Source: Synechocystis sp. LKSZ1 (lineage in GTDB: Bacteria; Cyanobacteriota; Cyanobacteriia; Cyanobacteriales; Microcystaceae). From it: 64,000 nt of DNA. This document shows positions 1 through 64,000 of the stretch, in pieces. Made by a program: the position numbers and the translations under genes. The notes beneath the pieces were generated by a model, which had not been told where the DNA came from, ran no database searches, and worked only from the letters and a program-made list of their open reading frames with translations. Positions within the stretch are counted from its first letter, which is position 1, and each line of letters begins with the position of its first letter. The stretch is from NCBI RefSeq assembly GCF_040436315.1, contig NZ_AP031572.1, forward strand, positions 1,302,001-1,366,000. The letters are read 5' to 3'.

Positions 1-1
1 T

Positions 2-718
2 CTGCTCCTAGCCTTTAACCAAATTGCTAACAATGCCGGGATGTTACGCTACACCTCCGGCGGAAATTTCAAAATTCCCATGGTGATTCGGGGGCCAGGG
101 GGAGTCGGTCGGCAACTAGGGGCCGAGCATTCCCAGCGTCTAGAGGCCTATTTCCATGCGGTGCCGGGCCTGAAAATTGTCGCCTGTTCCACCCCCTACA
201 ATGCCAAGGGCCTGCTCAAGGCCGCCATTCGAGATGACAACCCGGTGCTTTTCTTTGAGCATGTTCTGCTCTACAACCTCAAGGAAAACCTGCCGGATCA
301 CGAATACATTGTGCCTCTGGACAAGGCGGAAATTGTGCGCCCCGGTAAAGACGTGACAATTTTGACCTATTCCCGGATGCGCCACCACTGTCTCCAGGCC
401 CTGAAGCAATTGGAAAAGGACGGCTACGACCCGGAAATTATTGACCTCATCTCCCTCAAGCCCTTTGACATGGAGACAATTAGTGCCTCCATTCGCAAAA
501 CCCATCGGGTGATCATTGTGGAAGAGTGCATGAAAACCGGGGGGATTGCTGCAGAATTGATTGCCCTGATTAACGACCAACTCTTCGACGAACTGGATGG
601 GCCGGTGGTTCGCCTCTCCTCCCAGGATATCCCCACCCCCTACAATGGCGCCCTAGAGCGTTTGACCATTGTTCAGCCGCCCCAGATCGTAGATACGGTG
701 AAGCAGTTAGTGGGTTAG
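2..718 (+). CDS. pdhB: Pyruvate dehydrogenase E1 component, beta subunit (3' part)
   Basis: This is the C-terminal 238 or so residues of the E1 beta subunit, which with E1 alpha decarboxylates pyruvate using thiamine diphosphate and feeds acetyl groups to the E2 core. The reading frame is open to the window edge, so about 90 N-terminal residues are missing. The motif [15 protein letters not shown] and the segment [11 protein letters not shown] belong to the transketolase-type pyrimidine-binding domain. The rest (from about [14 protein letters not shown]) is the transketolase C-terminal domain used in dimer contacts. It ends 10 bases before recJ on the same strand, so the two may be cotranscribed. 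Family assignment is secure; only the 5' end is unknown. Confidence 0.95.
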
Positions 719-728
719 GCTCCCGATC

Positions 729-2870
729 ATGGCCCCGGCCCACTGGCAGATTCAGCCCCCCGCTAACCTCCCGGCCCAATTTTGGCAGGCGGTGTCCCGC
801 TACTGTGCCCAGTCCAACGGTTATTTTGCGGCCCAACTGCTGTGGCAACGCGGGATTCGGGATGAGGCCCAACTCCAGGCCTTTGTTGATGCCCAGGCCT
901 ACCGCCCCACCAGCCCCTTTGCCTTTGGCCAGGAAATGAAGTGGGCTGTCCAGCGTTTGCACCAGGCCCGCGAAACCGGGGAAAAGGTGGTCATCTGGGG
1001 GGATTTTGATGCCGATGGGGTTACGGCCACCAGTGTGTTGTGGGAGGGCCTGGGCCAGTTTTTTCCCCAGGGAGAGCAGTTAACCTACTATATTCCCCAC
1101 CGTCTCCGGGAATCCCATGGCCTGAATCTGCCCCAACTGGAACGCCTGGCCGGAGAAGGGGTGCGTCTAATTGTCACCTGTGATACGGGTAGTACTTCCC
1201 TCCGAGAAATTGACCAGGCCCTGGCTTGGGGCCTAGACCTGATCATCACCGATCACCATACCTTGCCGGAGGAGCGTCCCCCGGTGGTGGCCATGATCAA
1301 CCCCCGCTACTTTGCCGAAAACCATCCCCTGTACCATCTCTCCGGTGTGGCGGTGGCCTATAAATTGGTGGAGGCTCTTTATGAAAGTTTTCCGACCATT
1401 CCCCAGCAACCCCTGAGTGACCTCCTGGATCTAGTGGCCATTGGTCTGATCGCTGATCTCGTGCAACTAACAGGGGACTGTCGTTACCTGGCCCAAAAGG
1501 GCATCGAACAACTGCAAAAACAACCTCAAACCCAGTCCCGCCCGGGGGTGGCTAAACTCTTGGAATACTGTAAGGGCAACGGCGACCGCCCGACGGATAT
1601 TTCCTTTGGCATTGGCCCCCGCATTAATGCCATTAGTCGTATCCATGGCGACGCCAGCTTTGGGGTGGAACTGCTCACCAGTCGTCAATCAGAGCGCTGT
1701 GCAGCCCTGGCGGAGGCCACGGAACTGGCCAATAGTCGCCGCAAAAGTCTGCAAAAAACCATCAGCGCGGAGGTAGAGAAACAAGTCCAACGGCTGGATC
1801 TTTCGACTACAGGGGTGATTGTCCTCGAAGATCCCCAATGGCCGGCAGGAATTCTGGGCCTGGTGGCCAGCAAAATTGCCCAGGATTATGGCCGTCCGAC
1901 CATTCTCCTCTGTCGTCAGTTGGAAGCGACAGGGACTATTGTCCGAGGCTCGGCCCGCTCAATTCGCAATATCGATCTCTACGACCTACTCCAGTCCCAA
2001 GCGGAGCTACTATTGGGCTTTGGCGGTCATCCCTTCGCGGCGGGTCTGAGTCTGCCCCTAGAGAATCTATCCCTTTTCCGAGAGGCCATCAATCAACGAT
2101 TCTGGCAAACCTACGGTGATTTAGTGGCCCTTGGCCCCCAGGTGGAGGTGGATTTAACGGTGACAGTAGCCGACCTGGGCCGAGAATTATTTCAGGAGTT
2201 GAAATTACTAGAACCCTGTGGCATGGGCAATCCGGCGCCGCGTTTACTGATCAAAGGTTGCCGTTTTGAGCGTCTTTGGAGTGATCAAAAGGATTGGGCA
2301 GGCCGACCAGTCATGTATCCCAAACTCACGTTTTATCTCAAGGACAACAGTAGTCCTGAAGGGTTTCCGGGTATTTGGTGGGGCCATACCAAGGAAGAGA
2401 TCGACCCCCAGCAAACCTACGACGTGGTGGTGGAATTAGATTTCAACACCTATAAGGATAAAAATCGCTATGAAGTCCGGCTCATTGATTTACAAGTCAG
2501 TGACCCAGCTAGAACACCCTCTACTGATTTTCCCCCTGTTGCTGTCGTTGAGTCCCCTCTCCCCCCAATCTTGGCCCCCAAGGAGCATCATCGCCGAGAA
2601 GCAGAGCTTCCCGCTCTCTCCCCAGAAGACATCCTGCAACAGCTTCTCCGATTGGTTCACCAGGAAGCATCTTGGTCGGTGGAAACCCTTCCTGCCACCT
2701 GGAATCTTGGCCCGGTGACCACGCCCCTCGTTCTGGCTTTGGGAAAACGGTTACGGGCCCAACCGCCGCTACCAACCACCGAACTGGTGACTGACCTCCA
2801 TCAATGCTTAGAGGCCCTGCAAGAGGAACAGTTTCAACGGCAATACCATTGTCAAGTTATTTTGAGCTGA
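729..2870 (+). CDS. recJ: Single-stranded-DNA-specific exonuclease RecJ
   Basis: RecJ is a 5'-to-3' single-strand exonuclease acting in recombinational repair and mismatch repair. The DHH phosphoesterase motifs are visible in order: GDFDADGVTA near residue 95, TCDTGS, TDHHTLP near residue 175, and SGVAVAYKL. The DHHA1 motif GFGGHPFAAG lies near residue 430 and is followed by an OB-fold region. At 713 residues it is longer than the roughly 570 usual in proteobacteria. The extra 130-150 residues at the C terminus follow a proline-rich linker and have no motif I recognise. It starts 10 bases after pdhB with only a weak ribosome site. Confidence 0.95.
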   Translation: MAPAHWQIQPPANLPAQFWQAVSRYCAQSNGYFAAQLLWQRGIRDEAQLQAFVDAQAYRPTSPFAFGQEMKWAVQRLHQARETGEKVVIWGDFDADGVTATSVLWEGLGQFFPQGEQLTYYIPHRLRESHGLNLPQLERLAGEGVRLIVTCDTGSTSLREIDQALAWGLDLIITDHHTLPEERPPVVAMINPRYFAENHPLYHLSGVAVAYKLVEALYESFPTIPQQPLSDLLDLVAIGLIADLVQLTGDCRYLAQKGIEQLQKQPQTQSRPGVAKLLEYCKGNGDRPTDISFGIGPRINAISRIHGDASFGVELLTSRQSERCAALAEATELANSRRKSLQKTISAEVEKQVQRLDLSTTGVIVLEDPQWPAGILGLVASKIAQDYGRPTILLCRQLEATGTIVRGSARSIRNIDLYDLLQSQAELLLGFGGHPFAAGLSLPLENLSLFREAINQRFWQTYGDLVALGPQVEVDLTVTVADLGRELFQELKLLEPCGMGNPAPRLLIKGCRFERLWSDQKDWAGRPVMYPKLTFYLKDNSSPEGFPGIWWGHTKEEIDPQQTYDVVVELDFNTYKDKNRYEVRLIDLQVSDPARTPSTDFPPVAVVESPLPPILAPKEHHRREAELPALSPEDILQQLLRLVHQEASWSVETLPATWNLGPVTTPLVLALGKRLRAQPPLPTTELVTDLHQCLEALQEEQFQRQYHCQVILS

Positions 2871-2983
2871 TACTCAAGTCGGCCGCTCCTCTACCCTTCC
2901 CTAAAAAGCGTTATTTTAGTAGAGGCTTTGGCTAAAGCATTTACTTATTCAACCCTCGTCACGCCACAGGAATTGCCATCACC

Positions 2984-3856
2984 ATGGTTCAGAGTAGTAC
3001 GAGTCAGGAAATACAGGCCCAATATCAAGCCGGACAACGCAATTTTCAAAATCTACAGCTACGGCGGGTAGACCTTCATGGCCTAGATTTGTCGGGGGCA
3101 GATTTTAGTGGCACCGATTTCACTGAGGCCAACCTACGGGATACCAACCTGAGTGGGGCCAATTTCACTGAGGCCTATTGCAATGGGGCCGACTTTTCCG
3201 GCGCTAATCTTACCCAGGCCAATCTGACCAAGGCCTCATTGATTAAGACGTATCTGATCAAAGCGAACCTCCAGCAGAGTAACCTAGAAAATGCGCTCTG
3301 TACCGGGGCCTACTTGACCCGCGCCAATCTCCAGGAGGCCTGTCTCAATGGCACATTTTTAAATGGGGCTAATCTCACCGGTGCGAATTTTAGCCAGGCT
3401 AAATACAACGGCAAAACTGGCTTTGATCCGAACTTTAACCCGGAGAAAGCGGGTCTTAAGAAAGTAGCTCAAGGCCTCACGACGGCCCCAACGGTCTCTG
3501 CGTCCCAAGCTTCGACGGCAATTGTCACCCCGGCCCTGCCCACCGATTTAACCGTCGAGGAGTTATTGCTGACCTTGAATCATCTGAGTGCTTTGGGAAA
3601 TCATTACCTTGGCAACACCATGGCCCGGCGCTATTGGCAGTCGGCCCAACCCAAAACCGAGTGGTTCGAGCAATTTTACCTAGACCCTGCCACTGACAAA
3701 ATTACAACCAAGGGCCCTAAAAAACAGGCCCTGACTCAGGAACAGATTCAACTGGCCCAAACTTGGGCTCAGAAATATGTCAAGGCCTGCACCCTCATTT
3801 TTAAAGATTTTCCGAAGTTAATCGAACCCGATCAACTGGCCTTTCCCGTGGTTTAG
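2984..3856 (+). CDS. Pentapeptide-repeat protein with C-terminal domain of unknown function
   Basis: Residues of about 28 to 140 consist of A(D/N)LXX-type pentapeptides (LSGADFSGTDFTEANLRDTN and similar), which fold as a right-handed quadrilateral beta helix. A Thr/Ala/Ser-rich linker follows. The last 110 residues, beginning near LTVEELLLTLNHLSALG, form a predicted helical domain with several Trp/Tyr residues that I do not recognise. There is no signal peptide, so a cytoplasmic protein is likely. Pentapeptide proteins are numerous in cyanobacteria and mostly of unknown role. The gene has its own 113-base leader. Its stop codon overlaps the stop of the convergent gene at 3853-4062. Confidence 0.85.
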   Translation: MVQSSTSQEIQAQYQAGQRNFQNLQLRRVDLHGLDLSGADFSGTDFTEANLRDTNLSGANFTEAYCNGADFSGANLTQANLTKASLIKTYLIKANLQQSNLENALCTGAYLTRANLQEACLNGTFLNGANLTGANFSQAKYNGKTGFDPNFNPEKAGLKKVAQGLTTAPTVSASQASTAIVTPALPTDLTVEELLLTLNHLSALGNHYLGNTMARRYWQSAQPKTEWFEQFYLDPATDKITTKGPKKQALTQEQIQLAQTWAQKYVKACTLIFKDFPKLIEPDQLAFPVV

Positions 3857-4062
3857 TAGCTATCTTCCCCACCAACGGTTTTGAGGACAAGACGCTGATT
3901 TGCTTGCATCAAAAGGTCAGCGACCAAGGTTTTCAGACGCAGCGCAATGGAAGGGTTGGCTAAGACCTCCTGGGCTTGGGCCCGACAATCGGCCCCGGTC
4001 ACGAGATCAACTGGGTCTAAATTCTCCAATTCTGCACAGAGGTGCTCAAGGTTATCGGACAT
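3853..4062 (-). CDS. Small hypothetical protein, 69 residues
   Basis: This short acidic, helical protein starts MSDNLEHLCAELENLDPV and ends VGGEDSY. I do not recognise a family. The start at 4062 is preferred over the upstream in-frame start at 4131 because GGGAG lies about a dozen bases upstream of it. The last bases overlap the stop of the convergent pentapeptide gene. No membrane segment or metal motif is visible. It is probably a real cyanobacterial small gene, since the frame has ordinary codon use and occupies an otherwise empty stretch. Confidence 0.55.
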   Translation of the reverse strand: MSDNLEHLCAELENLDPVDLVTGADCRAQAQEVLANPSIALRLKTLVADLLMQANQRLVLKTVGGEDSY

Positions 4063-4283
4063 GGCAACACATCTCCCTAGGATTTGACCCAATCCTAACT
4101 TGAAAATTTGCTCAACATCGTGACAAAGCACGAAGAAAGGTTACGCAATCTTGACCTAGTGGCTTCACTACTACTATTGTTCAGCTTTTTCCAGATCACT
4201 GGGGATATCCCGCTGAAAATCGCACACATAGGTAGTCCACATTGAAGGGAAAGGCAAGCTCAAGGGTATCTAAAAAAAGATTT

Positions 4284-4401
4284 ATACCAAATCTCTAAAG
4301 CCCGACTACATAACTAGACCCCACCCGTCCTCCCCTTCGCAAGGGGAGGTGCCGTAGGCGGAGGGGTAAACATCTGTAGCCTTAATTTGGAGGATTGGTA
4401 T
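4284..4401. repeat. MITE-like dispersed repeat, copy 1
   Basis: This is a 118-base non-coding element. Its ends are imperfect inverted repeats beginning ATACCAA (right end reads GGATTGGTAT). The centre, 4329-4349, is a perfect 9-bp stem CCTCCCCTT / AAGGGGAGG with a CGC loop. A 54-base core (4317-4370) recurs at 9765-9818 with 51 matches. It contains no transposase and resembles a miniature inverted-repeat element or REP-type unit. The remaining sequence of the 4063-4785 gap outside this element and the riboswitch shows no gene to me. Confidence 0.75.
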
Positions 4402-4518
4402 TAGATGGCGATTCTTCTTGGGGAGACTGGTGTCGTCATTTTTCTTCGTATTCAGAGCCTGTGTATTGTCTTTTCTTTGCTATTGAGGTTACGGAGAGGG
4501 GCAGTTTTGGCAAAGTTA

Positions 4519-4527
4519 TGTTATAAT
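4519..4527 (+). promoter_or_regulatory. Extended -10 promoter for the riboswitch-transporter transcript
   Basis: The sequence TGTTATAAT is a perfect TGnTATAAT extended -10 element. No good -35 box is seen 17 bases upstream, as is usual for extended -10 promoters. Transcription would begin near 4534, which is just at the 5' edge of the riboswitch aptamer, supporting both calls. Confidence 0.65.
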
Positions 4528-4534
4528 CCTCTGC

Positions 4535-4692
4535 ATCTCGTTAGCCGAGTTTAGGCCGAAAAGCCTAAAGCGGGGGACCCAAACCAAGGGGCGTATCTGG
4601 TTCAACCTCGTCAGTCCAGAAAATCGAGGTTTTTCTAGAGGGACATCTCTCAGTCCTAGTCCGACAGCTAACCCCGTAGGCATAGAGAGGAA
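4535..4692 (+). promoter_or_regulatory. ydaO/yuaA-type riboswitch (c-di-AMP aptamer)
   Basis: The conserved blocks of the ydaO/yuaA class are present in order. AAGCGGGGGACCC at 4568-4580 follows the hairpin TTTAGGC/GCCTAAA (4550-4569). GGGGCGTATC lies at 4589-4598. GTCCGACAGCTAACCCCGTA lies near 4660-4678, and GAGAGGA follows at 4684. CTCTC near 4647 can pair with GAGAG. These match the well-known Bacillus subtilis ydaO leader nearly base for base in the core. The class binds cyclic di-AMP and usually lowers expression when bound. The expression platform is uncertain. Downstream there are a 4-bp hairpin with a T run near 4694-4716 and a 7-bp hairpin TAGACCG/CGGTCTA at 4738-4754. The next gene starts at 4786. 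Confidence 0.92.
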
Positions 4693-4785
4693 ACTGAGGA
4701 ATCAGCATTTTTAATGACTTGATATCATCAGTATCCCTAGACCGCATCGGTCTATATTGTCCTGCCTTGATTTTGGTGTACGGCG

Positions 4786-5631
4786 ATGTCAATTCAACTT
4801 AATCTTTCCGTGATTTCTGTTGCAGTGAGTTCAACTTGGCGGAAATCTAAACCCTTTATTTTACAAGACACCTTTCTCTATCCTTTGCTCGGCTTTACAG
4901 GGGTTATTCTCCTCTGGTGGGCAGTGGCCCTCGTTCGTCATGAAATGATGCCGACACCACCAGAAGCTCTGATGAGTAATCTGGATTTGATCATCAATCC
5001 TTTTTATCGACGAGGCCCTGGTGATTTAGGCCTAGGGTGGCTATTACTGGCGAGCTTAACTCGGGTTTGTATTGGTTTTTTACTAGGTGCCATCGTAGCC
5101 GTTCCCCTTGGTTTCTTAATTGGGATCTCCCGTCCAGCCTGGCTCGTATTTAACCCAATTATCCAAGTTTTTAAACCCGTTTCTCCTTTGGTTTGGTTGC
5201 CCATTGCGTTAGCAATTTTCAACGCCGCTGAACCCTCAGCAATTTTTGTGATTTTTATTACCTCTCTTTGGTCAACCATTATCAATACGGCAGAAGGTGT
5301 TTCTAATGTTCCCAAGGATTATTTAGAAGTGGCCCAGGTTCTGGAAATGCCTCGCTGGAAACAATTGGTCAAAATTGTTCTACCTGCTAGTTTGCCCTAT
5401 ATTTTCACAGGATTACGGATCAGTTTAGGCATTGCCTGGCTAGTGATTGTCGCCGTTGAGATGCTGACCGGTGGTATTGGTATTGGCTTTTTCGTTTGGG
5501 ATGAGTGGAATCGCTTGAATGTGAGTTCTGTTTTCCTCGCAGTATTTGTGATTGGTATAACGGGTCTGATATTAGACTATGCCCTAGCAAGCCTGCAAAT
5601 GGCCGTCACCCATCGCCCAGCTAAACGCTAG
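4786..5631 (+). CDS. ABC transporter permease, NrtB/CmpB/SsuC type
   Basis: This is a 281-residue inner-membrane permease with about six membrane helices and the BPD_transp_1 (EAA) loop, seen as GVSNVPKDYLEVAQVLEMPR near residue 170. It matches the nitrate/bicarbonate/sulfonate/taurine permease family. N-terminal residues 1-28 are cytoplasmic. It is the first gene after the c-di-AMP riboswitch and is separated by 14 bases from the binding-protein gene, with the ATPase next, so the three form one transporter. No clear Shine-Dalgarno sequence precedes the ATG. The substrate cannot be decided from sequence: nitrate, nitrite, bicarbonate, cyanate or an organic sulfonate are all possible for the family. 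Confidence 0.9.
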   Translation: MSIQLNLSVISVAVSSTWRKSKPFILQDTFLYPLLGFTGVILLWWAVALVRHEMMPTPPEALMSNLDLIINPFYRRGPGDLGLGWLLLASLTRVCIGFLLGAIVAVPLGFLIGISRPAWLVFNPIIQVFKPVSPLVWLPIALAIFNAAEPSAIFVIFITSLWSTIINTAEGVSNVPKDYLEVAQVLEMPRWKQLVKIVLPASLPYIFTGLRISLGIAWLVIVAVEMLTGGIGIGFFVWDEWNRLNVSSVFLAVFVIGITGLILDYALASLQMAVTHRPAKR

Positions 5632-5645
5632 TAGGAGTACTTGTG

Positions 5646-7040
5646 ATGAAGAATACTTGGACAAGGCGGGCCTTTCTACAGGCCTGCGGCGCGACGGCAG
5701 CGGTAGCTAGTCTCTCTAGCTGTAGTTCTTCTCCCTCCCCTAATCAAATACATCGCCAAGCTGAATTACAACCGCCCGTAGTCGATCCCGCCACGCTAGA
5801 AAAGCCGAATTTAACCGTAGGCTTTGTGCCGGTCAATGACTGTGCCCCCTTTGCAATTGCCTGGGAAAAGGGTTTCTTTCACAAATACGGTTTAAATGTA
5901 AAGCTGAGTCGGGAGGCCAGTTGGGGAAATTCCCGTGACGGCATTATTTTTGGCCGTCTTGACGCTTCCCCTGTTGTCTCTGGGGCCGTCACCAATGCTC
6001 GTCTCGGTGCAGAAGGGGCACGACACTTCCCTCTCTGTGCTGCTATGACTATCCATCGTCACGGCAACGCAATTACCTTTAACCAAGGGCTATGGGATGC
6101 TGGCGTTCGGCCCTGGCAAGACTATCAAGGCGATCTGCCTCGTTTTGGCCAGGATTTGAAACGTTACTTTGCACAAGTGCCCCTCGATCAACGGGTCTTT
6201 GCAGTAGTGCTGAGTTCTTCTATCTATGAATACTTTGTTCGCTACCTAGTCGCTGCCGCAGGGGTCGATCCCATCCAAGAATTTCGCGTCATTATTACCC
6301 CGCCCCCCCAAATGGTGAGCAATATGCGCATGGGAGCAATGCAGGCCTATATGGTGGCGGAACCCTGGAATACCCGAGCGATTACAGGCAATGAGGGCAT
6401 TGGTTTTACCTTTGCCCAGGGCCGAGAAATTTGGCAGGGCCATCCCGACCGCGTGCTAGCAGTTTCCCAGACTTTTATCGACCAGTATCCCAAAACCTAT
6501 CGTTCTCTGGTGAAGGCCATGATCGAGGCCTGCCAATATTGCAGTCGGCCTGAAAACCGGGCGGAGGTAGCTCGGATTATTTCCCAACGGGCCTTTACCG
6601 GGGCTAAGGACAAATATACGAAACCCGGTATTGTGGGGGACTACAACTACGGTGGCTTTGATGATAAACCCCGCTGGCGGGACAACATTGACACCACCAT
6701 TTTCTTTGAGTTGCCCCCCGAATTGGTCCAGATTCCCCATGATCATTCCACCTTTCTCTGGCAATCCCAGGGCCTGTGGTTAATGACCCAAGCCACTCGT
6801 TGGGGCCAGGTGCGAGAGCTTCCAGCCCAGGCGGATACGATTCTGCGTCAGGCCTGGCGTACAGATCTCTATCGAGAAATTGCAACGGAAATGGGGATTC
6901 CTTGTCCGGCAGAAGACTACAAAGTTGAGCCAGCCGACAGGTTTATTGATCAACGTTCCTTTGATCCCAGTAATCCCAATGGCTATATTCAGAACTTTGA
7001 GATTCGCGCCCATCGCCCTCTAATTTTTGCCTTGTCTTAA
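5646..7040 (+). CDS. NrtA/CmpA-family ABC substrate-binding lipoprotein
   Basis: The N terminus has a twin-arginine-like TRRAFL sequence, a hydrophobic stretch and a lipobox ending LSSC, so the protein is probably exported and lipid-anchored. The mature part begins with TVGFVPVNDCAPFAIAWEKG and includes SREASWGNSRDG and AEPWNTRAI, which are characteristic of the NrtA (nitrate) and CmpA (bicarbonate) family. At 464 residues it has the length of those proteins. The ATG at 5646 is chosen over the GTG one codon earlier because AGGAG lies 8 bases upstream. The partner permease precedes it and the ATPase follows. The ligand is not determined, and a NrtC-type fused ATPase is absent. Confidence 0.88.
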   Translation: MKNTWTRRAFLQACGATAAVASLSSCSSSPSPNQIHRQAELQPPVVDPATLEKPNLTVGFVPVNDCAPFAIAWEKGFFHKYGLNVKLSREASWGNSRDGIIFGRLDASPVVSGAVTNARLGAEGARHFPLCAAMTIHRHGNAITFNQGLWDAGVRPWQDYQGDLPRFGQDLKRYFAQVPLDQRVFAVVLSSSIYEYFVRYLVAAAGVDPIQEFRVIITPPPQMVSNMRMGAMQAYMVAEPWNTRAITGNEGIGFTFAQGREIWQGHPDRVLAVSQTFIDQYPKTYRSLVKAMIEACQYCSRPENRAEVARIISQRAFTGAKDKYTKPGIVGDYNYGGFDDKPRWRDNIDTTIFFELPPELVQIPHDHSTFLWQSQGLWLMTQATRWGQVRELPAQADTILRQAWRTDLYREIATEMGIPCPAEDYKVEPADRFIDQRSFDPSNPNGYIQNFEIRAHRPLIFALS

Positions 7041-7071
7041 AAATTTACTCTTGTGTTCATTGAGGTATCCC

Positions 7072-7551
7072 ATGGTTCGTTCCAATACCCTTAATTTTGC
7101 CTCCTCAGAGCATTTTTCCCCCAATGACGGCTTTTTAGTCGTCGAAAATGTTTCCAAATCCTTTACTAAGCCCGATGGCAGTCCTTTTACCGTTCTTGAA
7201 GACATTAATTTAACCGTTGGCACGCAGGAATATGTATCAGTCATTGGCCATTCTGGTTGCGGAAAATCAACCCTCCTACGCCTAGTAGCGGGTTTAGACC
7301 GGCCGACCTCGGGCTTGATTACCCTAGAGGGCAAGGCCATTCGCAAACCGGGAGCAGAGCGGATGATGGTGTTTCAGGGATATTCTTTACTGCCCTGGCT
7401 AACGGTGCGGGAAAATGTGCGCTTAGCGGTGGATGAGGTCTTTAAAAAAATGAGTCCCGGAGAAAAAAATAAGGTCGTTGATGAGCATTTGGCCATGGTT
7501 AATCTCTTGCCTGCCGCCGATAAATATCCCCATGAGCTATCAGGGGGATGA
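7072..7551 (+). CDS. ABC transporter ATPase, N-terminal part (split NrtD-like)
   Basis: This 159-residue piece carries the Walker A motif GHSGCGKST, the Q-loop (MMVFQGYSLLPWL) and the first four residues of the signature, LSGG, where a TGA ends the frame. The other half of the ATPase starts in the -1 frame at 7548, overlapping by ATGA. Joined after the GGA codon with a one-base backward step, the two give LSGGMKQRVGVARAL, exactly the conserved sequence. The start at 7072 is supported by GAGG seven bases upstream. The split lies within a run of five G. A lost G, a sequencing error, a -1 frameshift or coupled re-initiation are all possible. Confidence 0.85.
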   Translation: MVRSNTLNFASSEHFSPNDGFLVVENVSKSFTKPDGSPFTVLEDINLTVGTQEYVSVIGHSGCGKSTLLRLVAGLDRPTSGLITLEGKAIRKPGAERMMVFQGYSLLPWLTVRENVRLAVDEVFKKMSPGEKNKVVDEHLAMVNLLPAADKYPHELSGG

Positions 7552-7898
7552 AGCAAAGGGTCGGTGTGGCCAGGGCCTTGGCAACTCGTCCTAAAATGTT
7601 GCTATTAGATGAACCCTTCGGAGCGCTAGATGCCCTGACGCGGCCCAAACTACAACAGCAGGTTTTGGATATTTGGGAGAATCATCGCCAGGCCGTGATG
7701 ATGATTACCCACGATGTTGATGAGGCCATTTTTATGTCCGACCGGGTGGTGATGATGACCAATGGCCCTGGCGCAGTGATTGGCAAGGTGATGGAAATTA
7801 ATTTACCCCGTCCTCGCGACCACCATGCGCTTCGGGAAACGACGGAATACTATGAACTGCGGAATCAGGCCTTGGATTTTCTAGAACGTTACCAGTAA
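7548..7898 (+). CDS. ABC transporter ATPase, C-terminal part (split NrtD-like)
   Basis: This frame begins MKQRVGVARAL, the continuation of the ABC signature. It carries Walker B (MLLLDEPFGALDA), the D-loop and the H-loop His in MMITHDVDEA. Together with 7072-7551 it makes about 275 residues, the normal size of NrtD-like ATPases. The ATG overlaps the TGA stop of the first half, so translational coupling could make two polypeptides, but no two-chain ABC ATPase split at this point is known to me. The gene ends 71 bases before kdpA and I see no terminator in that gap, so read-through into kdp is plausible. Confidence 0.85.
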   Translation: MKQRVGVARALATRPKMLLLDEPFGALDALTRPKLQQQVLDIWENHRQAVMMITHDVDEAIFMSDRVVMMTNGPGAVIGKVMEINLPRPRDHHALRETTEYYELRNQALDFLERYQ

Positions 7899-7969
7899 AT
7901 ACAGCTCTATTTATTGAGTGATCAAGCATCAAGACTTAATGCCAGTCACCTAGGCAAACCAAAACAAAA

Positions 7970-9718
7970 ATGTTACAAGGTTTTTTTCAAATTGCGCTGA
8001 CCCTCGTGATTGTGGTCGCCCTTATGCCCTTTCTCGGTCGCTATTTAGCTCGCGTATTTCTGGCAGAAAAAACGATTTTTGATTCTCTTTTATTACCCAT
8101 AGAGAGATTGATTTATCGCTTTCTGCAAGTTTCTCCTACCGACAGTATGACGGGTTGGCAATACGCCAGAGCCATTCTGCTCAGTAATGGGGCCATGGCC
8201 GGATTGATTTTTGCGATGATTGCCCTCCAGCAATATCTGCCCCTGAATCCGACGGGCATCCCGGCCCCTACTTGGGATACAACCCTGCACACGACGATTT
8301 CTTTTATTACGAATACCAATCAACAGCACTATTCTGGTGAAACCTATCTGAGCTATGGTGCGCAAATGTTGGGTCTTGGTTACCTCATGTTTACCTCTGC
8401 GGGGACAGGCATTGCGGTGGCCATTGCCTTTATCCGGGGCCTGACGGGGCGGCCCTTGGGCAATTTTTACCGGGATTTGGTGTTATCCATCACTCGTGTC
8501 CTGTTACCGATTAGCATCGTTGGGGCCTTGCTGTTAATGTTAGCTGGCGTGCCGGAAACCCTAGACGGGCCTGTCGTGGTTCCTACCCTAGAAGATCCCA
8601 GTTTGAGCCAGGCCATTGCGCGGGGGCCAGTAGCTCACTTTGAAATCATCAAGGAACTGGGAGAAAATGGCGGGGGCTTTTTTGCGATCAATTCGGCCCA
8701 TCCCTTCGAGAATCCCAATGGCTTGGCCAATCTGATTCAGCTTGTCGCCATTCTTGCTATCCCCACTTCGCTGATCTATACCTACGGTGTCTTCACTCAA
8801 AATCTGCGTCAGGCCTGGTTAATTTTTCTGGTTCCCCTGGGGATTTTAATCGGTTTTACCGTGATTACAGTGATGGGAGAATACAACGGCAATCCTGCGG
8901 TCAATGCCCTGCTGGGGGGGCTGGCTCCGAACTTGGAAGGGAAGGAAGTCCGCTTTGGCTGGGCCCAGTCGGCCCTCTACGCCGTTGTCACCACTGCCAC
9001 GATGTGCGGGGCCGTTAATAGTCTGCATGACTCCTTTATGCCAACGGGGGGGTTTGCCACCTTGGCTAATATGTTCCTACAAATCGTCTTTGGTGGCCAG
9101 GGAACAGGAACAGCCTATCTCTTTGCCTACCTGATCTTGGCGGTCTTCGTCACCGGCCTGATGGTCGGACGGACCCCTGAATTTTTGGGCCGTAAGATTG
9201 AAAAGCGAGAAGTGGTGTTAGCCAGTTTCCTGATCTTGCTGGTGCATCCCATTGCGATTTTGATTCCGGCGGCTATCGCCATGGCCTTTCCCGATTTCCA
9301 AGGCATTAGTAATCCCGGCTTTCATGGCCTTTCCCAGGTGATTTATGAATATGCCTCTGCGGCGGCCAATAATGGTTCGGGCTTGGAAGGCCTGGGGGAT
9401 TCCCAACCCTCGCCCTTGGCCCTGGCCACCGGCGCTAAGCCAACGGTGACGGCCCTGTGGTGGAACTTGAGTACAAGCTTTAGCCTACTGGTGGGGCGTT
9501 ATGTACCCATCATTGCTTTATTGTTGCTGGCCGATGGCATGGCCCGCAAACAACCCGTCCCCACAACCATTGGCACTCTCCGCACCGATACCGTTCTATT
9601 CACCGGTATAACCGCAGGCGTCATTTTGATCATGGGGGCCTTAACTTTCTTCCCCTGGCTGGCCCTGGGCCCAGTTGCTGAGGCCTTCCAAATTGCTAGC
9701 GGCACCAGCCCTACCTAG
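7970..9718 (+). CDS. kdpA: Potassium-transporting ATPase, channel-like subunit KdpA
   Basis: KdpA binds and passes K+ in the KdpFABC complex of the plasma membrane. The 582-residue protein has about ten hydrophobic helices. The four selectivity-filter regions are visible as [36 protein letters not shown] and [11 protein letters not shown]. It is slightly longer than the roughly 560 residues of the Escherichia coli protein. It opens the kdp gene group and follows the riboswitch-led ABC transporter genes by only 71 bases. A repeat element interrupts the space between it and kdpB. Confidence 0.97.
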
Positions 9719-9855
9719 ATCCCAAGAAGTTAATCCTAAGCCGCTCAAGCAGAACAAAACCATCGACCCCACCCGTCCTCCCCTTGCCAAGGGGCGGTGC
9801 CGTAGGCGGAGGGGTAAAGAGAAGGATCTGTCGCCCTAATTTAAAGGATTGAGAT
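9719..9855. repeat. MITE-like dispersed repeat, copy 2, between kdpA and kdpB
   Basis: The core at 9765-9818 matches 51 of 54 bases of the copy at 4317-4370, with a central hairpin CCCCTT-GCC-AAGGGG. Flanking similarity continues on both sides (CTAATTTAAAGGATTGAGAT on the right matches the right end of copy 1), while the left terminal repeat is more decayed. The element fills nearly the whole kdpA-kdpB gap and would be transcribed as a stable hairpin within the operon message. Exact ends are uncertain. Confidence 0.7.
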
Positions 9856-9870
9856 AAAACAGTTATCGCT

Positions 9871-12021
9871 ATGGAAACACCTGAACCGTCTCCTGTTACG
9901 AACCCCCCTCGCCGTCCCAGAGGGCCAAGGGAATCACGTCGCCATACGCCTAAAGTTAACCGCCAGGGCCTCTATCAACGGGCAATTCAGGCCGCTTTTT
10001 TCAAGCTAGACCCCCGTATTGCGGTTCGCAATCCCGTCATGTTTGTAGTCTGGCTGGGAACCCTCATTACCCTTTTTCTGACCCTAGACCCTAATCTCTT
10101 CGGTACCATTCCCAGTGATCCCAACCAGCAACGCATCCTGAATGGTCTGATCACCATTATTTTGTTTTTGACTGTCCTCTTTGCTAACTTTGCGGAGTCT
10201 GTTGCTGAGGGCCGAGGGAAGGCCCAGGCGGAGTCCCTGCGCTCCACTCGGCAGGATACCTACGCCCGTAAACTCCTGGCGGATGGCACGATTCAGGAAG
10301 TCAGTTCCACGGCCCTGCGTCAGGGAGACCAGGTGAAGGTAGTAGCGGGAGACCTGATCCCCGCCGATGGGGAAGTGATCCAAGGCATTGCTTCGGTGGA
10401 TGAGTCGGCCATTACCGGAGAATCGGCCCCTGTTTTGAAGCAACCGGGAACAGACATTATGAGTTCGGTAACGGGGGGAACCCGTCTCGTTTCCGATGAA
10501 CTGATTGTGCGGATTACCCAAGATCCAGGCCAGGGATTTATCGACCGCATGATCGCCCTGGTGGAAGGGGCTGAACGGACGAAGACCCCCAATGAAATTG
10601 CCCTCACGGTTCTGTTGGTGGTGCTCACTCAGGTTTTCTTGATTGTGGTGGCCACTATCCCGCCTTTTTCGAGCTACATTGCCGATTTTGTCGCCAGTCT
10701 GCTGGGAGAAGCTGCGGGGAATAGTCTGCGGGCTGGCTCGACCATTGCTATTTTGATCTCCTTGCTGGTGGCCCTGATTCCCACTACCATTGGCGGCTTG
10801 CTCAGTGCCATCGGCATTGCTGGCATGGACCGGGTGGCCCAGTTTAACGTGATTGCGACCTCTGGCCGGGCCGTCGAGGCCTGCGGTGACATCAACACCC
10901 TCGTTTTGGATAAAACGGGAACCATCACCCTCGGCAATCGTTTGGCCGATGAATTTATTCCTCTTAACGGTCATGACTGCCAAGAAACGGCCCAGATTTG
11001 CTATGCCGCTAGCGTCTTTGATGAAACCCCTGAAGGGCGCTCTATTATTCAACTAGCAGAAAAAATGGGGGCCGCCCTCAACATCGATATCAGTCAAGCT
11101 GAGGGGATCGAATTTTCAGCTCGTACCCGCATGAGTGGCACCGATGTGGGCAGTCATGAATATCGTAAAGGAGCCGTAGATGCCATCAAGGGGTTTGTGC
11201 GTTCTCGGGGTGGGCAAGTGCCCGAGGGCCTAGACCAGGCCTACGAAAAGGTATCTCGTTTAGGAGGAACACCGCTGGCGGTCTGTCGGGATAGCGATAT
11301 CTATGGGGTTATTTACCTCAAGGATATTGTCAAACCTGGCATCAAAGAACGCTTTGACCAACTGCGGCGCATGGGAGTCAGAACTATTATGCTGACGGGG
11401 GATAACCGGATTACGGCCTCGGTGATTGCCCAGGAAGCCGGAGTGGATGACTTTATTGCCGAAGCCACCCCAGAGGACAAAATTCAGGTGATCCGCACAG
11501 AACAGGAAAAGGGCAAACTGGTGGCCATGACGGGGGATGGCACGAACGATGCGCCGGCCCTAGCCCAGGCCAATGTGGGCCTAGCCATGAACTCCGGCAC
11601 CCAGGCCGCGAAGGAGGCTGCCAACATGGTTGATCTCGATTCTGACCCGACGAAACTGATCGACCTAGTGACCATTGGTAAACAATTGTTGATTACCCGA
11701 GGGGCCCTGACCACCTTTTCCATCGCCAACGATATTGCCAAATACTTTGCCATTATTCCCACCATCTTTGCGGCGGCCGGCATTGGGGCCTTGAATATTA
11801 TGAGTCTGGAGAGTCCCCAGTCGGCCATTCTTTCAGCGCTCATCTACAACGCTCTGATTATTCCGGCTCTGATTCCCCTGGCCCTGAAGGGGGTGCAGTT
11901 TCGTCCTTTAACGGCAGATCAATTACTCCAACGCAACATGCTGATTTATGGCCTGGGGGGAATTATTGCACCCTTCATCGCCATTAAGGTGATTGATTTA
12001 ATGCTTTCACCCCTGCTCTAA
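9871..12021 (+). CDS. kdpB: Potassium-transporting ATPase, P-type ATPase subunit KdpB
   Basis: KdpB hydrolyses ATP to drive K+ import through KdpA. Visible landmarks are the actuator loop AITGESAP, the phosphorylation motif DKTGTIT with its Asp at residue 347, the nucleotide-domain segment MLTGDNR, and the hinge [16 protein letters not shown]. Length is 716 residues, with an extra proline- and arginine-rich cytoplasmic tail of about 35 residues at the N terminus before the first membrane helix. It is separated from kdpA by a repeat element, and from the small kdpG by 44 bases. Confidence 0.97.
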
Positions 12022-12065
12022 GTACCCATGGTTCAATCCTACCTATTTACGTTCAGGTGACTGTG

Positions 12066-12335
12066 ATGAAATACCCGCGATTACCGTTAACCAACCCTGT
12101 GGCCCAGATCTCAGAGGTCTTTTCTATCCTGGGGTCTGCGGCCCAGCGGCAGAAATTACCGCGCTATCTCTTCCTGGGTCTTTGCTTGAATTTAATCCTG
12201 GCCCCAGTGGTCTATGGCGCCACCGGCGATGCCCTCAGTCGCCATCAGGCCTGGGCCCTGGGCCTATTGTTGATCGGCACCCTTAGCCTGTCCGTCTATC
12301 TCTTTTTTGTGATGTTTCTCCCGGAGAAGTTCTAA
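12066..12335 (+). CDS. kdpG: Small Kdp membrane subunit (KdpG/KdpF-like)
   Basis: This 89-residue protein has two hydrophobic segments, YLFLGLCLNLILAPVVYGA and a C-terminal one ending SVYLFFVMFLPEKF. The second resembles the single helix of KdpF, which stabilises the KdpABC complex. In cyanobacteria such as Anabaena a larger gene called kdpG takes the place of kdpF in a kdpABGCD order, which is the order found here. The ATG at 12066 is preferred to the GTG at 12057 because AGGTGA lies five bases upstream of it. Its stop codon overlaps the kdpC start (TAATG), so translation is probably coupled. Confidence 0.8.
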   Translation: MKYPRLPLTNPVAQISEVFSILGSAAQRQKLPRYLFLGLCLNLILAPVVYGATGDALSRHQAWALGLLLIGTLSLSVYLFFVMFLPEKF

Positions 12336-12985
12336 TGAGTTTTTCGCGTGAAATCAGTCGGGCCCTGCGAGCAACCTTTCTGCTTTGGGTACTCACAGCA
12401 GTCCTCTATCCTTTGGCCATGCTGGCCATCGGCCAAACCCTTATTCCCTACCAGGCCAATGGTAGCTTGCTGAAAAATGCCCAGGGAACCGTTGTCGGCT
12501 CGGCCTTGATTGGCCAACCCTTCACCAGTGAGCGCTACTTTAACAGTCGCCCTAGTACAACCAATTACAGCACGGCAAACCCCCAACAGGATGAGGCCCT
12601 GGTCTTAAAAACTGGGGTATCCGGGGCGAGCAACCTGGCCCCGAGTAATCCGGCCCTGCTAGAGCGTATCCAGGGAAAACCCGATCCTGACTCTCAAAAG
12701 GCCATCGCCGGAGCCATTCCCCAATTAAAGGCCGCTGGTATTCCGCCAACCGCCGACTTGGTATATGCCTCCGGTTCTAGTCTTGACCCCCACATCACCC
12801 CTGAAGCCGCCCAGGGCCAGATTACCAGGGTAGCAAAGGCCCGAGGCCTCTCAGCCAGTCAACTGGAAGAGCTAATTCAAAGCAATATCGATGGCCGTTT
12901 CCTCGGTATTTTTGGAGAACCGGGGGTGAATGTGCTGAAACTGAATCTTGGTCTAGACCGTTATTCCACAGAGCAAACAAAGTGA
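12335..12985 (+). CDS. kdpC: Potassium-transporting ATPase subunit KdpC
   Basis: KdpC is the single-span periplasmic subunit that raises nucleotide or K+ affinity of the Kdp pump. Residues near 10-32 form the membrane anchor (FLLWVLTAVLYPLAMLAI). The conserved SGASNLAPSNPAL and SGSSLDPHITPEAA motifs are present. The length of 216 residues is slightly above the usual 190. Its start overlaps the end of kdpG and its stop overlaps the GTG start of kdpD, indicating a tightly coupled operon. Confidence 0.96.
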   Translation: MSFSREISRALRATFLLWVLTAVLYPLAMLAIGQTLIPYQANGSLLKNAQGTVVGSALIGQPFTSERYFNSRPSTTNYSTANPQQDEALVLKTGVSGASNLAPSNPALLERIQGKPDPDSQKAIAGAIPQLKAAGIPPTADLVYASGSSLDPHITPEAAQGQITRVAKARGLSASQLEELIQSNIDGRFLGIFGEPGVNVLKLNLGLDRYSTEQTK

Positions 12986-14064
12986 TCAGTCAGCGGCGGG
13001 GCAGACATAAAATCTTTATCGGCATGGCCCCAGGGGTCGGTAAAACCTTCAAGATGCTGGAGGAGGCCCAGGACCTCAAAGAGGAAGGGATCGATGTGGT
13101 GATTGGCCTCTTGGAAACCCATGGCAGAGAAGAGACTGCTGAACAAGCGGAAGGGTTAGAACAAATTCCACGTCAACGAATTGCCTGTGGGGAAAAGTTT
13201 CTGACCGAAATGGATACGGAGGCGATTGTCCAACGCTCACCGAAACTGGCCTTGATTGATGAACTGGCCCATACTAATGTGCCGGGATCTGTGAGAGAAA
13301 AACGCTACCAGGATGTCGAAGTGATCCTAGCGGCGGGAATTGATGTCTATTCCACCGTCAATATTCAACACATCGAAAGCTTGAATGACCTAGTGGCCAA
13401 AATTACCGGGATTGTGGTGCGGGAACGCATTCCCGACCGAATTTTGGAAGAAGCCAATGAAATTGTGGTTGTGGATGTCACCCCAGAAACCCTAGAAGAA
13501 CGCCTTCTAGAGGGAAAGATCTACGCCCCGGAGAAAATTCAAACGGCCCTCACCCATTTTTTCCAACGGCGTCACCTGATTGCCCTACGGGAACTGGCCC
13601 TGCGAGAAGTTGCGGATACCGTCGAAGAGGACGGCAACCATTCGCCCTCACCTTCACCCACCTGGAGTATCCATGAGCGCGTCATGGTCTGTGTTTCCAC
13701 CTATGCCCATTCCCTGCGTCTGCTCCGGCGAGCCGGCCGCATTGCCAATTATATGAATGCAGAACTCATTGCTATTTTTGTGGATAAACCGGATGCTTTT
13801 CTGACCAAGGCTGAAACCCTGCACCTGGAAACCTGCGAGCGCATCTGCCGGGAATTTGGGGGCCAATTTCTGCGGGTGACCAGCCACGATATTCCCCAAG
13901 CGATTGCCGACATGGCCGAACAAAAACGGATTACGCAGATCGTGATTGGGGAAAGTCAACAGGCCCGTTGGCCTCGTTTTTTTCGTCGTTCCTTTACCCA
14001 GCGCCTGATGGATCTCATTTGGCATAAAAATATTGACCTCCACATCATCGCCACAGAAAAGTGA
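12982..14064 (+). CDS. kdpD: Truncated KdpD: sensory domain plus universal stress domain, no kinase
   Basis: The first 210 residues are the KdpD N-terminal domain with Walker A GMAPGVGKT and the DELAHTN segment. Residues from about 230 to 360 are a universal-stress-protein (USP) domain, starting ERVMVCVSTYAHS and ending IIATEK. The membrane helices, GAF and histidine-kinase domains of full-length KdpD are absent, and no kdpE response regulator follows. Such short KdpD proteins of about 365 residues are known from Anabaena. The GTG start overlaps the kdpC stop. In Staphylococcus the KdpD USP domain binds c-di-AMP, but whether this one does is untested. Confidence 0.92.
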   Translation: MISQRRGRHKIFIGMAPGVGKTFKMLEEAQDLKEEGIDVVIGLLETHGREETAEQAEGLEQIPRQRIACGEKFLTEMDTEAIVQRSPKLALIDELAHTNVPGSVREKRYQDVEVILAAGIDVYSTVNIQHIESLNDLVAKITGIVVRERIPDRILEEANEIVVVDVTPETLEERLLEGKIYAPEKIQTALTHFFQRRHLIALRELALREVADTVEEDGNHSPSPSPTWSIHERVMVCVSTYAHSLRLLRRAGRIANYMNAELIAIFVDKPDAFLTKAETLHLETCERICREFGGQFLRVTSHDIPQAIADMAEQKRITQIVIGESQQARWPRFFRRSFTQRLMDLIWHKNIDLHIIATEK

Positions 14065-14100
14065 GGTCATTGGAGAGGCGAGGCCGTCCCCTCAGTTTTT

Positions 14101-14109
14101 TGGTAAAAT
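14101..14109 (+). promoter_or_regulatory. Extended -10 promoter of thiC
   Basis: TGGTAAAAT fits the extended -10 pattern TGnTAAAAT. It lies nine bases upstream of the TPP aptamer, so the start site would be near 14116 and the riboswitch would form the very 5' end of the message. Confidence 0.5.
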
Positions 14110-14118
14110 TTGGCGTAA

Positions 14119-14195
14119 AGCTAGGGGTGTCTAGGCAACTAGGCTGAGAAAAACCCTTAGAACCTGAGCCTGGGTAATACCAGCGGAGGGAAGCT
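14119..14195 (+). promoter_or_regulatory. TPP (THI element) riboswitch of thiC
   Basis: The thi-box core is clear: GGGGTGTC near 14124, GGCTGAGAAAAACCC (14142-14156), AGAACCTGAGCCTGGGTAAT (14160-14179) and ACCAGCGGAGGGAAGCT. The outer helix pairs AGCT at the start with AGCT at the end. Riboswitches of this class bind thiamine diphosphate and lower expression of thiamine synthesis genes. The thiC start codon is 22 bases downstream, so sequestration of the ribosome site (GAGGA at about 14202) is a likely mode; I see no clear terminator. Confidence 0.96.
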
Positions 14196-14204
14196 GTTTA
14201 TTGA

Positions 14205-15596
<1,392 letters not shown>

Positions 15597-15640
15597 AGCC
15601 CGCCTATTCCTACCAATCTGTTGAAGATAATCTGACCTCG

Positions 15641-15671
15641 ACCCCTGCCGTTGGTGGGGGTTATTTTTTCT
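15641..15671 (+). terminator. Probable intrinsic terminator after thiC
   Basis: ACCCC and GGGGGT flank a 10-base loop and are followed by TATTTTTTC. The short GC-rich stem with a T tract 45 bases after the thiC stop fits a rho-independent type terminator, although the stem is brief. Confidence 0.55.
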
Positions 15672-15738
15672 GACTGGGCCTGAGAATCAAGAAATATTAA
15701 TAATTGCACCTTCGGTTTCTGGTTGCTCAGCGGAGAAC

Positions 15739-15747
15739 TGCTATAAT
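15739..15747 (+). promoter_or_regulatory. Extended -10 promoter of argJ
   Basis: TGCTATAAT is a perfect extended -10 (TGnTATAAT). Transcription would begin near 15754, giving a leader of about 28 bases before the argJ ATG. Confidence 0.6.
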
Positions 15748-15781
15748 CAGCCCCTAAATCACCCGGATTACAGGATTTCCC

Positions 15782-17023
15782 ATGACTGATTGGCGCGTCA
15801 TTGATGGCAGTATTACAGCTCCTAAGGGATTTAAGGCCGCTGGGATTACGGCCGGCCTTAAACCCTCTGGGGCTCCCGATTTGGCCCTGATCTATTCTGA
15901 GTCGGAAGCCATTGCCGCCGGAGTCTTTACCACCAGCCAAGTTCGAGCTGCCTGTGTGGATTACTGTCGCCAGCGTCTCCAGGCCAAGGCCAGTGCCCGC
16001 GCCATCCTCATCAATGCGGGCCAGGCCAATGCCGCCACTGGTAGTCAGGGTTGGGATGATGCCCAAGAATCTGCGCAACTCCTAGCCCAGTCCCTCAATC
16101 TGGCCCCGGAATCAATTCTGCTGGCCTCAACGGGAGTGATTGGCCAACGGATTAAAATGGAGGCCCTGCGGTCTGGGATTCCCCAAGTTGTGGCCGCCCT
16201 TTCGGAAACCGGCGGTGCCGCCGCGGCCCAGGCTATTATTACAACGGATCTCATCAGTAAAAGCGTGGCCCTGGAAACCCTAATTGATGGCCGCCCTGTC
16301 CGCATTGGCGGCATTGCCAAGGGGTCGGGTATGATCCATCCCAATATGGCAACGATGTTGGCCTTTATTACCTGTGATGCCGCCGTTTCAACGACGCTAT
16401 GGCAACAGATGCTCAGCCGGGCCGCCGATAAAAGTTTTAACCAAATTACGGTAGATGGTGATACCAGCACCAATGATGCGTTAATTGCCCTGGCTAATGG
16501 TCAATCCCGGACGCCGGCCATCACGGAAGCCGGCCCCCAGGCCCAAACACTAGAAGCGATGTTGACGGCAGTTTGTGAACATTTGGCCAAGGCCATTGCG
16601 CGGGATGGGGAAGGGGCCACCTGCCTTATTGAAGTCCAAGTCAGTGGCGCCACTGACGATACCGCCGCTCGAAAAATTGCCCGTACCATTGCGGGGTCTT
16701 CTCTGGTGAAATCAGCTATTTTTGGTCGGGATCCTAACTGGGGCCGCATTGCCGGGGCCGCGGGCCGAGCCGGTGCCACTTTCCGGCAAGAAGACCTACA
16801 AATCAAGCTGGGGCCCTTTACCCTGATGGAAAACGGCCAGCCCCTCCCCTTTGACCGGCCCGCCGCCAGTGCCTACCTCAAACAAGCGGCTGCCGGGGCC
16901 TATCTCCAGGAAGATACCGTCCTGATTTCCGTCTGTGTCGGTAACGGTTCTGGGACGGGCGTGGCCTGGGGCTGTGACCTAAGTTATGATTACGTCCGCA
17001 TTAATGCTGAATATACCACCTAG
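15782..17023 (+). CDS. argJ: Bifunctional ornithine acetyltransferase / N-acetylglutamate synthase
   Basis: ArgJ recycles the acetyl group from N-acetylornithine to glutamate in arginine synthesis and may also use acetyl-CoA. The autoprocessing site with the nucleophilic Thr is seen in KGSGMIHPNMATMLAF near residue 190, so the 413-residue precursor should be cut into alpha and beta chains. The C-terminal segments GRDPNWGRIAGAAGRAG and GNGSGTGVAWGCDLSYDYV are conserved. It stands alone as a single gene, with a convergent small gene five bases beyond its stop. Confidence 0.97.
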   Translation: MTDWRVIDGSITAPKGFKAAGITAGLKPSGAPDLALIYSESEAIAAGVFTTSQVRAACVDYCRQRLQAKASARAILINAGQANAATGSQGWDDAQESAQLLAQSLNLAPESILLASTGVIGQRIKMEALRSGIPQVVAALSETGGAAAAQAIITTDLISKSVALETLIDGRPVRIGGIAKGSGMIHPNMATMLAFITCDAAVSTTLWQQMLSRAADKSFNQITVDGDTSTNDALIALANGQSRTPAITEAGPQAQTLEAMLTAVCEHLAKAIARDGEGATCLIEVQVSGATDDTAARKIARTIAGSSLVKSAIFGRDPNWGRIAGAAGRAGATFRQEDLQIKLGPFTLMENGQPLPFDRPAASAYLKQAAAGAYLQEDTVLISVCVGNGSGTGVAWGCDLSYDYVRINAEYTT

Positions 17024-17027
17024 GGCC

Positions 17028-17183
17028 CTAGAGAATCAGCACCGAATTGACCTTACCGGCATTAGGGCCATCGCTGAGCGGCTCCACTGTCGGGGTCAAA
17101 AAACCAGCAGCACTCAGGCCGAGTCGCAGCCAAACTAAGAGGGTTGCTCCCATTACCAAAAACTTAATAGTATGAAAGGCCAT
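17028..17183 (-). CDS. Putative 51-residue single-span membrane protein
   Basis: The minus strand holds an ATG frame reading MAFHTIKFLVMGATLLVWLR and ending GKVNSVLIL. It has one hydrophobic helix at residues 7-28 and a short polar tail. It fills the space between argJ and the ilvN leader and stops 4 bases from the argJ stop. I do not recognise it. The hydrophobic pattern with positive residues near the N-terminal side and the compact placement argue for a real gene, but the upstream Shine-Dalgarno signal is weak. It could be a small photosynthetic or respiratory complex subunit, which is only a guess. Confidence 0.45.
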   Translation of the reverse strand: MAFHTIKFLVMGATLLVWLRLGLSAAGFLTPTVEPLSDGPNAGKVNSVLIL

Positions 17184-17244
17184 AATACTAACCCTGCGTG
17201 AAAGGAGGAATATCCTTTATTGAACGAGTTTTGGCCAATCCCTA

Positions 17245-17288
17245 CCTCCCCAAGACAGATGAACAATAATTCATTCTCTTGGGGGAGG
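17245..17288. other. Long inverted repeat (hairpin) upstream of ilvN
   Basis: CCTCCCCAAGA at 17245-17255 pairs with TCTTGGGGGAGG at 17277-17288, leaving one bulged G. Inside the loop ATGAA and TTCAT can pair again. It lies 126 bases before ilvN and has no T tract on either side. It may be part of the ilvN leader or a protein-binding or RNA-processing site. Otherwise the 17184-17413 gap shows no gene to me. Confidence 0.6.
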
Positions 17289-17413
17289 ATCCCCAGGCAT
17301 TCGTGGTAGGATGAAAAATTGGATTGCCCAAAACCAGGGCCTATCTAACCTAGCTCTGTTTGCGCCTGCCGTAACCTGAAGCCCCTTTTTAGTTGCTTGT
17401 ATTGACGTAGAAA

Positions 17414-17932
17414 ATGAAACATACGCTCTCTGTTTTGGTAGAAGATGAAGCAGGCGTTTTGACTCGTATCGCCGGACTCTTTGCGCGACGGGGCTACAAT
17501 ATCGAAAGCTTGGCCGTTGGGCCGGCAGAACAGGGAGGGGTGTCTCGGATCACGATGGTGGTACCGGGAGACGATAGCACCATTGAGCAGTTAACCAAAC
17601 AGCTTTATAAACTGATCAATGTCCTCAAGGTTCAAGATATCACCCAAACTCCCTGTGTTGAGCGAGAACTCATGCTAGTCAAGGTGAGTGCGGCGGCAGT
17701 GAATCGCGCGGAAGTGATCGAGTTGGCCCAGGTATTTCGGGCCCGCATTGTCGATATTTCCGAGGAAACCGTCACCATTGAGGTGGTCGGCGATCCGGGT
17801 AAAATGGTCGCCATTATTCAAATGCTGGCCAAGTTTGGTATTCGAGAAGTGGCCCGCACCGGTAAAATTGCCCTCGTCCGGGAATCGGGGGTTAATACTG
17901 AATATCTCAAATCTCTAGAAGCCAAGATTTAG
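17414..17932 (+). CDS. ilvN: Acetolactate synthase small (regulatory) subunit
   Basis: This 172-residue protein has an N-terminal ACT domain ([30 protein letters not shown]) and the C-terminal ALS_ss domain. It binds the large catalytic subunit and gives valine feedback control in branched-chain amino acid synthesis. The large subunit gene is not in the window, as is common in cyanobacteria. Its length is that of the cyanobacterial and plant single-repeat form (ilvH/ilvN). The last four bases overlap the convergent DUF2499 gene. Confidence 0.96.
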
Positions 17933-18246
17933 TCTAAGGGGCCGATTTTTGTCGGCCGGCTTTGCCGCCAAATCCACCAGGCCGCTAAGCAAAGGGTGCA
18001 ATTACCCAGCACTGTCATACTGGCCTGGAGGGTCACTAACCAATCGAGGCTTTCTCGGTTATCAAAAAAATGCCAAGTACAGGCGCAGAGAGCACTGACT
18101 AGGGCCGGTAACATCCCCCAAGCGAGAGCCTGCCAATGAGGCCGTTGGCTAACCTGGGCGTAGCGTCCGACCAGGGCCATGGCCGCGATCCATTCAATCA
18201 CGCTGGAAACATGGATCATCCAGGTGGGCAGAGACAGGGCATTCAT
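17929..18246 (-). CDS. DUF2499 (Ycf49-like) membrane protein
   Basis: The sequence begins [19 protein letters not shown] and contains CTWHFFDN, features of the DUF2499 family found in cyanobacteria and plastids (Ycf49-like). The 105 residues make three hydrophobic helices. Function is unknown. The start codon overlaps the stop of lpxD (ATGA type), so it is probably translated in a coupled way after lpxD. Its stop region overlaps that of ilvN on the other strand. Confidence 0.8.
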
Positions 18247-19280
18247 GATTTTTTGGCCAATTGTTTGACGGTTTGATAGAGTTCCGGCAGACGCTTATAG
18301 ATAGCAGATGCCTTTAGGTAAAGGCGATTAGGAACATGGGGACTCCCTGACACCACTTCCCCAGGGGCCACTTCTCCATGGATACCGGTTTGGGCAGAGG
18401 CAATGGCCCCGTCACCAATTTTGGACTGGTTGGCCACCCCGACTTGGCCCGCTAGGATAACGCGATTACCAATGGTGACGCCACCGGCTACCCCCACCTG
18501 AGCCGCCATAGCGCAGGCCTGGCCAATGTGACAACCATGGGCGATATGAACCAGATTATCGAGTTTGGTGTATTGACCAATACGAGTTTCCCCCACGGCG
18601 GGCCGGTCAATGGCACTATTGCAGCCCACCTCAACCCCGCGCTCGAGGACGACAAGACCGGACTGCTCCATTTTGAACCAGCCTTCGGCGGTGGGTACAA
18701 AACCAAAACCTTCGGCCCCGATCACGGCACCGCTATGAATCACACAATCTGGGCCTATTTGCGTCCGCTCATGAATCGTACAGTTGGCATGAAGAATTGT
18801 CCCTTCCCCGATACTCACCCCAGGATAGACAACGCTATTGGCATGGATACAGACCCGATCACCCAACGTCACGCCAGCATGAATCACCACATGGGGGCCA
18901 AGGTAAAGATCCTGCCCCAGGATCACCGAGGGATCAATAATTGCCGTGGGATGAATGCCTGCCGGGGGTCGAAAGGGTTGGTAGAACAAACTAATGGCCT
19001 GAGCAAAGGCCAGACGCGGGTCTTTCACCGCAATCCAGGCCATCTCCCGGTCTTCACACAGGGACTGAATTGTTTCATCGCAGGGAATAATCAAGGCCCT
19101 GGCGTTGGTGGTGGCAATCAGCGATGCAAACTTTACCCCCTCAACATAGCTCAGACTTTGGGGGGGAGCCTCAGCCAAAGCGGCGACTCCCACAATCATG
19201 GGATCGCGGTCAGTTTTCACAGTCAAGCTATGGGCCTGCACCAGAGGGCCTAGACGGTCAACAAGGTCACGGAATTGCAT
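18243..19280 (-). CDS. lpxD: UDP-3-O-acylglucosamine N-acyltransferase LpxD
   Basis: LpxD adds the second acyl chain to the UDP-glucosamine precursor of lipid A. The N-terminal domain is followed by many hexapeptide repeats of a left-handed beta helix (GVTLGDRVCIHANSVVYPGV). The catalytic His lies in LVHIAHGCHIGQ. The ATG at 19280 (MQFRDLVDRLG) is chosen because the longer frame would require a TTG at 19310 and adds ten residues not typical of LpxD. It gives 345 residues. The gene is followed by an overlapping DUF2499 gene and preceded at close range by the EVE-domain gene. Confidence 0.94.
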   Translation of the reverse strand: MQFRDLVDRLGPLVQAHSLTVKTDRDPMIVGVAALAEAPPQSLSYVEGVKFASLIATTNARALIIPCDETIQSLCEDREMAWIAVKDPRLAFAQAISLFYQPFRPPAGIHPTAIIDPSVILGQDLYLGPHVVIHAGVTLGDRVCIHANSVVYPGVSIGEGTILHANCTIHERTQIGPDCVIHSGAVIGAEGFGFVPTAEGWFKMEQSGLVVLERGVEVGCNSAIDRPAVGETRIGQYTKLDNLVHIAHGCHIGQACAMAAQVGVAGGVTIGNRVILAGQVGVANQSKIGDGAIASAQTGIHGEVAPGEVVSGSPHVPNRLYLKASAIYKRLPELYQTVKQLAKKS

Positions 19281-19306
19281 CACAGCGGGCAAAGTCAAGA
19301 ATGTTC

Positions 19307-19762
19307 TCAATTATAAGCCAGGGCCAGCAGACGTTCTGCAATGGGGAGGGCCACGGGCATCACCGACAGACGATTTCCTTTTTTAACGACGTCCAACTCC
19401 TCCGGGCTAAAGGTCGTTTTGAGCGTTGCTAAGGAAATGGGCCGGGGCCATTTTTCCAGAAAGGTTACTTGTACTGTCTGCCAGCGGGGGGCTTCGGGGC
19501 GGGCCTTGGGGTCGTAATAATCACTCTGGGGGTCAAACTGGGTCGGGTCAACGACTTGCGCCGCCGTCACCTGCATCAGTCCCACAATCGCCGGGGGTTG
19601 GCAATTGGAATGGTAGAAAAAGGCCTGATCGCCGATGCACATCTGCCGGAGAAAATTACGGGCCTGGTAATTACGAACGCCATCCCAGAGGGTGACCTGT
19701 TCGGCTTGGAGGTGGTCAATGCTGTAGGTCGTAGGTTCCGATTTCATCAGCCAATAGTTCAT
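19307..19762 (-). CDS. EVE domain protein
   Basis: The start MNYWLMKSEPTTYSIDHL and the segments LWDGVRNYQARNFLR and AFFYHSNCQPPAIVG are diagnostic of the EVE (PUA-like) domain, which binds modified bases in DNA or RNA. The single-domain, 151-residue form is widespread in bacteria and resembles eukaryotic THYN1. It lies between a diguanylate cyclase gene (15 bases away) and lpxD on the same strand. No nuclease or restriction partner is nearby, so a role in nucleic acid base recognition outside restriction is more likely. Confidence 0.9.
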   Translation of the reverse strand: MNYWLMKSEPTTYSIDHLQAEQVTLWDGVRNYQARNFLRQMCIGDQAFFYHSNCQPPAIVGLMQVTAAQVVDPTQFDPQSDYYDPKARPEAPRWQTVQVTFLEKWPRPISLATLKTTFSPEELDVVKKGNRLSVMPVALPIAERLLALAYN

Positions 19763-19777
19763 AGTATTTTCCGAGGC

Positions 19778-21256
19778 CTAATTCAAGGGAGGACTAGCCA
19801 GGGCCACGACACAGGCTCGCCCCTGGGCCTTAGCCTGATACAAAGCCTGGTCTGCTTGTTTAAAAAGATGCCTTATATCCGTATTTTGTTGGGGAACACA
19901 AGCCGTCAACCCCGCACTCAGGGTTACGACAGTACTGACTTTAGAGGTGGGATGGGGAAGATTCAAGTTGCCCACTTCCCGCAGGGCCTTTTCTGCAATG
20001 CCTTGGGCGGCCGAGAGGGTGGCATCGGGAAGCAAAAGAACAAATTCTTCTCCACCGTAGCGGGCGGCTAAATCCGTCGGCCGCCGGGCCATGGCTTGGA
20101 TCACCTGAGCAACCTGTTGCAGACAGTGATCCCCCTGAAGATGGCCGTAGTGGTCGTTATAGGCCTTAAAGTAATCCAGATCAAAGAGAATCAAGGCCAG
20201 GGGATATTGGTGTCGATAGGCATGGCCCAACTCCCGCTCGGCAGTCAGATCGAACATGCGACGATTGGCAATCCCTGTCAGGCCATCCAGGTAAGAGAGC
20301 TTCTCTAGCTGTTCATTCAGGCTCAGAATTTTGACTTGGGCCGCCTGGAGGGCCACCACTTGGGCTTGGAATTGGCCAGAAAACCAGACAGCAATTGCCA
20401 GAGTCAGGGAAAAAGCCAGACCAAAGACCAAGACACCACTCGTAACCCAGGGAAAAGCCTGCGTGGCAGCCGGGGTTTTGCCAAAGTCGTTGGCCCCCAG
20501 GGCCTGCCAAAAGGCCAGGGTTACCGTAACGCCCATAATCCCCACCATCATGGCCCAAGTCAGGGCCGGGAGACGATAGCCTACTTTTCTGGCAAAGTAT
20601 TGTTCTTCTCCGATCAGCATCAAGCCCACCAGGATAAATCCGCCGGCGGTATGAACCGCCATTCTTGTCCATTTTCCCCAGCCATAGGCCGACTCGACTC
20701 CCGACCAGTAGCCAAATATTGCGACAGTGCCGAGGCCAATGACCAAGGCCCCCAAAATACCACTCAAAACCAAAGGATAACGATGACGCTGGGAAAGCAA
20801 CCAGAGAGCAAGACTACTGAGCAGAAAACAAAGGGCTGTGTTGGGGGCCATGCGTCCGGGGGACATCGTTTGTACGATAACGGTATGCTGCCAAAAAAGT
20901 TCATCAATACCTACATTTAGACCAGTGATGTACTGCAGTAGAGTCAGACCTGCCATTATTGTTGTAAGTCCGGTAAGGAATTGGGCAATCACTGAACGCC
21001 CATGTAGAAGGCCAAACAACGCCAGACCAAGGAACACAAAGCTCAGGGCCGTATTGAATTGCATGGGTACCCAGGAGGGATGCAGTTGGATTAGCGGTAT
21101 CAAACGCCAAGACCAGCCACAGATAACCAGGAAGCCCAGTAAGCTGATCCCCAAGGCGCCCACATTGAGCAAGATGGAAAAGTGGCGAAGTAAGGAAGCA
21201 GAGGAGACAGCGACAATCGGCATTGCTTGGGCTAGGGTTCCAGATTCCATCGGCAA
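19778..21256 (-). CDS. Membrane-bound diguanylate cyclase (GGDEF)
   Basis: The first 300 residues hold about eight hydrophobic helices forming an integral-membrane sensor region that I cannot assign to a named MASE family. A short coiled linker (LNEQLEKLSYLDGLTGIANRR) leads to a GGDEF domain. The active-site loop is RYGGEEF, expected to be active in making c-di-GMP from GTP. An RxxD inhibitory site (RPTD) sits five residues before it, so product inhibition is likely. No EAL domain is fused. A neighbouring nucleotide cyclase gene lies 0.9 kb upstream. Confidence 0.92.
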   Translation of the reverse strand: MPMESGTLAQAMPIVAVSSASLLRHFSILLNVGALGISLLGFLVICGWSWRLIPLIQLHPSWVPMQFNTALSFVFLGLALFGLLHGRSVIAQFLTGLTTIMAGLTLLQYITGLNVGIDELFWQHTVIVQTMSPGRMAPNTALCFLLSSLALWLLSQRHRYPLVLSGILGALVIGLGTVAIFGYWSGVESAYGWGKWTRMAVHTAGGFILVGLMLIGEEQYFARKVGYRLPALTWAMMVGIMGVTVTLAFWQALGANDFGKTPAATQAFPWVTSGVLVFGLAFSLTLAIAVWFSGQFQAQVVALQAAQVKILSLNEQLEKLSYLDGLTGIANRRMFDLTAERELGHAYRHQYPLALILFDLDYFKAYNDHYGHLQGDHCLQQVAQVIQAMARRPTDLAARYGGEEFVLLLPDATLSAAQGIAEKALREVGNLNLPHPTSKVSTVVTLSAGLTACVPQQNTDIRHLFKQADQALYQAKAQGRACVVALASPPLN

Positions 21257-21350
21257 AAGAGACTACTTACACACTACCCGTCAGACGCTTGAATTTTTTC
21301 AGCTCTCCTTAGAAAGAATTGGCGTTTGAAGAAAACCGTTTTTGGAATAC

Positions 21351-22124
21351 TTAAGCCCGTTGGTCGAAATCAAAGACTTGGCCTCGCTTAACAAAGCCTA
21401 AAAATCCATCTGCTTGAGCAGCGGGCAAACTCCCAGCTTGATACCCATATAACCACATTTTTTGACGAATGGTTGGGGAGAGCATCAGAAGTTGTTGATA
21501 ATGGGCATGAACCGGGGTGGGGGTATTAGAAATTTCACAATCATGGAAAATTAAATCTGCTTCTAGGTAATAGGTCTGTAGTTCTTCAGAACAAAGTTTT
21601 GTATCCGTGGTGAGAAAGATTTTCGTGCCTCCAATCTCAAAAAACAAACCGTAGGCCGGCATCAGCATAAAGCCTGTATTTACATGATTTAACTTCACCA
21701 AATGAAAGGTAATATCTTCCCAAGTGAAATGACCATTAGGTTTGAGAGGATGAATTTTAAAAAAACTATCTAGATCAGCCAATTCCCCTTCCAGAGCCTC
21801 CATTCCCCCTGCTAAACTTTTGTGCCAGAGGTCAATGGCAATATCTTGGCTAAGGTATAAGGTTGGACGATGGCAATGGGGATCGAACTTGGTCATAAAG
21901 CCGATGTATTCTAATCCCCCCACATGGTCGGAATGGAGATGACTAATATAAATATCGGTAATATCGTGGTAAGAAAAGCCAGCTTGGTAGAGGGAAAATC
22001 GAATATCGGTGCCACAGTCGATCAAAAGCTTACGCCCATTCTTTGCAAGGAATAGCATATTGGATTGAAAATTATCCGATCCAATTGTAAAGGCAGAACC
22101 TGAACCGAGAAATAATAGTTTCAT
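21351..22124 (-). CDS. Metallo-beta-lactamase-fold hydrolase (RNase Z/phosphodiesterase-like)
   Basis: The 257-residue protein starts MKLLFLGSGSAFTIGSDNFQ and has the dinuclear metal motif HLHSDHVGG near residue 62, a distal His in LVKLNHVNTG, and Asp/His in FLTTDT and FHDCE. It resembles RNase Z-like and class II cyclic-nucleotide phosphodiesterase folds but lacks the exosite I could use to call RNase Z. It begins 29 bases after the end of a CHASE2 nucleotide cyclase gene on the same strand, so a cyclic-nucleotide phosphodiesterase role is a reasonable guess from context only. Its GC content is slightly lower than that of its neighbours. Confidence 0.85.
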   Translation of the reverse strand: MKLLFLGSGSAFTIGSDNFQSNMLFLAKNGRKLLIDCGTDIRFSLYQAGFSYHDITDIYISHLHSDHVGGLEYIGFMTKFDPHCHRPTLYLSQDIAIDLWHKSLAGGMEALEGELADLDSFFKIHPLKPNGHFTWEDITFHLVKLNHVNTGFMLMPAYGLFFEIGGTKIFLTTDTKLCSEELQTYYLEADLIFHDCEISNTPTPVHAHYQQLLMLSPTIRQKMWLYGYQAGSLPAAQADGFLGFVKRGQVFDFDQRA

Positions 22125-22153
22125 CGTCGATGATTGACTCCTTGGGACACCGA

Positions 22154-24421
22154 TTAAGCTTTTTCGAGAGTTTCGTAGAGGTGATTTAAATAGGTTTCTA
22201 TTTCTGGGGGCCTAGCGGAAAAATAAACGTAAAAATAATCAGGATCACTATTGGGAGTTTCAATAACTTTGGCATAAATGTCCCCCGTCAGATCAGTGGT
22301 TTGGCCGGAAATCGGCTGGAAGTTGAGTTTGATGTTGGTCAAGGGACTGGGCGGAGACGAAGCCGGGTTAAGGCGTTGAATTTGCCCCCCTTTGCGGGAT
22401 AACTGCACTAACTGCGCTTGCATAATTGTATCGTCTAAATGTTTCCCGTCTAGATGGGCATAGGAGAGGGCCAGGGGGATGGGCATGGGCACATAATCCT
22501 CTTCTTCGCTAGTGAGATAAAGATCGTAGGGAGCAGCAACCCCCCCCACATCACAAATTACAATATCGTTTTTAACCCCCTTGGGTTTGACAGCCCGTTT
22601 GCCATGAATTTGCACCGCATCCCCAGCCTCAAGCAGGGTCGATTCTGAAATTAAAACCTGGCCGCCCGTGGTGTAGGACTCGATCCGATAGGTCAAGTTA
22701 ACCTGACTGCCTACCACACCGTATTTGGTACGTTTTTCTGAGCCAATATTGCCCACCACTACTTCGCCGGTATTGATGCCAATCCCCATTTCTAGGGGTT
22801 GGAGGCCCCAGGCCATAATCTGCTGATTAACCTGACCCAGGGCCTGTTGCATAGCAACGGCACAGGCCACGGCTCTTAGGGCATCGTCGGCCTGAGAGGT
22901 AGGCGCCCCAAACAATACAAGAATACCATCTCCCATGAATTCATCAATGGTGCCTTGGTAGTGGGTGATGACCTCAGCCATGGCCCCCAGGTAGAGATTC
23001 AAGATTTTAATGACCTCTTCCGGACTAAGGCGTTCGGAGGTAGCTGTAAAGCCCCGCAGATCGGAGGTCAGCAGGGTAATCCTGCGGCGGTCTCCCCCCA
23101 ATTGCAGGCCCTCAGGATGTTCCAGCAAGTTGGCGACCACCTGATCCGTTAGATAACGCCCAAAGGTTTGACGCACTTTGGCCCCGGCCCGGGCCATCAA
23201 AGCAGTAATCAAAACAGATGAGCCAATAAACCCTAAAAAAGGCGGTACCAGGGGAATCCACCAGCCGTTAAGGAAGGCCCCATAGCTAATACCTGCCAAG
23301 GCCACGAGGCTGAGGCTGATACTCCCCCAGCGGAGGTAGCTGGTGTACTGTTGTTTAGGTCGGTAACGAAATTGCCAACTAAGGACGGCTCCTAACGTTG
23401 ACCAAATCGTAATCCAGAGCCATTCTAGGGCCTCGGGCCAACCGTGTAGAAGGGGCCGCTGATCTAGGGCTGCACTCAGGATCGAACTAATAATATTGGC
23501 GTGGATTTCAACCCCTGGCATGGCCTGGGCCAGACCAGCCATATCACTGTAGGGCGTAAAGTAGGAATCTTTGAAACTTTCGCCGACTTTGCCGATTAGG
23601 ATAATGCGGTCTTTGCCCCAAGTCTTGGGTACCCGTTGCTGGAGGATATCGGTCATAGAGACCTGGGGGAAGCTGTTTTTGCCGCCTCGGTAGTTAATCA
23701 AAAGCTGAAACCCGCCGGCATCGGTGCGGATATAACTGCCTTCATTGCTATCGAGGGGTTGAAAGACGGCCTGCTTAAGGCGAAAGTTGTCGGTGCCAGG
23801 GATGTCTTCCGCTACCACCCCCACGGAATCGAGATAGATCAGAGACAGATAAAGAGCAAAGCTATAAAAGGTTTCTTGGCCGTTGCTGAGATAGACAAAA
23901 CCCCGGCGAATGACATTATCTGCATCCACCGGCAAGTCATTGGCTGCGATCTGATGACGGGCTTTGAGGATGGGGGCAGGGGCAACGGTATCGATTCCCG
24001 ATTGGCCGGCTACCTTTTGAATCCCGATCAGATTAGGGGTGGATTGAAAAATTTTGGCCAGGGCCGCTTCTCCGGGGGGAACGGGAACATCACGATAGAC
24101 ATCCAGGCCAATGGCCTTGGGTTGCATGGCCTTAAGCTTGGTTAACAAATCCGCCAGTAACTGGTCAGAAAAAATTGACGTCTTCAGGCCCGCTACATCT
24201 TTTTCATCAATGCCGACAATCACAACGCGAGAATCCTGCACCAGGGATGGACGCGACCGCATCACCAAGTCGTAAGCCCGCCATTCCCAACCCTGGAGGG
24301 AGCCGCTCAGGCGAAGTAGAATGACCAGCAGGGATACTGTCGGACTGGTAATCCAAATACCCCGAGTACGCCAAAAAAAGTCTTTTAGGCCTGGAGCCAA
24401 CAACCGCTTTAGCACCATCAT
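22154..24421 (-). CDS. CHASE2 adenylate/guanylate cyclase
   Basis: Residues of about 35 to 330 form an extracellular CHASE2 sensor (VVIVGIDEKDVAGLK, AIGLDVYRDVPVP), with a preceding membrane helix and three helices after it. A class III nucleotide cyclase domain follows from about residue 440. Both metal-binding Asp residues are present (LLTSDLRGF and EFMGDGILVLFGAP), as is NTGEVVVGNIGSEKRTKYGVVG. A further C-terminal region of about 140 residues is not recognised. Class III cyclases with CHASE2 are common in cyanobacteria and usually make cAMP; the substrate is not proved here. An MBL-fold gene follows in the likely operon. Confidence 0.93.
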   Translation of the reverse strand: MMVLKRLLAPGLKDFFWRTRGIWITSPTVSLLVILLRLSGSLQGWEWRAYDLVMRSRPSLVQDSRVVIVGIDEKDVAGLKTSIFSDQLLADLLTKLKAMQPKAIGLDVYRDVPVPPGEAALAKIFQSTPNLIGIQKVAGQSGIDTVAPAPILKARHQIAANDLPVDADNVIRRGFVYLSNGQETFYSFALYLSLIYLDSVGVVAEDIPGTDNFRLKQAVFQPLDSNEGSYIRTDAGGFQLLINYRGGKNSFPQVSMTDILQQRVPKTWGKDRIILIGKVGESFKDSYFTPYSDMAGLAQAMPGVEIHANIISSILSAALDQRPLLHGWPEALEWLWITIWSTLGAVLSWQFRYRPKQQYTSYLRWGSISLSLVALAGISYGAFLNGWWIPLVPPFLGFIGSSVLITALMARAGAKVRQTFGRYLTDQVVANLLEHPEGLQLGGDRRRITLLTSDLRGFTATSERLSPEEVIKILNLYLGAMAEVITHYQGTIDEFMGDGILVLFGAPTSQADDALRAVACAVAMQQALGQVNQQIMAWGLQPLEMGIGINTGEVVVGNIGSEKRTKYGVVGSQVNLTYRIESYTTGGQVLISESTLLEAGDAVQIHGKRAVKPKGVKNDIVICDVGGVAAPYDLYLTSEEEDYVPMPIPLALSYAHLDGKHLDDTIMQAQLVQLSRKGGQIQRLNPASSPPSPLTNIKLNFQPISGQTTDLTGDIYAKVIETPNSDPDYFYVYFSARPPEIETYLNHLYETLEKA

Positions 24422-24518
24422 GTCTTTGGATGAATTCTAGGGCTATCCCCACCAGCTTAAACCTGAAATTATCCCTTGGCGCTAGATTAGGATTCAATTC
24501 TATTTCCGTTCCCATCCC

Positions 24519-25970
24519 ATGGCTTCCCCTCGCACCCTTGTTTGGTTTCGCAACGACCTCCGTCTCCAAGACCACGAACCTCTACACCGAGCCTGCCAAC
24601 AGGGTGGAGAAATTTTACCGTTATACATCTACGATCCACGACAGTTTGGTCAAACGTCCTTTGGCTTTCCGAAAACCGGGCGCTTTCGGGCGCAATTTTG
24701 GCGGGAAGCTCTCCAGGATTTAACAACATCCCTAGAGAAACGAGGAAGCCAACTGATTATCCGCTATGGCCCACCGGAGAAAATCATTCCTGACCTTGTT
24801 CAACAGCACGGGATTACCCATCTTTACTACCATCGGGAAGTCACCAGCGAAGAATGCCAGATCGAAGCGGCCTTGGCCCAGAATTTAGCTGGTTTATCGG
24901 TTCAATGCCAAGGCTTTTGGGGAACGACCCTCTATCATCCCGATGATCTCCCCTTCCCCATCAGTGAATTACCGGAACTCTTTACCCATTTTCGCCAGGC
25001 CGTCGAGAAAAAAAAGATTCTGGTTCGTACTCCCTATCCCGTGCCAGCCCAACTTCCGCCTTGTCCTGAGTTAGGGCCCTGGGCGCCCCCTCCTAATCTG
25101 GAACCCGAAAAGGCAATCCCCGATCCCCGAGGTGTTTTGGCTTTTGTCGGGGGAGAAGCCGCTGGTCTGGCCCGCGTCCAGCATTATATTTGGCAGGCCG
25201 ATTGCCTCAAAACCTATAAGGAAACCCGTAATGGAATGTTGGGGGCCGACTATTCCTCCAAATTCTCCCCCTGGTTGGCCCTGGGTTGTCTATCCCCCCG
25301 TTATCTCTACCAACAGGTCAAGGCCTACGAGGCCCAACGAATTAGTAATGAGTCAACCTACTGGTTAATTTTTGAGTTATTGTGGCGGGATTTTTTTCGG
25401 TTCATTGCCCAAAAACACGGTAACCGCCTTTTTTATCAGTCAGGTTTACGCGGTGTAAAAGTCCCTTGGCGCCTGGATTTGCCAGCCTTTGAACAATGGC
25501 GCACGGGCCAAACCGGGTATCCGTTGGTGGATGCCAATATGCGGGAACTGGCGGCAACGGGGTTTATGTCCAATCGGGGCCGGCAGAATGTGGCTAGCTT
25601 TTTAACCAAAAATTTAGGGATTGATTGGCGACTCGGGGCCGAGTGGTTTGAATCCTGCCTGATCGACTACGACGTCTGTAGCAATTGGGGCAACTGGAGC
25701 TATACTGCCGGGGTGGGAAATGATGCGCGGGAATTTCGCTACTTTAATATTGCCAAGCAGTCCAAGGACTATGACCCGAAAGGGGACTATCTGCGCCACT
25801 GGTTGCCAGAACTGACCGGCCTGCCTGGGGCCAAAATCCATGAACCCTGGAAATTATCTGTTACCGAACAAAAACAGTTTGGGCTCCGCTTAGGGGTCGA
25901 TTATCCCCGGCCGATGGTGGACTTTTTCCAATCTATTCAACGTCAGCAACGCACATTCCCCGGCACCTGA
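24519..25970 (+). CDS. cry: Cryptochrome DASH / photolyase
   Basis: The 483-residue protein has the N-terminal photolyase antenna domain (LVWFRNDLRLQDHEPL) and the FAD-binding C-terminal domain. The segments KETRNGMLGADYSSKFSPWL and DYDVCSNWGNWSYTAGVGND are typical of the DASH subgroup, which repairs cyclobutane dimers in single-stranded DNA and may act as a blue-light sensor. The C-terminal sensory tail is short. It is divergent from the CHASE2 cyclase gene with 97 bases between the starts, which must contain both promoters. Confidence 0.95.
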   Translation: MASPRTLVWFRNDLRLQDHEPLHRACQQGGEILPLYIYDPRQFGQTSFGFPKTGRFRAQFWREALQDLTTSLEKRGSQLIIRYGPPEKIIPDLVQQHGITHLYYHREVTSEECQIEAALAQNLAGLSVQCQGFWGTTLYHPDDLPFPISELPELFTHFRQAVEKKKILVRTPYPVPAQLPPCPELGPWAPPPNLEPEKAIPDPRGVLAFVGGEAAGLARVQHYIWQADCLKTYKETRNGMLGADYSSKFSPWLALGCLSPRYLYQQVKAYEAQRISNESTYWLIFELLWRDFFRFIAQKHGNRLFYQSGLRGVKVPWRLDLPAFEQWRTGQTGYPLVDANMRELAATGFMSNRGRQNVASFLTKNLGIDWRLGAEWFESCLIDYDVCSNWGNWSYTAGVGNDAREFRYFNIAKQSKDYDPKGDYLRHWLPELTGLPGAKIHEPWKLSVTEQKQFGLRLGVDYPRPMVDFFQSIQRQQRTFPGT

Positions 25971-26030
25971 TGCCATTACTAGCAGTGCGCAAACAATACT
26001 GACAAAGAATGGGTTCGGGAGCTTCTGGGG

Positions 26031-26066
26031 GAACTGTGGAGTCTCTATGAACTGTGGAGTCTCTAT
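26031..26066. repeat. Perfect 18-base tandem duplication
   Basis: GAACTGTGGAGTCTCTAT occurs twice head to tail in the 209-base gap between cry and the gene at 26180. It looks like a recent slippage product. I see no other structure there except a CTAGAGGAGAGG purine-rich stretch after it. Confidence 0.85.
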
Positions 26067-26179
26067 CTAGAGGAGAGGAATTTATCGTCATAGGGCCTGG
26101 CTGGATTGTCCAAGAAAAAATACCTTTGGGTTTCTTTTTAGGCTAACACTGAAGTACAAAGCCTCTGGGAGATTGAATC

Positions 26180-26944
26180 ATGCTTACCCGTCATTGCCAT
26201 CCGCTGCCTGACAACTTTTTCTGTGACGGCCCTTACTACGTCCTCACCTCCGCAAGCCTCGGCAATAGTTTCTTAACGCCAGAAAGCCTGGCAGAAATTC
26301 TACGAGCAGGTGAAGAGACCGCCATGCGTTCCCTCTTGGCACAGGGCCTTTGTTTGCCCCTCTTCTTCCCTGGTGACTGTGCCTTTGATAGGGCCATCCT
26401 GGTCATGGGTGAGCTTACTCCCGATGAGGAAGCGGAATGGATCGGGCGCATTCAAAGCAAATTGCATATTCCCTGCGGACAATTACTGCTGATGTGTGGC
26501 GGCGGCTCTCCCGAAGACTGGCTCGGGGCCATGGGGGGAGAGGGTCTCCAGGGCTATCGAGATTATTTTCAGGTTCTTGACATTCCTGCCGGAGACTATT
26601 TAGTAGAAGTCCTGACCTACGTTGCCAGCATGAGCGTGGACTTTCACTGGGAAGAAGAAAACGGAGATGCCTTGGCTGATTGGTTTTATCAAACCCGGCC
26701 AGGGGAGGCCCTACCCCAATGGATAAAAACCTTTCAAGCTAGTGGTTTTATCGGTGAATTAAGTGACGAACTTGTGACCTATATTCTGCATCTCACCCCT
26801 CTCACAACGGAACCCTCATTACCGGCCCTGGACGCGGAGATCGGCTGGTGTGGGGAATTTGAATGGCGTCGGCCAGTCCTTTGCCCTCGAGGAATTCCCC
26901 GGTCTCAGTATCCAGGCTCAGAAGCGGCCAGTCTTGCTTGGTAA
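26180..26944 (+). CDS. Conserved hypothetical protein, 254 residues
   Basis: The sequence starts MLTRHCHPLPDNFFCDGPYY and is acidic, soluble and without a signal peptide. Segments such as LFFPGDCAFDRAILVMGELT and CGGGSPEDWLGAMGG show no motif I can name. The frame has good codon use throughout and fills the space before menG, 45 bases upstream of it on the same strand. I do not know its function. It could be a small-molecule or carbohydrate-related domain, but nothing in the sequence shows that. Confidence 0.75.
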   Translation: MLTRHCHPLPDNFFCDGPYYVLTSASLGNSFLTPESLAEILRAGEETAMRSLLAQGLCLPLFFPGDCAFDRAILVMGELTPDEEAEWIGRIQSKLHIPCGQLLLMCGGGSPEDWLGAMGGEGLQGYRDYFQVLDIPAGDYLVEVLTYVASMSVDFHWEEENGDALADWFYQTRPGEALPQWIKTFQASGFIGELSDELVTYILHLTPLTTEPSLPALDAEIGWCGEFEWRRPVLCPRGIPRSQYPGSEAASLAW

Positions 26945-26989
26945 AATAATCCCAGTGTTTGCTGTCCTCAATATTTACAATCCTCAACT

Positions 26990-27700
26990 ATGCCCGCTGT
27001 GTCCCCGCCTACTCCAACAGAAGTCGAGGCCCTTTTTGGTCGCATTGCCCCCGTCTACGACTCCTTCAATTTTTGGCTGAGTCTGGGGCAACACCAGGTC
27101 TGGAAGGCCATGACCGTTGGCTGGAGTGCTTGTCAGCAGGGAGACCAGGTTTTGGATGTGTGTTGTGGGACGGGGGATTTAACCCAACGTTTGGCCAAAC
27201 AAGTCGGCCTTTCGGGCCAAGTCGTGGGCCTAGATTTTTGCTCAGAACTGCTGGCCCTCGCCGCCCAACGTCACCGGCAGACCTATCCCCAATATTCCGT
27301 CCAATGGTTGCAAGGCGATGCTCTGGCCCTGCCCTTTGCCGACCAGTCCTTTGATGGTGCCACGATGGGCTATGGTCTCCGCAATGTGGGCGATATTCCC
27401 CAGGCCCTCACAGAATTACAGCGTGTGCTGAAGGTGGGCAAAAAAGTCGCCATCTTGGATTTCAATCATCCCCGCGCCCCTTGGATGCAACGCTTTCAAG
27501 ACTGGTATTTAAACCAGATTGTGCTGGCGGTGGCCGGCTATTTCCGGGTGCCAGAGGAGTATGCCTATATTCAAGCTAGCCTCGACCGTTTTCCCCCAGG
27601 CCAGGAACAGGTTAAAATGGCCTACAATGCTGGTTTTTCCCGAGTGGTTCATTACGAAATTGCCGGGGGACTGATGGGAGTCCTAGTGGCCCAAAAGTAA
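26990..27700 (+). CDS. menG: Demethylphylloquinone methyltransferase (MenG/UbiE family)
   Basis: This class I SAM methyltransferase of 236 residues has the SAM-binding motif VLDVCCGTGDLTQRL and the family segments IAPVYDSFNFWLS, GLDFC and GATMGYGLRNVGD. In cyanobacteria the UbiE/MenG protein does the last methylation of phylloquinone, the photosystem I cofactor. It starts 45 bases after the hypothetical gene at 26180 and is followed by a DUF445 gene. Confidence 0.94.
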   Translation: MPAVSPPTPTEVEALFGRIAPVYDSFNFWLSLGQHQVWKAMTVGWSACQQGDQVLDVCCGTGDLTQRLAKQVGLSGQVVGLDFCSELLALAAQRHRQTYPQYSVQWLQGDALALPFADQSFDGATMGYGLRNVGDIPQALTELQRVLKVGKKVAILDFNHPRAPWMQRFQDWYLNQIVLAVAGYFRVPEEYAYIQASLDRFPPGQEQVKMAYNAGFSRVVHYEIAGGLMGVLVAQK

Positions 27701-27765
27701 GCGGGCCCAAGGCCACTGTCCTTCCTACCCTCGCCTCCCAGCCCTGGTAAACGGATAAAACAAGA

Positions 27766-29007
27766 ATGCTGGCCTGGAATGTATTGCTGGATTGGGTACT
27801 CCCTCCCCTCGGGGGTGCCATCATTGGCTACTTCACCAACGATTTAGCAATCAATATGCTATTTCGTCCCTATAAACCGATCTTTATCGGACGTTATCAG
27901 CTTCCCCTCACCCCTGGCCTGATTCCACGTAACCAGGAACGCTTGGCCAAGCGTGTCTCAGATACGATCATGGGCTCGCTGTTAACCCCAGAAGAGTTAC
28001 AACGCCTAGCCCAGAAATTACTGCAAAAGGAACGAGTGGAAGCGGCCTTACGCTGGCTCCTGACCTTGGCCCTGAAGCAAGTCCGGGCCGACAAAGAGCA
28101 AAAAACGGCCCGCATTCTGGCCAATATTCTGCGAGATCTGTTTAGCGAATCCTTGCCTCGTTTGTTACGAACTCTCTCCCGGCGCGAAGATTTTTTAGAG
28201 GCCCAGATTCAACAAATTTTTGACCAAATCCTGCTGGAGTTCCGCCTCTCAGAGTTGCAATCTCGTCAGTTTACCGATTGGTTGCTAGAAAGTATTTTGC
28301 CCCCCGATACCCTCCGTTTGGCCCTCGTGGATTTTTTAACCGACCGCAATATTCAGGTGATTGATGAGGGCTTTCGAGAAAAAACCAGCGGCACCTACTG
28401 GGTAGTGGCCAATCTTTTCGGAGTCCGCAATGCCCTCACCCGTTTACGGAGCTTTTGTCTAGAAGAAAAAGAAACCGCCAATACTCGCCTGAAGGAATTA
28501 CTCCTGTCCCTGGAAGTCCGTAGTCGCATCAAAGACTGGCTGCACCATCTCTCCCTCCAAAATTTACCCCTCTCCACGGTGCGACAACTCCGCAAAACCA
28601 CTGGGGACGTGGTCAGAACCTACATTCGGGAAAGTGGGGAACATTTTTTAAAAGACTTTGGCCAATCCATTGACTGGGATAATCTGGCCCGTGTGATTAT
28701 CAATCGTCTGCAATCCTCCGAAACCTTCACGGGTTCCCTGGGCCTAGTCAGCGAGGAATTGGCCCTGATCCTAGAGCGATATTTGGAAGCGGACTTGGAA
28801 AAAATTGTCCAGCAGGTAATCCCCATACTCTCCATCGATCAAGTGATTGTGAATCGGATTACGGCCACCTCTCCCCAGGATTTAGAGGAAGCGGTGCAAA
28901 CCTTGGTGAAAACAGAGCTCCAGGCCATCGTGAACCTCGGCGGTGTCCTCGGCCTACTGATTGGTATTCTCCAGAGCCTTTTCATCTATGCTTCCACGCC
29001 CCACTAA
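27766..29007 (+). CDS. DUF445 family membrane-associated protein
   Basis: The N terminus [32 protein letters not shown] is the DUF445 (YheB-like) signature, written here in two parts: a hydrophobic helix followed by the conserved NDLA-N-LFRP sequence. A long helical central region follows, and a second hydrophobic helix closes the protein ([19 protein letters not shown]). It is 413 residues long, and both ends are probably in the membrane. Function is not known. It follows menG by 65 bases and may be cotranscribed with it. Confidence 0.85.
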
Positions 29008-29096
29008 AGCGCTTCCGTGCCGACACCTCGGCCAGCGGGAGAACCGTAAAAATATAAAAACTTCTGGACAAATAAGCCCCCAAACGGGGTGGGGAG

Positions 29097-29105
29097 TGAT
29101 ATGAT
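29097..29105 (+). promoter_or_regulatory. Extended -10 promoter of the RRM protein gene
   Basis: TGATATGAT fits TGnTATnAT. Transcription from near 29112 would give a leader of about 127 bases, a long untranslated region like those of cold-regulated cyanobacterial rbp genes. The rest of the 29008-29238 gap contains no gene. Confidence 0.5.
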
Positions 29106-29238
29106 GGCTTACTGAGAATAAGGATCGGTAGTTGCTCTTGTTTAAAGTATTCACGACGAGTTTTTCACAGTTGATATTGGCAGGCTTCTCTCCGAAATCT
29201 CAATCTCTACACAATTTCTTGGTTTTTGGAGACTCTCT

Positions 29239-29562
29239 ATGTCCCTTTACGTTGGTAATCTCTCCTACGAGGTTACAGAAGCAGATTTAAATTCTGTTTT
29301 TGCAGAATACGGCACGGTTAAGCGCGTGCAACTCCCGACCGACCGTGAAACCGGCCGAGTCCGGGGTTTTGGTTTTGTTGAAATGGGGACTGATGCTGAA
29401 GAGCAAGCCGCCATTGATGCCCTGGATGGGGCGGAATGGATGGGACGAGACCTCAAAGTCAATAAAGCCCGTCCTCGGGAAGACCGGGGCCCTTCCGGTG
29501 GCGGTGGCGGCGGCCGCCGGGGTGGCGGCGGCGGCGGTAAATTTTCCCGCGGTGGCTATTAA
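29239..29562 (+). CDS. rbp: Glycine-rich RRM RNA-binding protein
   Basis: One RNA-recognition motif occupies residues 1-80, with RNP2 LYVGNL and RNP1 RGFGFVEM. A short Arg/Gly-rich tail of about 25 residues follows, including runs of glycine. This is the type I Rbp family of cyanobacteria, often induced by cold and implicated in mRNA localisation near thylakoid membranes and in stability. The start is fixed by TTTGGAG 8 bases upstream. The gene stands alone with a long leader. Confidence 0.95.
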   Translation: MSLYVGNLSYEVTEADLNSVFAEYGTVKRVQLPTDRETGRVRGFGFVEMGTDAEEQAAIDALDGAEWMGRDLKVNKARPREDRGPSGGGGGGRRGGGGGGKFSRGGY

Positions 29563-29600
29563 GGCCAAGTCCAACCCTTAACTTTTATCTTCAATCGACG

Positions 29601-30977
29601 CTAAGCGTCCTGCAGGTTTTTCTTGGGGCCATCCTGAGAAAAGCCTTCTTTGTTTTCAGGGCCCAGTTGAGTAATTTGGTCGATCAAGGACCGGATGACA
29701 GTACTCGCGCCCCAAGGCCCCCAGCTACATCCCTGGGCCAAGTAAATTTTGGTGGCCTGGCCCACCAGATAGGTTCCATAGCCCGCTAAGCCGGCCTGGA
29801 CAAAAGCAGTTCCTGCGTAAGTACTAAAACTACCAGGATTTTCTAAAAGGCTAGCAGTCTTATTGAAGCTCAACATCACAGACCCTCCCAGTTCTCCCAA
29901 CAGCAGGCCCCCGCTACTGAGTAGAATTTTTTGCCAAAGTTTTCCGGCTTCAAAACTGGTAATCGGCAAGCCGTAGAGTCGTGCCAGGGCCCGAATCAAG
30001 AAGAGATCGGCGACCAGACCCCCTAGCACGTCTAGAACCGCCACGGGGTTTGCAGCCACCACCAGGGCCTTGTATTGGGCATAGCGCCAAATTAGAGCAT
30101 TGGCCTCTACCTCCCGTATTTTTAAGGTTTTCTGGGCAATGCGTTGTTCTGCAGCTTCGGTTTGGAGTAGGGCATTGAGGGCCAATAGGGCTGGCCCCCG
30201 TTGATTGAGTAGAAAGAGAATTTTCTGGCGCAGAGAATCGATCTGGGAGGCGGGTTTTTCCCAACGTTCTTCATCGGGGCGGTCGCTAAATTCTAGGCGA
30301 AGCCGTTGGGGTGGGGGATCCGCCGCTACACAGACAATGTCTTCAGGACGGAGGATAGCGGCTTGGCCCGCTTGCTGAGCTAGGTTTTGGAGTTGTTGAT
30401 AGATGGCTTGCTGGTCTTGGTCGGGATAGAGATCAATTTTATTGAAAACCAACAGCAATGGCTTACGATTTTGACAGAGGTCACAGAGGGCCTGGTATTC
30501 AGTACGGGTAATATCCCCCGCTACAATAAACAAGATCAGATCCGCCTGCTGGGCCACCGTTTGAGCCATTTCGGAGCGCCCTTCCCCAGCAATTTCATCT
30601 AGACCAGGGGTATCAATCAGATCAATCTGGATTTTCTCGCTGGTTTGCCACCGTAGGGACTGGGGCCATTGGGTAACGCCATGGAGAGGGCCCGTTGGCA
30701 GTAGATTTTGACCGATCAGGGCGTTAAGAACGGCTGATTTACCACGACTTACCAGGCCAAAGGCTGCAATTTTAAAAAGCCGTTGCTCTACCTTCTCGAG
30801 GGCCGCTTTTATGGCCTGGAGATCGGGGCGCACGGCCGCTTGCAGGTCTGGATTGGGGGGATAGTTCCAGTGACGCCGCCGACTCGCAAACCAATTGAGG
30901 GCCTGCTGAATACTCGCTTGGGCCTGTTTAAGGGAGAGGTCTGGAGAAGAAATAGGATCGGTCACGGGGGGACTCAA
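29601..30977 (-). CDS. Era/dynamin-like GTPase with DUF697 membrane domain
   Basis: The GTP-binding motifs are G1 GLVSRGKSAVLN near residue 75, G3 DTPGLDE and G4 NKIDLYPD. The C-terminal part from about residue 290 has hydrophobic helices typical of the DUF697 domain (ALVVAANPVAVLDVLGGLVA). Such proteins are common in cyanobacteria and may act at membranes or on chloroplast-like septum or envelope processes, but no function is proven. The protein has 458 residues, starting at an ATG at 30977. A PP2C gene lies downstream on the map in the same direction, but 100 bases and a hairpin separate them. Confidence 0.9.
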   Translation of the reverse strand: MSPPVTDPISSPDLSLKQAQASIQQALNWFASRRRHWNYPPNPDLQAAVRPDLQAIKAALEKVEQRLFKIAAFGLVSRGKSAVLNALIGQNLLPTGPLHGVTQWPQSLRWQTSEKIQIDLIDTPGLDEIAGEGRSEMAQTVAQQADLILFIVAGDITRTEYQALCDLCQNRKPLLLVFNKIDLYPDQDQQAIYQQLQNLAQQAGQAAILRPEDIVCVAADPPPQRLRLEFSDRPDEERWEKPASQIDSLRQKILFLLNQRGPALLALNALLQTEAAEQRIAQKTLKIREVEANALIWRYAQYKALVVAANPVAVLDVLGGLVADLFLIRALARLYGLPITSFEAGKLWQKILLSSGGLLLGELGGSVMLSFNKTASLLENPGSFSTYAGTAFVQAGLAGYGTYLVGQATKIYLAQGCSWGPWGASTVIRSLIDQITQLGPENKEGFSQDGPKKNLQDA

Positions 30978-31016
30978 TCAAAAAAGTTCACGGATTAGGG
31001 CCTGACGGTATTCGAG

Positions 31017-31049
31017 CAAACCCTTCTGCGCTCATCCAGCAAGGGTTTG
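31017..31049 (-). terminator. Perfect 9-bp inverted repeat between PP2C and GTPase genes
   Basis: CAAACCCTT and AAGGGTTTG enclose a 15-base loop just after the PP2C stop on the minus strand. There is no T tract after it, so it may be a weak terminator, a factor-assisted terminator or an mRNA-stabilising hairpin. A smaller AGCGA/TCGCT palindrome lies at the PP2C stop itself. Confidence 0.45.
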
Positions 31050-31078
31050 TGAGTAAAGCAGTACGCTAAGCGACATCG

Positions 31079-31825
31079 CTAAGTCTGAGCAACTAATACA
31101 ACGGTAATATTATCCGATCCACCGGAATTTTTGGCTTCCTCAATTAATTTTTGAGCCTTGACTTCCTGGGATTCCTCGGAGTTCAAAATGGTGGTGATCC
31201 CGTCGTCATCCACTTCTTCGGTCAAACCATCACTACAGAGTAAAAATAGGTCTCCCGGCTGTACATCAAGGGTCTCGACTTCAATAAAATTCAAATCTTG
31301 GCGGCCAAGACACTGGAAGAGCACATGACGCCAGGGATGAACTTTAGCTTGCTCTTTATTGATATCGCCGACTTTAAGAGCCCTCGCAACCCAGGTATGA
31401 TCTTCTGTGACCTGGTTTAAGCTTTTTTCTCTTAAACAGTACAGTCGTGAGTCCCCAATATGGGCTCGCCAAGCGCCATCGTGCCGAAAAATAATTAAGA
31501 CCGCAGTAGTGCCCATATCCCGGCGCTCAGGATGGTCATTCTGGTCATCCAGAATCCCTTGATTCGCATGCAGAATCGATTCCTGGAGCAGTTGGGGGGA
31601 AGGGAGGTCCGATTCCCAATGTTCCTCTAGATAGGCCCGGATGGCTTGGGTAGCAATCTGGCTGGCTTCCTGCCCCCCCGCGTGGCCCCCCATACCGTCA
31701 GCCACAACGAAAAAACGGGCTTCTGGGTCGAGATAAAAACTATCTTGGTTGACAGTACGAACTAGCCCAGGATCGGTCAGGCCAGTGAAGCAACGACTAA
31801 GCATAGGGGAATTCACGTCTATCAC
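31079..31825 (-). CDS. PP2C-type serine/threonine protein phosphatase
   Basis: The PP2C motifs are in order: RTVNQDSFYL, VVADGMGGHAGGQEAS, DMGTTAVLIIF, HIGDSRLY, LLCSDGLTEEV and SGGSDNITVVLV. They bind two metal ions and water for phosphoserine/phosphothreonine hydrolysis. The protein is soluble and about 240 residues, like the cyanobacterial PphA family. The start is either the GTG at 31825 or the ATG at 31804 (MLSRCFTGLTD); neither has a good ribosome site. PphA dephosphorylates the PII protein, but whether this is PphA cannot be shown from here. Confidence 0.92.
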   Translation of the reverse strand: MIDVNSPMLSRCFTGLTDPGLVRTVNQDSFYLDPEARFFVVADGMGGHAGGQEASQIATQAIRAYLEEHWESDLPSPQLLQESILHANQGILDDQNDHPERRDMGTTAVLIIFRHDGAWRAHIGDSRLYCLREKSLNQVTEDHTWVARALKVGDINKEQAKVHPWRHVLFQCLGRQDLNFIEVETLDVQPGDLFLLCSDGLTEEVDDDGITTILNSEESQEVKAQKLIEEAKNSGGSDNITVVLVAQT

Positions 31826-31894
31826 GGGGATTGATGGGTATTACACAGGGTCAAAAAATCTGGAAATGAGGATTCAATTGTAAAATCAAAACTC

Positions 31895-33652
31895 CTAAAA
31901 CATTCGTTCTTGACGATCCAGCTTTTTCAGCAGACGCCAGAGAGTCAAAGCCGGGGCTACCGCTACCAATAATACAATAGCGGCGATGATCCCGTACCCA
32001 TTAACAAAAAGAAGGGTAGCCGACAAGGCCAGGGCACAGCTCATCAGGGTATAGTTGGTACTCATCTGCATCAAGCTAAGACGACGTAATAAACGGTCGG
32101 ATTCACTGGCCCGGACACGGATACGCAGATCACCTTGGTCTAATTTTTCTAGGGTTTCTTCAATGCGCCGAGGTAAACCCAGGGCCGTATTACTCACTTG
32201 GAAAGCTTGTCGTCCGAGTTCATCGATTAGGCTGTTGGGGCTGGGGCCATTGGGAGTATTCATAATCTGTAGAGCAAACGGTTGAGCCACGGTCATAAAG
32301 TTAAAGTTGGGATCTAAACCCTTGCCGACCCCTTCTAGAGTTGAAAAAGCCCGCATGACAAAGGTAAACGTGGCGGGAAAGCGAAAGGGTTGGTCGTAGG
32401 CAATTTCGTAGAGGTCATCGCTAATTTTGGTAATGGACTGTTCCTCAAAGGGTTTGTCCATAAAGTTATCTAGTAAAAACTGAATGGAGCGACGAATAGG
32501 CCCCCGGTCATCCACCTCCGCTAAGGCCCCTAGGGCAATTAAAGAGGAGACAATGCGGTCAGCATTTTTTTCGGCTACGCCAAAAAGGGTATCCATTAAC
32601 TTTTCTTTGGTCTCCGGGGTAATTTCCCCCATCATGCCAAAGTCGTAGAAGATTAAGGCCCCTTCCGCTGGGCTCACGGCCAAATTACCGGGGTGGGGAT
32701 CGGCATGGAAAAAGCCGTGGTTCAAAATTTGGTGCAGATAGGCTCGGGCCCCCAGTTGAGCCAGGGTTTTCCGTTCCAAGCCAGCAGCCTCTAGGGCATC
32801 GTAGTGACTAATTTTAATGCCGGGAAGATACTCCAGAGTCAGAATGCGGGAGGAGGTATAACGCCAATAGACTCGCGGCACCTTGACCCAGGCTTCCTGG
32901 CGAAAATTGCGTCGAAAGGTATCCGCATTGCGGCCCTCGCGGATATAGTCCGTTTCCTGCCAGAGGATGCGACAACATTCCTCGTAGATGCCCACCCAGT
33001 CCCGGCCCTTACCCCATTTGGGGTGATTCTGAAAATATTGGGCGATGGTCTTGAGGATGGCTAGATCAATGGTGAAGAGTTTGTGTAGCCCGGGCCGCTG
33101 AATTTTAACCACCACTTCTTCACCACTGTGGAGTTGGGCCTTGTGAACCTGGCCGAGACTGGCCGCTGCTAGAGGTGTCGGGTCAAAGCTAAGAAAGAGC
33201 GTCGAGAGGGATTTGCCGAACTCTCTTTCAATCAGGGCCTTGGCCTGATCGTAGCTAAAGGCCGGCACTTCATCCTGAAGCTTAGATAATTCCTCCACGT
33301 ACTCCGCCGGGAAGAGATCCGAACGGGTAGAGAAGAGTTGGCCGGCTTTGATAAAGGTCGGGCCTAGGTTGAGTAAGCTCTCTCGAATCCAGCGGGCCTG
33401 GCGTTGACGACGTTGGATGCGTTTCTCCTCACTAAAACCGCCCCGATAGCTCCAAGGCTTGCCATTCAACCAAAATTGGCCGAGGAGGATCAAGACAAAC
33501 CGCCAAATATCCAACCGGCGACGGGTGATGGAATAGTTTTCTTGATTCCAACGATATTTTTTTTCTGCTTCCAGAGGAGTCGGGTGACGGTCAGCAACCA
33601 TGGCGGCAGAATAGGCAAGGGATGGGTTGAGCTTGGGGGACAGGGCAGACAC
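31895..33652 (-). CDS. ABC1/AarF (UbiB-family) atypical kinase
   Basis: The 585-residue protein has the UbiB-family KxGQ motif (FIKAGQLFSTRSD), the lysine in VVVKIQRPGL, HADPHPGN with the metal ligands, and YDFGMMG. Two hydrophobic helices at the C terminus anchor it in a membrane. In cyanobacteria and plastids these kinases act in isoprenoid quinone and thylakoid lipid metabolism. The start at 33652 is a GTG; an ATG lies at 33601. The upstream neighbour on the same strand is the small gene at 33726. Confidence 0.93.
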   Translation of the reverse strand: MSALSPKLNPSLAYSAAMVADRHPTPLEAEKKYRWNQENYSITRRRLDIWRFVLILLGQFWLNGKPWSYRGGFSEEKRIQRRQRQARWIRESLLNLGPTFIKAGQLFSTRSDLFPAEYVEELSKLQDEVPAFSYDQAKALIEREFGKSLSTLFLSFDPTPLAAASLGQVHKAQLHSGEEVVVKIQRPGLHKLFTIDLAILKTIAQYFQNHPKWGKGRDWVGIYEECCRILWQETDYIREGRNADTFRRNFRQEAWVKVPRVYWRYTSSRILTLEYLPGIKISHYDALEAAGLERKTLAQLGARAYLHQILNHGFFHADPHPGNLAVSPAEGALIFYDFGMMGEITPETKEKLMDTLFGVAEKNADRIVSSLIALGALAEVDDRGPIRRSIQFLLDNFMDKPFEEQSITKISDDLYEIAYDQPFRFPATFTFVMRAFSTLEGVGKGLDPNFNFMTVAQPFALQIMNTPNGPSPNSLIDELGRQAFQVSNTALGLPRRIEETLEKLDQGDLRIRVRASESDRLLRRLSLMQMSTNYTLMSCALALSATLLFVNGYGIIAAIVLLVAVAPALTLWRLLKKLDRQERMF

Positions 33653-33725
33653 GCAATTGATTTAGAAGATAGGTTCGGTAGTAAACAGCGCTCAGCAGAG
33701 TTGGCGTTGGAGATGTCAAAATAGC

Positions 33726-34043
33726 CTAGCCGGGATCTTGACGATAATTTTTTAATTCCACCTTGAGGCTGGCAATGTCTGCTCTGAGCTTATCGAGGGT
33801 TTCTTGTAGAGCATCGGTGGTCATCGGGCCCTCTGTGGTCATAATCGTGCCACTGCCTTGGTCAAATTCCTGGGCCGCCCGGGCCTGGACTTCCTCCACC
33901 AATTTTCTGAGGTATTCCCGTTGCTCGGCATCAAACTTACCCAGCTCACTGAGAGCACAGGTTAGACTTTCTTCCAGGCGTTCACTGAGGACTTCGGCTA
34001 AGGCTCTTCCCAAAAAGAAGGCATGCAGGACTGAATTTTGCAT
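33726..34043 (-). CDS. Conserved small coiled-coil protein (cyanobacterial/plastid family)
   Basis: This 105-residue soluble protein starts [20 protein letters not shown]. It is largely helical with a coiled-coil C terminus ([20 protein letters not shown]). It resembles a family conserved in cyanobacteria and plant plastids that carries only a DUF number (I believe DUF6825). Function is unknown. It lies 12 bases after a small membrane protein gene and 73 bases before the ABC1 kinase gene, all in the same direction, so the three may be one operon. Confidence 0.75.
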
Positions 34044-34055
34044 AAAAATTAAGGG

Positions 34056-34307
34056 TTAAGGATTTTGTAACGAATTATAACGCGCCCTTCCGGTATTCTC
34101 ATCGGCAGGAAGAGGGGATTTTTCGGGAATAGGCCAACCGTTACGGGGTGGAAAATCCTGTTCTGTCTGTAAAAGGCCCTCGGATTCCTGGCTGGAAAAC
34201 GCAGAGCGCAGGGCTAGGCCAAAGCCAAAACCCGCAGACAACATTACCAAGCCAACCATCATTAAGCGTTGCCAACGGGGCAGGGAAAGGGGAAAGCGAG
34301 TACGCAT
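34056..34307 (-). CDS. Small single-span membrane protein, 83 residues
   Basis: A basic N terminus (MRTRFPLSLPRWQRL) leads into a hydrophobic helix (MMVGLVMLSAGFGFGLALR) and a polar, proline-rich tail. I do not recognise a family. The close spacing (12 bases) to the coiled-coil gene downstream suggests shared expression and possibly a shared function at a membrane. Codon use is like the neighbours. Confidence 0.6.
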   Translation of the reverse strand: MRTRFPLSLPRWQRLMMVGLVMLSAGFGFGLALRSAFSSQESEGLLQTEQDFPPRNGWPIPEKSPLPADENTGRARYNSLQNP

Positions 34308-34313
34308 AAAAGG

Positions 34314-34424
34314 TATAATCGTAAAAACAATTGTTGAGCAATCTTGGGCGTCTCCTCATCCTAACGGACACCTGCCGTGGCCCTAGAAAAACCTCTTTTA
34401 GCCTCAATTGTCGTGAGGTTTTTG
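34314..34424 (+). ncRNA. Candidate small RNA with terminator-like hairpin
   Basis: In the 224-base gap between divergent genes, TATAAT at 34314-34319 could start a plus-strand transcript near 34327. It would end at the hairpin AAAAACCTC (34387-34395) / GAGGTTTTT (34415-34423), a stem with a T tract that looks like a bidirectional intrinsic terminator. No coding gene ends here, so the terminator needs an explanation; a short RNA of about 100 bases is one. There is no good -35 box. The hairpin could instead insulate the two divergent genes or belong to the corA leader. Confidence 0.35.
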
Positions 34425-34531
34425 TCAAACTCTCCTAGAATAGCTTCAGACTTCTCGCCTTGGGCAAGGCTACCGGCATACTTCATGCCCGCTATAAGCT
34501 TTTCTATTCCCCTCCTCAATAGCTAACGCCT

Positions 34532-35692
34532 ATGACTCAATCACTACCCAATCCCGAATTTGTTCTGCGCCAATTTCGCACCGCAGAGCCGGAAGAGGAA
34601 GAAGAGGATTATTTCGATTATTTCTATGATGAACCGGGAAGTGAACCCGGCACCCTGAGCATTGAACCCGATGCCCATCCCTCCCGCATTGTTCTGATTG
34701 ACTACAGCCCAGACCATGCTGTCCGTAAGTCTGACCTCACCCCCAACGCCCTCCGCCCCTACTTGGGGACCAATACAGTGTCTTGGATGGATATTCAAGG
34801 CCTGGGAAGCGAGGAAGTGCTGAAGCAGGTGGGGGAAATTTTTAAACTCCATCCCCTGCTCCTGGAAGACGTGGTGAATGTACCCCAGCGGGCTAAGTTC
34901 GAAGATTACCATGACCACATTATGGTGATTGCCCATCGTGTCCGTCCCAATCCGGAAGAAGACGGTTTTGAAAGTGAGCAGGTGAGTTTTGTTTTGGGCA
35001 AACGTTATCTATTGACCTTTCAAGAAGGAGAAATCACCGATTGTTTTGATCCCGTGCGCGACCGTATCCGCACCAGCCAAGGCCGAGTCTGCCATGAGGG
35101 GGCCGACTACCTAGTGTATTTATTAATGGATATGCTAATTGATGAATACTTCCCCCTATTAGAGGATTACGAAGAGCGCATTGAGGCTCTAGAGGACACA
35201 ATTATTCGTAGTCCTAATAGTCATTTAATGGAAGAGATTTATCATATTCGCCGGGAACTCTTGGCCCTGCGTCGTTTGATTTGGCCCTTGCGCCATGTTA
35301 TGAATGTCCTTCTGCGGGACACGACGACGAATTTAATTACACCCGAGGTTCGAGTTTATTTTCGAGATTGCTACGACCATATTATTCAAGTACTAGATAT
35401 TATTGAGGCCTATCGAGAATTGGCCGCTAGCTTAATGGAAGTTTATATGACTTCCATGAGCAATAAAATGAATGAAGTGATGAAATTTTTAACCGTTATT
35501 TCTACTATTTTTATTCCCTTAACTTTTATTGCCGGGGTTTATGGCATGAATTTTGAGTACATGCCGGAACTCAAATCTCGCTGGGGCTATTGGATGACCT
35601 GGGGAGTGATGATCACTATTGCTGGAGGGTCTCTATTTTTCTTCTGGCGACGGGGCTGGCTCAGTCCATCCTACGACATTAAAGATGATTAG
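34532..35692 (+). CDS. corA: CorA-type magnesium/cobalt transporter
   Basis: The large N-terminal cytoplasmic domain of about 320 residues is followed by two membrane helices. The signature loop GMNFEYMPEL lies between them at residues near 345 (YGMN then MPEL). CorA forms a pentameric channel for Mg2+. The N terminus has a long acidic stretch (EPEEEEEDYFDYFYDEPGSE) that is unusual and could bind divalent metal. The gene is alone, with a 224-base upstream gap. The next gene runs towards it from the other strand. Confidence 0.93.
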   Translation: MTQSLPNPEFVLRQFRTAEPEEEEEDYFDYFYDEPGSEPGTLSIEPDAHPSRIVLIDYSPDHAVRKSDLTPNALRPYLGTNTVSWMDIQGLGSEEVLKQVGEIFKLHPLLLEDVVNVPQRAKFEDYHDHIMVIAHRVRPNPEEDGFESEQVSFVLGKRYLLTFQEGEITDCFDPVRDRIRTSQGRVCHEGADYLVYLLMDMLIDEYFPLLEDYEERIEALEDTIIRSPNSHLMEEIYHIRRELLALRRLIWPLRHVMNVLLRDTTTNLITPEVRVYFRDCYDHIIQVLDIIEAYRELAASLMEVYMTSMSNKMNEVMKFLTVISTIFIPLTFIAGVYGMNFEYMPELKSRWGYWMTWGVMITIAGGSLFFFWRRGWLSPSYDIKDD

Positions 35693-35714
35693 TAATCAAA
35701 ATATTATACATAAG

Positions 35715-37658
35715 TTAGGATTTAATCCTGAAAACCAGAGCAAGATGATCATGGTATATTATCTGGAACTTATTTTTATCATTGATCAGAAATTGTATGT
35801 CTTCAGGAAACTTTGCAGAAAAAGGATCTCGACTAATAACAAGGTACTTGGGAGAGAATGCTTGAATGGTTTCTAGTGCCTTTTGATAAGTCCATCCACT
35901 GGAATCACTTTGATAGATTACGTGGTTGCTAAAGGGGAAGCCATACAACCCGTAAGGGCGCAGACCAACATCATAAATAGTTGTATTACTCAGATTAGCT
36001 TGAACCCATTTATAAATATTACTAGAAGGCACATTCCCTAAAAATAAAACATCATTAAATCCAGGCAAACCAATGGGAGTTTTATAGATATTAATCTGCG
36101 TTATTATCAAAACGACTAAAATTAAATTAATTAAGCTAATAATAAAAAAGCTAGACTTTGACCTAGAGGTTGTGTATATGCCTCTATCCAGAATATTAAG
36201 AATTTTTACTGCATAGGATGATCCAGAAAAAGTACTAGTCAAGAAATCTTTTAGCAAAAATAAAATCAGTATTATTGTAATAGGTAGTAAAGCAATGCCA
36301 TAGCGCAGTTGAACCTTAAAAAACCATTGGTCTCCCATAGGATACCCAGAGGAAAATGGTGTAAAAATCAGGGCTAATATAGCGATAAAATTAAAACTTG
36401 TGTACAATTTGAAAGCCAAACTAAATTTACAACAATTTTGGGCCCATACAAAAAAGCATATTAGTGTAATTATAACGGAAATAAAAAATAAATAAATTGC
36501 TGTATCTTGATGATAAAAATTCGGGTTTAGTAAGCTGGTGGCTATGGTTTCACCCAGTAGAGAACCTGAAGAACGAGACTTAAATAAAGTCCCCATTTTT
36601 AATAGGTTTCTGATATACCAAAATCCTCCTATTATAAACACGGGAAAAAGTACATATAATATAATTTCTGAGGATCTTGATTTTAATGATTTATTGGGAA
36701 TATTTTTGGTACAAAGAGGCAAAAGCATCATACCAATAAAACCAAATAAATAATAAATACCATTGGGCTTGGTTCCAATTCCCATTCCTAAACTAAGGCC
36801 CATAAGTATCAGCCATAATTTTCTTTCTTTCAAGTTAGATAAAGATTGTTGTAAACACCATAGTGAAACCAATTGCCAAAAACCCAAAAGCAGATCATTT
36901 CTTCCAAAATCAAAAAGCATATTTTGAAAGTCTGGGATAGATAAACATAAAGACCAAAGGACAAAACTTGATAAGCCGAGTAAAATTTTATTGTCAACCT
37001 TTAATATGTTGCACAATAAAATGGTAGAGACAAGACCAAATCCTGAAGCAATAAAAAGCCCATTAAAACCAAGTAAAACATCAGTCTTAAATGGCAAAAA
37101 GCTCCAGGCATTAATTAATTCATTTCCTCCAGGGTATTCACTAAACACTCCCTGGAGTATCCAAAGGCTTCCGGCGTTAATATAATCTACAACATTGGGT
37201 AAGTGGTAGGTAACAACATCCCAACTCAAGGGATGTACTAAAAAAGCTTGGACAAGTAACTCATTGAATAGCGATCTATAGGGATAAAAAAACAATAAAA
37301 ATAATAAAAAAATAATTAATATTCCAGTTTGATCGAGTGATTTATTCGTCTCGATTGGCCCTGAACTTAATTTACCTAAAGTTCTTGATGTATCGGCATG
37401 GATTGAACTCGTTTCTTTATTAAACTTGTAATAAAAAATGAAAATCACTGTAAAGCACTCTATGATTGAGAGCGTTAATAAGCTTCTTGCATTGAGAAGA
37501 TTAAATGCTCCTAATGTGATTTCAACAAGTGTAATTTGTAATAAAACAAGTACTAAATATAAAAGTAGCGAGTTGAGGATTTGTTTTGGCATAAGCTTGG
37601 TAGATATCAGCCAAGCTGGCACAATTATCGCAATGGAAGAAACAAAGAAAGTAAACAT
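35715..37658 (-). CDS. Polytopic membrane protein, GT-C glycosyltransferase-like
   Basis: The 647-residue protein has about twelve hydrophobic helices and a luminal/periplasmic C-terminal segment. A conserved-looking acidic/aromatic loop after the first helices (HPLSWDVVTYHLPNVVDYIN) resembles the catalytic loop of GT-C transferases such as the PMT/ArnT (GT39) group. I therefore infer a polyprenyl-phosphate-sugar-dependent transferase, not proven. Base composition is clearly more AT-rich than the flanking genes, with runs such as AAAAATAAT on the plus strand, suggesting acquisition from elsewhere. It is convergent with corA. Confidence 0.7.
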   Translation of the reverse strand: MFTFFVSSIAIIVPAWLISTKLMPKQILNSLLLYLVLVLLQITLVEITLGAFNLLNARSLLTLSIIECFTVIFIFYYKFNKETSSIHADTSRTLGKLSSGPIETNKSLDQTGILIIFLLFLLFFYPYRSLFNELLVQAFLVHPLSWDVVTYHLPNVVDYINAGSLWILQGVFSEYPGGNELINAWSFLPFKTDVLLGFNGLFIASGFGLVSTILLCNILKVDNKILLGLSSFVLWSLCLSIPDFQNMLFDFGRNDLLLGFWQLVSLWCLQQSLSNLKERKLWLILMGLSLGMGIGTKPNGIYYLFGFIGMMLLPLCTKNIPNKSLKSRSSEIILYVLFPVFIIGGFWYIRNLLKMGTLFKSRSSGSLLGETIATSLLNPNFYHQDTAIYLFFISVIITLICFFVWAQNCCKFSLAFKLYTSFNFIAILALIFTPFSSGYPMGDQWFFKVQLRYGIALLPITIILILFLLKDFLTSTFSGSSYAVKILNILDRGIYTTSRSKSSFFIISLINLILVVLIITQINIYKTPIGLPGFNDVLFLGNVPSSNIYKWVQANLSNTTIYDVGLRPYGLYGFPFSNHVIYQSDSSGWTYQKALETIQAFSPKYLVISRDPFSAKFPEDIQFLINDKNKFQIIYHDHLALVFRIKS

Positions 37659-37979
37659 GCTTGATTTTGAGTAAGAGTCTTCTGGATTATACCGAACTTA
37701 GAAACGAACTATAAATGACGATATATTTAAATTTAGACTTTAATATATATTAAAAATATCTGGCTTGCTTTAATTCCTTTGTCTTCTATATCACTTAAAG
37801 ATTACAACAATATTTAATTTGAATTTGAATTTGACATCATTTTTTATGACTAGTAATATATATCAAATGGCTTACCTTGTTAGATATTCTAGCTTAAATA
37901 TTGTATTTGATACTAGATACAATCACTATGTCTTAGTTTTTGTACTGATAAAATAGTGTTTATAGTACAAAATTCCTAA
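37659..37979. other. AT-rich intergenic stretch
   Basis: About 320 bases of very AT-rich DNA, continuing to about 38040, separate the GT-C-like gene from the PucC-family gene. I find no gene, RNA or clear repeat in it. Its composition matches the gene at 35715-37658, so both probably belong to one acquired block whose right border is near 38049. Confidence 0.6.
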
Positions 37980-38048
37980 ATGACTTGGTTTAGATTTAAT
38001 AATTCATTATTGGTATCCTTGATAAAAATCATGTTGTCTCAACATTCT

Positions 38049-39506
38049 ATGGCCACTGTCGAAACTGATCCTGTCTCTAGCTTACCGAAGCTCGGTTTAC
38101 ACACTATGTTCCGCCTGGGTTTGTTTCAAATGGGCCTGGGAATTATGTCCTTGCTGACCCTAGGCGTTCTCAACCGTATTTTGATTGATGAACTGTCGGT
38201 TGTCCCCTGGATTGCAGCCAGTGCCATTGCAGTTTATCAGTTTGTCAGTCCGGCGCGGGTTTGGTTTGGCCAGCTATCCGACAGCAAGCGGATTTGGGAC
38301 TACCAGCGCACGGGTTATGTCTGGATTGGAGCCATTCTGTTTACAACTTCCTCCTTTCTGGCCCTGCAGGTGGTGTGGCAACTGGGTCTGAGTCTCCAGG
38401 CTTCCGGCTGGAGTTTGGTAACCATGGCCTGGGCCGTTTTGCTCGGCGTTGTTTTTGGCGGCTATGGCCTGAGCTTGAGCATGAGTTCTACACCCTTTGC
38501 GGCCCTGTTGGTGGATGTTTCTGACGAAGATAATCGCTCTCAATTGGTGGGGATTGTTTGGTCGATGTTGATGGTGGGCATTGTGGTTGGGGCCATTGTC
38601 AGCTCTAAGTTGTTAAATACTCCTAATATTTGTGGCCAGGCAATTTTGACCTATGATCCCAGCAAGGGGGGAGGCACTGTCAATATCTCTGAACTCCAGG
38701 CGGCCATTAATCCAGTCTTTGTGATCATGCCGGGCCTGGTTCTGGGCTTGGCTTGGATTGCGACCCTGGGAGTGGAAAAACGCTATTCTCGCTTTAGTAC
38801 ACGCTCCCACTACGTTGAACGAGAAGACCAAATTACCCTGGGCCGGGCCCTGAAAATTTTAACCGCTAGCCGACAGACGGGCCTATTTTTTGGCTTTTTA
38901 CTCCTGCTAACCCTCAGTTTATTTATGCAGGATGCGGTACTGGAACCCTACGGCGGTGAAGTGTTTGGCCTGTGTATTGCGGAAACTACTCAATTGAATG
39001 CCTTCTTTGGGACAGGAACCCTGATCGGCATTGGTTCAACGGGCTTTTTGGTGTTACCCCATCTCGGTAAACAACGAACCACGGCCCTGGGCTGTGCCTT
39101 GGCGGCGGCCTGTTTTAGCCTACTGATTCTTGCGGGTTTTACCCAGAATGTTAGCTTACTCAAATCAGGACTCTTGTTCTTTGGCCTGGCTTCCGGCATG
39201 ATTACAGCCGGTGCAACCAGTTTAATGCTGGATCTCACGGCGGCAGAAACGGCAGGAACCTTTATTGGGGCCTGGGGCCTGTCCCAAGCAATGTCTCGCG
39301 GCTTGGCGACGGTGTTGGGGGGCGTTGTTCTCAATATTGGCAAGGAGATCTTTAGCCAACCGGTTTTAGCCTATGGTTTGGTATTTCTACTCCAAGCCGT
39401 TGGCTTAGTGGCCTCCATTTTTTTGCTCAATCGGGTCAATATCCGGGAGTTCCAAGACAACGCCCAAAGGGCCATTGCCACTGTTATGGCGGGGGATTTA
39501 GATTAA
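38049..39506 (+). CDS. PucC/BCH2-family major facilitator protein
   Basis: The 485-residue protein has about twelve membrane helices and the PucC/BCH2 features KLGLHTMFRLGLFQMGLG and WFGQLSDSKRIWDY. The family includes PucC of purple bacteria (light-harvesting complex assembly), and cyanobacterial members are linked to chlorophyll or pigment-protein assembly. The ATG at 38049 (MATVETD) is favoured over the ATG at 37980 because the sequence before it has the AT-rich intergenic composition. A tRNA gene follows on the opposite strand. Confidence 0.88.
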   Translation: MATVETDPVSSLPKLGLHTMFRLGLFQMGLGIMSLLTLGVLNRILIDELSVVPWIAASAIAVYQFVSPARVWFGQLSDSKRIWDYQRTGYVWIGAILFTTSSFLALQVVWQLGLSLQASGWSLVTMAWAVLLGVVFGGYGLSLSMSSTPFAALLVDVSDEDNRSQLVGIVWSMLMVGIVVGAIVSSKLLNTPNICGQAILTYDPSKGGGTVNISELQAAINPVFVIMPGLVLGLAWIATLGVEKRYSRFSTRSHYVEREDQITLGRALKILTASRQTGLFFGFLLLLTLSLFMQDAVLEPYGGEVFGLCIAETTQLNAFFGTGTLIGIGSTGFLVLPHLGKQRTTALGCALAAACFSLLILAGFTQNVSLLKSGLLFFGLASGMITAGATSLMLDLTAAETAGTFIGAWGLSQAMSRGLATVLGGVVLNIGKEIFSQPVLAYGLVFLLQAVGLVASIFLLNRVNIREFQDNAQRAIATVMAGDLD

Positions 39507-39511
39507 TTCAA

Positions 39512-39596
39512 CGGAGAGGGGGGGATTCGAACCCCCGTTGGGTTGCCCCAAAACAGATTTCGAGTCTGCCGCATTCAACCACTCTGCCACCTCTCC
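39512..39596 (-). tRNA. tRNA-Ser (CGA)
   Basis: Read on the minus strand, the 85-base gene starts GGAGAGGTGGCAGAGTGG, has anticodon loop CTCGAAA with anticodon CGA, a long variable arm (class II), TTCGAATC in the T loop, and ends CCTCTCCG. The CCA end is not encoded. Confidence 0.95.
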
Positions 39597-39645
39597 CAGG
39601 GCCTCGCTAGAGGCAGGCTTATTGTTCATTCTAAGGGAATTGGCC

Positions 39646-41025
39646 CTATTTTTCGCTAGAGAGGGCCGGCATGGTGGTGATATACCAAGTTAACAGGCCC
39701 CCGGCAACGGCCATCACAGCCAAGGACAAGAGCACCGGCCTCAGGCCAAAGAGGCTTTCGGCTACCCCTGCCAGGGCTAAGGGTAGAGAAAGCGCAATAT
39801 TGTTGACGTTATTTTCTAGGCCAAAGACCTTGCCATGTAATTCCGGGGGGGTTTCGACCTGGAGCATGGTCTGCATGGGCACACCAACTAAGGCCGCAAA
39901 AAAGCCCAGAATAGTGGTTAGGCCAAAGGTGAGGACTAAATTGCGATTAAACACCGCCAGGCCCAATAGACAAACCCCCATACCGAGGGAACCCCAGAGG
40001 GCCAGTTGAATCTGGGATAGTCGTTGGCCGCCGTAACCTACCCCTACGGCCCCAATGGCCATGCCGACTCCGCCGAAGGCCAGGAGAAAGCCAAATTGCG
40101 AGGCCTTGAGACCCGGTAAATTGGCCGCCATGCTAACGGCGAGTACCGAGAGGGCCGCAAAAATGGAAAAGAGAATCAGCAATTGAATCAGGGCATTGCG
40201 AACCCGATGATTTTCCCGTAGGTAGTCGATGCCATCTAGAATATCCCTGAAAACATGGGGATACTCGTATCCTTCGGGGCGTAGCTTTTCACCAGTTTGC
40301 AACAGGAGAAAGATGACCCCCGACAATAGATAGGCTCCGCCGACAACACCAACTTTGCCTAAATCCCAAGTCCCCTGCACTGAGCCTAATAATTGATCCG
40401 CTAAGGCCAAGAGGGGTTCGCCAATGGCAAAGCCGATAATGAGCACCGCCATTTGGGTCAGGGTACTGAGGGAATTGGCCGCCAGGAGATAGCGACGACG
40501 CACAATCAGGGGCAGGGTTGATTGTTCCGCCGGAGCAAAAAACTGGGTCAAGGTGGAGACGGTAAAGGTGACAACCAAGAGAATTACAAACCCCAGGGGG
40601 ACTTGAAAACTATCGTGTTCAGTAGCATGCCAACGCCGCAAAAAACTGGGCAACCAAGCTAGGGGCAGGGTCAGTTTCGTCTGCTGGCTTAACCAGATCA
40701 GAGGCGGCAAACTCAAGACAAAGGCCCCGCGTAGCAGGTTCGTAATGATCAGGACTTCTTTTTTGAGCCAACGATCCACATAAACCCCAGCCAGGGAGCC
40801 AAACAGAACTGCTGGGATCGTATTGGCGATCATAATGGCCGAGACCCAACCACTAATCGACTGGTTAACCCCTTGGTAGTGATTAGCCACGAGGGAGATC
40901 ATCAGCACCAAGTAAAATTTATCGGCCAATTGGGAAAAAATTTGCCCAAACCAGAGGGAAAGAAAACGAGGATTCCGCAAAATGGGCCCAAAACCCTGCC
41001 GAGATGTGATTAGCTTGGATTCCAT
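39646..41025 (-). CDS. Major facilitator superfamily transporter
   Basis: This protein of about 459 residues has 12 predicted helices and the MFS_3 (EntS-like exporter) features FLSLWFGQIFSQLADKFY and the A-motif-like GSLAGVYVDRWLKKEVL. The conserved Gly-x-x-x-Asp-Arg after helix 2 is visible. Members export siderophores, drugs or other small molecules; the substrate is not known. The ATG at 41025 is chosen over a TTG at 41046. It is in line with dnaA on the minus strand but separated by 133 bases. Confidence 0.88.
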   Translation of the reverse strand: MESKLITSRQGFGPILRNPRFLSLWFGQIFSQLADKFYLVLMISLVANHYQGVNQSISGWVSAIMIANTIPAVLFGSLAGVYVDRWLKKEVLIITNLLRGAFVLSLPPLIWLSQQTKLTLPLAWLPSFLRRWHATEHDSFQVPLGFVILLVVTFTVSTLTQFFAPAEQSTLPLIVRRRYLLAANSLSTLTQMAVLIIGFAIGEPLLALADQLLGSVQGTWDLGKVGVVGGAYLLSGVIFLLLQTGEKLRPEGYEYPHVFRDILDGIDYLRENHRVRNALIQLLILFSIFAALSVLAVSMAANLPGLKASQFGFLLAFGGVGMAIGAVGVGYGGQRLSQIQLALWGSLGMGVCLLGLAVFNRNLVLTFGLTTILGFFAALVGVPMQTMLQVETPPELHGKVFGLENNVNNIALSLPLALAGVAESLFGLRPVLLSLAVMAVAGGLLTWYITTMPALSSEK

Positions 41026-41158
41026 GGAGGAAGCTGATGGGGGCAATTTTAAAGATCACAAGAGTCAAGGGAAATCGGGGGTATTCCGCACAAGAACCCC
41101 TTAGCCAACTCCTTTTAAAACTCTAGCGTTAATTGCGGCGGTTATTGCGACCCTTGTT

Positions 41159-42502
41159 TCAAGGCTCTGGGCGACTGGCAATATTAATCCGGTCACTCAG
41201 TTCCGACAGCAACTGGCTGAGTTCCCAGTCCTTTTGCTGGAGTTGGGTAATTTTTTCACAGCTATACATCACCGTCGTGTGGTCTTTACCCCCAAACTCC
41301 TGGCCAATGCGCGGTAAGCTGAGTTCTGTATGTTGGCGCATTAAGTACATTCCCACCTGTCTGGCCAAGCTGACTTCCCGCCGTCGGGAATTCCCCTTGA
41401 GATCCTCAATGCTTAGTTTGTAGGCCTGGGCAATGATATTAAGAATGGTTTCCGGGGATACTTCTACTTTTTCAAGCGGGGGATTGAGCACCGGCATGAT
41501 GTTTTTAACCGTCATGGGCACCCCCGACAGAGAGGTATAAGCTATAGCCCGCAGGAGGGCCCCCTCCAATTCCCGGATATTAGCGGTGTAGTGGGTGGCA
41601 ATGTATTCAATCACCTCCCGCGGCAGGCGCATATTTTCGTACTCGGCTTTCTTTTGTAGAATGGCCATGCGGGTTTCCAGATCCGGTACTTGAATGTCGG
41701 CAATCAGTCCCATGGAGAAGCGGGAAATGAGACGGTCTTGCAGGCCAGGAATGCGTTTGGGCGGTCGATCCGAGGCCAATACCACCTGTTTACCGGCCTC
41801 ATGCAGGGTATTGAAGGTATGGAAAAATTCTTCTTGGGTGAACTCCTTGCCTTTTATAAATTGAATATCATCAATCAGGAGAAAATCGGCACTGCGATAA
41901 TGCTCCCGAAAGGTCTCCATCTTGTCCTGACGGATAGCTGTGATCAGGTCATTGGTAAATTGCTCCGTGGAAATATAAAAAACGCGAGAGGACGGATACA
42001 TTTCCAAACGATAGTGGGCAATAGCCTGCATCAAATGGGTTTTTCCCAGGCCCACGCCACCACAGAGAAACAGAGGATTAAACTCCCGCCCAGGGGATTC
42101 TGCAACAGCGAGGGAAGCAGCATGGGCCATACGATTCGTGGGACCAACCACAAAGCGGGAAAAGGTATATTTGGGATTTAGGGGCGAGGCCGGACGCCGG
42201 CCCTCTCGTTCCAGCTTGGTGGCTGGGCGTTCAGACAAGGATAAATTTTCTCCCGTTGCGGTGGTTAATTGGACTTCCACGGCTTTGCCCAGCAGACGAC
42301 TAAAGACCTCCGTCAGCAAGGGCAGGTAGTGTTTATGGAGATGGTTGAGGACGAATAAATTGGCGGCCTGGAGGACAACCCGTTGTTCCGTAGCGCTTTG
42401 CAGGGTTGCCGTCTGAATCCAGGTTTCAAAGGCCGGGCGAGTGAGTTGGCTCTGGAGTTGTTCTAGGGCTTGCGACCACAGTTGTTGCTCAGAAATCGTC
42501 AC
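41159..42502 (-). CDS. dnaA: Chromosomal replication initiator DnaA
   Basis: Domain I ([17 protein letters not shown]), domain III with Walker [14 protein letters not shown], Walker [12 protein letters not shown] and the arginine-rich sensor region, and domain IV with the DNA-binding signature [15 protein letters not shown] are all present. The protein has 447 residues and starts at a GTG. dnaN and other origin genes are not adjacent, as is common in cyanobacteria where dnaA is not next to the origin. It is divergent from clpS. Confidence 0.98.
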
Positions 42503-42672
42503 GACTTACCGTTACCCCTACACGAACAAAGAAAAGAGCCTGGCCCTGATGGGCGGGGGTATTCAAGCTTTCATAATATATTTAGAAAGAGAACAACCCA
42601 CAGAGTCCTAATCATACCGAAATTACAAAACTCATGCGTCAAGACTTTTTGGCCACAAGAGGGATGGGAACA

Positions 42673-42960
42673 ATGTCTGCGACGGTAACCCCTGACCGTG
42701 GAACAACCTTAGTGCGCAAAACCTATCCCAACTACAAGGTCATCGTGCTCAATGACGATTTCAACACCTTCCAGCATGTAGCGGACTGTCTGCTCAAATA
42801 TATCCCTGGCATGACCCCGGATACCGCTTGGGCCTTGACCAATCAAGTCCACTACGATGGCCAGGCTATCGTCTGGACGGGGCCCCAGGAACCCGCAGAA
42901 TTGTATCACCAGCAACTGCGTCGGGAGGGCCTGACTATGGCTCCCCTAGAACCGGCTTGA
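42673..42960 (+). CDS. clpS: ATP-dependent Clp protease adaptor ClpS
   Basis: The ClpS core is clear: YKVIVLNDDFNTFQHVADCL and the region with AWALTNQVHYDGQAIV, which together bind N-degron residues and the ClpC/ClpA N domain. The start is uncertain: ATG at 42673 (MSATVTPDRG) is used, with ATG at 42634 and 42664 as longer options; the purine stretch GGGATGGGAACA precedes 42673. It gives 95 residues. The last 15 bases overlap the convergent aminotransferase gene. Cyanobacteria often have two ClpS paralogues. Confidence 0.92.
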   Translation: MSATVTPDRGTTLVRKTYPNYKVIVLNDDFNTFQHVADCLLKYIPGMTPDTAWALTNQVHYDGQAIVWTGPQEPAELYHQQLRREGLTMAPLEPA

Positions 42961-44145
42961 AAAATCAGGTCTGGCCTCTTGCAAAAAGTCTTGGAGACGA
43001 CGGACGGCTTCGACGAGGGTCGGTGGGTCTTGCACCAAGGCAAACCGCACAAATCCTTCTCCGCCAGCCCCAAAGCCCGCACCGGGAGAGGCCGCAACGC
43101 CTGTTTTCAAAACGAGTTGGCGACAAAATTCCAAAGAACGAGTCTGCCAAGGGGCGGGTAGAGGGGCCCAGACGTACATGGTGGCCAATGGCCGGGGAAC
43201 TGGCCAAGGGATCTCCGCTAGGGCCTGGATAAACTGATCGCGGCGTTGGGCAAAAATTTGCACGGTCTCTTGGATCAGCTGGGGTGGGCTTTGCAGGGCC
43301 GTGATGGCCCCCTGCAGAATGCCTTGGTACTGATTGAAGTCCACAATGGCCTTGATCCGACGCAGGGCCTGGATTAGTTGGGCATTCCCCACCGCAAAGC
43401 CGATGCGAAAGCCTCCCATGTTGTAGGACTTAGAGAAGGTAAAAAATTCAATACTGCGCTCCTTGGAACGATCGGCCTGGAGAAAGGATGGGGGAAGCGG
43501 GGCACCGCCAAAGACCAAGTCACAGTAGGGAAAATCGTGAACCACCACTAGATCGTAGCGCTGGGCGAAGGCCAGGGCCGCCTGAAAAAAATCGAGGCTG
43601 GCCGTCGCCGTGGTGGGATTATGGGGATAGCTCAAAACCATGAGCTTGGCCCTAGCCAGGACCGCGTCAGGAACCTCGCTAAAAACTGGCAAAAACTGGT
43701 TTTCGGGGCGGAGGGGCATAGGGTAAATTTCCCCGCCTGCTAAGTAAACCCCCCCGGCATGAGAGGGATAACCCGGATCCAGGAGAAGCGCCACATCTCC
43801 CGGATTCAGAATCGCTAGAGGCAAATGGGCCGTGCCTTCCTGGGAACCGATCAAGCTCAGTACTTCGGTTTCGGGGTCTACCCCCAGGCCAAAGCGGGCT
43901 TCGTACCATTTTGCTACGGCCCGACGAAAGGCCTGAGTACCTTGGTGTAGAAGATAACCGTGGGTCTGGGGCCGCTGGAGAGCCTCGGCAATCGTCGCCA
44001 GAATTTGGGGATGGGTCGGCAAATCTGAGGATCCTAAGGATAGGTCGATCAGAGATTGGCCCTGCTTTTTGGCTTCGGTCTTGGCCTGATCCATATCCGC
44101 AAAGACATTGGCTGGGAGAGAATGTAAACGCTGGGCAAACTGCAT
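42946..44145 (-). CDS. Class I/II PLP aminotransferase (LL-DAP or alanine type)
   Basis: The ATG at 44145 (MQFAQRLHSLPANVF) gives 399 residues, while upstream codons in frame lack family features. The PLP lysine is in FFTFSKSYNMGGFRIGFA, and the other class I landmarks are SYPHNPTTA and VVHDFPYCDLVF. The sequence resembles LL-diaminopimelate aminotransferase and related aminotransferases of lysine or alanine metabolism, but I cannot separate them. It follows nblS by 19 bases on the same strand and so may be cotranscribed with that kinase. Its 3' end overlaps clpS. Confidence 0.9.
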   Translation of the reverse strand: MQFAQRLHSLPANVFADMDQAKTEAKKQGQSLIDLSLGSSDLPTHPQILATIAEALQRPQTHGYLLHQGTQAFRRAVAKWYEARFGLGVDPETEVLSLIGSQEGTAHLPLAILNPGDVALLLDPGYPSHAGGVYLAGGEIYPMPLRPENQFLPVFSEVPDAVLARAKLMVLSYPHNPTTATASLDFFQAALAFAQRYDLVVVHDFPYCDLVFGGAPLPPSFLQADRSKERSIEFFTFSKSYNMGGFRIGFAVGNAQLIQALRRIKAIVDFNQYQGILQGAITALQSPPQLIQETVQIFAQRRDQFIQALAEIPWPVPRPLATMYVWAPLPAPWQTRSLEFCRQLVLKTGVAASPGAGFGAGGEGFVRFALVQDPPTLVEAVRRLQDFLQEARPDFSSRF

Positions 44146-44164
44146 AGACAGGCAATACCAAAGA

Positions 44165-46141
44165 TTAACGGATGCTGAGGCCGAGACGGGCCGATGGGCT
44201 GGGAGTGGCGGCTTGATACAGACTGAGGTCAAACCAAAAAGTTGTACCAACGCCCACTTCACTGACCAGATGAATTTGACTGTGGTGTTTTTCGATAATA
44301 TTTTTCACGATGGAAAGACCCAGACCGGTTCCCTCTAGGGTGTGTACCCGATTTTCCACCCGGAAAAAACGGTCAAAGATGGCCATTTGATCCTCGGGAT
44401 CAATGCCAATCCCCGTATCAGCGATTTCTAGGCGCACTAGGCTCGTAGGGTTCTCTTCTGACAGAGCAGTTATTTTGTAGGCACGGATCAGGATTTTGCC
44501 CCCTTCCGGCGTAAACTTCAGAGCGTTCCCCACTAGATTCGTCATCACCTGGAGTAACAGATCGTAGTGCCCTAATACGGGAGGAAGATTGGTTTCAATC
44601 TCATGGCTGAGGGAAAGGCCCTTATCTTTGGCATTGAGTTGGTAAGTGCGTAAACTTTGCTCAATCAACGGGTGGAGTTCCACGGCCTCCAATTGGTAGA
44701 TCTTGGAGGATTCTAACCGAGACAAATCCAAAACATCATTGACTAATCGAGTTAATCGATCGGTTTCGTGGTTAGCCGTTTCTAGAAATTCTCGTCGTTC
44801 CACCTCCGTTAGGTCTTCCCCAAACTCACAGAGAGTTTCAATAAAAGATTTGATATTAAAAAGCGGGGTGCGGAGTTCGTGGGAAACGTTACTAATAAAT
44901 TGACTCTTGGCCTCATTTAATTCCACTTCCCGCGTAATGTCCTGGACAGTCATCACAATACCCTTCAGGGTTTCTCGGGATTGGTCAAAGACCTGGGTTA
45001 ACATCAGGCGAATGGTTCGGGGAACCGGCTGAGTTAGGGTAATACGAAACTCCTCTGGTGCAAAAACCACCTCCGGGGTTGGAGGAGTTATCTCTAGACG
45101 GGAGGAATGCTGTTCCTGAGTCAGGTCTCGGAGAGGCTGGGTCAACTGAGCCGTAATTTCCGGCGGTAGGTATTCCAATAAATTTTGGCCGATCACCTCC
45201 TGGCCATCCCAGGCAAAGAGACGACGAGCCGTAGGATTAACCAATAAAAGTTGTAAATTCGTATCCACCAGCATGGCCCCATCAGCAATGGTGGAAACTA
45301 ATGTATCCAGTTTGGCCTTTTCGGCGGTCATTTCCTCAATGTTTTGCTCTTCGTAGCGTTCTAAACGCTCGGCCATTTCATTGAAATTAACAATTAACTC
45401 GCCCAATTCTCCACCAAAGGGCAGGGTGATCCGTTGCTGAAAATTTCCTGCCGCAATGTTCTTGACCCCCATCAGTAATTCCTTAATCGGTTGGGTAATG
45501 GTCAAGGCATTAAAAACGGCCCCCAGGATCACCATCACCCAGATTGAAATAAAGACCGCAATGGTGACATCCCGGGTCAGGTTGGAGGAATTCACCACAG
45601 CAGGATTGGGATTAATACCCAGGGCCAACACACCCAGATAATGGCCCTCGTGACGTAGGGGCACAAAGACGTCGGTAACTTCTCCCTGGGGTGTTCGGTG
45701 CTGACGTACTAAAGGCAGGTCGGTACTGGAAAAATCCGGCTCTGGCAGTTCAATGCGTCGTTCCAGGGCTAGGGAATTCTGTACGGTGGCTTCGGAGTAG
45801 GGAATACCAAAAAAAATCTTGCCCTCGGGGTCGGCGTAGAGCATATACCGAACATTGGAGGTACTGGCGTAAAAGCGACTGGAAAAGCGGGCAACTTCCG
45901 TTAAATTTTGCTCGGCAATTAAGGGGGCCACGTTGGCCGAAAGCAGGAGGCCCAAATCACGACCAAAACGAGTATCCACCATCTGGGCTTCGTACTGAAT
46001 CGTATTGACGGCCCAGAAAGTCAAACCACTCATAAAGAGGGAAACGACTAAGGTGGCCGCGGCCATCAAACGGGTCTGGAGTGTAAACTCCGACCACCAA
46101 CGATGGATGACGGCTTGAATGGTTTGGAAAAACTCCAACAA
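44165..46141 (-). CDS. nblS: Sensor histidine kinase NblS/Hik33 (DspA)
   Basis: Order of domains: a membrane helix (LMAAATLVVSLFMSGLTFWA), an extracytoplasmic sensor of about 140 residues, a second helix, a HAMP domain with coiled coil, a PAS domain (MLVDTNLQLLLVNPTARRLF), then HisKA with the phosphorylated His near residue 421 (NVSHELRTPLF) and HATPase with LVGNALKFTP and GTGLGLSIVK. This matches the conserved cyanobacterial kinase called NblS, DspA or Hik33, which responds to high light, cold and osmotic change and phosphorylates RpaB. The start is a TTG at 46141, with an in-frame stop shortly upstream. It lies downstream of rimM. Confidence 0.94.
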   Translation of the reverse strand: MLEFFQTIQAVIHRWWSEFTLQTRLMAAATLVVSLFMSGLTFWAVNTIQYEAQMVDTRFGRDLGLLLSANVAPLIAEQNLTEVARFSSRFYASTSNVRYMLYADPEGKIFFGIPYSEATVQNSLALERRIELPEPDFSSTDLPLVRQHRTPQGEVTDVFVPLRHEGHYLGVLALGINPNPAVVNSSNLTRDVTIAVFISIWVMVILGAVFNALTITQPIKELLMGVKNIAAGNFQQRITLPFGGELGELIVNFNEMAERLERYEEQNIEEMTAEKAKLDTLVSTIADGAMLVDTNLQLLLVNPTARRLFAWDGQEVIGQNLLEYLPPEITAQLTQPLRDLTQEQHSSRLEITPPTPEVVFAPEEFRITLTQPVPRTIRLMLTQVFDQSRETLKGIVMTVQDITREVELNEAKSQFISNVSHELRTPLFNIKSFIETLCEFGEDLTEVERREFLETANHETDRLTRLVNDVLDLSRLESSKIYQLEAVELHPLIEQSLRTYQLNAKDKGLSLSHEIETNLPPVLGHYDLLLQVMTNLVGNALKFTPEGGKILIRAYKITALSEENPTSLVRLEIADTGIGIDPEDQMAIFDRFFRVENRVHTLEGTGLGLSIVKNIIEKHHSQIHLVSEVGVGTTFWFDLSLYQAATPSPSARLGLSIR

Positions 46142-46245
46142 GGCTAATTATCCGTAGGGCAATGGGTCGTGCGTCGTGGTACTGAGTTGCTAAGTCTCTA
46201 ATCCCCCTTGGCTACTTCTCATCTTATCGGAGAGGGATCCGCTTG

Positions 46246-46812
46246 TCAGGCCGTTTCGTGATTGCTATTCCCTAGTTCAAGCAGGCCCGCGGGGGGTAAA
46301 ATTTCGAGCCGGCCTTGGCTAAGGTCAACGACAGGGACAATGGCCTGGACAAAGGGTATAAGTACAGTTTTAGGTGGGGTATGCTCCCCGTCAGCGAGTT
46401 GAACCTCGAGGAGGGTATTACCGGCTTCGTAGACATCCACCACGATTCCTAAATGGGCCCCGCTGGCCTGGTGATAGACGGCCAGATTGATTAGGTCAGC
46501 CACATGGTACTCATCATCATCTAAGGGTAAGCGGTCATCCGCTGTTATCAAGAGTCGATAACCCACCAATTGTTCCGCTTGATTACGGTCTTTCACTTCA
46601 GCCAGACGCACCACAAATAGATTTTTTCCCGGAATGGGCCGCCCTGAGGTTAATTGCACCGCTCTCGGTGGTTCCCCCTGGGGCGACTGGAGCCAGCGTT
46701 GGCCCTGGCCCTGGAAACGCTGGGGAAAATCTGAACTAGAGAGAACCCGCAGTTCGCCTTGAATTCCCTGGGGTGCTACAATCGTGCCAATTTCTAGCCA
46801 ATCCTCTGCCAT
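46246..46812 (-). CDS. rimM: Ribosome maturation factor RimM
   Basis: RimM helps process 16S rRNA and assemble the 30S head. The N-terminal RimM domain begins [20 protein letters not shown], and the C-terminal PRC-barrel part contains [15 protein letters not shown] and [20 protein letters not shown]. The length of 188 residues is usual. The ATG start is at 46812. The nblS gene is 104 bases downstream on the same strand, and the toxin-antitoxin pair is divergent from it. Confidence 0.95.
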
Positions 46813-46901
46813 TCGTTTCTAGTTTACTGGAATAGGCTTTATTGTACTCGTAACGGCGATTCGCCCACAGCCGAACCCGTGATCGAATATTTTTTCAGCA
46901 G

Positions 46902-46924
46902 TTGTACAATAAGACGGTACACAA
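46902..46924 (+). promoter_or_regulatory. YefM-type operator/promoter of the toxin-antitoxin pair
   Basis: The perfect palindrome TTGTACAA (46902-46909) carries the core TGTACA known for YefM operators, and a second, imperfect half GTACACAA lies at 46917-46924. TACAAT at 46905-46910 could serve as the -10 box, so repressor binding would cover the promoter, in line with autoregulation by the antitoxin. Confidence 0.6.
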
Positions 46925-46936
46925 CAGGAGCCAGTC

Positions 46937-47233
46937 ATGTTGAGCACAGAAACGACTTATTCCAAAGCGAGAGCAGAACTTGCTTCCCTATTGGATGAGG
47001 TGTACGACAATCGACAGGTGGTGGTGATTAAACGCCGTAACCAGAAGAATGTCGCCTTGATAGCGGAGGAAGATCTCGCCAGCTTACTAGAGAGTGTGCA
47101 CCTGTTGCGGTCACCAGAGAATGCTCAGCGTTTATTTCAGGCCCTGGATTGGTCATATCAGATAGAAGGAGAGGGGGAGAGTTTAGACCAATTGAGACAG
47201 GAGCTGGGCCTTGGGTCGCAAAAAAGCCAATAA
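46937..47233 (+). CDS. yefM: YefM/Phd-family antitoxin
   Basis: The N-terminal Phd/YefM fold is seen in TTYSKARAELASLLDEVYDN and the following VVVIKRRNQKNVALIAEEDL, which binds operator DNA. The acidic C-terminal third neutralises the toxin. The 98-residue protein has GGAG seven bases upstream. Its stop lies 23 bases inside the toxin gene, so translation is coupled. A TGTACA operator precedes it. Confidence 0.92.
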   Translation: MLSTETTYSKARAELASLLDEVYDNRQVVVIKRRNQKNVALIAEEDLASLLESVHLLRSPENAQRLFQALDWSYQIEGEGESLDQLRQELGLGSQKSQ

Positions 47234-47525
47234 AACCGAGATCTCCAACTCATTTCACCACTACCGTCCGTTCTTTAGTCCTACCTTTAAAGAAGATTTA
47301 CGTTGGTGGTATCGACAAGACCCGAAGCGAGCTGAAAAAATTCTAGATTTAGTCGCTGATATTCTTGATGGCCATCCCTTTCAAGGATTGGGTAAACCTG
47401 AACCACTAAAATATATTGAGGCTAACACGTGGTCTCGACGAATTGATTGGGAGCATCGTTTGGTTTACCGGGTCCAAGAAGACTGTATCTACTTTCTGCA
47501 AGCTCGTTATCATTACGCACCCTAG
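47211..47525 (+). CDS. yoeB: YoeB-family ribosome-dependent mRNA interferase toxin
   Basis: YoeB cleaves mRNA on translating ribosomes. The family segments SPTFKEDLRWWYRQDPKRAE, GKPEPLKYIEANTWSRRID and WEHRLVYRV are clear. The catalytic Glu, Arg and the C-terminal RYHY are intact, so the toxin should be active. The frame opens with a TTG at 47211; no ATG exists before the conserved core. The N terminus is a little longer than usual. It ends 13 bases before a Tab2 C-terminal fragment. Confidence 0.9.
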   Translation: MGRKKANKTEISNSFHHYRPFFSPTFKEDLRWWYRQDPKRAEKILDLVADILDGHPFQGLGKPEPLKYIEANTWSRRIDWEHRLVYRVQEDCIYFLQARYHYAP

Positions 47526-47538
47526 CAACGTTCAGTTA

Positions 47539-48027
47539 ATGCCAAGTATGCTTCCACCCCCTCAACCCTTACCTGAACACCTTTGGGGAGAACAGTGGCG
47601 TTTCGTCACCCTGCCTGCCGGAGACTTTTTAACCGCTTTTCAGGATCGCCCCATTCCCTACGCCTCCCTGTCGGAATCTTTGTGGCCCTTTGCCTTCGGC
47701 GTCGCTTCGACCCAATCCCTACCTGGTATTGTGATCTACGCAGGGCGCCAATCTCGCTTGCTTTGTCAATGGCTCACCGACCAGCAACCCCAATACCTCA
47801 GCTATACGGAAACCGAAGCGGGCCAAGCCGGGGGCCTACTTCTCCAGGGCCAGCTTCAAGACCGCTGGATTCTCGTCACGTTCCAGGATGCGGAGATTGC
47901 CGCCGGGGGCCAACGCTTTAGCCAACGCCAACAACAAGCCCAGGGCCTCCACTTCCTTTGGGTACAACCCGATGACTCGGGAATGACGACTACGGGCATC
48001 TGGCTTCTCCAAAAGCCGATCACCTAA
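47539..48027 (+). CDS. Tab2/Atab2-like protein, C-terminal domain only
   Basis: This 162-residue frame from ATG 47539 matches the C-terminal half of Tab2/Atab2 (DUF1092) proteins as I recall them. The landmarks are LPEHLWGEQWRFVTLPAGDF, IPG-type LPGIVIYAGR, DRWILVTFQDAEIAA, QGLHFLWVQPDDSG and GIWLLQK. Tab2 proteins of about 280 residues bind RNA and act in translation of photosystem I psaB mRNA in algae and plants. The N-terminal half is not found upstream; instead the yefM/yoeB pair lies directly there. It may be a shortened gene or a pseudogene. The ATG at 47548 is an alternative. Confidence 0.7.
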   Translation: MPSMLPPPQPLPEHLWGEQWRFVTLPAGDFLTAFQDRPIPYASLSESLWPFAFGVASTQSLPGIVIYAGRQSRLLCQWLTDQQPQYLSYTETEAGQAGGLLLQGQLQDRWILVTFQDAEIAAGGQRFSQRQQQAQGLHFLWVQPDDSGMTTTGIWLLQKPIT

Positions 48028-48038
48028 ATCAAGCAAGT

Positions 48039-48818
48039 CTAAATACCTAAACGTTTGGGACGACGCTGACGACCCGCTAGCAGTAGGGGGTCTAAAAATA
48101 CAACAATTTCTTCTAGGGGCAGGCAACGCACCGCCAAAGAGTTGCGGTGAATTTGATAAACCCAATTGTGATTAACATCCACTGCCGTTAACCAACCACT
48201 GCGGGGATGGTAGGCCCCCGTATCAATTCCTAACCAGCCGACACCACTCACCAATTTACCCGGCTCGACCTGGGGAAAAGTAAAGGTGATGGTATGGCCA
48301 ATAATGATCAATTTTTCGGCGAAGTAAGGGTAACGACTCTGGTGGAATTTATCTCGAATCCAACAAAATTGCTCCTGGCTTTGGTCTTCTAAGGGGAGTT
48401 GGGGGTCTAAGCCGGCATGAACTAACCAGATATTACCCAGATCTAGGTACAGTGGTAGGTTCTGCATCCAGACAACGTGTTCCTGGGGAATTTGGTAGTT
48501 ATAGCTCTGGAGTGTTGCCTGGCCACCGCTATACAACCAGGCCTGCAACAGTTGCGATGAGAGGGCCCCGCCCTTGAGGGCCTCTAGCATCATTTGTTCA
48601 TGATTACCTAAAATACAATGGTATTTATTTTGCATCACAAAATCGACTACACGGGCACTCTCCGGGCCACGGTCGATCAAATCTCCCACAAAATAAACGG
48701 CATCTTGGGCCGTGGGAGCCATGACGTCAAACAATTTTAAGAGAGCATCGTAGTGGCCATGGACATCACCAACAATGAGCCGCCGCGGGGCAGAATGGGG
48801 GAAAGGGGCAATGGACAT
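48039..48818 (-). CDS. Metallophosphoesterase, PP2A/ApaH-like
   Basis: The calcineurin-type motifs are GDVHGHYDAL, GDLIDRGPES, LGNHEQMM and the later HAGLDP. They bind two metal ions for phosphoester hydrolysis. It resembles bacterial serine/threonine protein phosphatases and symmetrical Ap4A hydrolases, and I cannot choose between them. The protein has 259 soluble residues. It is convergent with the tab2-like fragment, with 11 bases between the stops. Confidence 0.9.
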   Translation of the reverse strand: MSIAPFPHSAPRRLIVGDVHGHYDALLKLFDVMAPTAQDAVYFVGDLIDRGPESARVVDFVMQNKYHCILGNHEQMMLEALKGGALSSQLLQAWLYSGGQATLQSYNYQIPQEHVVWMQNLPLYLDLGNIWLVHAGLDPQLPLEDQSQEQFCWIRDKFHQSRYPYFAEKLIIIGHTITFTFPQVEPGKLVSGVGWLGIDTGAYHPRSGWLTAVDVNHNWVYQIHRNSLAVRCLPLEEIVVFLDPLLLAGRQRRPKRLGI

Positions 48819-48929
48819 GAGGTGATAATAGCAAAAATTCCGGCGAGTCTAGCCAAGTTACCGTCTCTACGGTCTAATTGCTACTGTGCTCTCAACATTC
48901 CGTCACAAAAGACCTTTAGATTCTCGATA

Positions 48930-49370
48930 ATGCTGAAATGTTTACGTTCGTTGCGGGGTTTTTGGCCCCTCCAGGCAAGCCTGTTATTGGTACTCCTCTT
49001 ATCGAGTTGCGCAGAAACTCAAAAGGCCCAATGCCAAAAATTAATTCTAGTCACCAAGAATATGGCCCAGGAAGCCGCTCAATACCGCACCACCACTAAA
49101 CCGGAGGATACCTTGGCCATCGCTTCGGCCTTTGAAAAAATGGCCCAAAAATTGCAAGATCTCAAATTCTCAGATACTCAACTGAGTTCCTATCAGCAAA
49201 ACCTGGCTGAAGTGTATCTTGGTAATGCTACTGCTACTCGGAGTATGGTCAAAGCCATTCAAGAAAAGGACATCCTGACCGCGCGTTTAGCCCAGGCTCA
49301 AGTCAAACAGATCGGTCAGCGAGAACAGCAGGTCATCACTCAGATGAATCAGTACTGCCAGACGCCTTAG
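48930..49370 (+). CDS. Putative lipoprotein, 146 residues
   Basis: The N terminus has a signal of about 28 residues with lipobox LSSC (LLVLLLSSCAETQ), so the mature protein should be lipid-anchored. The rest is helical and Gln/Ala-rich, with two further cysteines that could form a disulfide (one near the start of the mature part, one near the end at YCQTP). No family is recognised. ATG 48930 is chosen because the signal peptide begins there. The last 35 bases overlap the convergent cobL gene. Confidence 0.75.
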   Translation: MLKCLRSLRGFWPLQASLLLVLLLSSCAETQKAQCQKLILVTKNMAQEAAQYRTTTKPEDTLAIASAFEKMAQKLQDLKFSDTQLSSYQQNLAEVYLGNATATRSMVKAIQEKDILTARLAQAQVKQIGQREQQVITQMNQYCQTP

Positions 49371-50637
49371 GCGGTTGAGCCAGCAACAGATAAACCGGAT
49401 TCAGGGGCTGAAAACGGGTCAGTTGGGCCAGAGCCAAGGAGCGGGCAATCTGTACCTGTTGTACGCTATAAGGCCATCCCTGCCGCTGAAACCACTGCAA
49501 TCCTAGGCTGAGATTTTCGAGGGTAGCCAAGGCCAGAACAACTCTAGCCTCTGGTGTCAGACAGGCCTGGAGATAATTCAAAATCGTCTCTAGTTGCCCG
49601 CCACTACCCCCGATAAACACCCGGTCGGGACGAGGCAGATTCGTTAAGGCCGCTGGGGCCACTCCTCTGACGGGAACGACATTCCTGACTTGCAGGCGAC
49701 GACAATTCTGTTCAATTAAAGCTAGGCCGGCGGCGGTTTTTTCAATGGCATAAACTTGGCTCTCGGGGCATAGACGCGCCATTTCAATGGCCATGGCCCC
49801 TGTCCCGGCACCAATATCCCAAATGATTTGTCGGGGTTGAAGGGCCAATTCCCCCAGGGCCAAGAGCCGAATTTCACGCTTGGTCATCAGGCCGGGCCGG
49901 TCGGGAAAGCTTAGAAAAGTACTATCCGGTAGGCCTAGGCGAGGCAGGGTGACTAGGTCGGGTAATGGTGCCGCCTCACACCGCACTAAAACCAGCACGT
50001 TCAGGGGCGCAATAGTTGCCGGGTCTAGCTGTTCTAAGTCTGCGAGGGAATAGGCGGTGATCCGTTCCGTTTCGGCCCCCAGATTTTCGCAGAGCCAAAA
50101 CTGGTAAGCATTAGCCAGGTCAAGACTCCGGTACAAACGAGCAATGGCCACCGGGTGGTGCTGGGGGTCAGTCAGAATCGCTAGCTTAGCAACCCCCTGT
50201 TGGAGCGGCGGCACAAGGCAATCCAGAGCCCGGCCATGGACACTGAGAACGACCGCATCCTGCCAGGGTAATTTAAGGCGATTAAAGGCCAACTGGACAG
50301 AACTGAGGTGGGGGTGAAATCGCAACTGCTCCGGCGAAAAATAGGTCAAAAGCAAGCGCCCTAGACCAAAATACAACGGGTCGCCGCTGGCCAAAATAAC
50401 GATCCGGGCCTCGGGAGTTAATTGGGGCTGGAGTTCTGCCCACAGGCCCTGAAGATCTCCGAGGGGCAGACGGGGAGCGGGGTGTTCTGGAAAAAAGTCT
50501 AAAAGCCGGCCGGCTCCCACCAACAGGGTGGCCTGGGTAATCATCTCCTGACACTGCCTACTCAGGCCTGCCGGGCCATCCAAGCCAATACCGATAACGT
50601 CGATCACGGCCGGGGGCCTAGGGAGAGGAAGGTTCAC
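49336..50637 (-). CDS. cobL: Precorrin-6Y C5,15-methyltransferase (CobL, CbiE+CbiT fusion)
   Basis: The N-terminal CbiE domain (VIGIGLDGPAGLS, ILASGDPLYFGLG) methylates C5 of precorrin-6Y. The C-terminal CbiT domain has the SAM motif WDIGAGTGAMAIEMAR and GGSGGQLE, and acts on C15 with decarboxylation at C12. The fused 433-residue form is typical of CobL and is part of cobalamin synthesis. The start is a GTG at 50637. No other cobalamin gene is in the window. The 3' end overlaps the lipoprotein gene. Confidence 0.94.
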   Translation of the reverse strand: MNLPLPRPPAVIDVIGIGLDGPAGLSRQCQEMITQATLLVGAGRLLDFFPEHPAPRLPLGDLQGLWAELQPQLTPEARIVILASGDPLYFGLGRLLLTYFSPEQLRFHPHLSSVQLAFNRLKLPWQDAVVLSVHGRALDCLVPPLQQGVAKLAILTDPQHHPVAIARLYRSLDLANAYQFWLCENLGAETERITAYSLADLEQLDPATIAPLNVLVLVRCEAAPLPDLVTLPRLGLPDSTFLSFPDRPGLMTKREIRLLALGELALQPRQIIWDIGAGTGAMAIEMARLCPESQVYAIEKTAAGLALIEQNCRRLQVRNVVPVRGVAPAALTNLPRPDRVFIGGSGGQLETILNYLQACLTPEARVVLALATLENLSLGLQWFQRQGWPYSVQQVQIARSLALAQLTRFQPLNPVYLLLAQPPKASGSTDSSE

Positions 50638-50668
50638 GGTTCCAGCTTGGGTGAAGCGTTGCTTTTTA

Positions 50669-50740
50669 TGGGTCGCCTGGGATTCGAACCCAAGACCAAT
50701 CGGTTAAAAGCCGAGTGCTCTACCGCTGAGCTAGCGACCC
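50669..50740 (-). tRNA. tRNA-Lys (UUU)
   Basis: On the minus strand the 72-base gene starts GGGTCGCTAGCTCAGC, has anticodon loop CTTTTAA with anticodon TTT, TTCGAATC in the T loop, and ends GCGACCCA. The acceptor stem pairs completely, and CCA is not encoded beyond the discriminator base. Confidence 0.95.
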
Positions 50741-50793
50741 GTGTGTTTTCCACACGATTTACTAATTTAACACAGAGAACTTGAAAATACAAG

Positions 50794-51702
50794 CTATTGT
50801 GCCAAGGTTTCTACCTGTATTTCTACCCAGGCTTCCAGGGTGCTGTGGGGAGCAAGGTGAGTCAACTGTTCTCCTGTATTCAGCGCATTGCGGGGCGCAC
50901 TCCAGGGTTCAAGGCAAATATAGTCTTTGTCCTTGAGCGTCCAAAACACCAGGGTAGAAAAGTGCTCAGAGAAGTCCAGCCGGATCTGTAGGCCCCGAGC
51001 CCGATCCTGAAAGCCCGTCGTCAATTGGCTGATCGGGGTAAAGGCAAAATCCATTTCCGCCCTCTGCCAGTTAAAATTTCCCTGGTAGGGATGGTTGGTC
51101 TTCGTTTGTTGGTCTTGGTAGGCCTGGGCCGGAATATCAAACTGAAGTTGGTGTTTATCCGCTACCTGAAAATAGGGATGTAGCCCCGTAGAAAAGGGCA
51201 TGATCTGGGGGGAGTGGTTGGTGTATTGCTGGTGAATTCTCAGGCTATTGCCTCGTAACTGGTAGGTAAAGCGTAGCTCAAAGGCAAAAGGATAAAGGGC
51301 CAGTGTTTCGGGCGTACTGCGGAGGCCCAGGGTTAAACTAGCGGCCTCGGTCATGTTTTGCTCCAGGACTTGCCAGGGCAAATTGCGAGCAAAACCATGC
51401 TGTTTTAAGGCATAGGCTTGACCGTCTAGCTGATATTGGTCGTTGGGCAGATTGCCACAGATTGGGAACAGAAGGGGAATGCCGCCCCGCACGCTCAGAT
51501 TGGGGTCTTGGAAGCGCTGGGTATCCAGGTAGAGGATCTCCTGACCTTGGACTTGCCATTGGCTGATGATGCCGCCCCGCTCAGGGACAACGCTCAGACG
51601 ACTGCCACTATGCTGGTCTTCTAGGTGGTAGGTCAAATATTGGTCTAGTTGGCGGGTGATCGTAAACACGGTGGGGGCCAGAGAAGAACTAGGCCCCAGC
51701 AT
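50794..51702 (-). CDS. Aldose 1-epimerase-like protein
   Basis: The 302-residue protein has the galactose-mutarotase fold landmarks GGIPLLFPICGNL, KQHGFARNLPW, FSTGLHPYFQV and the C-terminal EPWSAPRNALNTGE. The His in KQHGF and in GLHPYF and the Glu are the usual catalytic set. These proteins interconvert alpha and beta anomers of sugars or sugar phosphates. The gene lies between tRNA-Lys and the phytol kinase gene with no clear partner. Confidence 0.9.
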   Translation of the reverse strand: MLGPSSSLAPTVFTITRQLDQYLTYHLEDQHSGSRLSVVPERGGIISQWQVQGQEILYLDTQRFQDPNLSVRGGIPLLFPICGNLPNDQYQLDGQAYALKQHGFARNLPWQVLEQNMTEAASLTLGLRSTPETLALYPFAFELRFTYQLRGNSLRIHQQYTNHSPQIMPFSTGLHPYFQVADKHQLQFDIPAQAYQDQQTKTNHPYQGNFNWQRAEMDFAFTPISQLTTGFQDRARGLQIRLDFSEHFSTLVFWTLKDKDYICLEPWSAPRNALNTGEQLTHLAPHSTLEAWVEIQVETLAQ

Positions 51703-51745
51703 AGCACCGGAGGGTTCAGGGCCAGGCCCTCTTCCCCAACCCTTT

Positions 51746-52417
51746 CTAAAGCCAGAGTTGTGTCAAGCCCCAGGACAAAAAAGCCGACCCTAGGGGCACC
51801 GTGAGATTATCAATACCAAGTTTGGAGAAGGTTTCCAATAGGGTCGCCACCAGGGCAATGATTACAGCAATCCCTAAAATCAGGCCCTGCCAGTCCCACA
51901 ATGGCCCTAGCACTAAGCCCGTGATAGCGCCACTGATGACCAGCATGGTGAGGGAACCTTCCCAGCTTTTGCGGATGCCCCCTAGTTGGTAGGGATGACG
52001 ACCGAAATTTTGGCCAATCAGGGCCGCCAGGCCATCCCCCCAGGCCATAATCAACAGGCCCAGGGCCGCAAACTCTGGTTGGCCGCGGGGAAAAAAGAAA
52101 CCAGATAATAGACTGATACTGATAGCGTAAAAGAAGGTACCAAAACTACGCCGTCCTACACTTTCTAGGCTAGGTAATATCGGCAAGTAGTAGGACAACA
52201 GGGCAATGCCAGCAGCCAGAATCCCGGCCAGAATCCCCACCCACCCCGGAATTTGGAGCCACCAGGCCAACAAAAGAACCTGGCCACTGCCAATATGAAC
52301 CATCTTGCGGGTAAATTCGCCGTGGTGAGGCTGGGAACGATTCCAGAACTCTGCCACCACAATCAGCAGGGCCAGATAAACGGCGATTAAAGCAATAGCT
52401 AGAGGCAGGGTGAGCAA
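51746..52417 (-). CDS. Phytol kinase / dolichol-kinase-like CTP transferase
   Basis: This polytopic protein of about 220 residues has the family segments RKMVHIGSGQ and WGDGLAALIGQNFGRHPY, as in VTE5-type phytol kinases and dolichol kinases, which phosphorylate phytol from chlorophyll breakdown for tocopherol and phylloquinone. The longest frame would start at a TTG at 52465, but a TTG at 52417 has GGAG seven bases upstream and begins at the first membrane helix, so I prefer it. It is 71 bases downstream of grrA on the same strand. Confidence 0.85.
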   Translation of the reverse strand: MLTLPLAIALIAVYLALLIVVAEFWNRSQPHHGEFTRKMVHIGSGQVLLLAWWLQIPGWVGILAGILAAGIALLSYYLPILPSLESVGRRSFGTFFYAISISLLSGFFFPRGQPEFAALGLLIMAWGDGLAALIGQNFGRHPYQLGGIRKSWEGSLTMLVISGAITGLVLGPLWDWQGLILGIAVIIALVATLLETFSKLGIDNLTVPLGSAFLSWGLTQLWL

Positions 52418-52487
52418 GCAGTCTCCAAAAAACGTCAATGGGACGACATGAGAGCAAACAGACAAGGGATGGATCGGATCATGACTC

Positions 52488-52859
52488 CTACCAATTCACA
52501 AAGCCGCCCCCATTCCGCCAAGGACTGTTCCAAAAACCACCGCCATCAGCCCAGCCGTTGCGCCAAGGATTAACGTTTACAAAGCCTCGGCTACCGGCCC
52601 CATTGCCCCAGCCACCGCCTCGGGTATTAACAAAGCCGCGGCCACCACCGCCACCATTACCCCAACCAATAGCCACCTCCGATGGCAGGCCACCATTCTG
52701 GGCCTGGGTTTTCAGAGCCGTGTTAATACGAGCAATCCGGCCCTCCACAGCGGGGGTATGGGTCGGAATTTCTGCTTTGGCAATGGTTGCTTCAGCGGAG
52801 GTCGCACAGAGAGTAGCGAGGGTGACAAGAAAGGCTGTCCAGCCCATTTGAGTATTCAT
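52488..52859 (-). CDS. grrA: GrrA/OscA-family radical-SAM RiPP precursor (Gly-rich)
   Basis: The 123-residue protein has a signal-like N terminus (FLVTLATLCATSAEA), the family helix AVEGRIARINTALK at residues 37-50, and a Gly-rich core. The core holds nine three-residue units of aromatic-x-Asn/Asp: WGN, FVN, WGN, FVN, WRN, WAD, FWN, WRN and FVN. This is the substrate type of GrrM/OscB three-residue cyclophane-forming radical SAM enzymes, which crosslink the aromatic ring to the Asn/Asp beta carbon. The partner substrate-binding protein grrP is immediately upstream. No grrM gene is in the window, so the maturase must act in trans or be lost. Confidence 0.9.
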   Translation of the reverse strand: MNTQMGWTAFLVTLATLCATSAEATIAKAEIPTHTPAVEGRIARINTALKTQAQNGGLPSEVAIGWGNGGGGGRGFVNTRGGGWGNGAGSRGFVNVNPWRNGWADGGGFWNSPWRNGGGFVNW

Positions 52860-52923
52860 AGATGTTTTTGAGCGTTTGCAAATTTGATAACAGATGATGA
52901 AGCGATAGGAATCCGCCGGCTTT

Positions 52924-53814
52924 TTAAGGCTTGGGAGGAATTTGTTCGTGGGTCACTAGGATATATCCCATAAAGCTCTTGATTTTTTCTGGATCAACCT
53001 TGGCAACCCCTTCTGGGCCAATCCATTGCTGAACCGCCGCCACCGTTGCTTGGTCTCCCCGGACATAGTTTTCGGCGAGGCGCACGATCGCTCGATTGGC
53101 AGATCTTAGAAAGGCGGGGTTATTTTGAGGAAGCATACAGGCAATACCGTAGCTCATATAGGGTTTATCGGGTATCAGGTGCGTATCGGTCACCCCCAGG
53201 GCCTGACGTTGTCCGTCTAGCAGCAGACCATCCCCGGCTACCCCGTCTACTTTTTTATTTTTCAGGGCCAGAATGCCTTCCTCTAGAGTAGCTACAGGCA
53301 CTAAGATGGCTTTCGGTTGGGCTAATTTCACTGTTTTTTCAGCGACGGAATTAGGCACCACGGCAATGCGTTTACCCATGAGGTTTTCCTCCGATTTGAT
53401 CGGGCTACTGTGGGGAACGAGCAAACGGATCCCTGTAACCGAATAGCTAATGGTAAAGTCAACAAATCTATCTCGTTCCCAGGTAAACGCCGTATTACAG
53501 GCCAGGTCAATTTCACCACTGAGTAGTTTGGGGATAGCGGTGGTCACATCCGAGGCTTCAACCATTTCTAAGCGAATGGGTTTTCCTAATTCCCGCTCCA
53601 CTTCTGCCCGAATCAGATTAGCCATATCAATGGAGAGGCCAACGAGCTCATTTTTGTCGTTGATGTAGGAGTAGGGAACGAGGTTGAGGGGGGTTCCCAG
53701 GGTTAATACTCCTGTCCGAGCCGTTTTTTCAAGCACGGTTTCCGCCTGACTAGCCGGGGTCGCAGCCAGAAAGAGGAGAAAGCTCAGAGCCGGAATCGCA
53801 AGCTTTTTAAACAT
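52924..53814 (-). CDS. grrP: GrrP-type orphan extracellular substrate-binding protein
   Basis: A signal peptide (LAIPALSFLLFLAATPASQA) is followed by a bacterial type 3 solute-binding domain: VLTLGTPLNLVPYSYINDKN, GLSIDMANLI, LSGEIDLACNTAFTWERDR and GKRIAVVPNSVAEKTV. No transporter permease or ATPase is nearby, and the protein sits 64 bases upstream of grrA, as in GRRM-type loci where this orphan binding protein accompanies the peptide. The protein has 296 residues. It may bind the modified peptide or a small ligand in the periplasm; neither is shown. Confidence 0.88.
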   Translation of the reverse strand: MFKKLAIPALSFLLFLAATPASQAETVLEKTARTGVLTLGTPLNLVPYSYINDKNELVGLSIDMANLIRAEVERELGKPIRLEMVEASDVTTAIPKLLSGEIDLACNTAFTWERDRFVDFTISYSVTGIRLLVPHSSPIKSEENLMGKRIAVVPNSVAEKTVKLAQPKAILVPVATLEEGILALKNKKVDGVAGDGLLLDGQRQALGVTDTHLIPDKPYMSYGIACMLPQNNPAFLRSANRAIVRLAENYVRGDQATVAAVQQWIGPEGVAKVDPEKIKSFMGYILVTHEQIPPKP

Positions 53815-53899
53815 TCTTTGTCAAAGGTAATTTGCCCCTAGTGTAGCGGCAGTTATCGGTTGGGAAAAGAGCTCCGTGGCCTTTCTTAAATTTTGGCTC

Positions 53900-55261
53900 C
53901 TAGAGATGATCAGCAAAATAGCGTTGGTAGAGGGGACAACTGACCTGGGCCAGGTCACCGAGGAGGGTAATCAGACCCATGCTTTCTAGACGATAGGCGG
54001 CCGTAGGCTCTAATTGGACGGGCTGGGCCTGGCTAATCACCTGTTTCATCGCTGTGGCTAGACTGAGATTGGCCTGGAGATGACTCCAATGGCGTCGCAG
54101 GTGGGCGCTGTAGATTCCCCCTTGGGTTGGGGCTTCCACTAAAATTTGGCCGAGATTGAGGGAGCCGACCTGGTTTAAGGCCAAACGAATGAGGTAGGGA
54201 TGGCCCCCCACCAGGGCCGTTAGTGCTTCCAGGTGGGGTTGTAGAGCGTCTAAATTGGTAGAATCGAAGCTGAGTAGACCGACTAATTCTGTGACCTGAG
54301 CTAGGTTAAAACCAGGTAACTTTACCTGTTTACCCACATTAAAGGGAGATTGATTGGCTTCTAGCTTGAGGTAGGCTTCTGTGGAATTGGCCAAAATCAA
54401 ACGCAGGTTTTGCCAGGCCGGTAGATTATTACTTTCTTCGTGCCAGTAGCGCAACATCGGCAGGAAATCCTCGGCAATAACGGGGTAATCAAACAGCCGA
54501 TCTAGGTTATCTAGCCCGAGTACCAGGGGCTGATCCGAAGTCTCCAGCAAACAGCTTTGAAAGTAGGTTTTACAACTCACCAGACTACCAAATAGTTCTT
54601 CGTCCCAGTAATCATCCAATTGGGGTTTGAGGGCCAATTCTCGACTGACGTTGGCACAAAACCAGCGTAAAAATTTATCGAGACTGCTGAACATCGAACT
54701 TTCAGCGGCCTGGAGATTGAGATACACTGTTCGATACTGGCCCTGCTCAGCTTGCTGGAGGAGGAGCTTGAGGAGGGCGGTTTTGCCCATTTTTTCGGGG
54801 GCTTTAATCCGCAAAAGGGCCCCCGGCCGAGTCAATTCCTGCAGGCACTCACTTTCAATCGGAGGCCGAGAAATGTAAAGGCTATTGTCCCCGATGCGAG
54901 GTACCGCCAAGGGCATTAAGGGAGAGGACGCCAGGGCCGTCCCTTGGGCCGATAACCATTGGGGGTATTGAGTATCCTTAAACCACTCCCGCAGAATCTG
55001 AAATTTCCCCGGCCCTTTGCTGGAGGGGTCTAATTCGGGACAACCCTGGGGCCGGTCCTTGGCAAAAAAGCTGTAGATCTGGGTCATCTGCTTTTTGTAG
55101 GTCTCATGGCTGGCCGCCTCGGCAATTTCCCAGACCTCGAGATCCGATTTACGCCAATTTTCGTAGGCAAACCGTGCTAAAAAGACTTCCTTCAGTTTGC
55201 CGTGGATGTCGTAATCGTTGGTGATGTCTCGTAAAAATTGATCCCAGCCTTGGGGTTTCAT
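53900..55261 (-). CDS. AAA-like (AAA_35, STAND-type) ATPase
   Basis: Residues of about 125 to 440 form the AAA_35 domain common in cyanobacteria, with SLYISRPPIESECLQELTRP, Walker A KAPEKMGKTALL and Walker B LVLGLDNLDRLF. The N-terminal 115 residues are an all-helical region (WRKSDLEVWEIAEAASHETY) that I cannot name and that could be an effector-associated or helix-turn-helix domain. No WD40 or protease domain is fused. It lies 85 bases upstream of grrP on the same strand and 164 bases from ycf51. Its role is unknown. Confidence 0.85.
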   Translation of the reverse strand: MKPQGWDQFLRDITNDYDIHGKLKEVFLARFAYENWRKSDLEVWEIAEAASHETYKKQMTQIYSFFAKDRPQGCPELDPSSKGPGKFQILREWFKDTQYPQWLSAQGTALASSPLMPLAVPRIGDNSLYISRPPIESECLQELTRPGALLRIKAPEKMGKTALLKLLLQQAEQGQYRTVYLNLQAAESSMFSSLDKFLRWFCANVSRELALKPQLDDYWDEELFGSLVSCKTYFQSCLLETSDQPLVLGLDNLDRLFDYPVIAEDFLPMLRYWHEESNNLPAWQNLRLILANSTEAYLKLEANQSPFNVGKQVKLPGFNLAQVTELVGLLSFDSTNLDALQPHLEALTALVGGHPYLIRLALNQVGSLNLGQILVEAPTQGGIYSAHLRRHWSHLQANLSLATAMKQVISQAQPVQLEPTAAYRLESMGLITLLGDLAQVSCPLYQRYFADHL

Positions 55262-55425
55262 GGGCGTTTAGATCGCAATAACGCAGGCGAATTGACTATC
55301 CCTCTAGGGTACAAATAGAAACCGCTTTTTGGGGAAGCCCCTGATTGAAGCTAACGACAATAACAAACCAGCCCGAAACCGGCGGAAGCCCAGGGGAAGA
55401 CCATTGTCTTGAAACGACATTCCTC

Positions 55426-55932
55426 CTAGCTGACTTTTGGCAGTTGGGCAAAGGCCTTTTTATTAATTTCCACTTTGGTTTGACTGTCATCCTGACTCCC
55501 CAGAGGCCGCTGGAGTTGTCCGAGGTACAGCGGTTTAGACAGGCCCGGTTGAGGGTGAATCAGGGCCCGAGCACGAATGGTCAGTTGGTTGTCTCCTCCC
55601 TTGGCCCCGCGGCCGTAGGAAAAGTAGGTATTGGCTGCCTGTAATAGGGTTGCCTCTAAGGTCTGGGGAGTCACACTGGTGGGAACGCTAATCACAATTT
55701 GATTGGCTCCATTGTCGTAGACCCGGCTAAACTTAACAGAACCGGGAACCTCCGCCCGCTCAAAAAGCCCCAAGCTCAGCCCCCAGAGGCCAATAGTAAG
55801 AACTGCCATAAAGCCCGTAATCCCTACTAAGCGGAAACGAATACCCCATTTTAAAATGAGGGCCAGTAGCATCAGAATCAGGGCCAGAAGGGTTCCGTAG
55901 AGAGACCATTGAGTATACGTTGCAAAGTCCAT
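55426..55932 (-). CDS. ycf51: Ycf51-family (DUF2518) membrane protein
   Basis: The 168-residue protein starts MDFATYTQWSLYGTLLALIL, has two N-terminal membrane helices and a soluble C-terminal domain with VYDNGANQIVISVPTSVTPQ. This matches the Ycf51/DUF2518 family of cyanobacteria and red-algal plastids. Function is unknown. It follows trpB by 7 bases on the same strand, so cotranscription is likely. Confidence 0.85.
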   Translation of the reverse strand: MDFATYTQWSLYGTLLALILMLLALILKWGIRFRLVGITGFMAVLTIGLWGLSLGLFERAEVPGSVKFSRVYDNGANQIVISVPTSVTPQTLEATLLQAANTYFSYGRGAKGGDNQLTIRARALIHPQPGLSKPLYLGQLQRPLGSQDDSQTKVEINKKAFAQLPKVS

Positions 55933-55939
55933 GGCTTAA

Positions 55940-57184
55940 CTAAATCTCCATCCCAAGATATTTGGCAACGGTTTGTACGTCCTTATCGCCCCGGCCAGAG
56001 CAATTAATCACAATCCGAGGACTGCCGCTCAATTGAGGACAAAGGCTTTCCAAGTAGGCAATGGCGTGGGCCGTTTCCAGGGCCGGAATAATGCCCTCTA
56101 ACTCTGATAGGCGTTGCAGGGCCGCTAGGGCCTCCTGGTCGGTCACACTATAGTATTCGGCCCGGCCCGTGTCTTTTAAGAAACTATGCTCGGGCCCGAC
56201 GCCAGGGTAATCCAAGCCAGCGCTAATGGAATGGGCCTCGACCACCTGGCCCTCACTATCCTGTAACAGATAACTCATGGCCCCGTGCAGAACTCCCGGT
56301 TGACCTAGGGTTAAGGTTGCCGCATGTTTACCGGAAGTAACCCCTTCTCCAGCGGCCTCGACACCGATCAGACGAACGCTGGGATCCCCAACAAAGTCGG
56401 CAAATAGGCCCATGGCATTGGAACCGCCCCCAACACAGGCAAGGAGAATATCGGGTAATCCGCCCCATTTTTCCTGGCATTGCCGCCGGGTTTCTTCCCC
56501 AATCACCCGATGGAAATCCCGCACCATCATCGGATAGGGATGGGGGCCGGCCACGGAACCGAGAATGTAGTGGGTGGTTTCCACATTGGTGACCCAATCC
56601 CGAATCGCCTCGGAGGTGGCATCCTTCAGGGTTCCGGTTCCCGCCGCTACCGGCTCTACTTTAGCCCCCAACAAGTTCATGCGAAACACATTTAGCTTCT
56701 GGCGTTCAATATCCTGGACGCCCATATAGATAATACACTCCAGACCAAAACGGGCACAGACCGTGGCTGTAGCGACACCATGCTGACCAGCTCCGGTTTC
56801 AGCAATGATACGTTTTTTGCCCATGCGTTTGGCCAATAGGACTTGACCGAGGGCGTTGTTAATCTTGTGGGCCCCAGTATGATTGAGGTCTTCGCGCTTT
56901 AGATAAATCTGGGGGCTACTGCCGTTGGGATTGGCGTAGTGGGCACTCAAACGTTCCGCAAAGTAGAGGGGACTGGGCCGACCCACGTAGTCTCGGAGCA
57001 GGCCTGCTAATTCCGTCTGAAAATCTGCCTCGTTTTGGTAGCGAGCATAGGCGCTTTCTAATTCGCTCAGGGCCGGCATCAAGGTTTCAGGAACGTATTT
57101 CCCACCATACTGCCCAAAACGCCCGAAGGCATCGGGATAGGTAGGGGCGGGAGCCGAATTCTGGGGGAGGGGCGTAGTAGTCAC
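55940..57184 (-). CDS. trpB: Tryptophan synthase beta chain
   Basis: TrpB condenses indole and serine to tryptophan with PLP. The PLP lysine is in [18 protein letters not shown], and [18 protein letters not shown] and SGRGDKD are conserved. The 414-residue protein starts at a GTG at 57184 and has an N-terminal extension of about 15 residues before the [16 protein letters not shown] motif. trpA is not adjacent, as usual in cyanobacteria. The downstream neighbour is ycf51. Confidence 0.97.
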
Positions 57185-57421
57185 AATTACGATGAAAAGA
57201 ATGGGTACGTTATGCAGGTACTTTTCTAGATTAACTGTATTCTAAGCCCTGGGGTTAATCCAGGGAAACGCAGTACCAGAGGGAAGCTACAAGCGGTTTA
57301 TTACAAGCTGTGAAGTTCCTCTACCAAAGCCAAAAAGGAGTGAGAAAATTTGGGTGTATGGCCATCCCGCCATTATTGACCATACCTCACCACTCAATTT
57401 ATTCCAGGAGACCACACTACC

Positions 57422-57598
57422 ATGTTTTGGAAATTCAGACAGGTTGGGGGAGCCGTCTGGCAGTATCTCAATCAACCCCTTTTCTCTGAACCCCAAATTG
57501 CCGTTTGGAAACCCCGTCGCTTTTGGTACAGCTATAAAATTGAACATCTAGAACATTGTTGGCGCAAGAGTGCTTCGGAAAGTCATTCGAGTCCTTAA
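57422..57598 (+). CDS. Small protein, 58 residues, Trp/aromatic-rich
   Basis: An ATG frame with AGGAG 11 bases upstream reads MFWKFRQVGGAVWQYLNQPL and ends SESHSSP. It is basic, unusually rich in Trp, Tyr and Phe, and has no obvious membrane span. It lies between divergent trpB and the convergent psb cluster, and a strong bidirectional terminator follows its stop, which supports a real gene. I do not recognise a named family. Confidence 0.6.
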   Translation: MFWKFRQVGGAVWQYLNQPLFSEPQIAVWKPRRFWYSYKIEHLEHCWRKSASESHSSP

Positions 57599-57652
57599 GG
57601 AAAAGTCGCCTCCTAATTCCTTTGGGTCTTCGTTATCGCCCCCTATACCAGG

Positions 57653-57695
57653 AAAAAACCGTCAAAGCCCAATGAATTAGGCCGGACGGTTTTTG
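57653..57695. terminator. Bidirectional intrinsic terminator between the small gene and psbJ
   Basis: AAAAACCGTC (57654-57663) pairs with GACGGTTTTT (57685-57694), and GCC/GGC pair further inside the loop. T tracts follow on both strands, so it can end the plus-strand small gene and the minus-strand psbEFLJ transcript. A second small hairpin GCTCCC/GGGAGC lies at 57699-57711. Confidence 0.8.
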
Positions 57696-57732
57696 TTTGC
57701 TCCCTGGGAGCAGTCATGCTTCTACGGCTCGA

Positions 57733-57852
57733 TTACATGGAAGATCCGAGACCAGCATAGGCACCATAGAAAAAGAGGCCGACGACGGCAATCACGCCCA
57801 TTCCAGCAACGACAGCAACAACCCACAAAGGGATTCTACCTTCTGCGAACAT
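57733..57852 (-). CDS. psbJ: Photosystem II reaction centre protein J
   Basis: PsbJ is a 39-residue single-span subunit of photosystem II near cytochrome b559 that affects electron flow and plastoquinone exchange. The sequence starts [20 protein letters not shown] and has one hydrophobic helix with the usual GAYAG motif. AGGAGA lies ahead of the ATG. It is the last gene of the psbE-psbF-psbL-psbJ operon. Confidence 0.98.
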
Positions 57853-57901
57853 AAAATTCTCCTGATGATGTCCCCTGTCTGGGGGTAAGTTTGGTTAGTT
57901 C

Positions 57902-58021
57902 TTAGTTAAAGAAATAGCTTGAGAACAGAATACCGAGAACAGCAACTAACAGAAGTCCCAGGAACAGGGATGTCCGATTCAGTTCAACGGGTTGACGATT
58001 GGGGTTTTGGTTTCTTTCCAT
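57902..58021 (-). CDS. psbL: Photosystem II reaction centre protein L
   Basis: PsbL is a 39-residue single-span photosystem II subunit at the dimer interface, needed for oxidation of the QA side. It starts [19 protein letters not shown] and has the helix ending [16 protein letters not shown], overlapping the psbF stop region, serves as its ribosome site. It sits 11 bases from psbF. Confidence 0.98.
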
Positions 58022-58032
58022 GGGGCGTTCTC

Positions 58033-58167
58033 CTAACGTTGAATAAACTGCATCGCGGCAATGGCCCCGATAAAAAAGACGGTGGGAACGGCAAGGGCAT
58101 GTACCGATAGCCAGCGAACCGTAAAAATGGGGTATGTAATCGGTTGATTAGGATTGTTTGTAGCCAT
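58033..58167 (-). CDS. psbF: Cytochrome b559 subunit beta
   Basis: PsbF is a 44-residue single-span subunit whose His ligates the b559 haem with the PsbE His. It starts [20 protein letters not shown], and the ligand is in the following [21 protein letters not shown] precedes the ATG. It lies 29 bases after psbE. Confidence 0.98.
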
Positions 58168-58196
58168 TATTTATTACCTGATTTTGAAGGTTCAAA

Positions 58197-58442
58197 CTAT
58201 TGATTAAAGCGTTGAATATCTCCACCGGCTCCGTAGCGGTTTTCGATAATGGGAAGTTCTTGGCGCGTTTGGGTGAAATATTCGTTGGGACGGGGCGTGC
58301 CAAAGACGTCGTAGGCGAGCCCAGTACTAACAAATAACCAACCCGCAATAAACAGCATCGGGATTGTGATACTGTGGATCACCCAGTAGCGAATACTTGT
58401 AACAATGTCTGAGAATGGGCGTTCTCCAGTTGAACCAGCCAT
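58197..58442 (-). CDS. psbE: Cytochrome b559 subunit alpha
   Basis: PsbE is an 81-residue single-span photosystem II subunit. It starts [20 protein letters not shown], and the haem-ligand His is in the [11 protein letters not shown] segment. The ATG at 58442 is chosen over an upstream in-frame ATG at 58469 because AGAGGAGAA lies directly before it and the protein then matches the family length. It opens the psbEFLJ operon, 71 bases after ycf48. Confidence 0.98.
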
Positions 58443-58513
58443 GACTGTTCTCCTCTTAAAAAATTGCAAAGGTTGTGATTATTTTACCAGAATCCGCCCA
58501 ACCGCCCCCTGCT

Positions 58514-59590
58514 TCAGACCCCGGTTGGGGATTCCTCTGGGGTGTCTTCGGCCGTGTCCGCTGTCGGCAGGGCTTCACTGGGGGCCGCGCTGATCACTGG
58601 CTGATACTTCAGGAGGATACCATTTTGGCCCAGCACAAAACCCTTATCCTCTGACAAGAACAAAATACGATAGAGGTTGGCTGGTGTATTTTCCAATGCC
58701 TGATCCTTGGCCCAGGTCAATCCCCCATCTGTACTGACGAGGAGGTTGCCACTACCGCCGGCTACCCAAACTTCTTCGGGAGTACGAAAGCCCAAATCCA
58801 GCAGGCCCCAACTACTCTTGGCCTGGGGAGAAATGACTTCACTCCAGACTTCGGTGCTGGGATCATTACTGAATTGTAGTTGGCCGCCCCGCGCCAATAG
58901 CCAGAGTTGGCCTTCCTGGCCGTAGCCCATTTTCTGGAGGCGACGGGAGGAATTGCGGTTGTGGGGCGTCCATTCGCTCTGGCCGGGCTCCCAAGTCGAG
59001 TAGAAGTTCCCCCGAGCAGATACGGCGACATAGCGGCCATCAGCACTACGTTCAATGGTGCGAGCCACCCCCACGGCCCCTTCGACTAAAGCCTTCCAGG
59101 TTTTACCCCCGTTACTGGTTTTGTAGATGGCCCCGAGGTCGGTAATCATTTCGGCGGTATTGGGGCCAAGGGCAATAATGCTATAGGGGGCACCGGGTAA
59201 TTTTTCACTGAGGGGAATGCGGGCCCAAGTCGCCCCACCATCGGTGGTATGAAGCAGAATAGAAGGCTTGCCGGTGATCCACCCTTCCTGGCCACTGAAG
59301 CTCACGGCGGTAAAACTAGCCTTTTCGCCCGCAAGGTCAATGCCTCGCTGTTGCCAGGTGTCGCCACCATCGGTGGTTTCAAAGATCGTTTCCTTCGTAC
59401 CAACCAGCCAACCATGCTGGGGATCAGCGGTAAAAGCCAAATCCGCAAAGGTGGAGTCCGTATCCAGGGCAATAACTGACCAGGGATTGGAACCCAAGTC
59501 TGGAACTTTACTGCAACTGATACAAAGAAGGGAAAGGGTTAGCAAGAGAAGCAAAGACTTCAACTGACGCCCAAGGGAAGTAATAGACAT
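58514..59590 (-). CDS. ycf48: Photosystem II assembly factor Ycf48 (HCF136)
   Basis: The N terminus is a lipoprotein signal (LLLTLSLLCISCSK). The mature protein is a seven-bladed beta-propeller with repeated TTDGG-TW type motifs (FETTDGGDTWQQRG, LHTTDGGATWARIP, VSTDGGLTWAKD). Ycf48 binds newly made D1 and helps assemble the reaction centre on the lumenal side. A low-complexity acidic tail of about 25 residues closes the protein. It lies between rubA and psbE in the usual cyanobacterial order. Confidence 0.97.
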   Translation of the reverse strand: MSITSLGRQLKSLLLLLTLSLLCISCSKVPDLGSNPWSVIALDTDSTFADLAFTADPQHGWLVGTKETIFETTDGGDTWQQRGIDLAGEKASFTAVSFSGQEGWITGKPSILLHTTDGGATWARIPLSEKLPGAPYSIIALGPNTAEMITDLGAIYKTSNGGKTWKALVEGAVGVARTIERSADGRYVAVSARGNFYSTWEPGQSEWTPHNRNSSRRLQKMGYGQEGQLWLLARGGQLQFSNDPSTEVWSEVISPQAKSSWGLLDLGFRTPEEVWVAGGSGNLLVSTDGGLTWAKDQALENTPANLYRILFLSEDKGFVLGQNGILLKYQPVISAAPSEALPTADTAEDTPEESPTGV

Positions 59591-59679
59591 TGCCGAAAAA
59601 ATTTAAAGCTTAAGGTTTCAATCATACGCAATCAATGCCGAGCCAGCCGGTCATCCCTAGGGGAAGAGGGCCACCGAGT

Positions 59680-60027
59680 TTACTGGAGGCCATAGAGGCT
59701 CAGAAAAAAGATAAACCCTAAAAATAGCGCTCCGAAGATCAGGAGGTTTTTTTGGTCTGGGGTCATGCGATTGAACCCAAAACCATAATTCAGGTTTTCT
59801 GCAAATCCCGAGGGAGCACTCCCGGCACCGGTACTCACAAATTGACGACGGGGGGCACCGCAGACAGGACACCGCCATGATTCTGGCAGGGCCTCAAAGG
59901 GCGTTCCGGCAGGAATTTTACTGCGATCATCACCCTTGGTCGGCACATAAACATAGCCGCAGGCACGGCATTCGTAGTCGTCGCTGGCCTGTTCCGCTAG
60001 GGTCTTTTCGGGGAGACGTTCACTCAT
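59680..60027 (-). CDS. rubA: Membrane-anchored rubredoxin RubA
   Basis: Rubredoxin iron is held by two CxxC knuckles, here [10 protein letters not shown] and [12 protein letters not shown]-terminal hydrophobic helix ([19 protein letters not shown]) anchors it in the thylakoid. RubA is needed for photosystem II (and in some species photosystem I) assembly. ATG 60027 is used because the longer frame starts with TTG. It heads the rubA-ycf48-psbEFLJ group. Confidence 0.95.
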
Positions 60028-60074
60028 TGCCAAGCTGAAGCAATTCTTAAAAAGATCTGTAACAAATTATTGCA

Positions 60075-60111
60075 TAAAAGCCCCCCTCCCCCGTTAAAAA
60101 AGAGGAGGGGG
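60075..60111 (-). terminator. Intrinsic terminator after the gene at 60125
   Basis: Read on the minus strand, CCCCCTCC and GGAGGGGG form an 8-bp GC stem with a T-rich loop, followed by GCTTTTAT. It lies 14 bases after the stop of the minus-strand gene at 60125-60532 and separates that gene from rubA. Confidence 0.7.
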
Positions 60112-60124
60112 ACGACGCCAGGCA

Positions 60125-60532
60125 TTATTTAGTCTTGTCTTGGGTAAGCGCCTCCCAAGCGGCCTTAGCCGATTCACTCAGGCGGTCTCCAAAATCATTA
60201 ACCTGGGTAACGAGGCCTTCCCAATCTTTTTCCACATCGCTTTGGAGTTGCTTAATGGCCGCTTCAATGCGCTCGGGGTCGAAAAGGTTTAGGGTTTCGA
60301 CTTGCTGACGGGCATTGCGCATCGCCTCTAGGTAACTGTCTCGGGCAAAGGTACCAGCCTTATTGGCTTCGTCGATGGCCTTCGTCCGAATCGCCTCAAG
60401 CAGGGCTTGGGTTTCCTGGGCAACTTCATCGGGCGTTTTTGTTTCTGGTGCTGATTGGGTTACCAAGCTAGGGTTGTCCGAGATCACTTCCACCATTGGT
60501 GTCTCCGGTGTCCCTTGGGGGTCATTGTTCAT
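60125..60532 (-). CDS. Conserved helical protein, 135 residues
   Basis: The protein is acidic, without signal or membrane span. An unstructured N-terminal third (MNNDPQGTPETPMVEVISDN) precedes an amphipathic helical region (EVAQETQALLEAIRTKAID and DVEKDWEGLVTQVNDFGDRL). It looks like a phasin-like or apolipoprotein-like helical bundle of cyanobacterial origin, but I do not recognise a named family. ATG 60532 is preferred over an ATG five codons upstream. A terminator follows it. Confidence 0.7.
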   Translation of the reverse strand: MNNDPQGTPETPMVEVISDNPSLVTQSAPETKTPDEVAQETQALLEAIRTKAIDEANKAGTFARDSYLEAMRNARQQVETLNLFDPERIEAAIKQLQSDVEKDWEGLVTQVNDFGDRLSESAKAAWEALTQDKTK

Positions 60533-60631
60533 ACAAAAAATTCCCAACGAAATTCACCTCAAATGGTAGCAACTTTGTCTCAGGATCACCATGGTCAGTA
60601 GGCCCTTGCGGGCATATCCCAGGGCAGTCCC

Positions 60632-62146
60632 CTAGGGAGCCCAACGGGGCCGAATCCCCTCTAAGGGCAGGGCCTTGAGTTCTGCCTGGGCCTGGGGGTT
60701 ATTGATGGGAGGAAGGATCAGGAGCCAGAGCTTGCCGCCGACCACATTGGCCCCTGAATCCGTACTCAAACTATTCTGACTATCTGGGCGCGGATCTGTA
60801 ACCACCTGATCGAATAGCAGCGCTAGACTATCAGGGGAGAGACTGACCTTGATGTCTTGGTACTCCGGCAGAACTGCTAAAGGGATGACTTTGCCCGTTT
60901 TCAAGTTAATTTGAGCAAAATAGGGTTGTTCTTGATAAAGTTCCCCGGGTAGGAGATTGGTGAGTAAGCAGTAGAGCAGCTGATTGGTGCCATTGAACTG
61001 GCAATTTAAGACAGAGCCTTCTGTACTGAGTAATTCCCGCTGAAGACCCTGGTTATTGACGTAGAACAGTGAGCGTTGGTAACGCTTTTTGGCGTTATCC
61101 ATGTTGAAGTTGACCATGGCCGCTGCGGTGCCGTCGGGAGAAAAACTCAGAAGTTGGCCAAACTTAGGAAGAAAATCAATGGGCTTAGCCTCAGCTTGAA
61201 GGGGTAGGATACCAATACCTTCCCCCCTGGCTACGGCTAAACTTTGGCTATCGGGAGCGATTTTAAAGTCTCCTCCAGGAACCTTCAAACGCTGGGGAGG
61301 CTCTTGGCCACGGAGCATCCATAGATCAAAATCGGCAGGATTTGAGCGGTTAACCCGCTGAATCACAATGGTTTTACCGTCTGCTGAAACATCGAATTGG
61401 TTATTTTGGAAGCCTTCATTGCTCAGAATCAAGAGCGGTTCGGGCAAGGCCTGTTCCGGAACTGTTTCCAGAACAGGAGTGCTGTAAAGCTGGAGCTGTC
61501 GCAGGCCATCAAAGCCCAAGCTACGGTCAGCGGCAGAAAACAGAAGTCGTTCTTGAACGGAGTCCGTGCCGGGGGCCTGGTCATAGAACTTAAAGTCCAC
61601 AACGGTGAGATCGGGAGGTGTCAGGATCGTTTTGCGTTGGTGAGTCAGGTTGTAGTAAATGATCCGTCCCTGCTCAATGCCCTGGGTACCAATGTAGGCA
61701 AAGGCCCGGTCTCGACTGCGAAATTGACCGACAAAAGGTTTCATCGGCAGGTGGTCCCGGTTCGGCCCCGCAGAATACTCAGTGGCCTTTGATAATTTGA
61801 GGGTATATTCTTCACCGTAGGGAATAGGTTGTTCCAGGGTGTAGGCTAGTTTTCGCCCAACCCAACTGATTTTTCCCGGTAAGAGTGGAGAAATTTGCAG
61901 GGCCTGCTCCACGGCTTGACGATTCATAGGACGGTCAAAGGTGACGATAAAAGCCCGGTCTTTGGCCCCGAGGGTTTGATTCTGCCAGGTAAAATCCTGG
62001 ACGTGGGGCCGATTGGCTAGCCAACACCGCTCATTATTCTGACAACTCCAATGCCCTCCAACGAAGATAGCAATCGCTGTAGATAGTAGGCCTATAAGGG
62101 TCAAGGCCGCTTTATCGATGGGGGCTGTTAAGGGGGCACTAGTCAT
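60632..62146 (-). CDS. Membrane-anchored Ig-like/beta-propeller protein
   Basis: The 504-residue protein starts at ATG 62146 (MTSAPLTAPIDKAALTLIGL) with one N-terminal membrane helix. An Ig-like (SbsA/Big-type) domain with FIVTFDRPMNRQAVEQALQI follows near residues 60-150, then a WD40/TolB-like beta-propeller with FDVSADGKTIVIQRV and LLSFSPDGTAAAMVNF. It faces the periplasm or lumen. Function is unknown. The longer frame up to 62275 overlaps the lspA start and is not used. Confidence 0.8.
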   Translation of the reverse strand: MTSAPLTAPIDKAALTLIGLLSTAIAIFVGGHWSCQNNERCWLANRPHVQDFTWQNQTLGAKDRAFIVTFDRPMNRQAVEQALQISPLLPGKISWVGRKLAYTLEQPIPYGEEYTLKLSKATEYSAGPNRDHLPMKPFVGQFRSRDRAFAYIGTQGIEQGRIIYYNLTHQRKTILTPPDLTVVDFKFYDQAPGTDSVQERLLFSAADRSLGFDGLRQLQLYSTPVLETVPEQALPEPLLILSNEGFQNNQFDVSADGKTIVIQRVNRSNPADFDLWMLRGQEPPQRLKVPGGDFKIAPDSQSLAVARGEGIGILPLQAEAKPIDFLPKFGQLLSFSPDGTAAAMVNFNMDNAKKRYQRSLFYVNNQGLQRELLSTEGSVLNCQFNGTNQLLYCLLTNLLPGELYQEQPYFAQINLKTGKVIPLAVLPEYQDIKVSLSPDSLALLFDQVVTDPRPDSQNSLSTDSGANVVGGKLWLLILPPINNPQAQAELKALPLEGIRPRWAP

Positions 62147-62273
62147 GAATTTAACGAAAAGCTGGAGGGTTTCTCTGCCATAGCCGAAGGTCGCCTTTAT
62201 CCTAAAATACGAGGAGTGTTCCTGGAAAGAACTGAAATACTTTATCCCCTGGAATAGCCTAGACTCCAATGCC

Positions 62274-62768
62274 ATGCGCTTAAAATTTTTTGTGGCACCT
62301 CAACCGAACTATCTCTTTTGGTTCGTGGCCATCACCGGCTTAATTCTGGATCAAAAAAGCAAGGATTGGGTCGTGCTCACCTTCCAAGAACCTGGCCAGA
62401 CCTGGCCCCTGATTCCTCAGGTTTTTCATTTCACCTACGTCCTCAATACAGGGGCGGCCTTTAGCGCCTTCCGGGGCGGGGCCGGCTGGCTCAAATGGTT
62501 ATCCCTTGGGGTGAGTTTTGCCCTGATGATCTTTGCCTGGAAAACCCCCAAATTGTCTCGCCTAGAGCAGATTGCCTATGGCTGTCTCCTCGCTGGGGCC
62601 CTGGGCAATGGTCTAGACCGGTTTTTCCTGGGCCATGTCGTTGATTTTCTCGATTTTCGGCTGATTAATTTTCCGGTGTTTAACCTCGCCGATGTGTTGA
62701 TTAACCTCGGCATGATTGGCCTTTTATTGGCCCATTTTCCCCGTTCCTCTGTTTCCCCTCGCCCTTAG
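62274..62768 (+). CDS. lspA: Lipoprotein signal peptidase (signal peptidase II)
   Basis: LspA cuts prolipoproteins before the lipidated Cys in the membrane. Four helices and the catalytic Asp motifs are seen: GNGLDRFFLGHVVDFLDF and FNLADVLINLG. YVLNTGAAFS is also conserved. Length is 164 residues. It is divergent from the beta-propeller gene, with 127 bases between the starts, and is followed 42 bases later by a complex C assembly gene. Confidence 0.96.
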   Translation: MRLKFFVAPQPNYLFWFVAITGLILDQKSKDWVVLTFQEPGQTWPLIPQVFHFTYVLNTGAAFSAFRGGAGWLKWLSLGVSFALMIFAWKTPKLSRLEQIAYGCLLAGALGNGLDRFFLGHVVDFLDFRLINFPVFNLADVLINLGMIGLLLAHFPRSSVSPRP

Positions 62769-62810
62769 TTTTGGCATGTCAATTCTGGCCCTTTATCCTA
62801 CGGCAATGCA

Positions 62811-63368
62811 ATGACCCCTGCTTTTGATACTCCAGTTTTAGCTTCCACGCTTTTTCTCACCGTTATCTCCCTGATTGGCCTGGTGTTTTTCATCCGTGCT
62901 TCGGTCAAGGAGCGCCAGGCTCAACTTTACCTGCCGGTGGAATCGTCCGCCGTTGACTTGCTCGATCAACTGAAGGACTATCTTTTACAACGGGCCTACC
63001 GCGTTATTGCCATTAATCCTGCGACGCAAAGCATCACCTTTGAAGGCACTGTCAGTCCCAGTAAATTTTTAGCCGTTTTTCTCTCGCTAATGGCGGCCCT
63101 GGGGCTTCTCTGTTTAGCGCTGGTAATTGGCACTCTCTGGCCCGAGGCGGCCCTGCCCTCCCTGGTTTTATTAGGCCTCGCTCCCTTGGCTGGTCTATTC
63201 TATTGGCGACGGGCCCAACGGCAAGAACAGGTACAGATTCAAGTCCTCTCCCGGCCCGAGAGTCAAGACCCAGATCAGCCCTGGTTAACCATCACCGGTC
63301 ATCGGGATGAACTCAAGGCCCTGCAGGCGCAGTTTCCCCTGCCGTGGCAAGGTCTGGCCTCCCATTAG
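62811..63368 (+). CDS. Complex C cofactor assembly protein, CCB2/CCB4 type
   Basis: The 185-residue protein has an N-terminal helix, a soluble part (VDLLDQLKDYLLQRAYRVIA), two central hydrophobic helices and a C-terminal soluble part. This matches the cyanobacterial CCB2/CCB4-like family, whose plant relatives attach haem c' (ci) to cytochrome b6. It follows lspA on the same strand. The last 56 bases overlap the 3' end of a convergent recombinase gene. Confidence 0.8.
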   Translation: MTPAFDTPVLASTLFLTVISLIGLVFFIRASVKERQAQLYLPVESSAVDLLDQLKDYLLQRAYRVIAINPATQSITFEGTVSPSKFLAVFLSLMAALGLLCLALVIGTLWPEAALPSLVLLGLAPLAGLFYWRRAQRQEQVQIQVLSRPESQDPDQPWLTITGHRDELKALQAQFPLPWQGLASH

Positions 63369-64000
63369 GGACGGCAAAACAAAACTGGGCCGTTAACTGC
63401 CAGCTTTTCCCCAGGGGCTGAATTTCAATCCGTTGAATAAATTCCCGCAGATAAAAACGCCGCTCGCCTTCGGACAGGTCATGCCAAAACTGGGGATGAC
63501 CAACGGCGCTGATCATGGGCGGCAAGTCATCGGGGGGTAATTGGTTGATTTGTTGCTGTAATTGGGCCATTTCCCCCTGGAGTTGGTAGTGACGTCGTTG
63601 CTCGGTATCCCTATCTAAAATCCCCTGCTGGGTCAGGGCCGGCAGTTGCTCACAGATCCGTTGCCGCTTCTCCCACTCGGACTGTAATTGTTGTCTCAGG
63701 GCCGCCACACGGGGCCGCTCCACCGTCGCCACCGCCCTGGGCAGTTGGTCGCAGATATATTGAATTAGGTCGTTGAGCACCTGGCTGTAGGTGAGACCCG
63801 GACATTTCTGCTGGTTAGGACAGGCCTGGGGCCGCAAGTATAGATAGCGTTGATCAGAGCCCCGACGGGTGACAGAACTGACGACATACCGAGAAGTACA
63901 TTGCTGACAATAGACCAGGCCCGCCAGGCAGTGGGGCGCACTCGCACTGCGTCGGGGATACTGGCGATGACTACGCAGGAGACGGTCGATCTGGGCCGCT
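63313..64000 (-). CDS. Large serine recombinase, C-terminal part (XisF-like)
   Basis: The frame runs past the window end, so only about 229 C-terminal residues are seen. A zinc beta-ribbon is clear: LAGLVYCQQC, then about 35 residues on QACPNQQKC. A coiled-coil helix (LQGEMAQLQQQINQL) and a short beta region follow. This layout is that of the C-terminal half of large serine recombinases such as the cyanobacterial XisF excision factors. The catalytic N-terminal domain must lie beyond the window. Its end overlaps the CCB gene by 56 bases. Confidence 0.8.
   Translation of the reverse strand, partial: AAQIDRLLRSHRQYPRRSASAPHCLAGLVYCQQCTSRYVVSSVTRRGSDQRYLYLRPQACPNQQKCPGLTYSQVLNDLIQYICDQLPRAVATVERPRVAALRQQLQSEWEKRQRICEQLPALTQQGILDRDTEQRRHYQLQGEMAQLQQQINQLPPDDLPPMISAVGHPQFWHDLSEGERRFYLREFIQRIEIQPLGKSWQLTAQFCFAVPNGRPDLATAGETAPAGP

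Follow-up and report, generated by a model that had tools for sequence, protein, structure and literature searches.

A c-di-AMP riboswitch aptamer precedes an NrtA/CmpA-family ABC cassette in many Cyanobacteria and, in Synechocystis sp. LKSZ1, a kdp operon as well

Introduction

Cyclic di-AMP sets K+ and osmotic balance, and to our knowledge few of its RNA targets in cyanobacteria have been followed up. In Synechocystis sp. LKSZ1 (contig NZ_AP031572.1) an apparent c-di-AMP riboswitch stands before the genes of an ABC transporter, which are followed by those of the Kdp potassium pump. The locus lies in a window of 64,000 nucleotides, by which we mean the whole stretch of DNA analyzed, and raises two questions: does one c-di-AMP leader govern both transport systems, and what does the ABC transporter carry?

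Results and Discussion

The leader

The following elements precede the first gene of the locus:

4519–4527, + strand: promoter-like site of the extended −10 type, TGT-TATAAT, read from the sequence and ending 5 bases before the aptamer
4533–4694, + strand: c-di-AMP (ydaO/yuaA) riboswitch aptamer, RF00379
4689–4736, + strand: platform hairpin E1, which begins at the aptamer's 3′ tail, with covariation over 47 leaders
4729–4759, + strand: region of the competing hairpin E2, TAGACCG-CAT-CGGTCTA (4738–4754), extendable by CAGTA/TATTG

A sequence-only reading of this DNA had placed a ydaO/yuaA aptamer with its own extended −10 promoter before the ABC genes, and Rfam scoring bore this out: the stretch 4533–4694 is a genuine c-di-AMP riboswitch aptamer, which matches the full RF00379 model (positions 1–134) with 67.6 bits (cut-off 38; E = 1.6e-13) and reaches 111 bits with the R1 model, which itself includes the window sequence. 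Across 40 cyanobacterial aptamers (that of the window and 39 of the 103 aptamers no longer than 160 nt) the loop–tail pseudoknot, which we take to be the one in published structures of this class, was paired in 95.8% of cells and covaried, with 16 both-side changes as against 3.8 in shuffled and at most 8 in slid controls. The window aptamer retains both strands, CTCTC and GAGAG; we predict that it binds c-di-AMP, and the genome encodes a diadenylate cyclase (PF02457, 137.9 bits). The extended −10 is present at 4519–4527 as proposed, but it is absent from the list of our consensus promoter scan because no −35 partner fits. Among the 56 aptamers that lead a permease gene, the window's included, an exact TATAAT lies within about 40 nt upstream in 5, and one with a single mismatch in 20.

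Behind the aptamer, the conserved platform hairpin E1 covaries as the pseudoknot does. Over 47 of the 56 leaders (eight that were long, oddly spaced or nearly identical to others were left out, as was one with a long insert), 88.3% of E1 cells were paired, against at most 45.5% in slid versions. Cells changed on both sides numbered 39, against 13.8 in shuffles, which ignore relatedness, and 15 to 33 in slid controls; the number of pairs changed on both sides was not above that of the shuffles, 185 of 500 reaching it. The window leader forms 17 of the 19 pairs, and E1 persists in the fold when the aptamer tail alone is blocked. E2 has CAGTATCC in common with E1. Covariation gave no support to E2 in the aligned leaders, and both it and a further hairpin, E3, were rejected as covarying helices on this ground. 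At least five T occur in the eight bases after E2 in 34 of the 47 leaders, the window included, compared with about 10 in a simple shuffle, and this T-run is weak in the window.

The ABC cassette

Four reading frames, intact or broken, make up the cassette that follows:

4786–5631, + strand: ABC permease of the NrtB type (TIGR01183, ntrB; 241.5 bits, cut-off 209)
5643–7040, + strand: substrate-binding protein (SBP) of the NrtA/CmpA family (PF13379 and the TAT_signal model)
7072–7551, + strand: N-terminal half of the ABC ATPase, with a TGA inside the LSGG-MKQR junction and a start codon chosen by eye
7548–7898, + strand: C-terminal half of the ABC ATPase, beginning at an overlapping ATG

The SBP carries a Tat signal and a lipobox-like Cys27, invariant in 27 of 27 aligned sequences, and its matches in the PDB are NrtA, CmpA and the SBP-like domains of CmpC/NrtC; an AlphaFold2 model (mean pLDDT 55.9) was too poor to use. 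The cassette resembles NrtABCD and CmpABCD in the families of its SBP and permease and in its Tat-type SBP, but differs from them in its order (permease, SBP, ATPase), in a changed binding pocket, in the c-di-AMP aptamer upstream and in an unfused ATPase, whose halves match ATPase models only, with no NrtC-type SBP-like fusion; fused paralogues are encoded elsewhere in the genome.

The split of the ATPase had gone unmentioned in the earlier reading. TIGR01184 is matched in two halves (profile positions 1–118 and 119–230), and the break, a one-base frameshift at 7545–7551, hits a G run at the LSGG motif; the overlap between the halves is ATGA. Two overlapping sets of loci were compared: the halves have agreeing frames in 55 of the 56 loci centred on a riboswitch, all except that of the window genome, and in all 79 of the named loci. 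The importer may therefore be inactive in this strain, or a base may have been miscalled.

What the importer carries

The sequence-only reading was right in labelling the transporter as NrtA/CmpA family, but the anion/carbon or nitrogen uptake that it proposed agrees poorly with the pocket. NrtA contacts nitrate through W102, Q155, H196, G240 and K269 (PMC13204499). These align with Trp94, His140 or Asn142 (the Q155 column is uncertain by two residues), Tyr195, Ala239 and Arg270 of the window SBP, so that the Trp is the sole contact kept, with His replaced by Tyr, Gly by Ala, Lys by Arg and Gln by His or Asn. The SBP residues are invariant across 27 aligned sequences from orthologous cassettes. 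Separate NrtA-like and CmpA-like paralogues are present in the genome, "CmpA-like" being our own assignment, and the pocket differs from that of the latter too, Trp and perhaps Asn excepted: where NrtA has His196 and Lys269, this paralogue has Gln and Glu and the window SBP has Tyr and Arg. CmpA is reported to be unlike NrtA at these same two positions (PMC8786288). The Tyr/Arg pair disfavours both nitrate and bicarbonate, and an NrtA-type name can mislead, as with NrtT of X. citri, which is reported to bind alkanesulfonates (PMC5623697). Most likely the importer takes up a solute or counter-ion of osmotic and K+ balance.

The aptamer–cassette pair in Cyanobacteria

The link between aptamer and cassette is not local to the window genome but recurs in many Cyanobacteria. 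Among the best 80 of 198 SBP matches, picked regardless of RNA, two loci were cut at a contig edge; an aptamer lies less than 700 nt before the permease in 74 of the 78 usable loci (median 101 nt) and 877 and 1340 nt before it in two more. A riboswitch on the same importer in so many loci makes the substrate directly testable and would move a transporter automatically called "nitrate" into the osmotic regulon. In a phylum sample of 386 genomes, which overlaps the named SBP set, an aptamer was found within 2.5 kb upstream of 48 of 55 SBP matches; these counts are lower bounds because at most eight or four first-look candidates were scored per genome. One of the 48 aptamers scores below the Rfam cut-off: the aptamer list (164 and the genome's own 2) left out three matches at 28.5–29.9 bits, two of which were restored for this count. 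Seen from the aptamer side, 56 of the 159 aptamers examined lead the permease, in a neighborhood survey that covered 140 of 147 listed regions.

The kdp genes and their distance from the cassette

Downstream of the ATPase lie:

7899–7969, + strand: ATPase–kdpA gap of 71 bases, with no consensus promoter or terminator listed and without the TATACCTTGT-like element that some relatives have
7970–9718, + strand: kdpA (TIGR00680, 752 bits)
9871–12021, + strand: kdpB, with TGES at 182 (TIGR01497, 1126 bits)
12057–12335, + strand: kdpG, with a KdpF-like C-terminal stretch (PF09604, 33.2 bits)
12335–12985, + strand: kdpC (NF010607, 305.7 bits)
12982–14064, + strand: short kdpD, with a KdpD domain (PF02702) and a Usp domain (PF00582) and no histidine kinase

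Profile matches agree with the order kdpABGCD given in the earlier reading, with KdpA, KdpB and KdpC exceeding curated cut-offs (752, 1126 and 220 bits); kdpG has no NCBIfam match, and the best NCBIfam model for the short KdpD, NF038185, scores 409.8 bits, under its cut-off of 550. The claim of a 71-base gap without a visible terminator is likewise consistent with our consensus scan, which lists neither terminator nor sigma-70-type promoter there; the evidence is weak, as the scan finds just as many sites in shuffled versions of the region. Among 20 hand-picked loci of the 132 kdpA loci found, the TATACCTTGT element occurs upstream of kdpA in 8 relatives, allowing one mismatch, and is missing in the other 12 and in the window. 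As a kdpA promoter element it is a weak candidate, being found in those 8 only and at varying distances.

The short KdpD resembles the short KdpD serine kinase of Deinococcus geothermalis (PMC11018627) in its KdpD and Usp domains, its lack of a histidine kinase, its Walker A motif (GMAPGVGKT) and the accompanying TGES of KdpB. The Deinococcus protein is stimulated by c-di-AMP and acts on KdpB (PMC11018627), a stimulation that for the window KdpD is a prediction, and KdpD of S. elongatus binds c-di-AMP (PMC5897029). Judged by eye, the window protein agrees with the c-di-AMP motif described for Firmicute KdpD, (A/G/C)XSXSX2N(Y/F), at 3 of 5 positions, C-x-S and F being present and the second S and the N absent. 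With kdpD in its short form, c-di-AMP may control Kdp twice.

When genomes were surveyed for the order riboswitch, ABC and kdp, the pairing of aptamer and cassette recurred, as described above, but the joint unit with kdp did not: the two systems are adjacent in 1 of 49 genomes that have both, and an aptamer lies less than 4 kb upstream of 1 of 132 kdpA genes. In the flanks (up to 10 kb) of the best 80 of 198 SBP loci, kdpABC was found once, in a different order. Two species of one related genus have kdpA directly behind an aptamer, a precedent for kdp under such a leader. Cyanobacteria in general do not share the joint ABC–kdp operon, and an adjacency found in a single genome of 49 does not demonstrate selection for joint control.

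Alternative readings of the locus

The reading that we prefer, to which we give a probability of roughly 0.6, is that of one c-di-AMP-governed transcription unit from 4519, with kdp read from the ABC leader in this lineage. A possible but doubtful alternative is that the riboswitch controls the cassette alone, with kdp transcribed from a promoter of its own, either near the 3′ end within the ATPase gene or in the gap, and the closeness of the two systems accidental. It draws on the uniqueness of the adjacency, on the 20 inspected kdpA loci of relatives, which lack an aptamer and presumably have their own promoters, and on the restriction of our scan to sigma-70-type sites, with counts not exceeding those of shuffles; the common strand, the short gap with no listed promoter or terminator and the missing kdpA upstream element argue against it. 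About equally doubtful is that the transporter is decaying in this strain, so that the leader in effect serves kdp alone. Besides the ATPase frames, which agree in all the loci compared except that of the window genome, this would fit the lack of any SBP match with E up to 1e-110 in the three congeners that the phylum sample contains and the G+C content of the permease and ATPase genes, lower than that of kdp and the flanks, though the SBP gene is not lower. On the other hand, the permease and SBP frames are intact and keep their conserved residues, a single altered base within a G run may have arisen in base calling, and halves that overlap by ATGA may both be translated. A search for an empty site gave none that was readable: thiC and the pentapeptide gene are present in 5 of 5 genus members, this genome included, and the other window query genes were not seen in the flanks of about 1.5 kb around these loci in the congeners.

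It is unlikely that the leader works here as an ON switch or as a purely translational one. The minimum-energy fold of the window leader pairs TATTGTC with GGCGATG across the start codon, in competition with the extended E2, and a leader that can pair its start codon could follow a different logic, even that of an ON switch; against this stand the T-rich stretches after E2 in most leaders and the ydaO switch on kdp of Bacillus thuringiensis, reported to be OFF (PMC6488665). Less probable still is that c-di-AMP directly couples K+ uptake to that of nitrogen or inorganic carbon, with nitrate or bicarbonate as the substrate. The TIGR01183 label of the permease and the kinship of the SBP to NrtA, CmpA and the NrtC/CmpC domains speak for it, but the contacts of NrtA are changed, and invariantly so among the orthologues, the genome has separate NrtA-like and CmpA-like paralogues, and the alkanesulfonate-binding NrtT shows that such a name may mislead about the substrate (PMC5623697).

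A model for the operon and its relation to known systems

Under the single-unit reading, transcription would start at the extended −10 at 4519. The usual unit in many Cyanobacteria would consist of aptamer, permease, SBP and ATPase, with kdp directly downstream and read from the same leader in the window lineage. At low K+ and low c-di-AMP the 3′ tail of the aptamer would help E1 to form, the leader would be read through and both importer and K+ pump would be made. With sufficient K+, c-di-AMP would close the aptamer and its loop–tail pseudoknot and weaken E1, upon which the competing E2 region would halt transcription or translation, while the short KdpD at the operon end would provide a second, protein-level c-di-AMP brake, acting on KdpB. 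The gene order and the recurring aptamer–cassette link are observed; the leader probably controls kdp, and the OFF direction, kdp co-transcription and KdpD regulation are what we infer. We offer more tentatively the wider view that a main target of cyanobacterial c-di-AMP riboswitches may be an unrecognized ABC importer for a solute or counter-ion needed together with K+ at low c-di-AMP, joined here to the K+ pump as one c-di-AMP unit and braked again by the short KdpD. The window operon offers a single construct in which common control of importer and pump can be tested.

Riboswitches for c-di-AMP on kdp are already known. The kdpFABC operon of B. thuringiensis is led by a ydaO aptamer that acts as an OFF switch, and the same paper refers to aptamers predicted upstream of genes for K+ transport, kdp included, in phyla that include Cyanobacteria (PMC6488665); joint riboswitch control of kdp is also named for some Bacillota (PMC11018627). 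The B. thuringiensis leader has a canonical intrinsic terminator (PMC6488665), whereas that of the window has the covarying E1 and a weakly supported E2, and in the window an NrtA-family cassette stands ahead of kdp. Among the literature matches listed, judged by titles and the openings of abstracts, we recognized no description of the aptamer–ABC link. Nelson 2013 is cited for cyanobacterial osmoprotectant transport and synthesis genes (PMC4284465, PMC5986932), and since that work, or the regulon tables behind PMC3766115, may already include the cassette, we do not claim the link as unpublished.

The genome of LKSZ1 also carries a second c-di-AMP aptamer, outside this locus, followed by a P-type ATPase and then by a CitMHS/ArsB-like protein, an arrangement that we tentatively assign to the slr0753 type. 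A riboswitch for c-di-AMP at slr0753 of Synechocystis is reported in a review (PMC10117731); it belongs to the same aptamer class in cyanobacteria, with a target that differs from the ABC–kdp genes of the window.

An aptamer-led importer followed by kdp

The sequence-only reading had described a c-di-AMP riboswitch leading an NrtA/CmpA-type transporter and the kdp operon, and its coordinates and gene names proved correct; the aptamer also scored above the Rfam cut-off. Downstream lie the genes of an ABC cassette, encoding a permease, a substrate-binding protein (SBP) of the NrtA/CmpA family and an ATPase in two frames, and then, 71 bases after the ATPase, kdpA, kdpB, kdpG, kdpC and a short kdpD.

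Features of the leader in the window
4519–4527: TGT-TATAAT site, its 3′ end five bases 5′ of the aptamer
4533–4694: c-di-AMP aptamer, Rfam 67.6 bits (cut-off 38)

The G+C content of the permease and ATPase genes (0.45 and 0.47; 4786–5628 and 7027–7548) is below that of kdp and the flanking genes (0.51–0.58), unlike that of the SBP gene (0.53), and these two genes may have a different origin. Directly 3′ of kdpD, a TPP riboswitch (RF00059, 64.9 bits, 14113–14208) leads thiC, which places two riboswitch-led units in tandem.

Switch and importer as a recurring pair

c-di-AMP riboswitches were already known on kdp and in cyanobacteria (PMC6488665, PMC10117731). In the literature examined, whose coverage was incomplete, we found no description of the strength of the link between aptamer and ABC cassette, or of an ABC-kdp unit. 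SBP orthologues were chosen irrespective of any RNA nearby, as the top 80 of 198 matches among named records, and we searched their loci with a covariance model trained on 40 cyanobacterial aptamers. Of the 78 loci that no contig edge truncates, 74 had an aptamer less than 700 nt 5′ of the permease, at a median distance of 101 nt, and two more had one at 877 and 1340 nt; with this model none was found before the permease in loci L008 and L029. In a sample of 386 genomes from the phylum, which overlaps the named-record set, 93 had an Rfam aptamer match and 55 an SBP at E up to 1e-110. The aptamer was at most 2.5 kb upstream in 48 of these 55, once below the Rfam cut-off, and two of the seven SBP matches lacking it are 44% identical and probably paralogues. 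Approached from the RNA side, 56 of the 159 aptamers read lead the permease (a few of them lacking the SBP or running into a contig end) and two lead kdpA. The c-di-AMP switch and the importer belong together, and the riboswitch-ABC part of the proposed gene order recurs in many cyanobacteria.

A one-base frameshift interrupts the ATPase within a G run at LSGG-MKQR (7545–7551), with an ATGA stop-start overlap. The two ATPase halves share one frame in 55 of 56 loci collected from the aptamer side (all except this genome's) and in all 79 named loci, a set that overlaps the former. Possible readings of the frameshift are a genuine lesion, a miscalled base in the G run, or a tolerated split.

By sequence, the nearest relatives of the SBP are the SBP-like domains of CmpC and NrtC, followed by NrtA and CmpA, which bears out the proposed kinship. 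Within its own genome it shares 39–40% identity with two fused paralogues and 31% with four others, among them ones that we take to be NrtA-like and CmpA-like from pocket residues and other sequence features. We mapped the nitrate contacts of NrtA, taken from PMC13204499, through the NrtA-like paralogue, whose hand-counted H-G-K spacing fits the published numbering; in an automatic search the full five-residue spacing matched none of seven paralogues, and the alignment column of Gln155 is uncertain by two residues. In this alignment the SBP has Tyr195 for His196, Ala239 for Gly240 and Arg270 for Lys269, all three invariant in 27 of 27 aligned sequences. From these changes we infer that nitrate and bicarbonate, two of the substrates suggested earlier, are unlikely.

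Leader architecture

A pseudoknot between an aptamer loop and the 3′ tail covaries strongly, none of 500 shuffles reaching the observed values in any of five measures. Following it, the long candidate hairpin E1 is common to 47 leaders; 88.3% of its cells are paired, whereas slid controls do not exceed 45.5%. Cells changed on both sides number 39 against 13.8 in shuffles, but reach 33 in slid versions, and the number of E1 pairs with such changes does not exceed that in shuffles, which ignore relatedness. A competing hairpin, E2, draws on the same UCAGUGUCC bases, with 91% of cells paired and no covariation across the 47 leaders; 34 of the 47 leaders have at least five T in the eight bases behind it, where a simple shuffle gives about 10. 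For a third hairpin, E3, clear support was not found. The layout is one of exclusive hairpins. In Bacillus thuringiensis the ydaO switch on kdp is described as an OFF switch (PMC6488665), and by analogy we infer the same direction for the cyanobacterial leader. The leader in the window keeps 17 of 19 E1 pairs, has another hairpin in place of E2, and can fold so that the start codon is paired, which makes the mechanism less certain here than in relatives.

The kdp tail

Among the genomes compared, the adjacency of ABC cassette and kdp was confined to this one. Of the 386 genomes, 100 have kdpA; among the 49 that combine kdpA with an SBP match (counting G175 by its 44% match), the two lie within 20 kb only here, and an aptamer stands less than 4 kb upstream of just one of 132 kdpA genes, again this one. 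Elsewhere, kdpA directly follows an aptamer in L087 and L090 (two species of one genus in the family sample), a Geminocystis locus (L009) has kdpABC upstream and kdpD downstream of the aptamer-ABC group, and L173 has kdpD downstream; aptamer and kdp genes have therefore come together on more than one occasion and in differing layouts. The window's kdpA shares about 80% identity with its counterparts in several other genera and 66–67% with the kdpA of two congeners, which means that it has not simply followed the history of the genus.

Co-transcription of the cassette and kdp is the simplest reading. As had been noted earlier for a terminator, a consensus scan listed neither promoter nor terminator in the 71-base gap, which argues only weakly against a private kdp promoter. 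Separately, 8 of 20 relatives carry a TATACCTTGT-like element, perhaps a response-regulator site, with at most one mismatch and about 80–230 bases 5′ of kdpA.

Relatives' loci with the TATACCTTGT-like element upstream of kdpA
L244, L245, L252, L253, L254, L256, L258, L260

The window's kdpD has no histidine kinase and keeps Walker A, while kdpB keeps TGES. It resembles in its short form the KdpD of D. geothermalis, whose phosphorylation of KdpB is stimulated by c-di-AMP according to PMC11018627, which also places kdp of some Bacillota under riboswitch control. A diadenylate cyclase is encoded in this genome.

Other targets

For the other 101 aptamers, we clustered downstream proteins from the first two open frames and tested one member per cluster. 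The largest clusters comprised CitMHS/ArsB-like transporters and proteins of which the tested member has a Usp match; cation P-type ATPases were also present, as was a CPA2 antiporter. Of the 80 SBP loci, 20 carry a further c-di-AMP aptamer no more than 700 nt past the ABC ATPase (e.g., L066:12355–12494). In 17 two-aptamer loci collected from the aptamer side, the next protein always belongs to the Usp-like cluster, and the one after it to the CitMHS/ArsB-like cluster in eight. This genome has its own second aptamer elsewhere (locus L003:583–5231; G000:C1:2137082 onward), leading the gene of a PMR1/SERCA-like cation P-type ATPase, with that of a CitMHS/ArsB-like transporter next.
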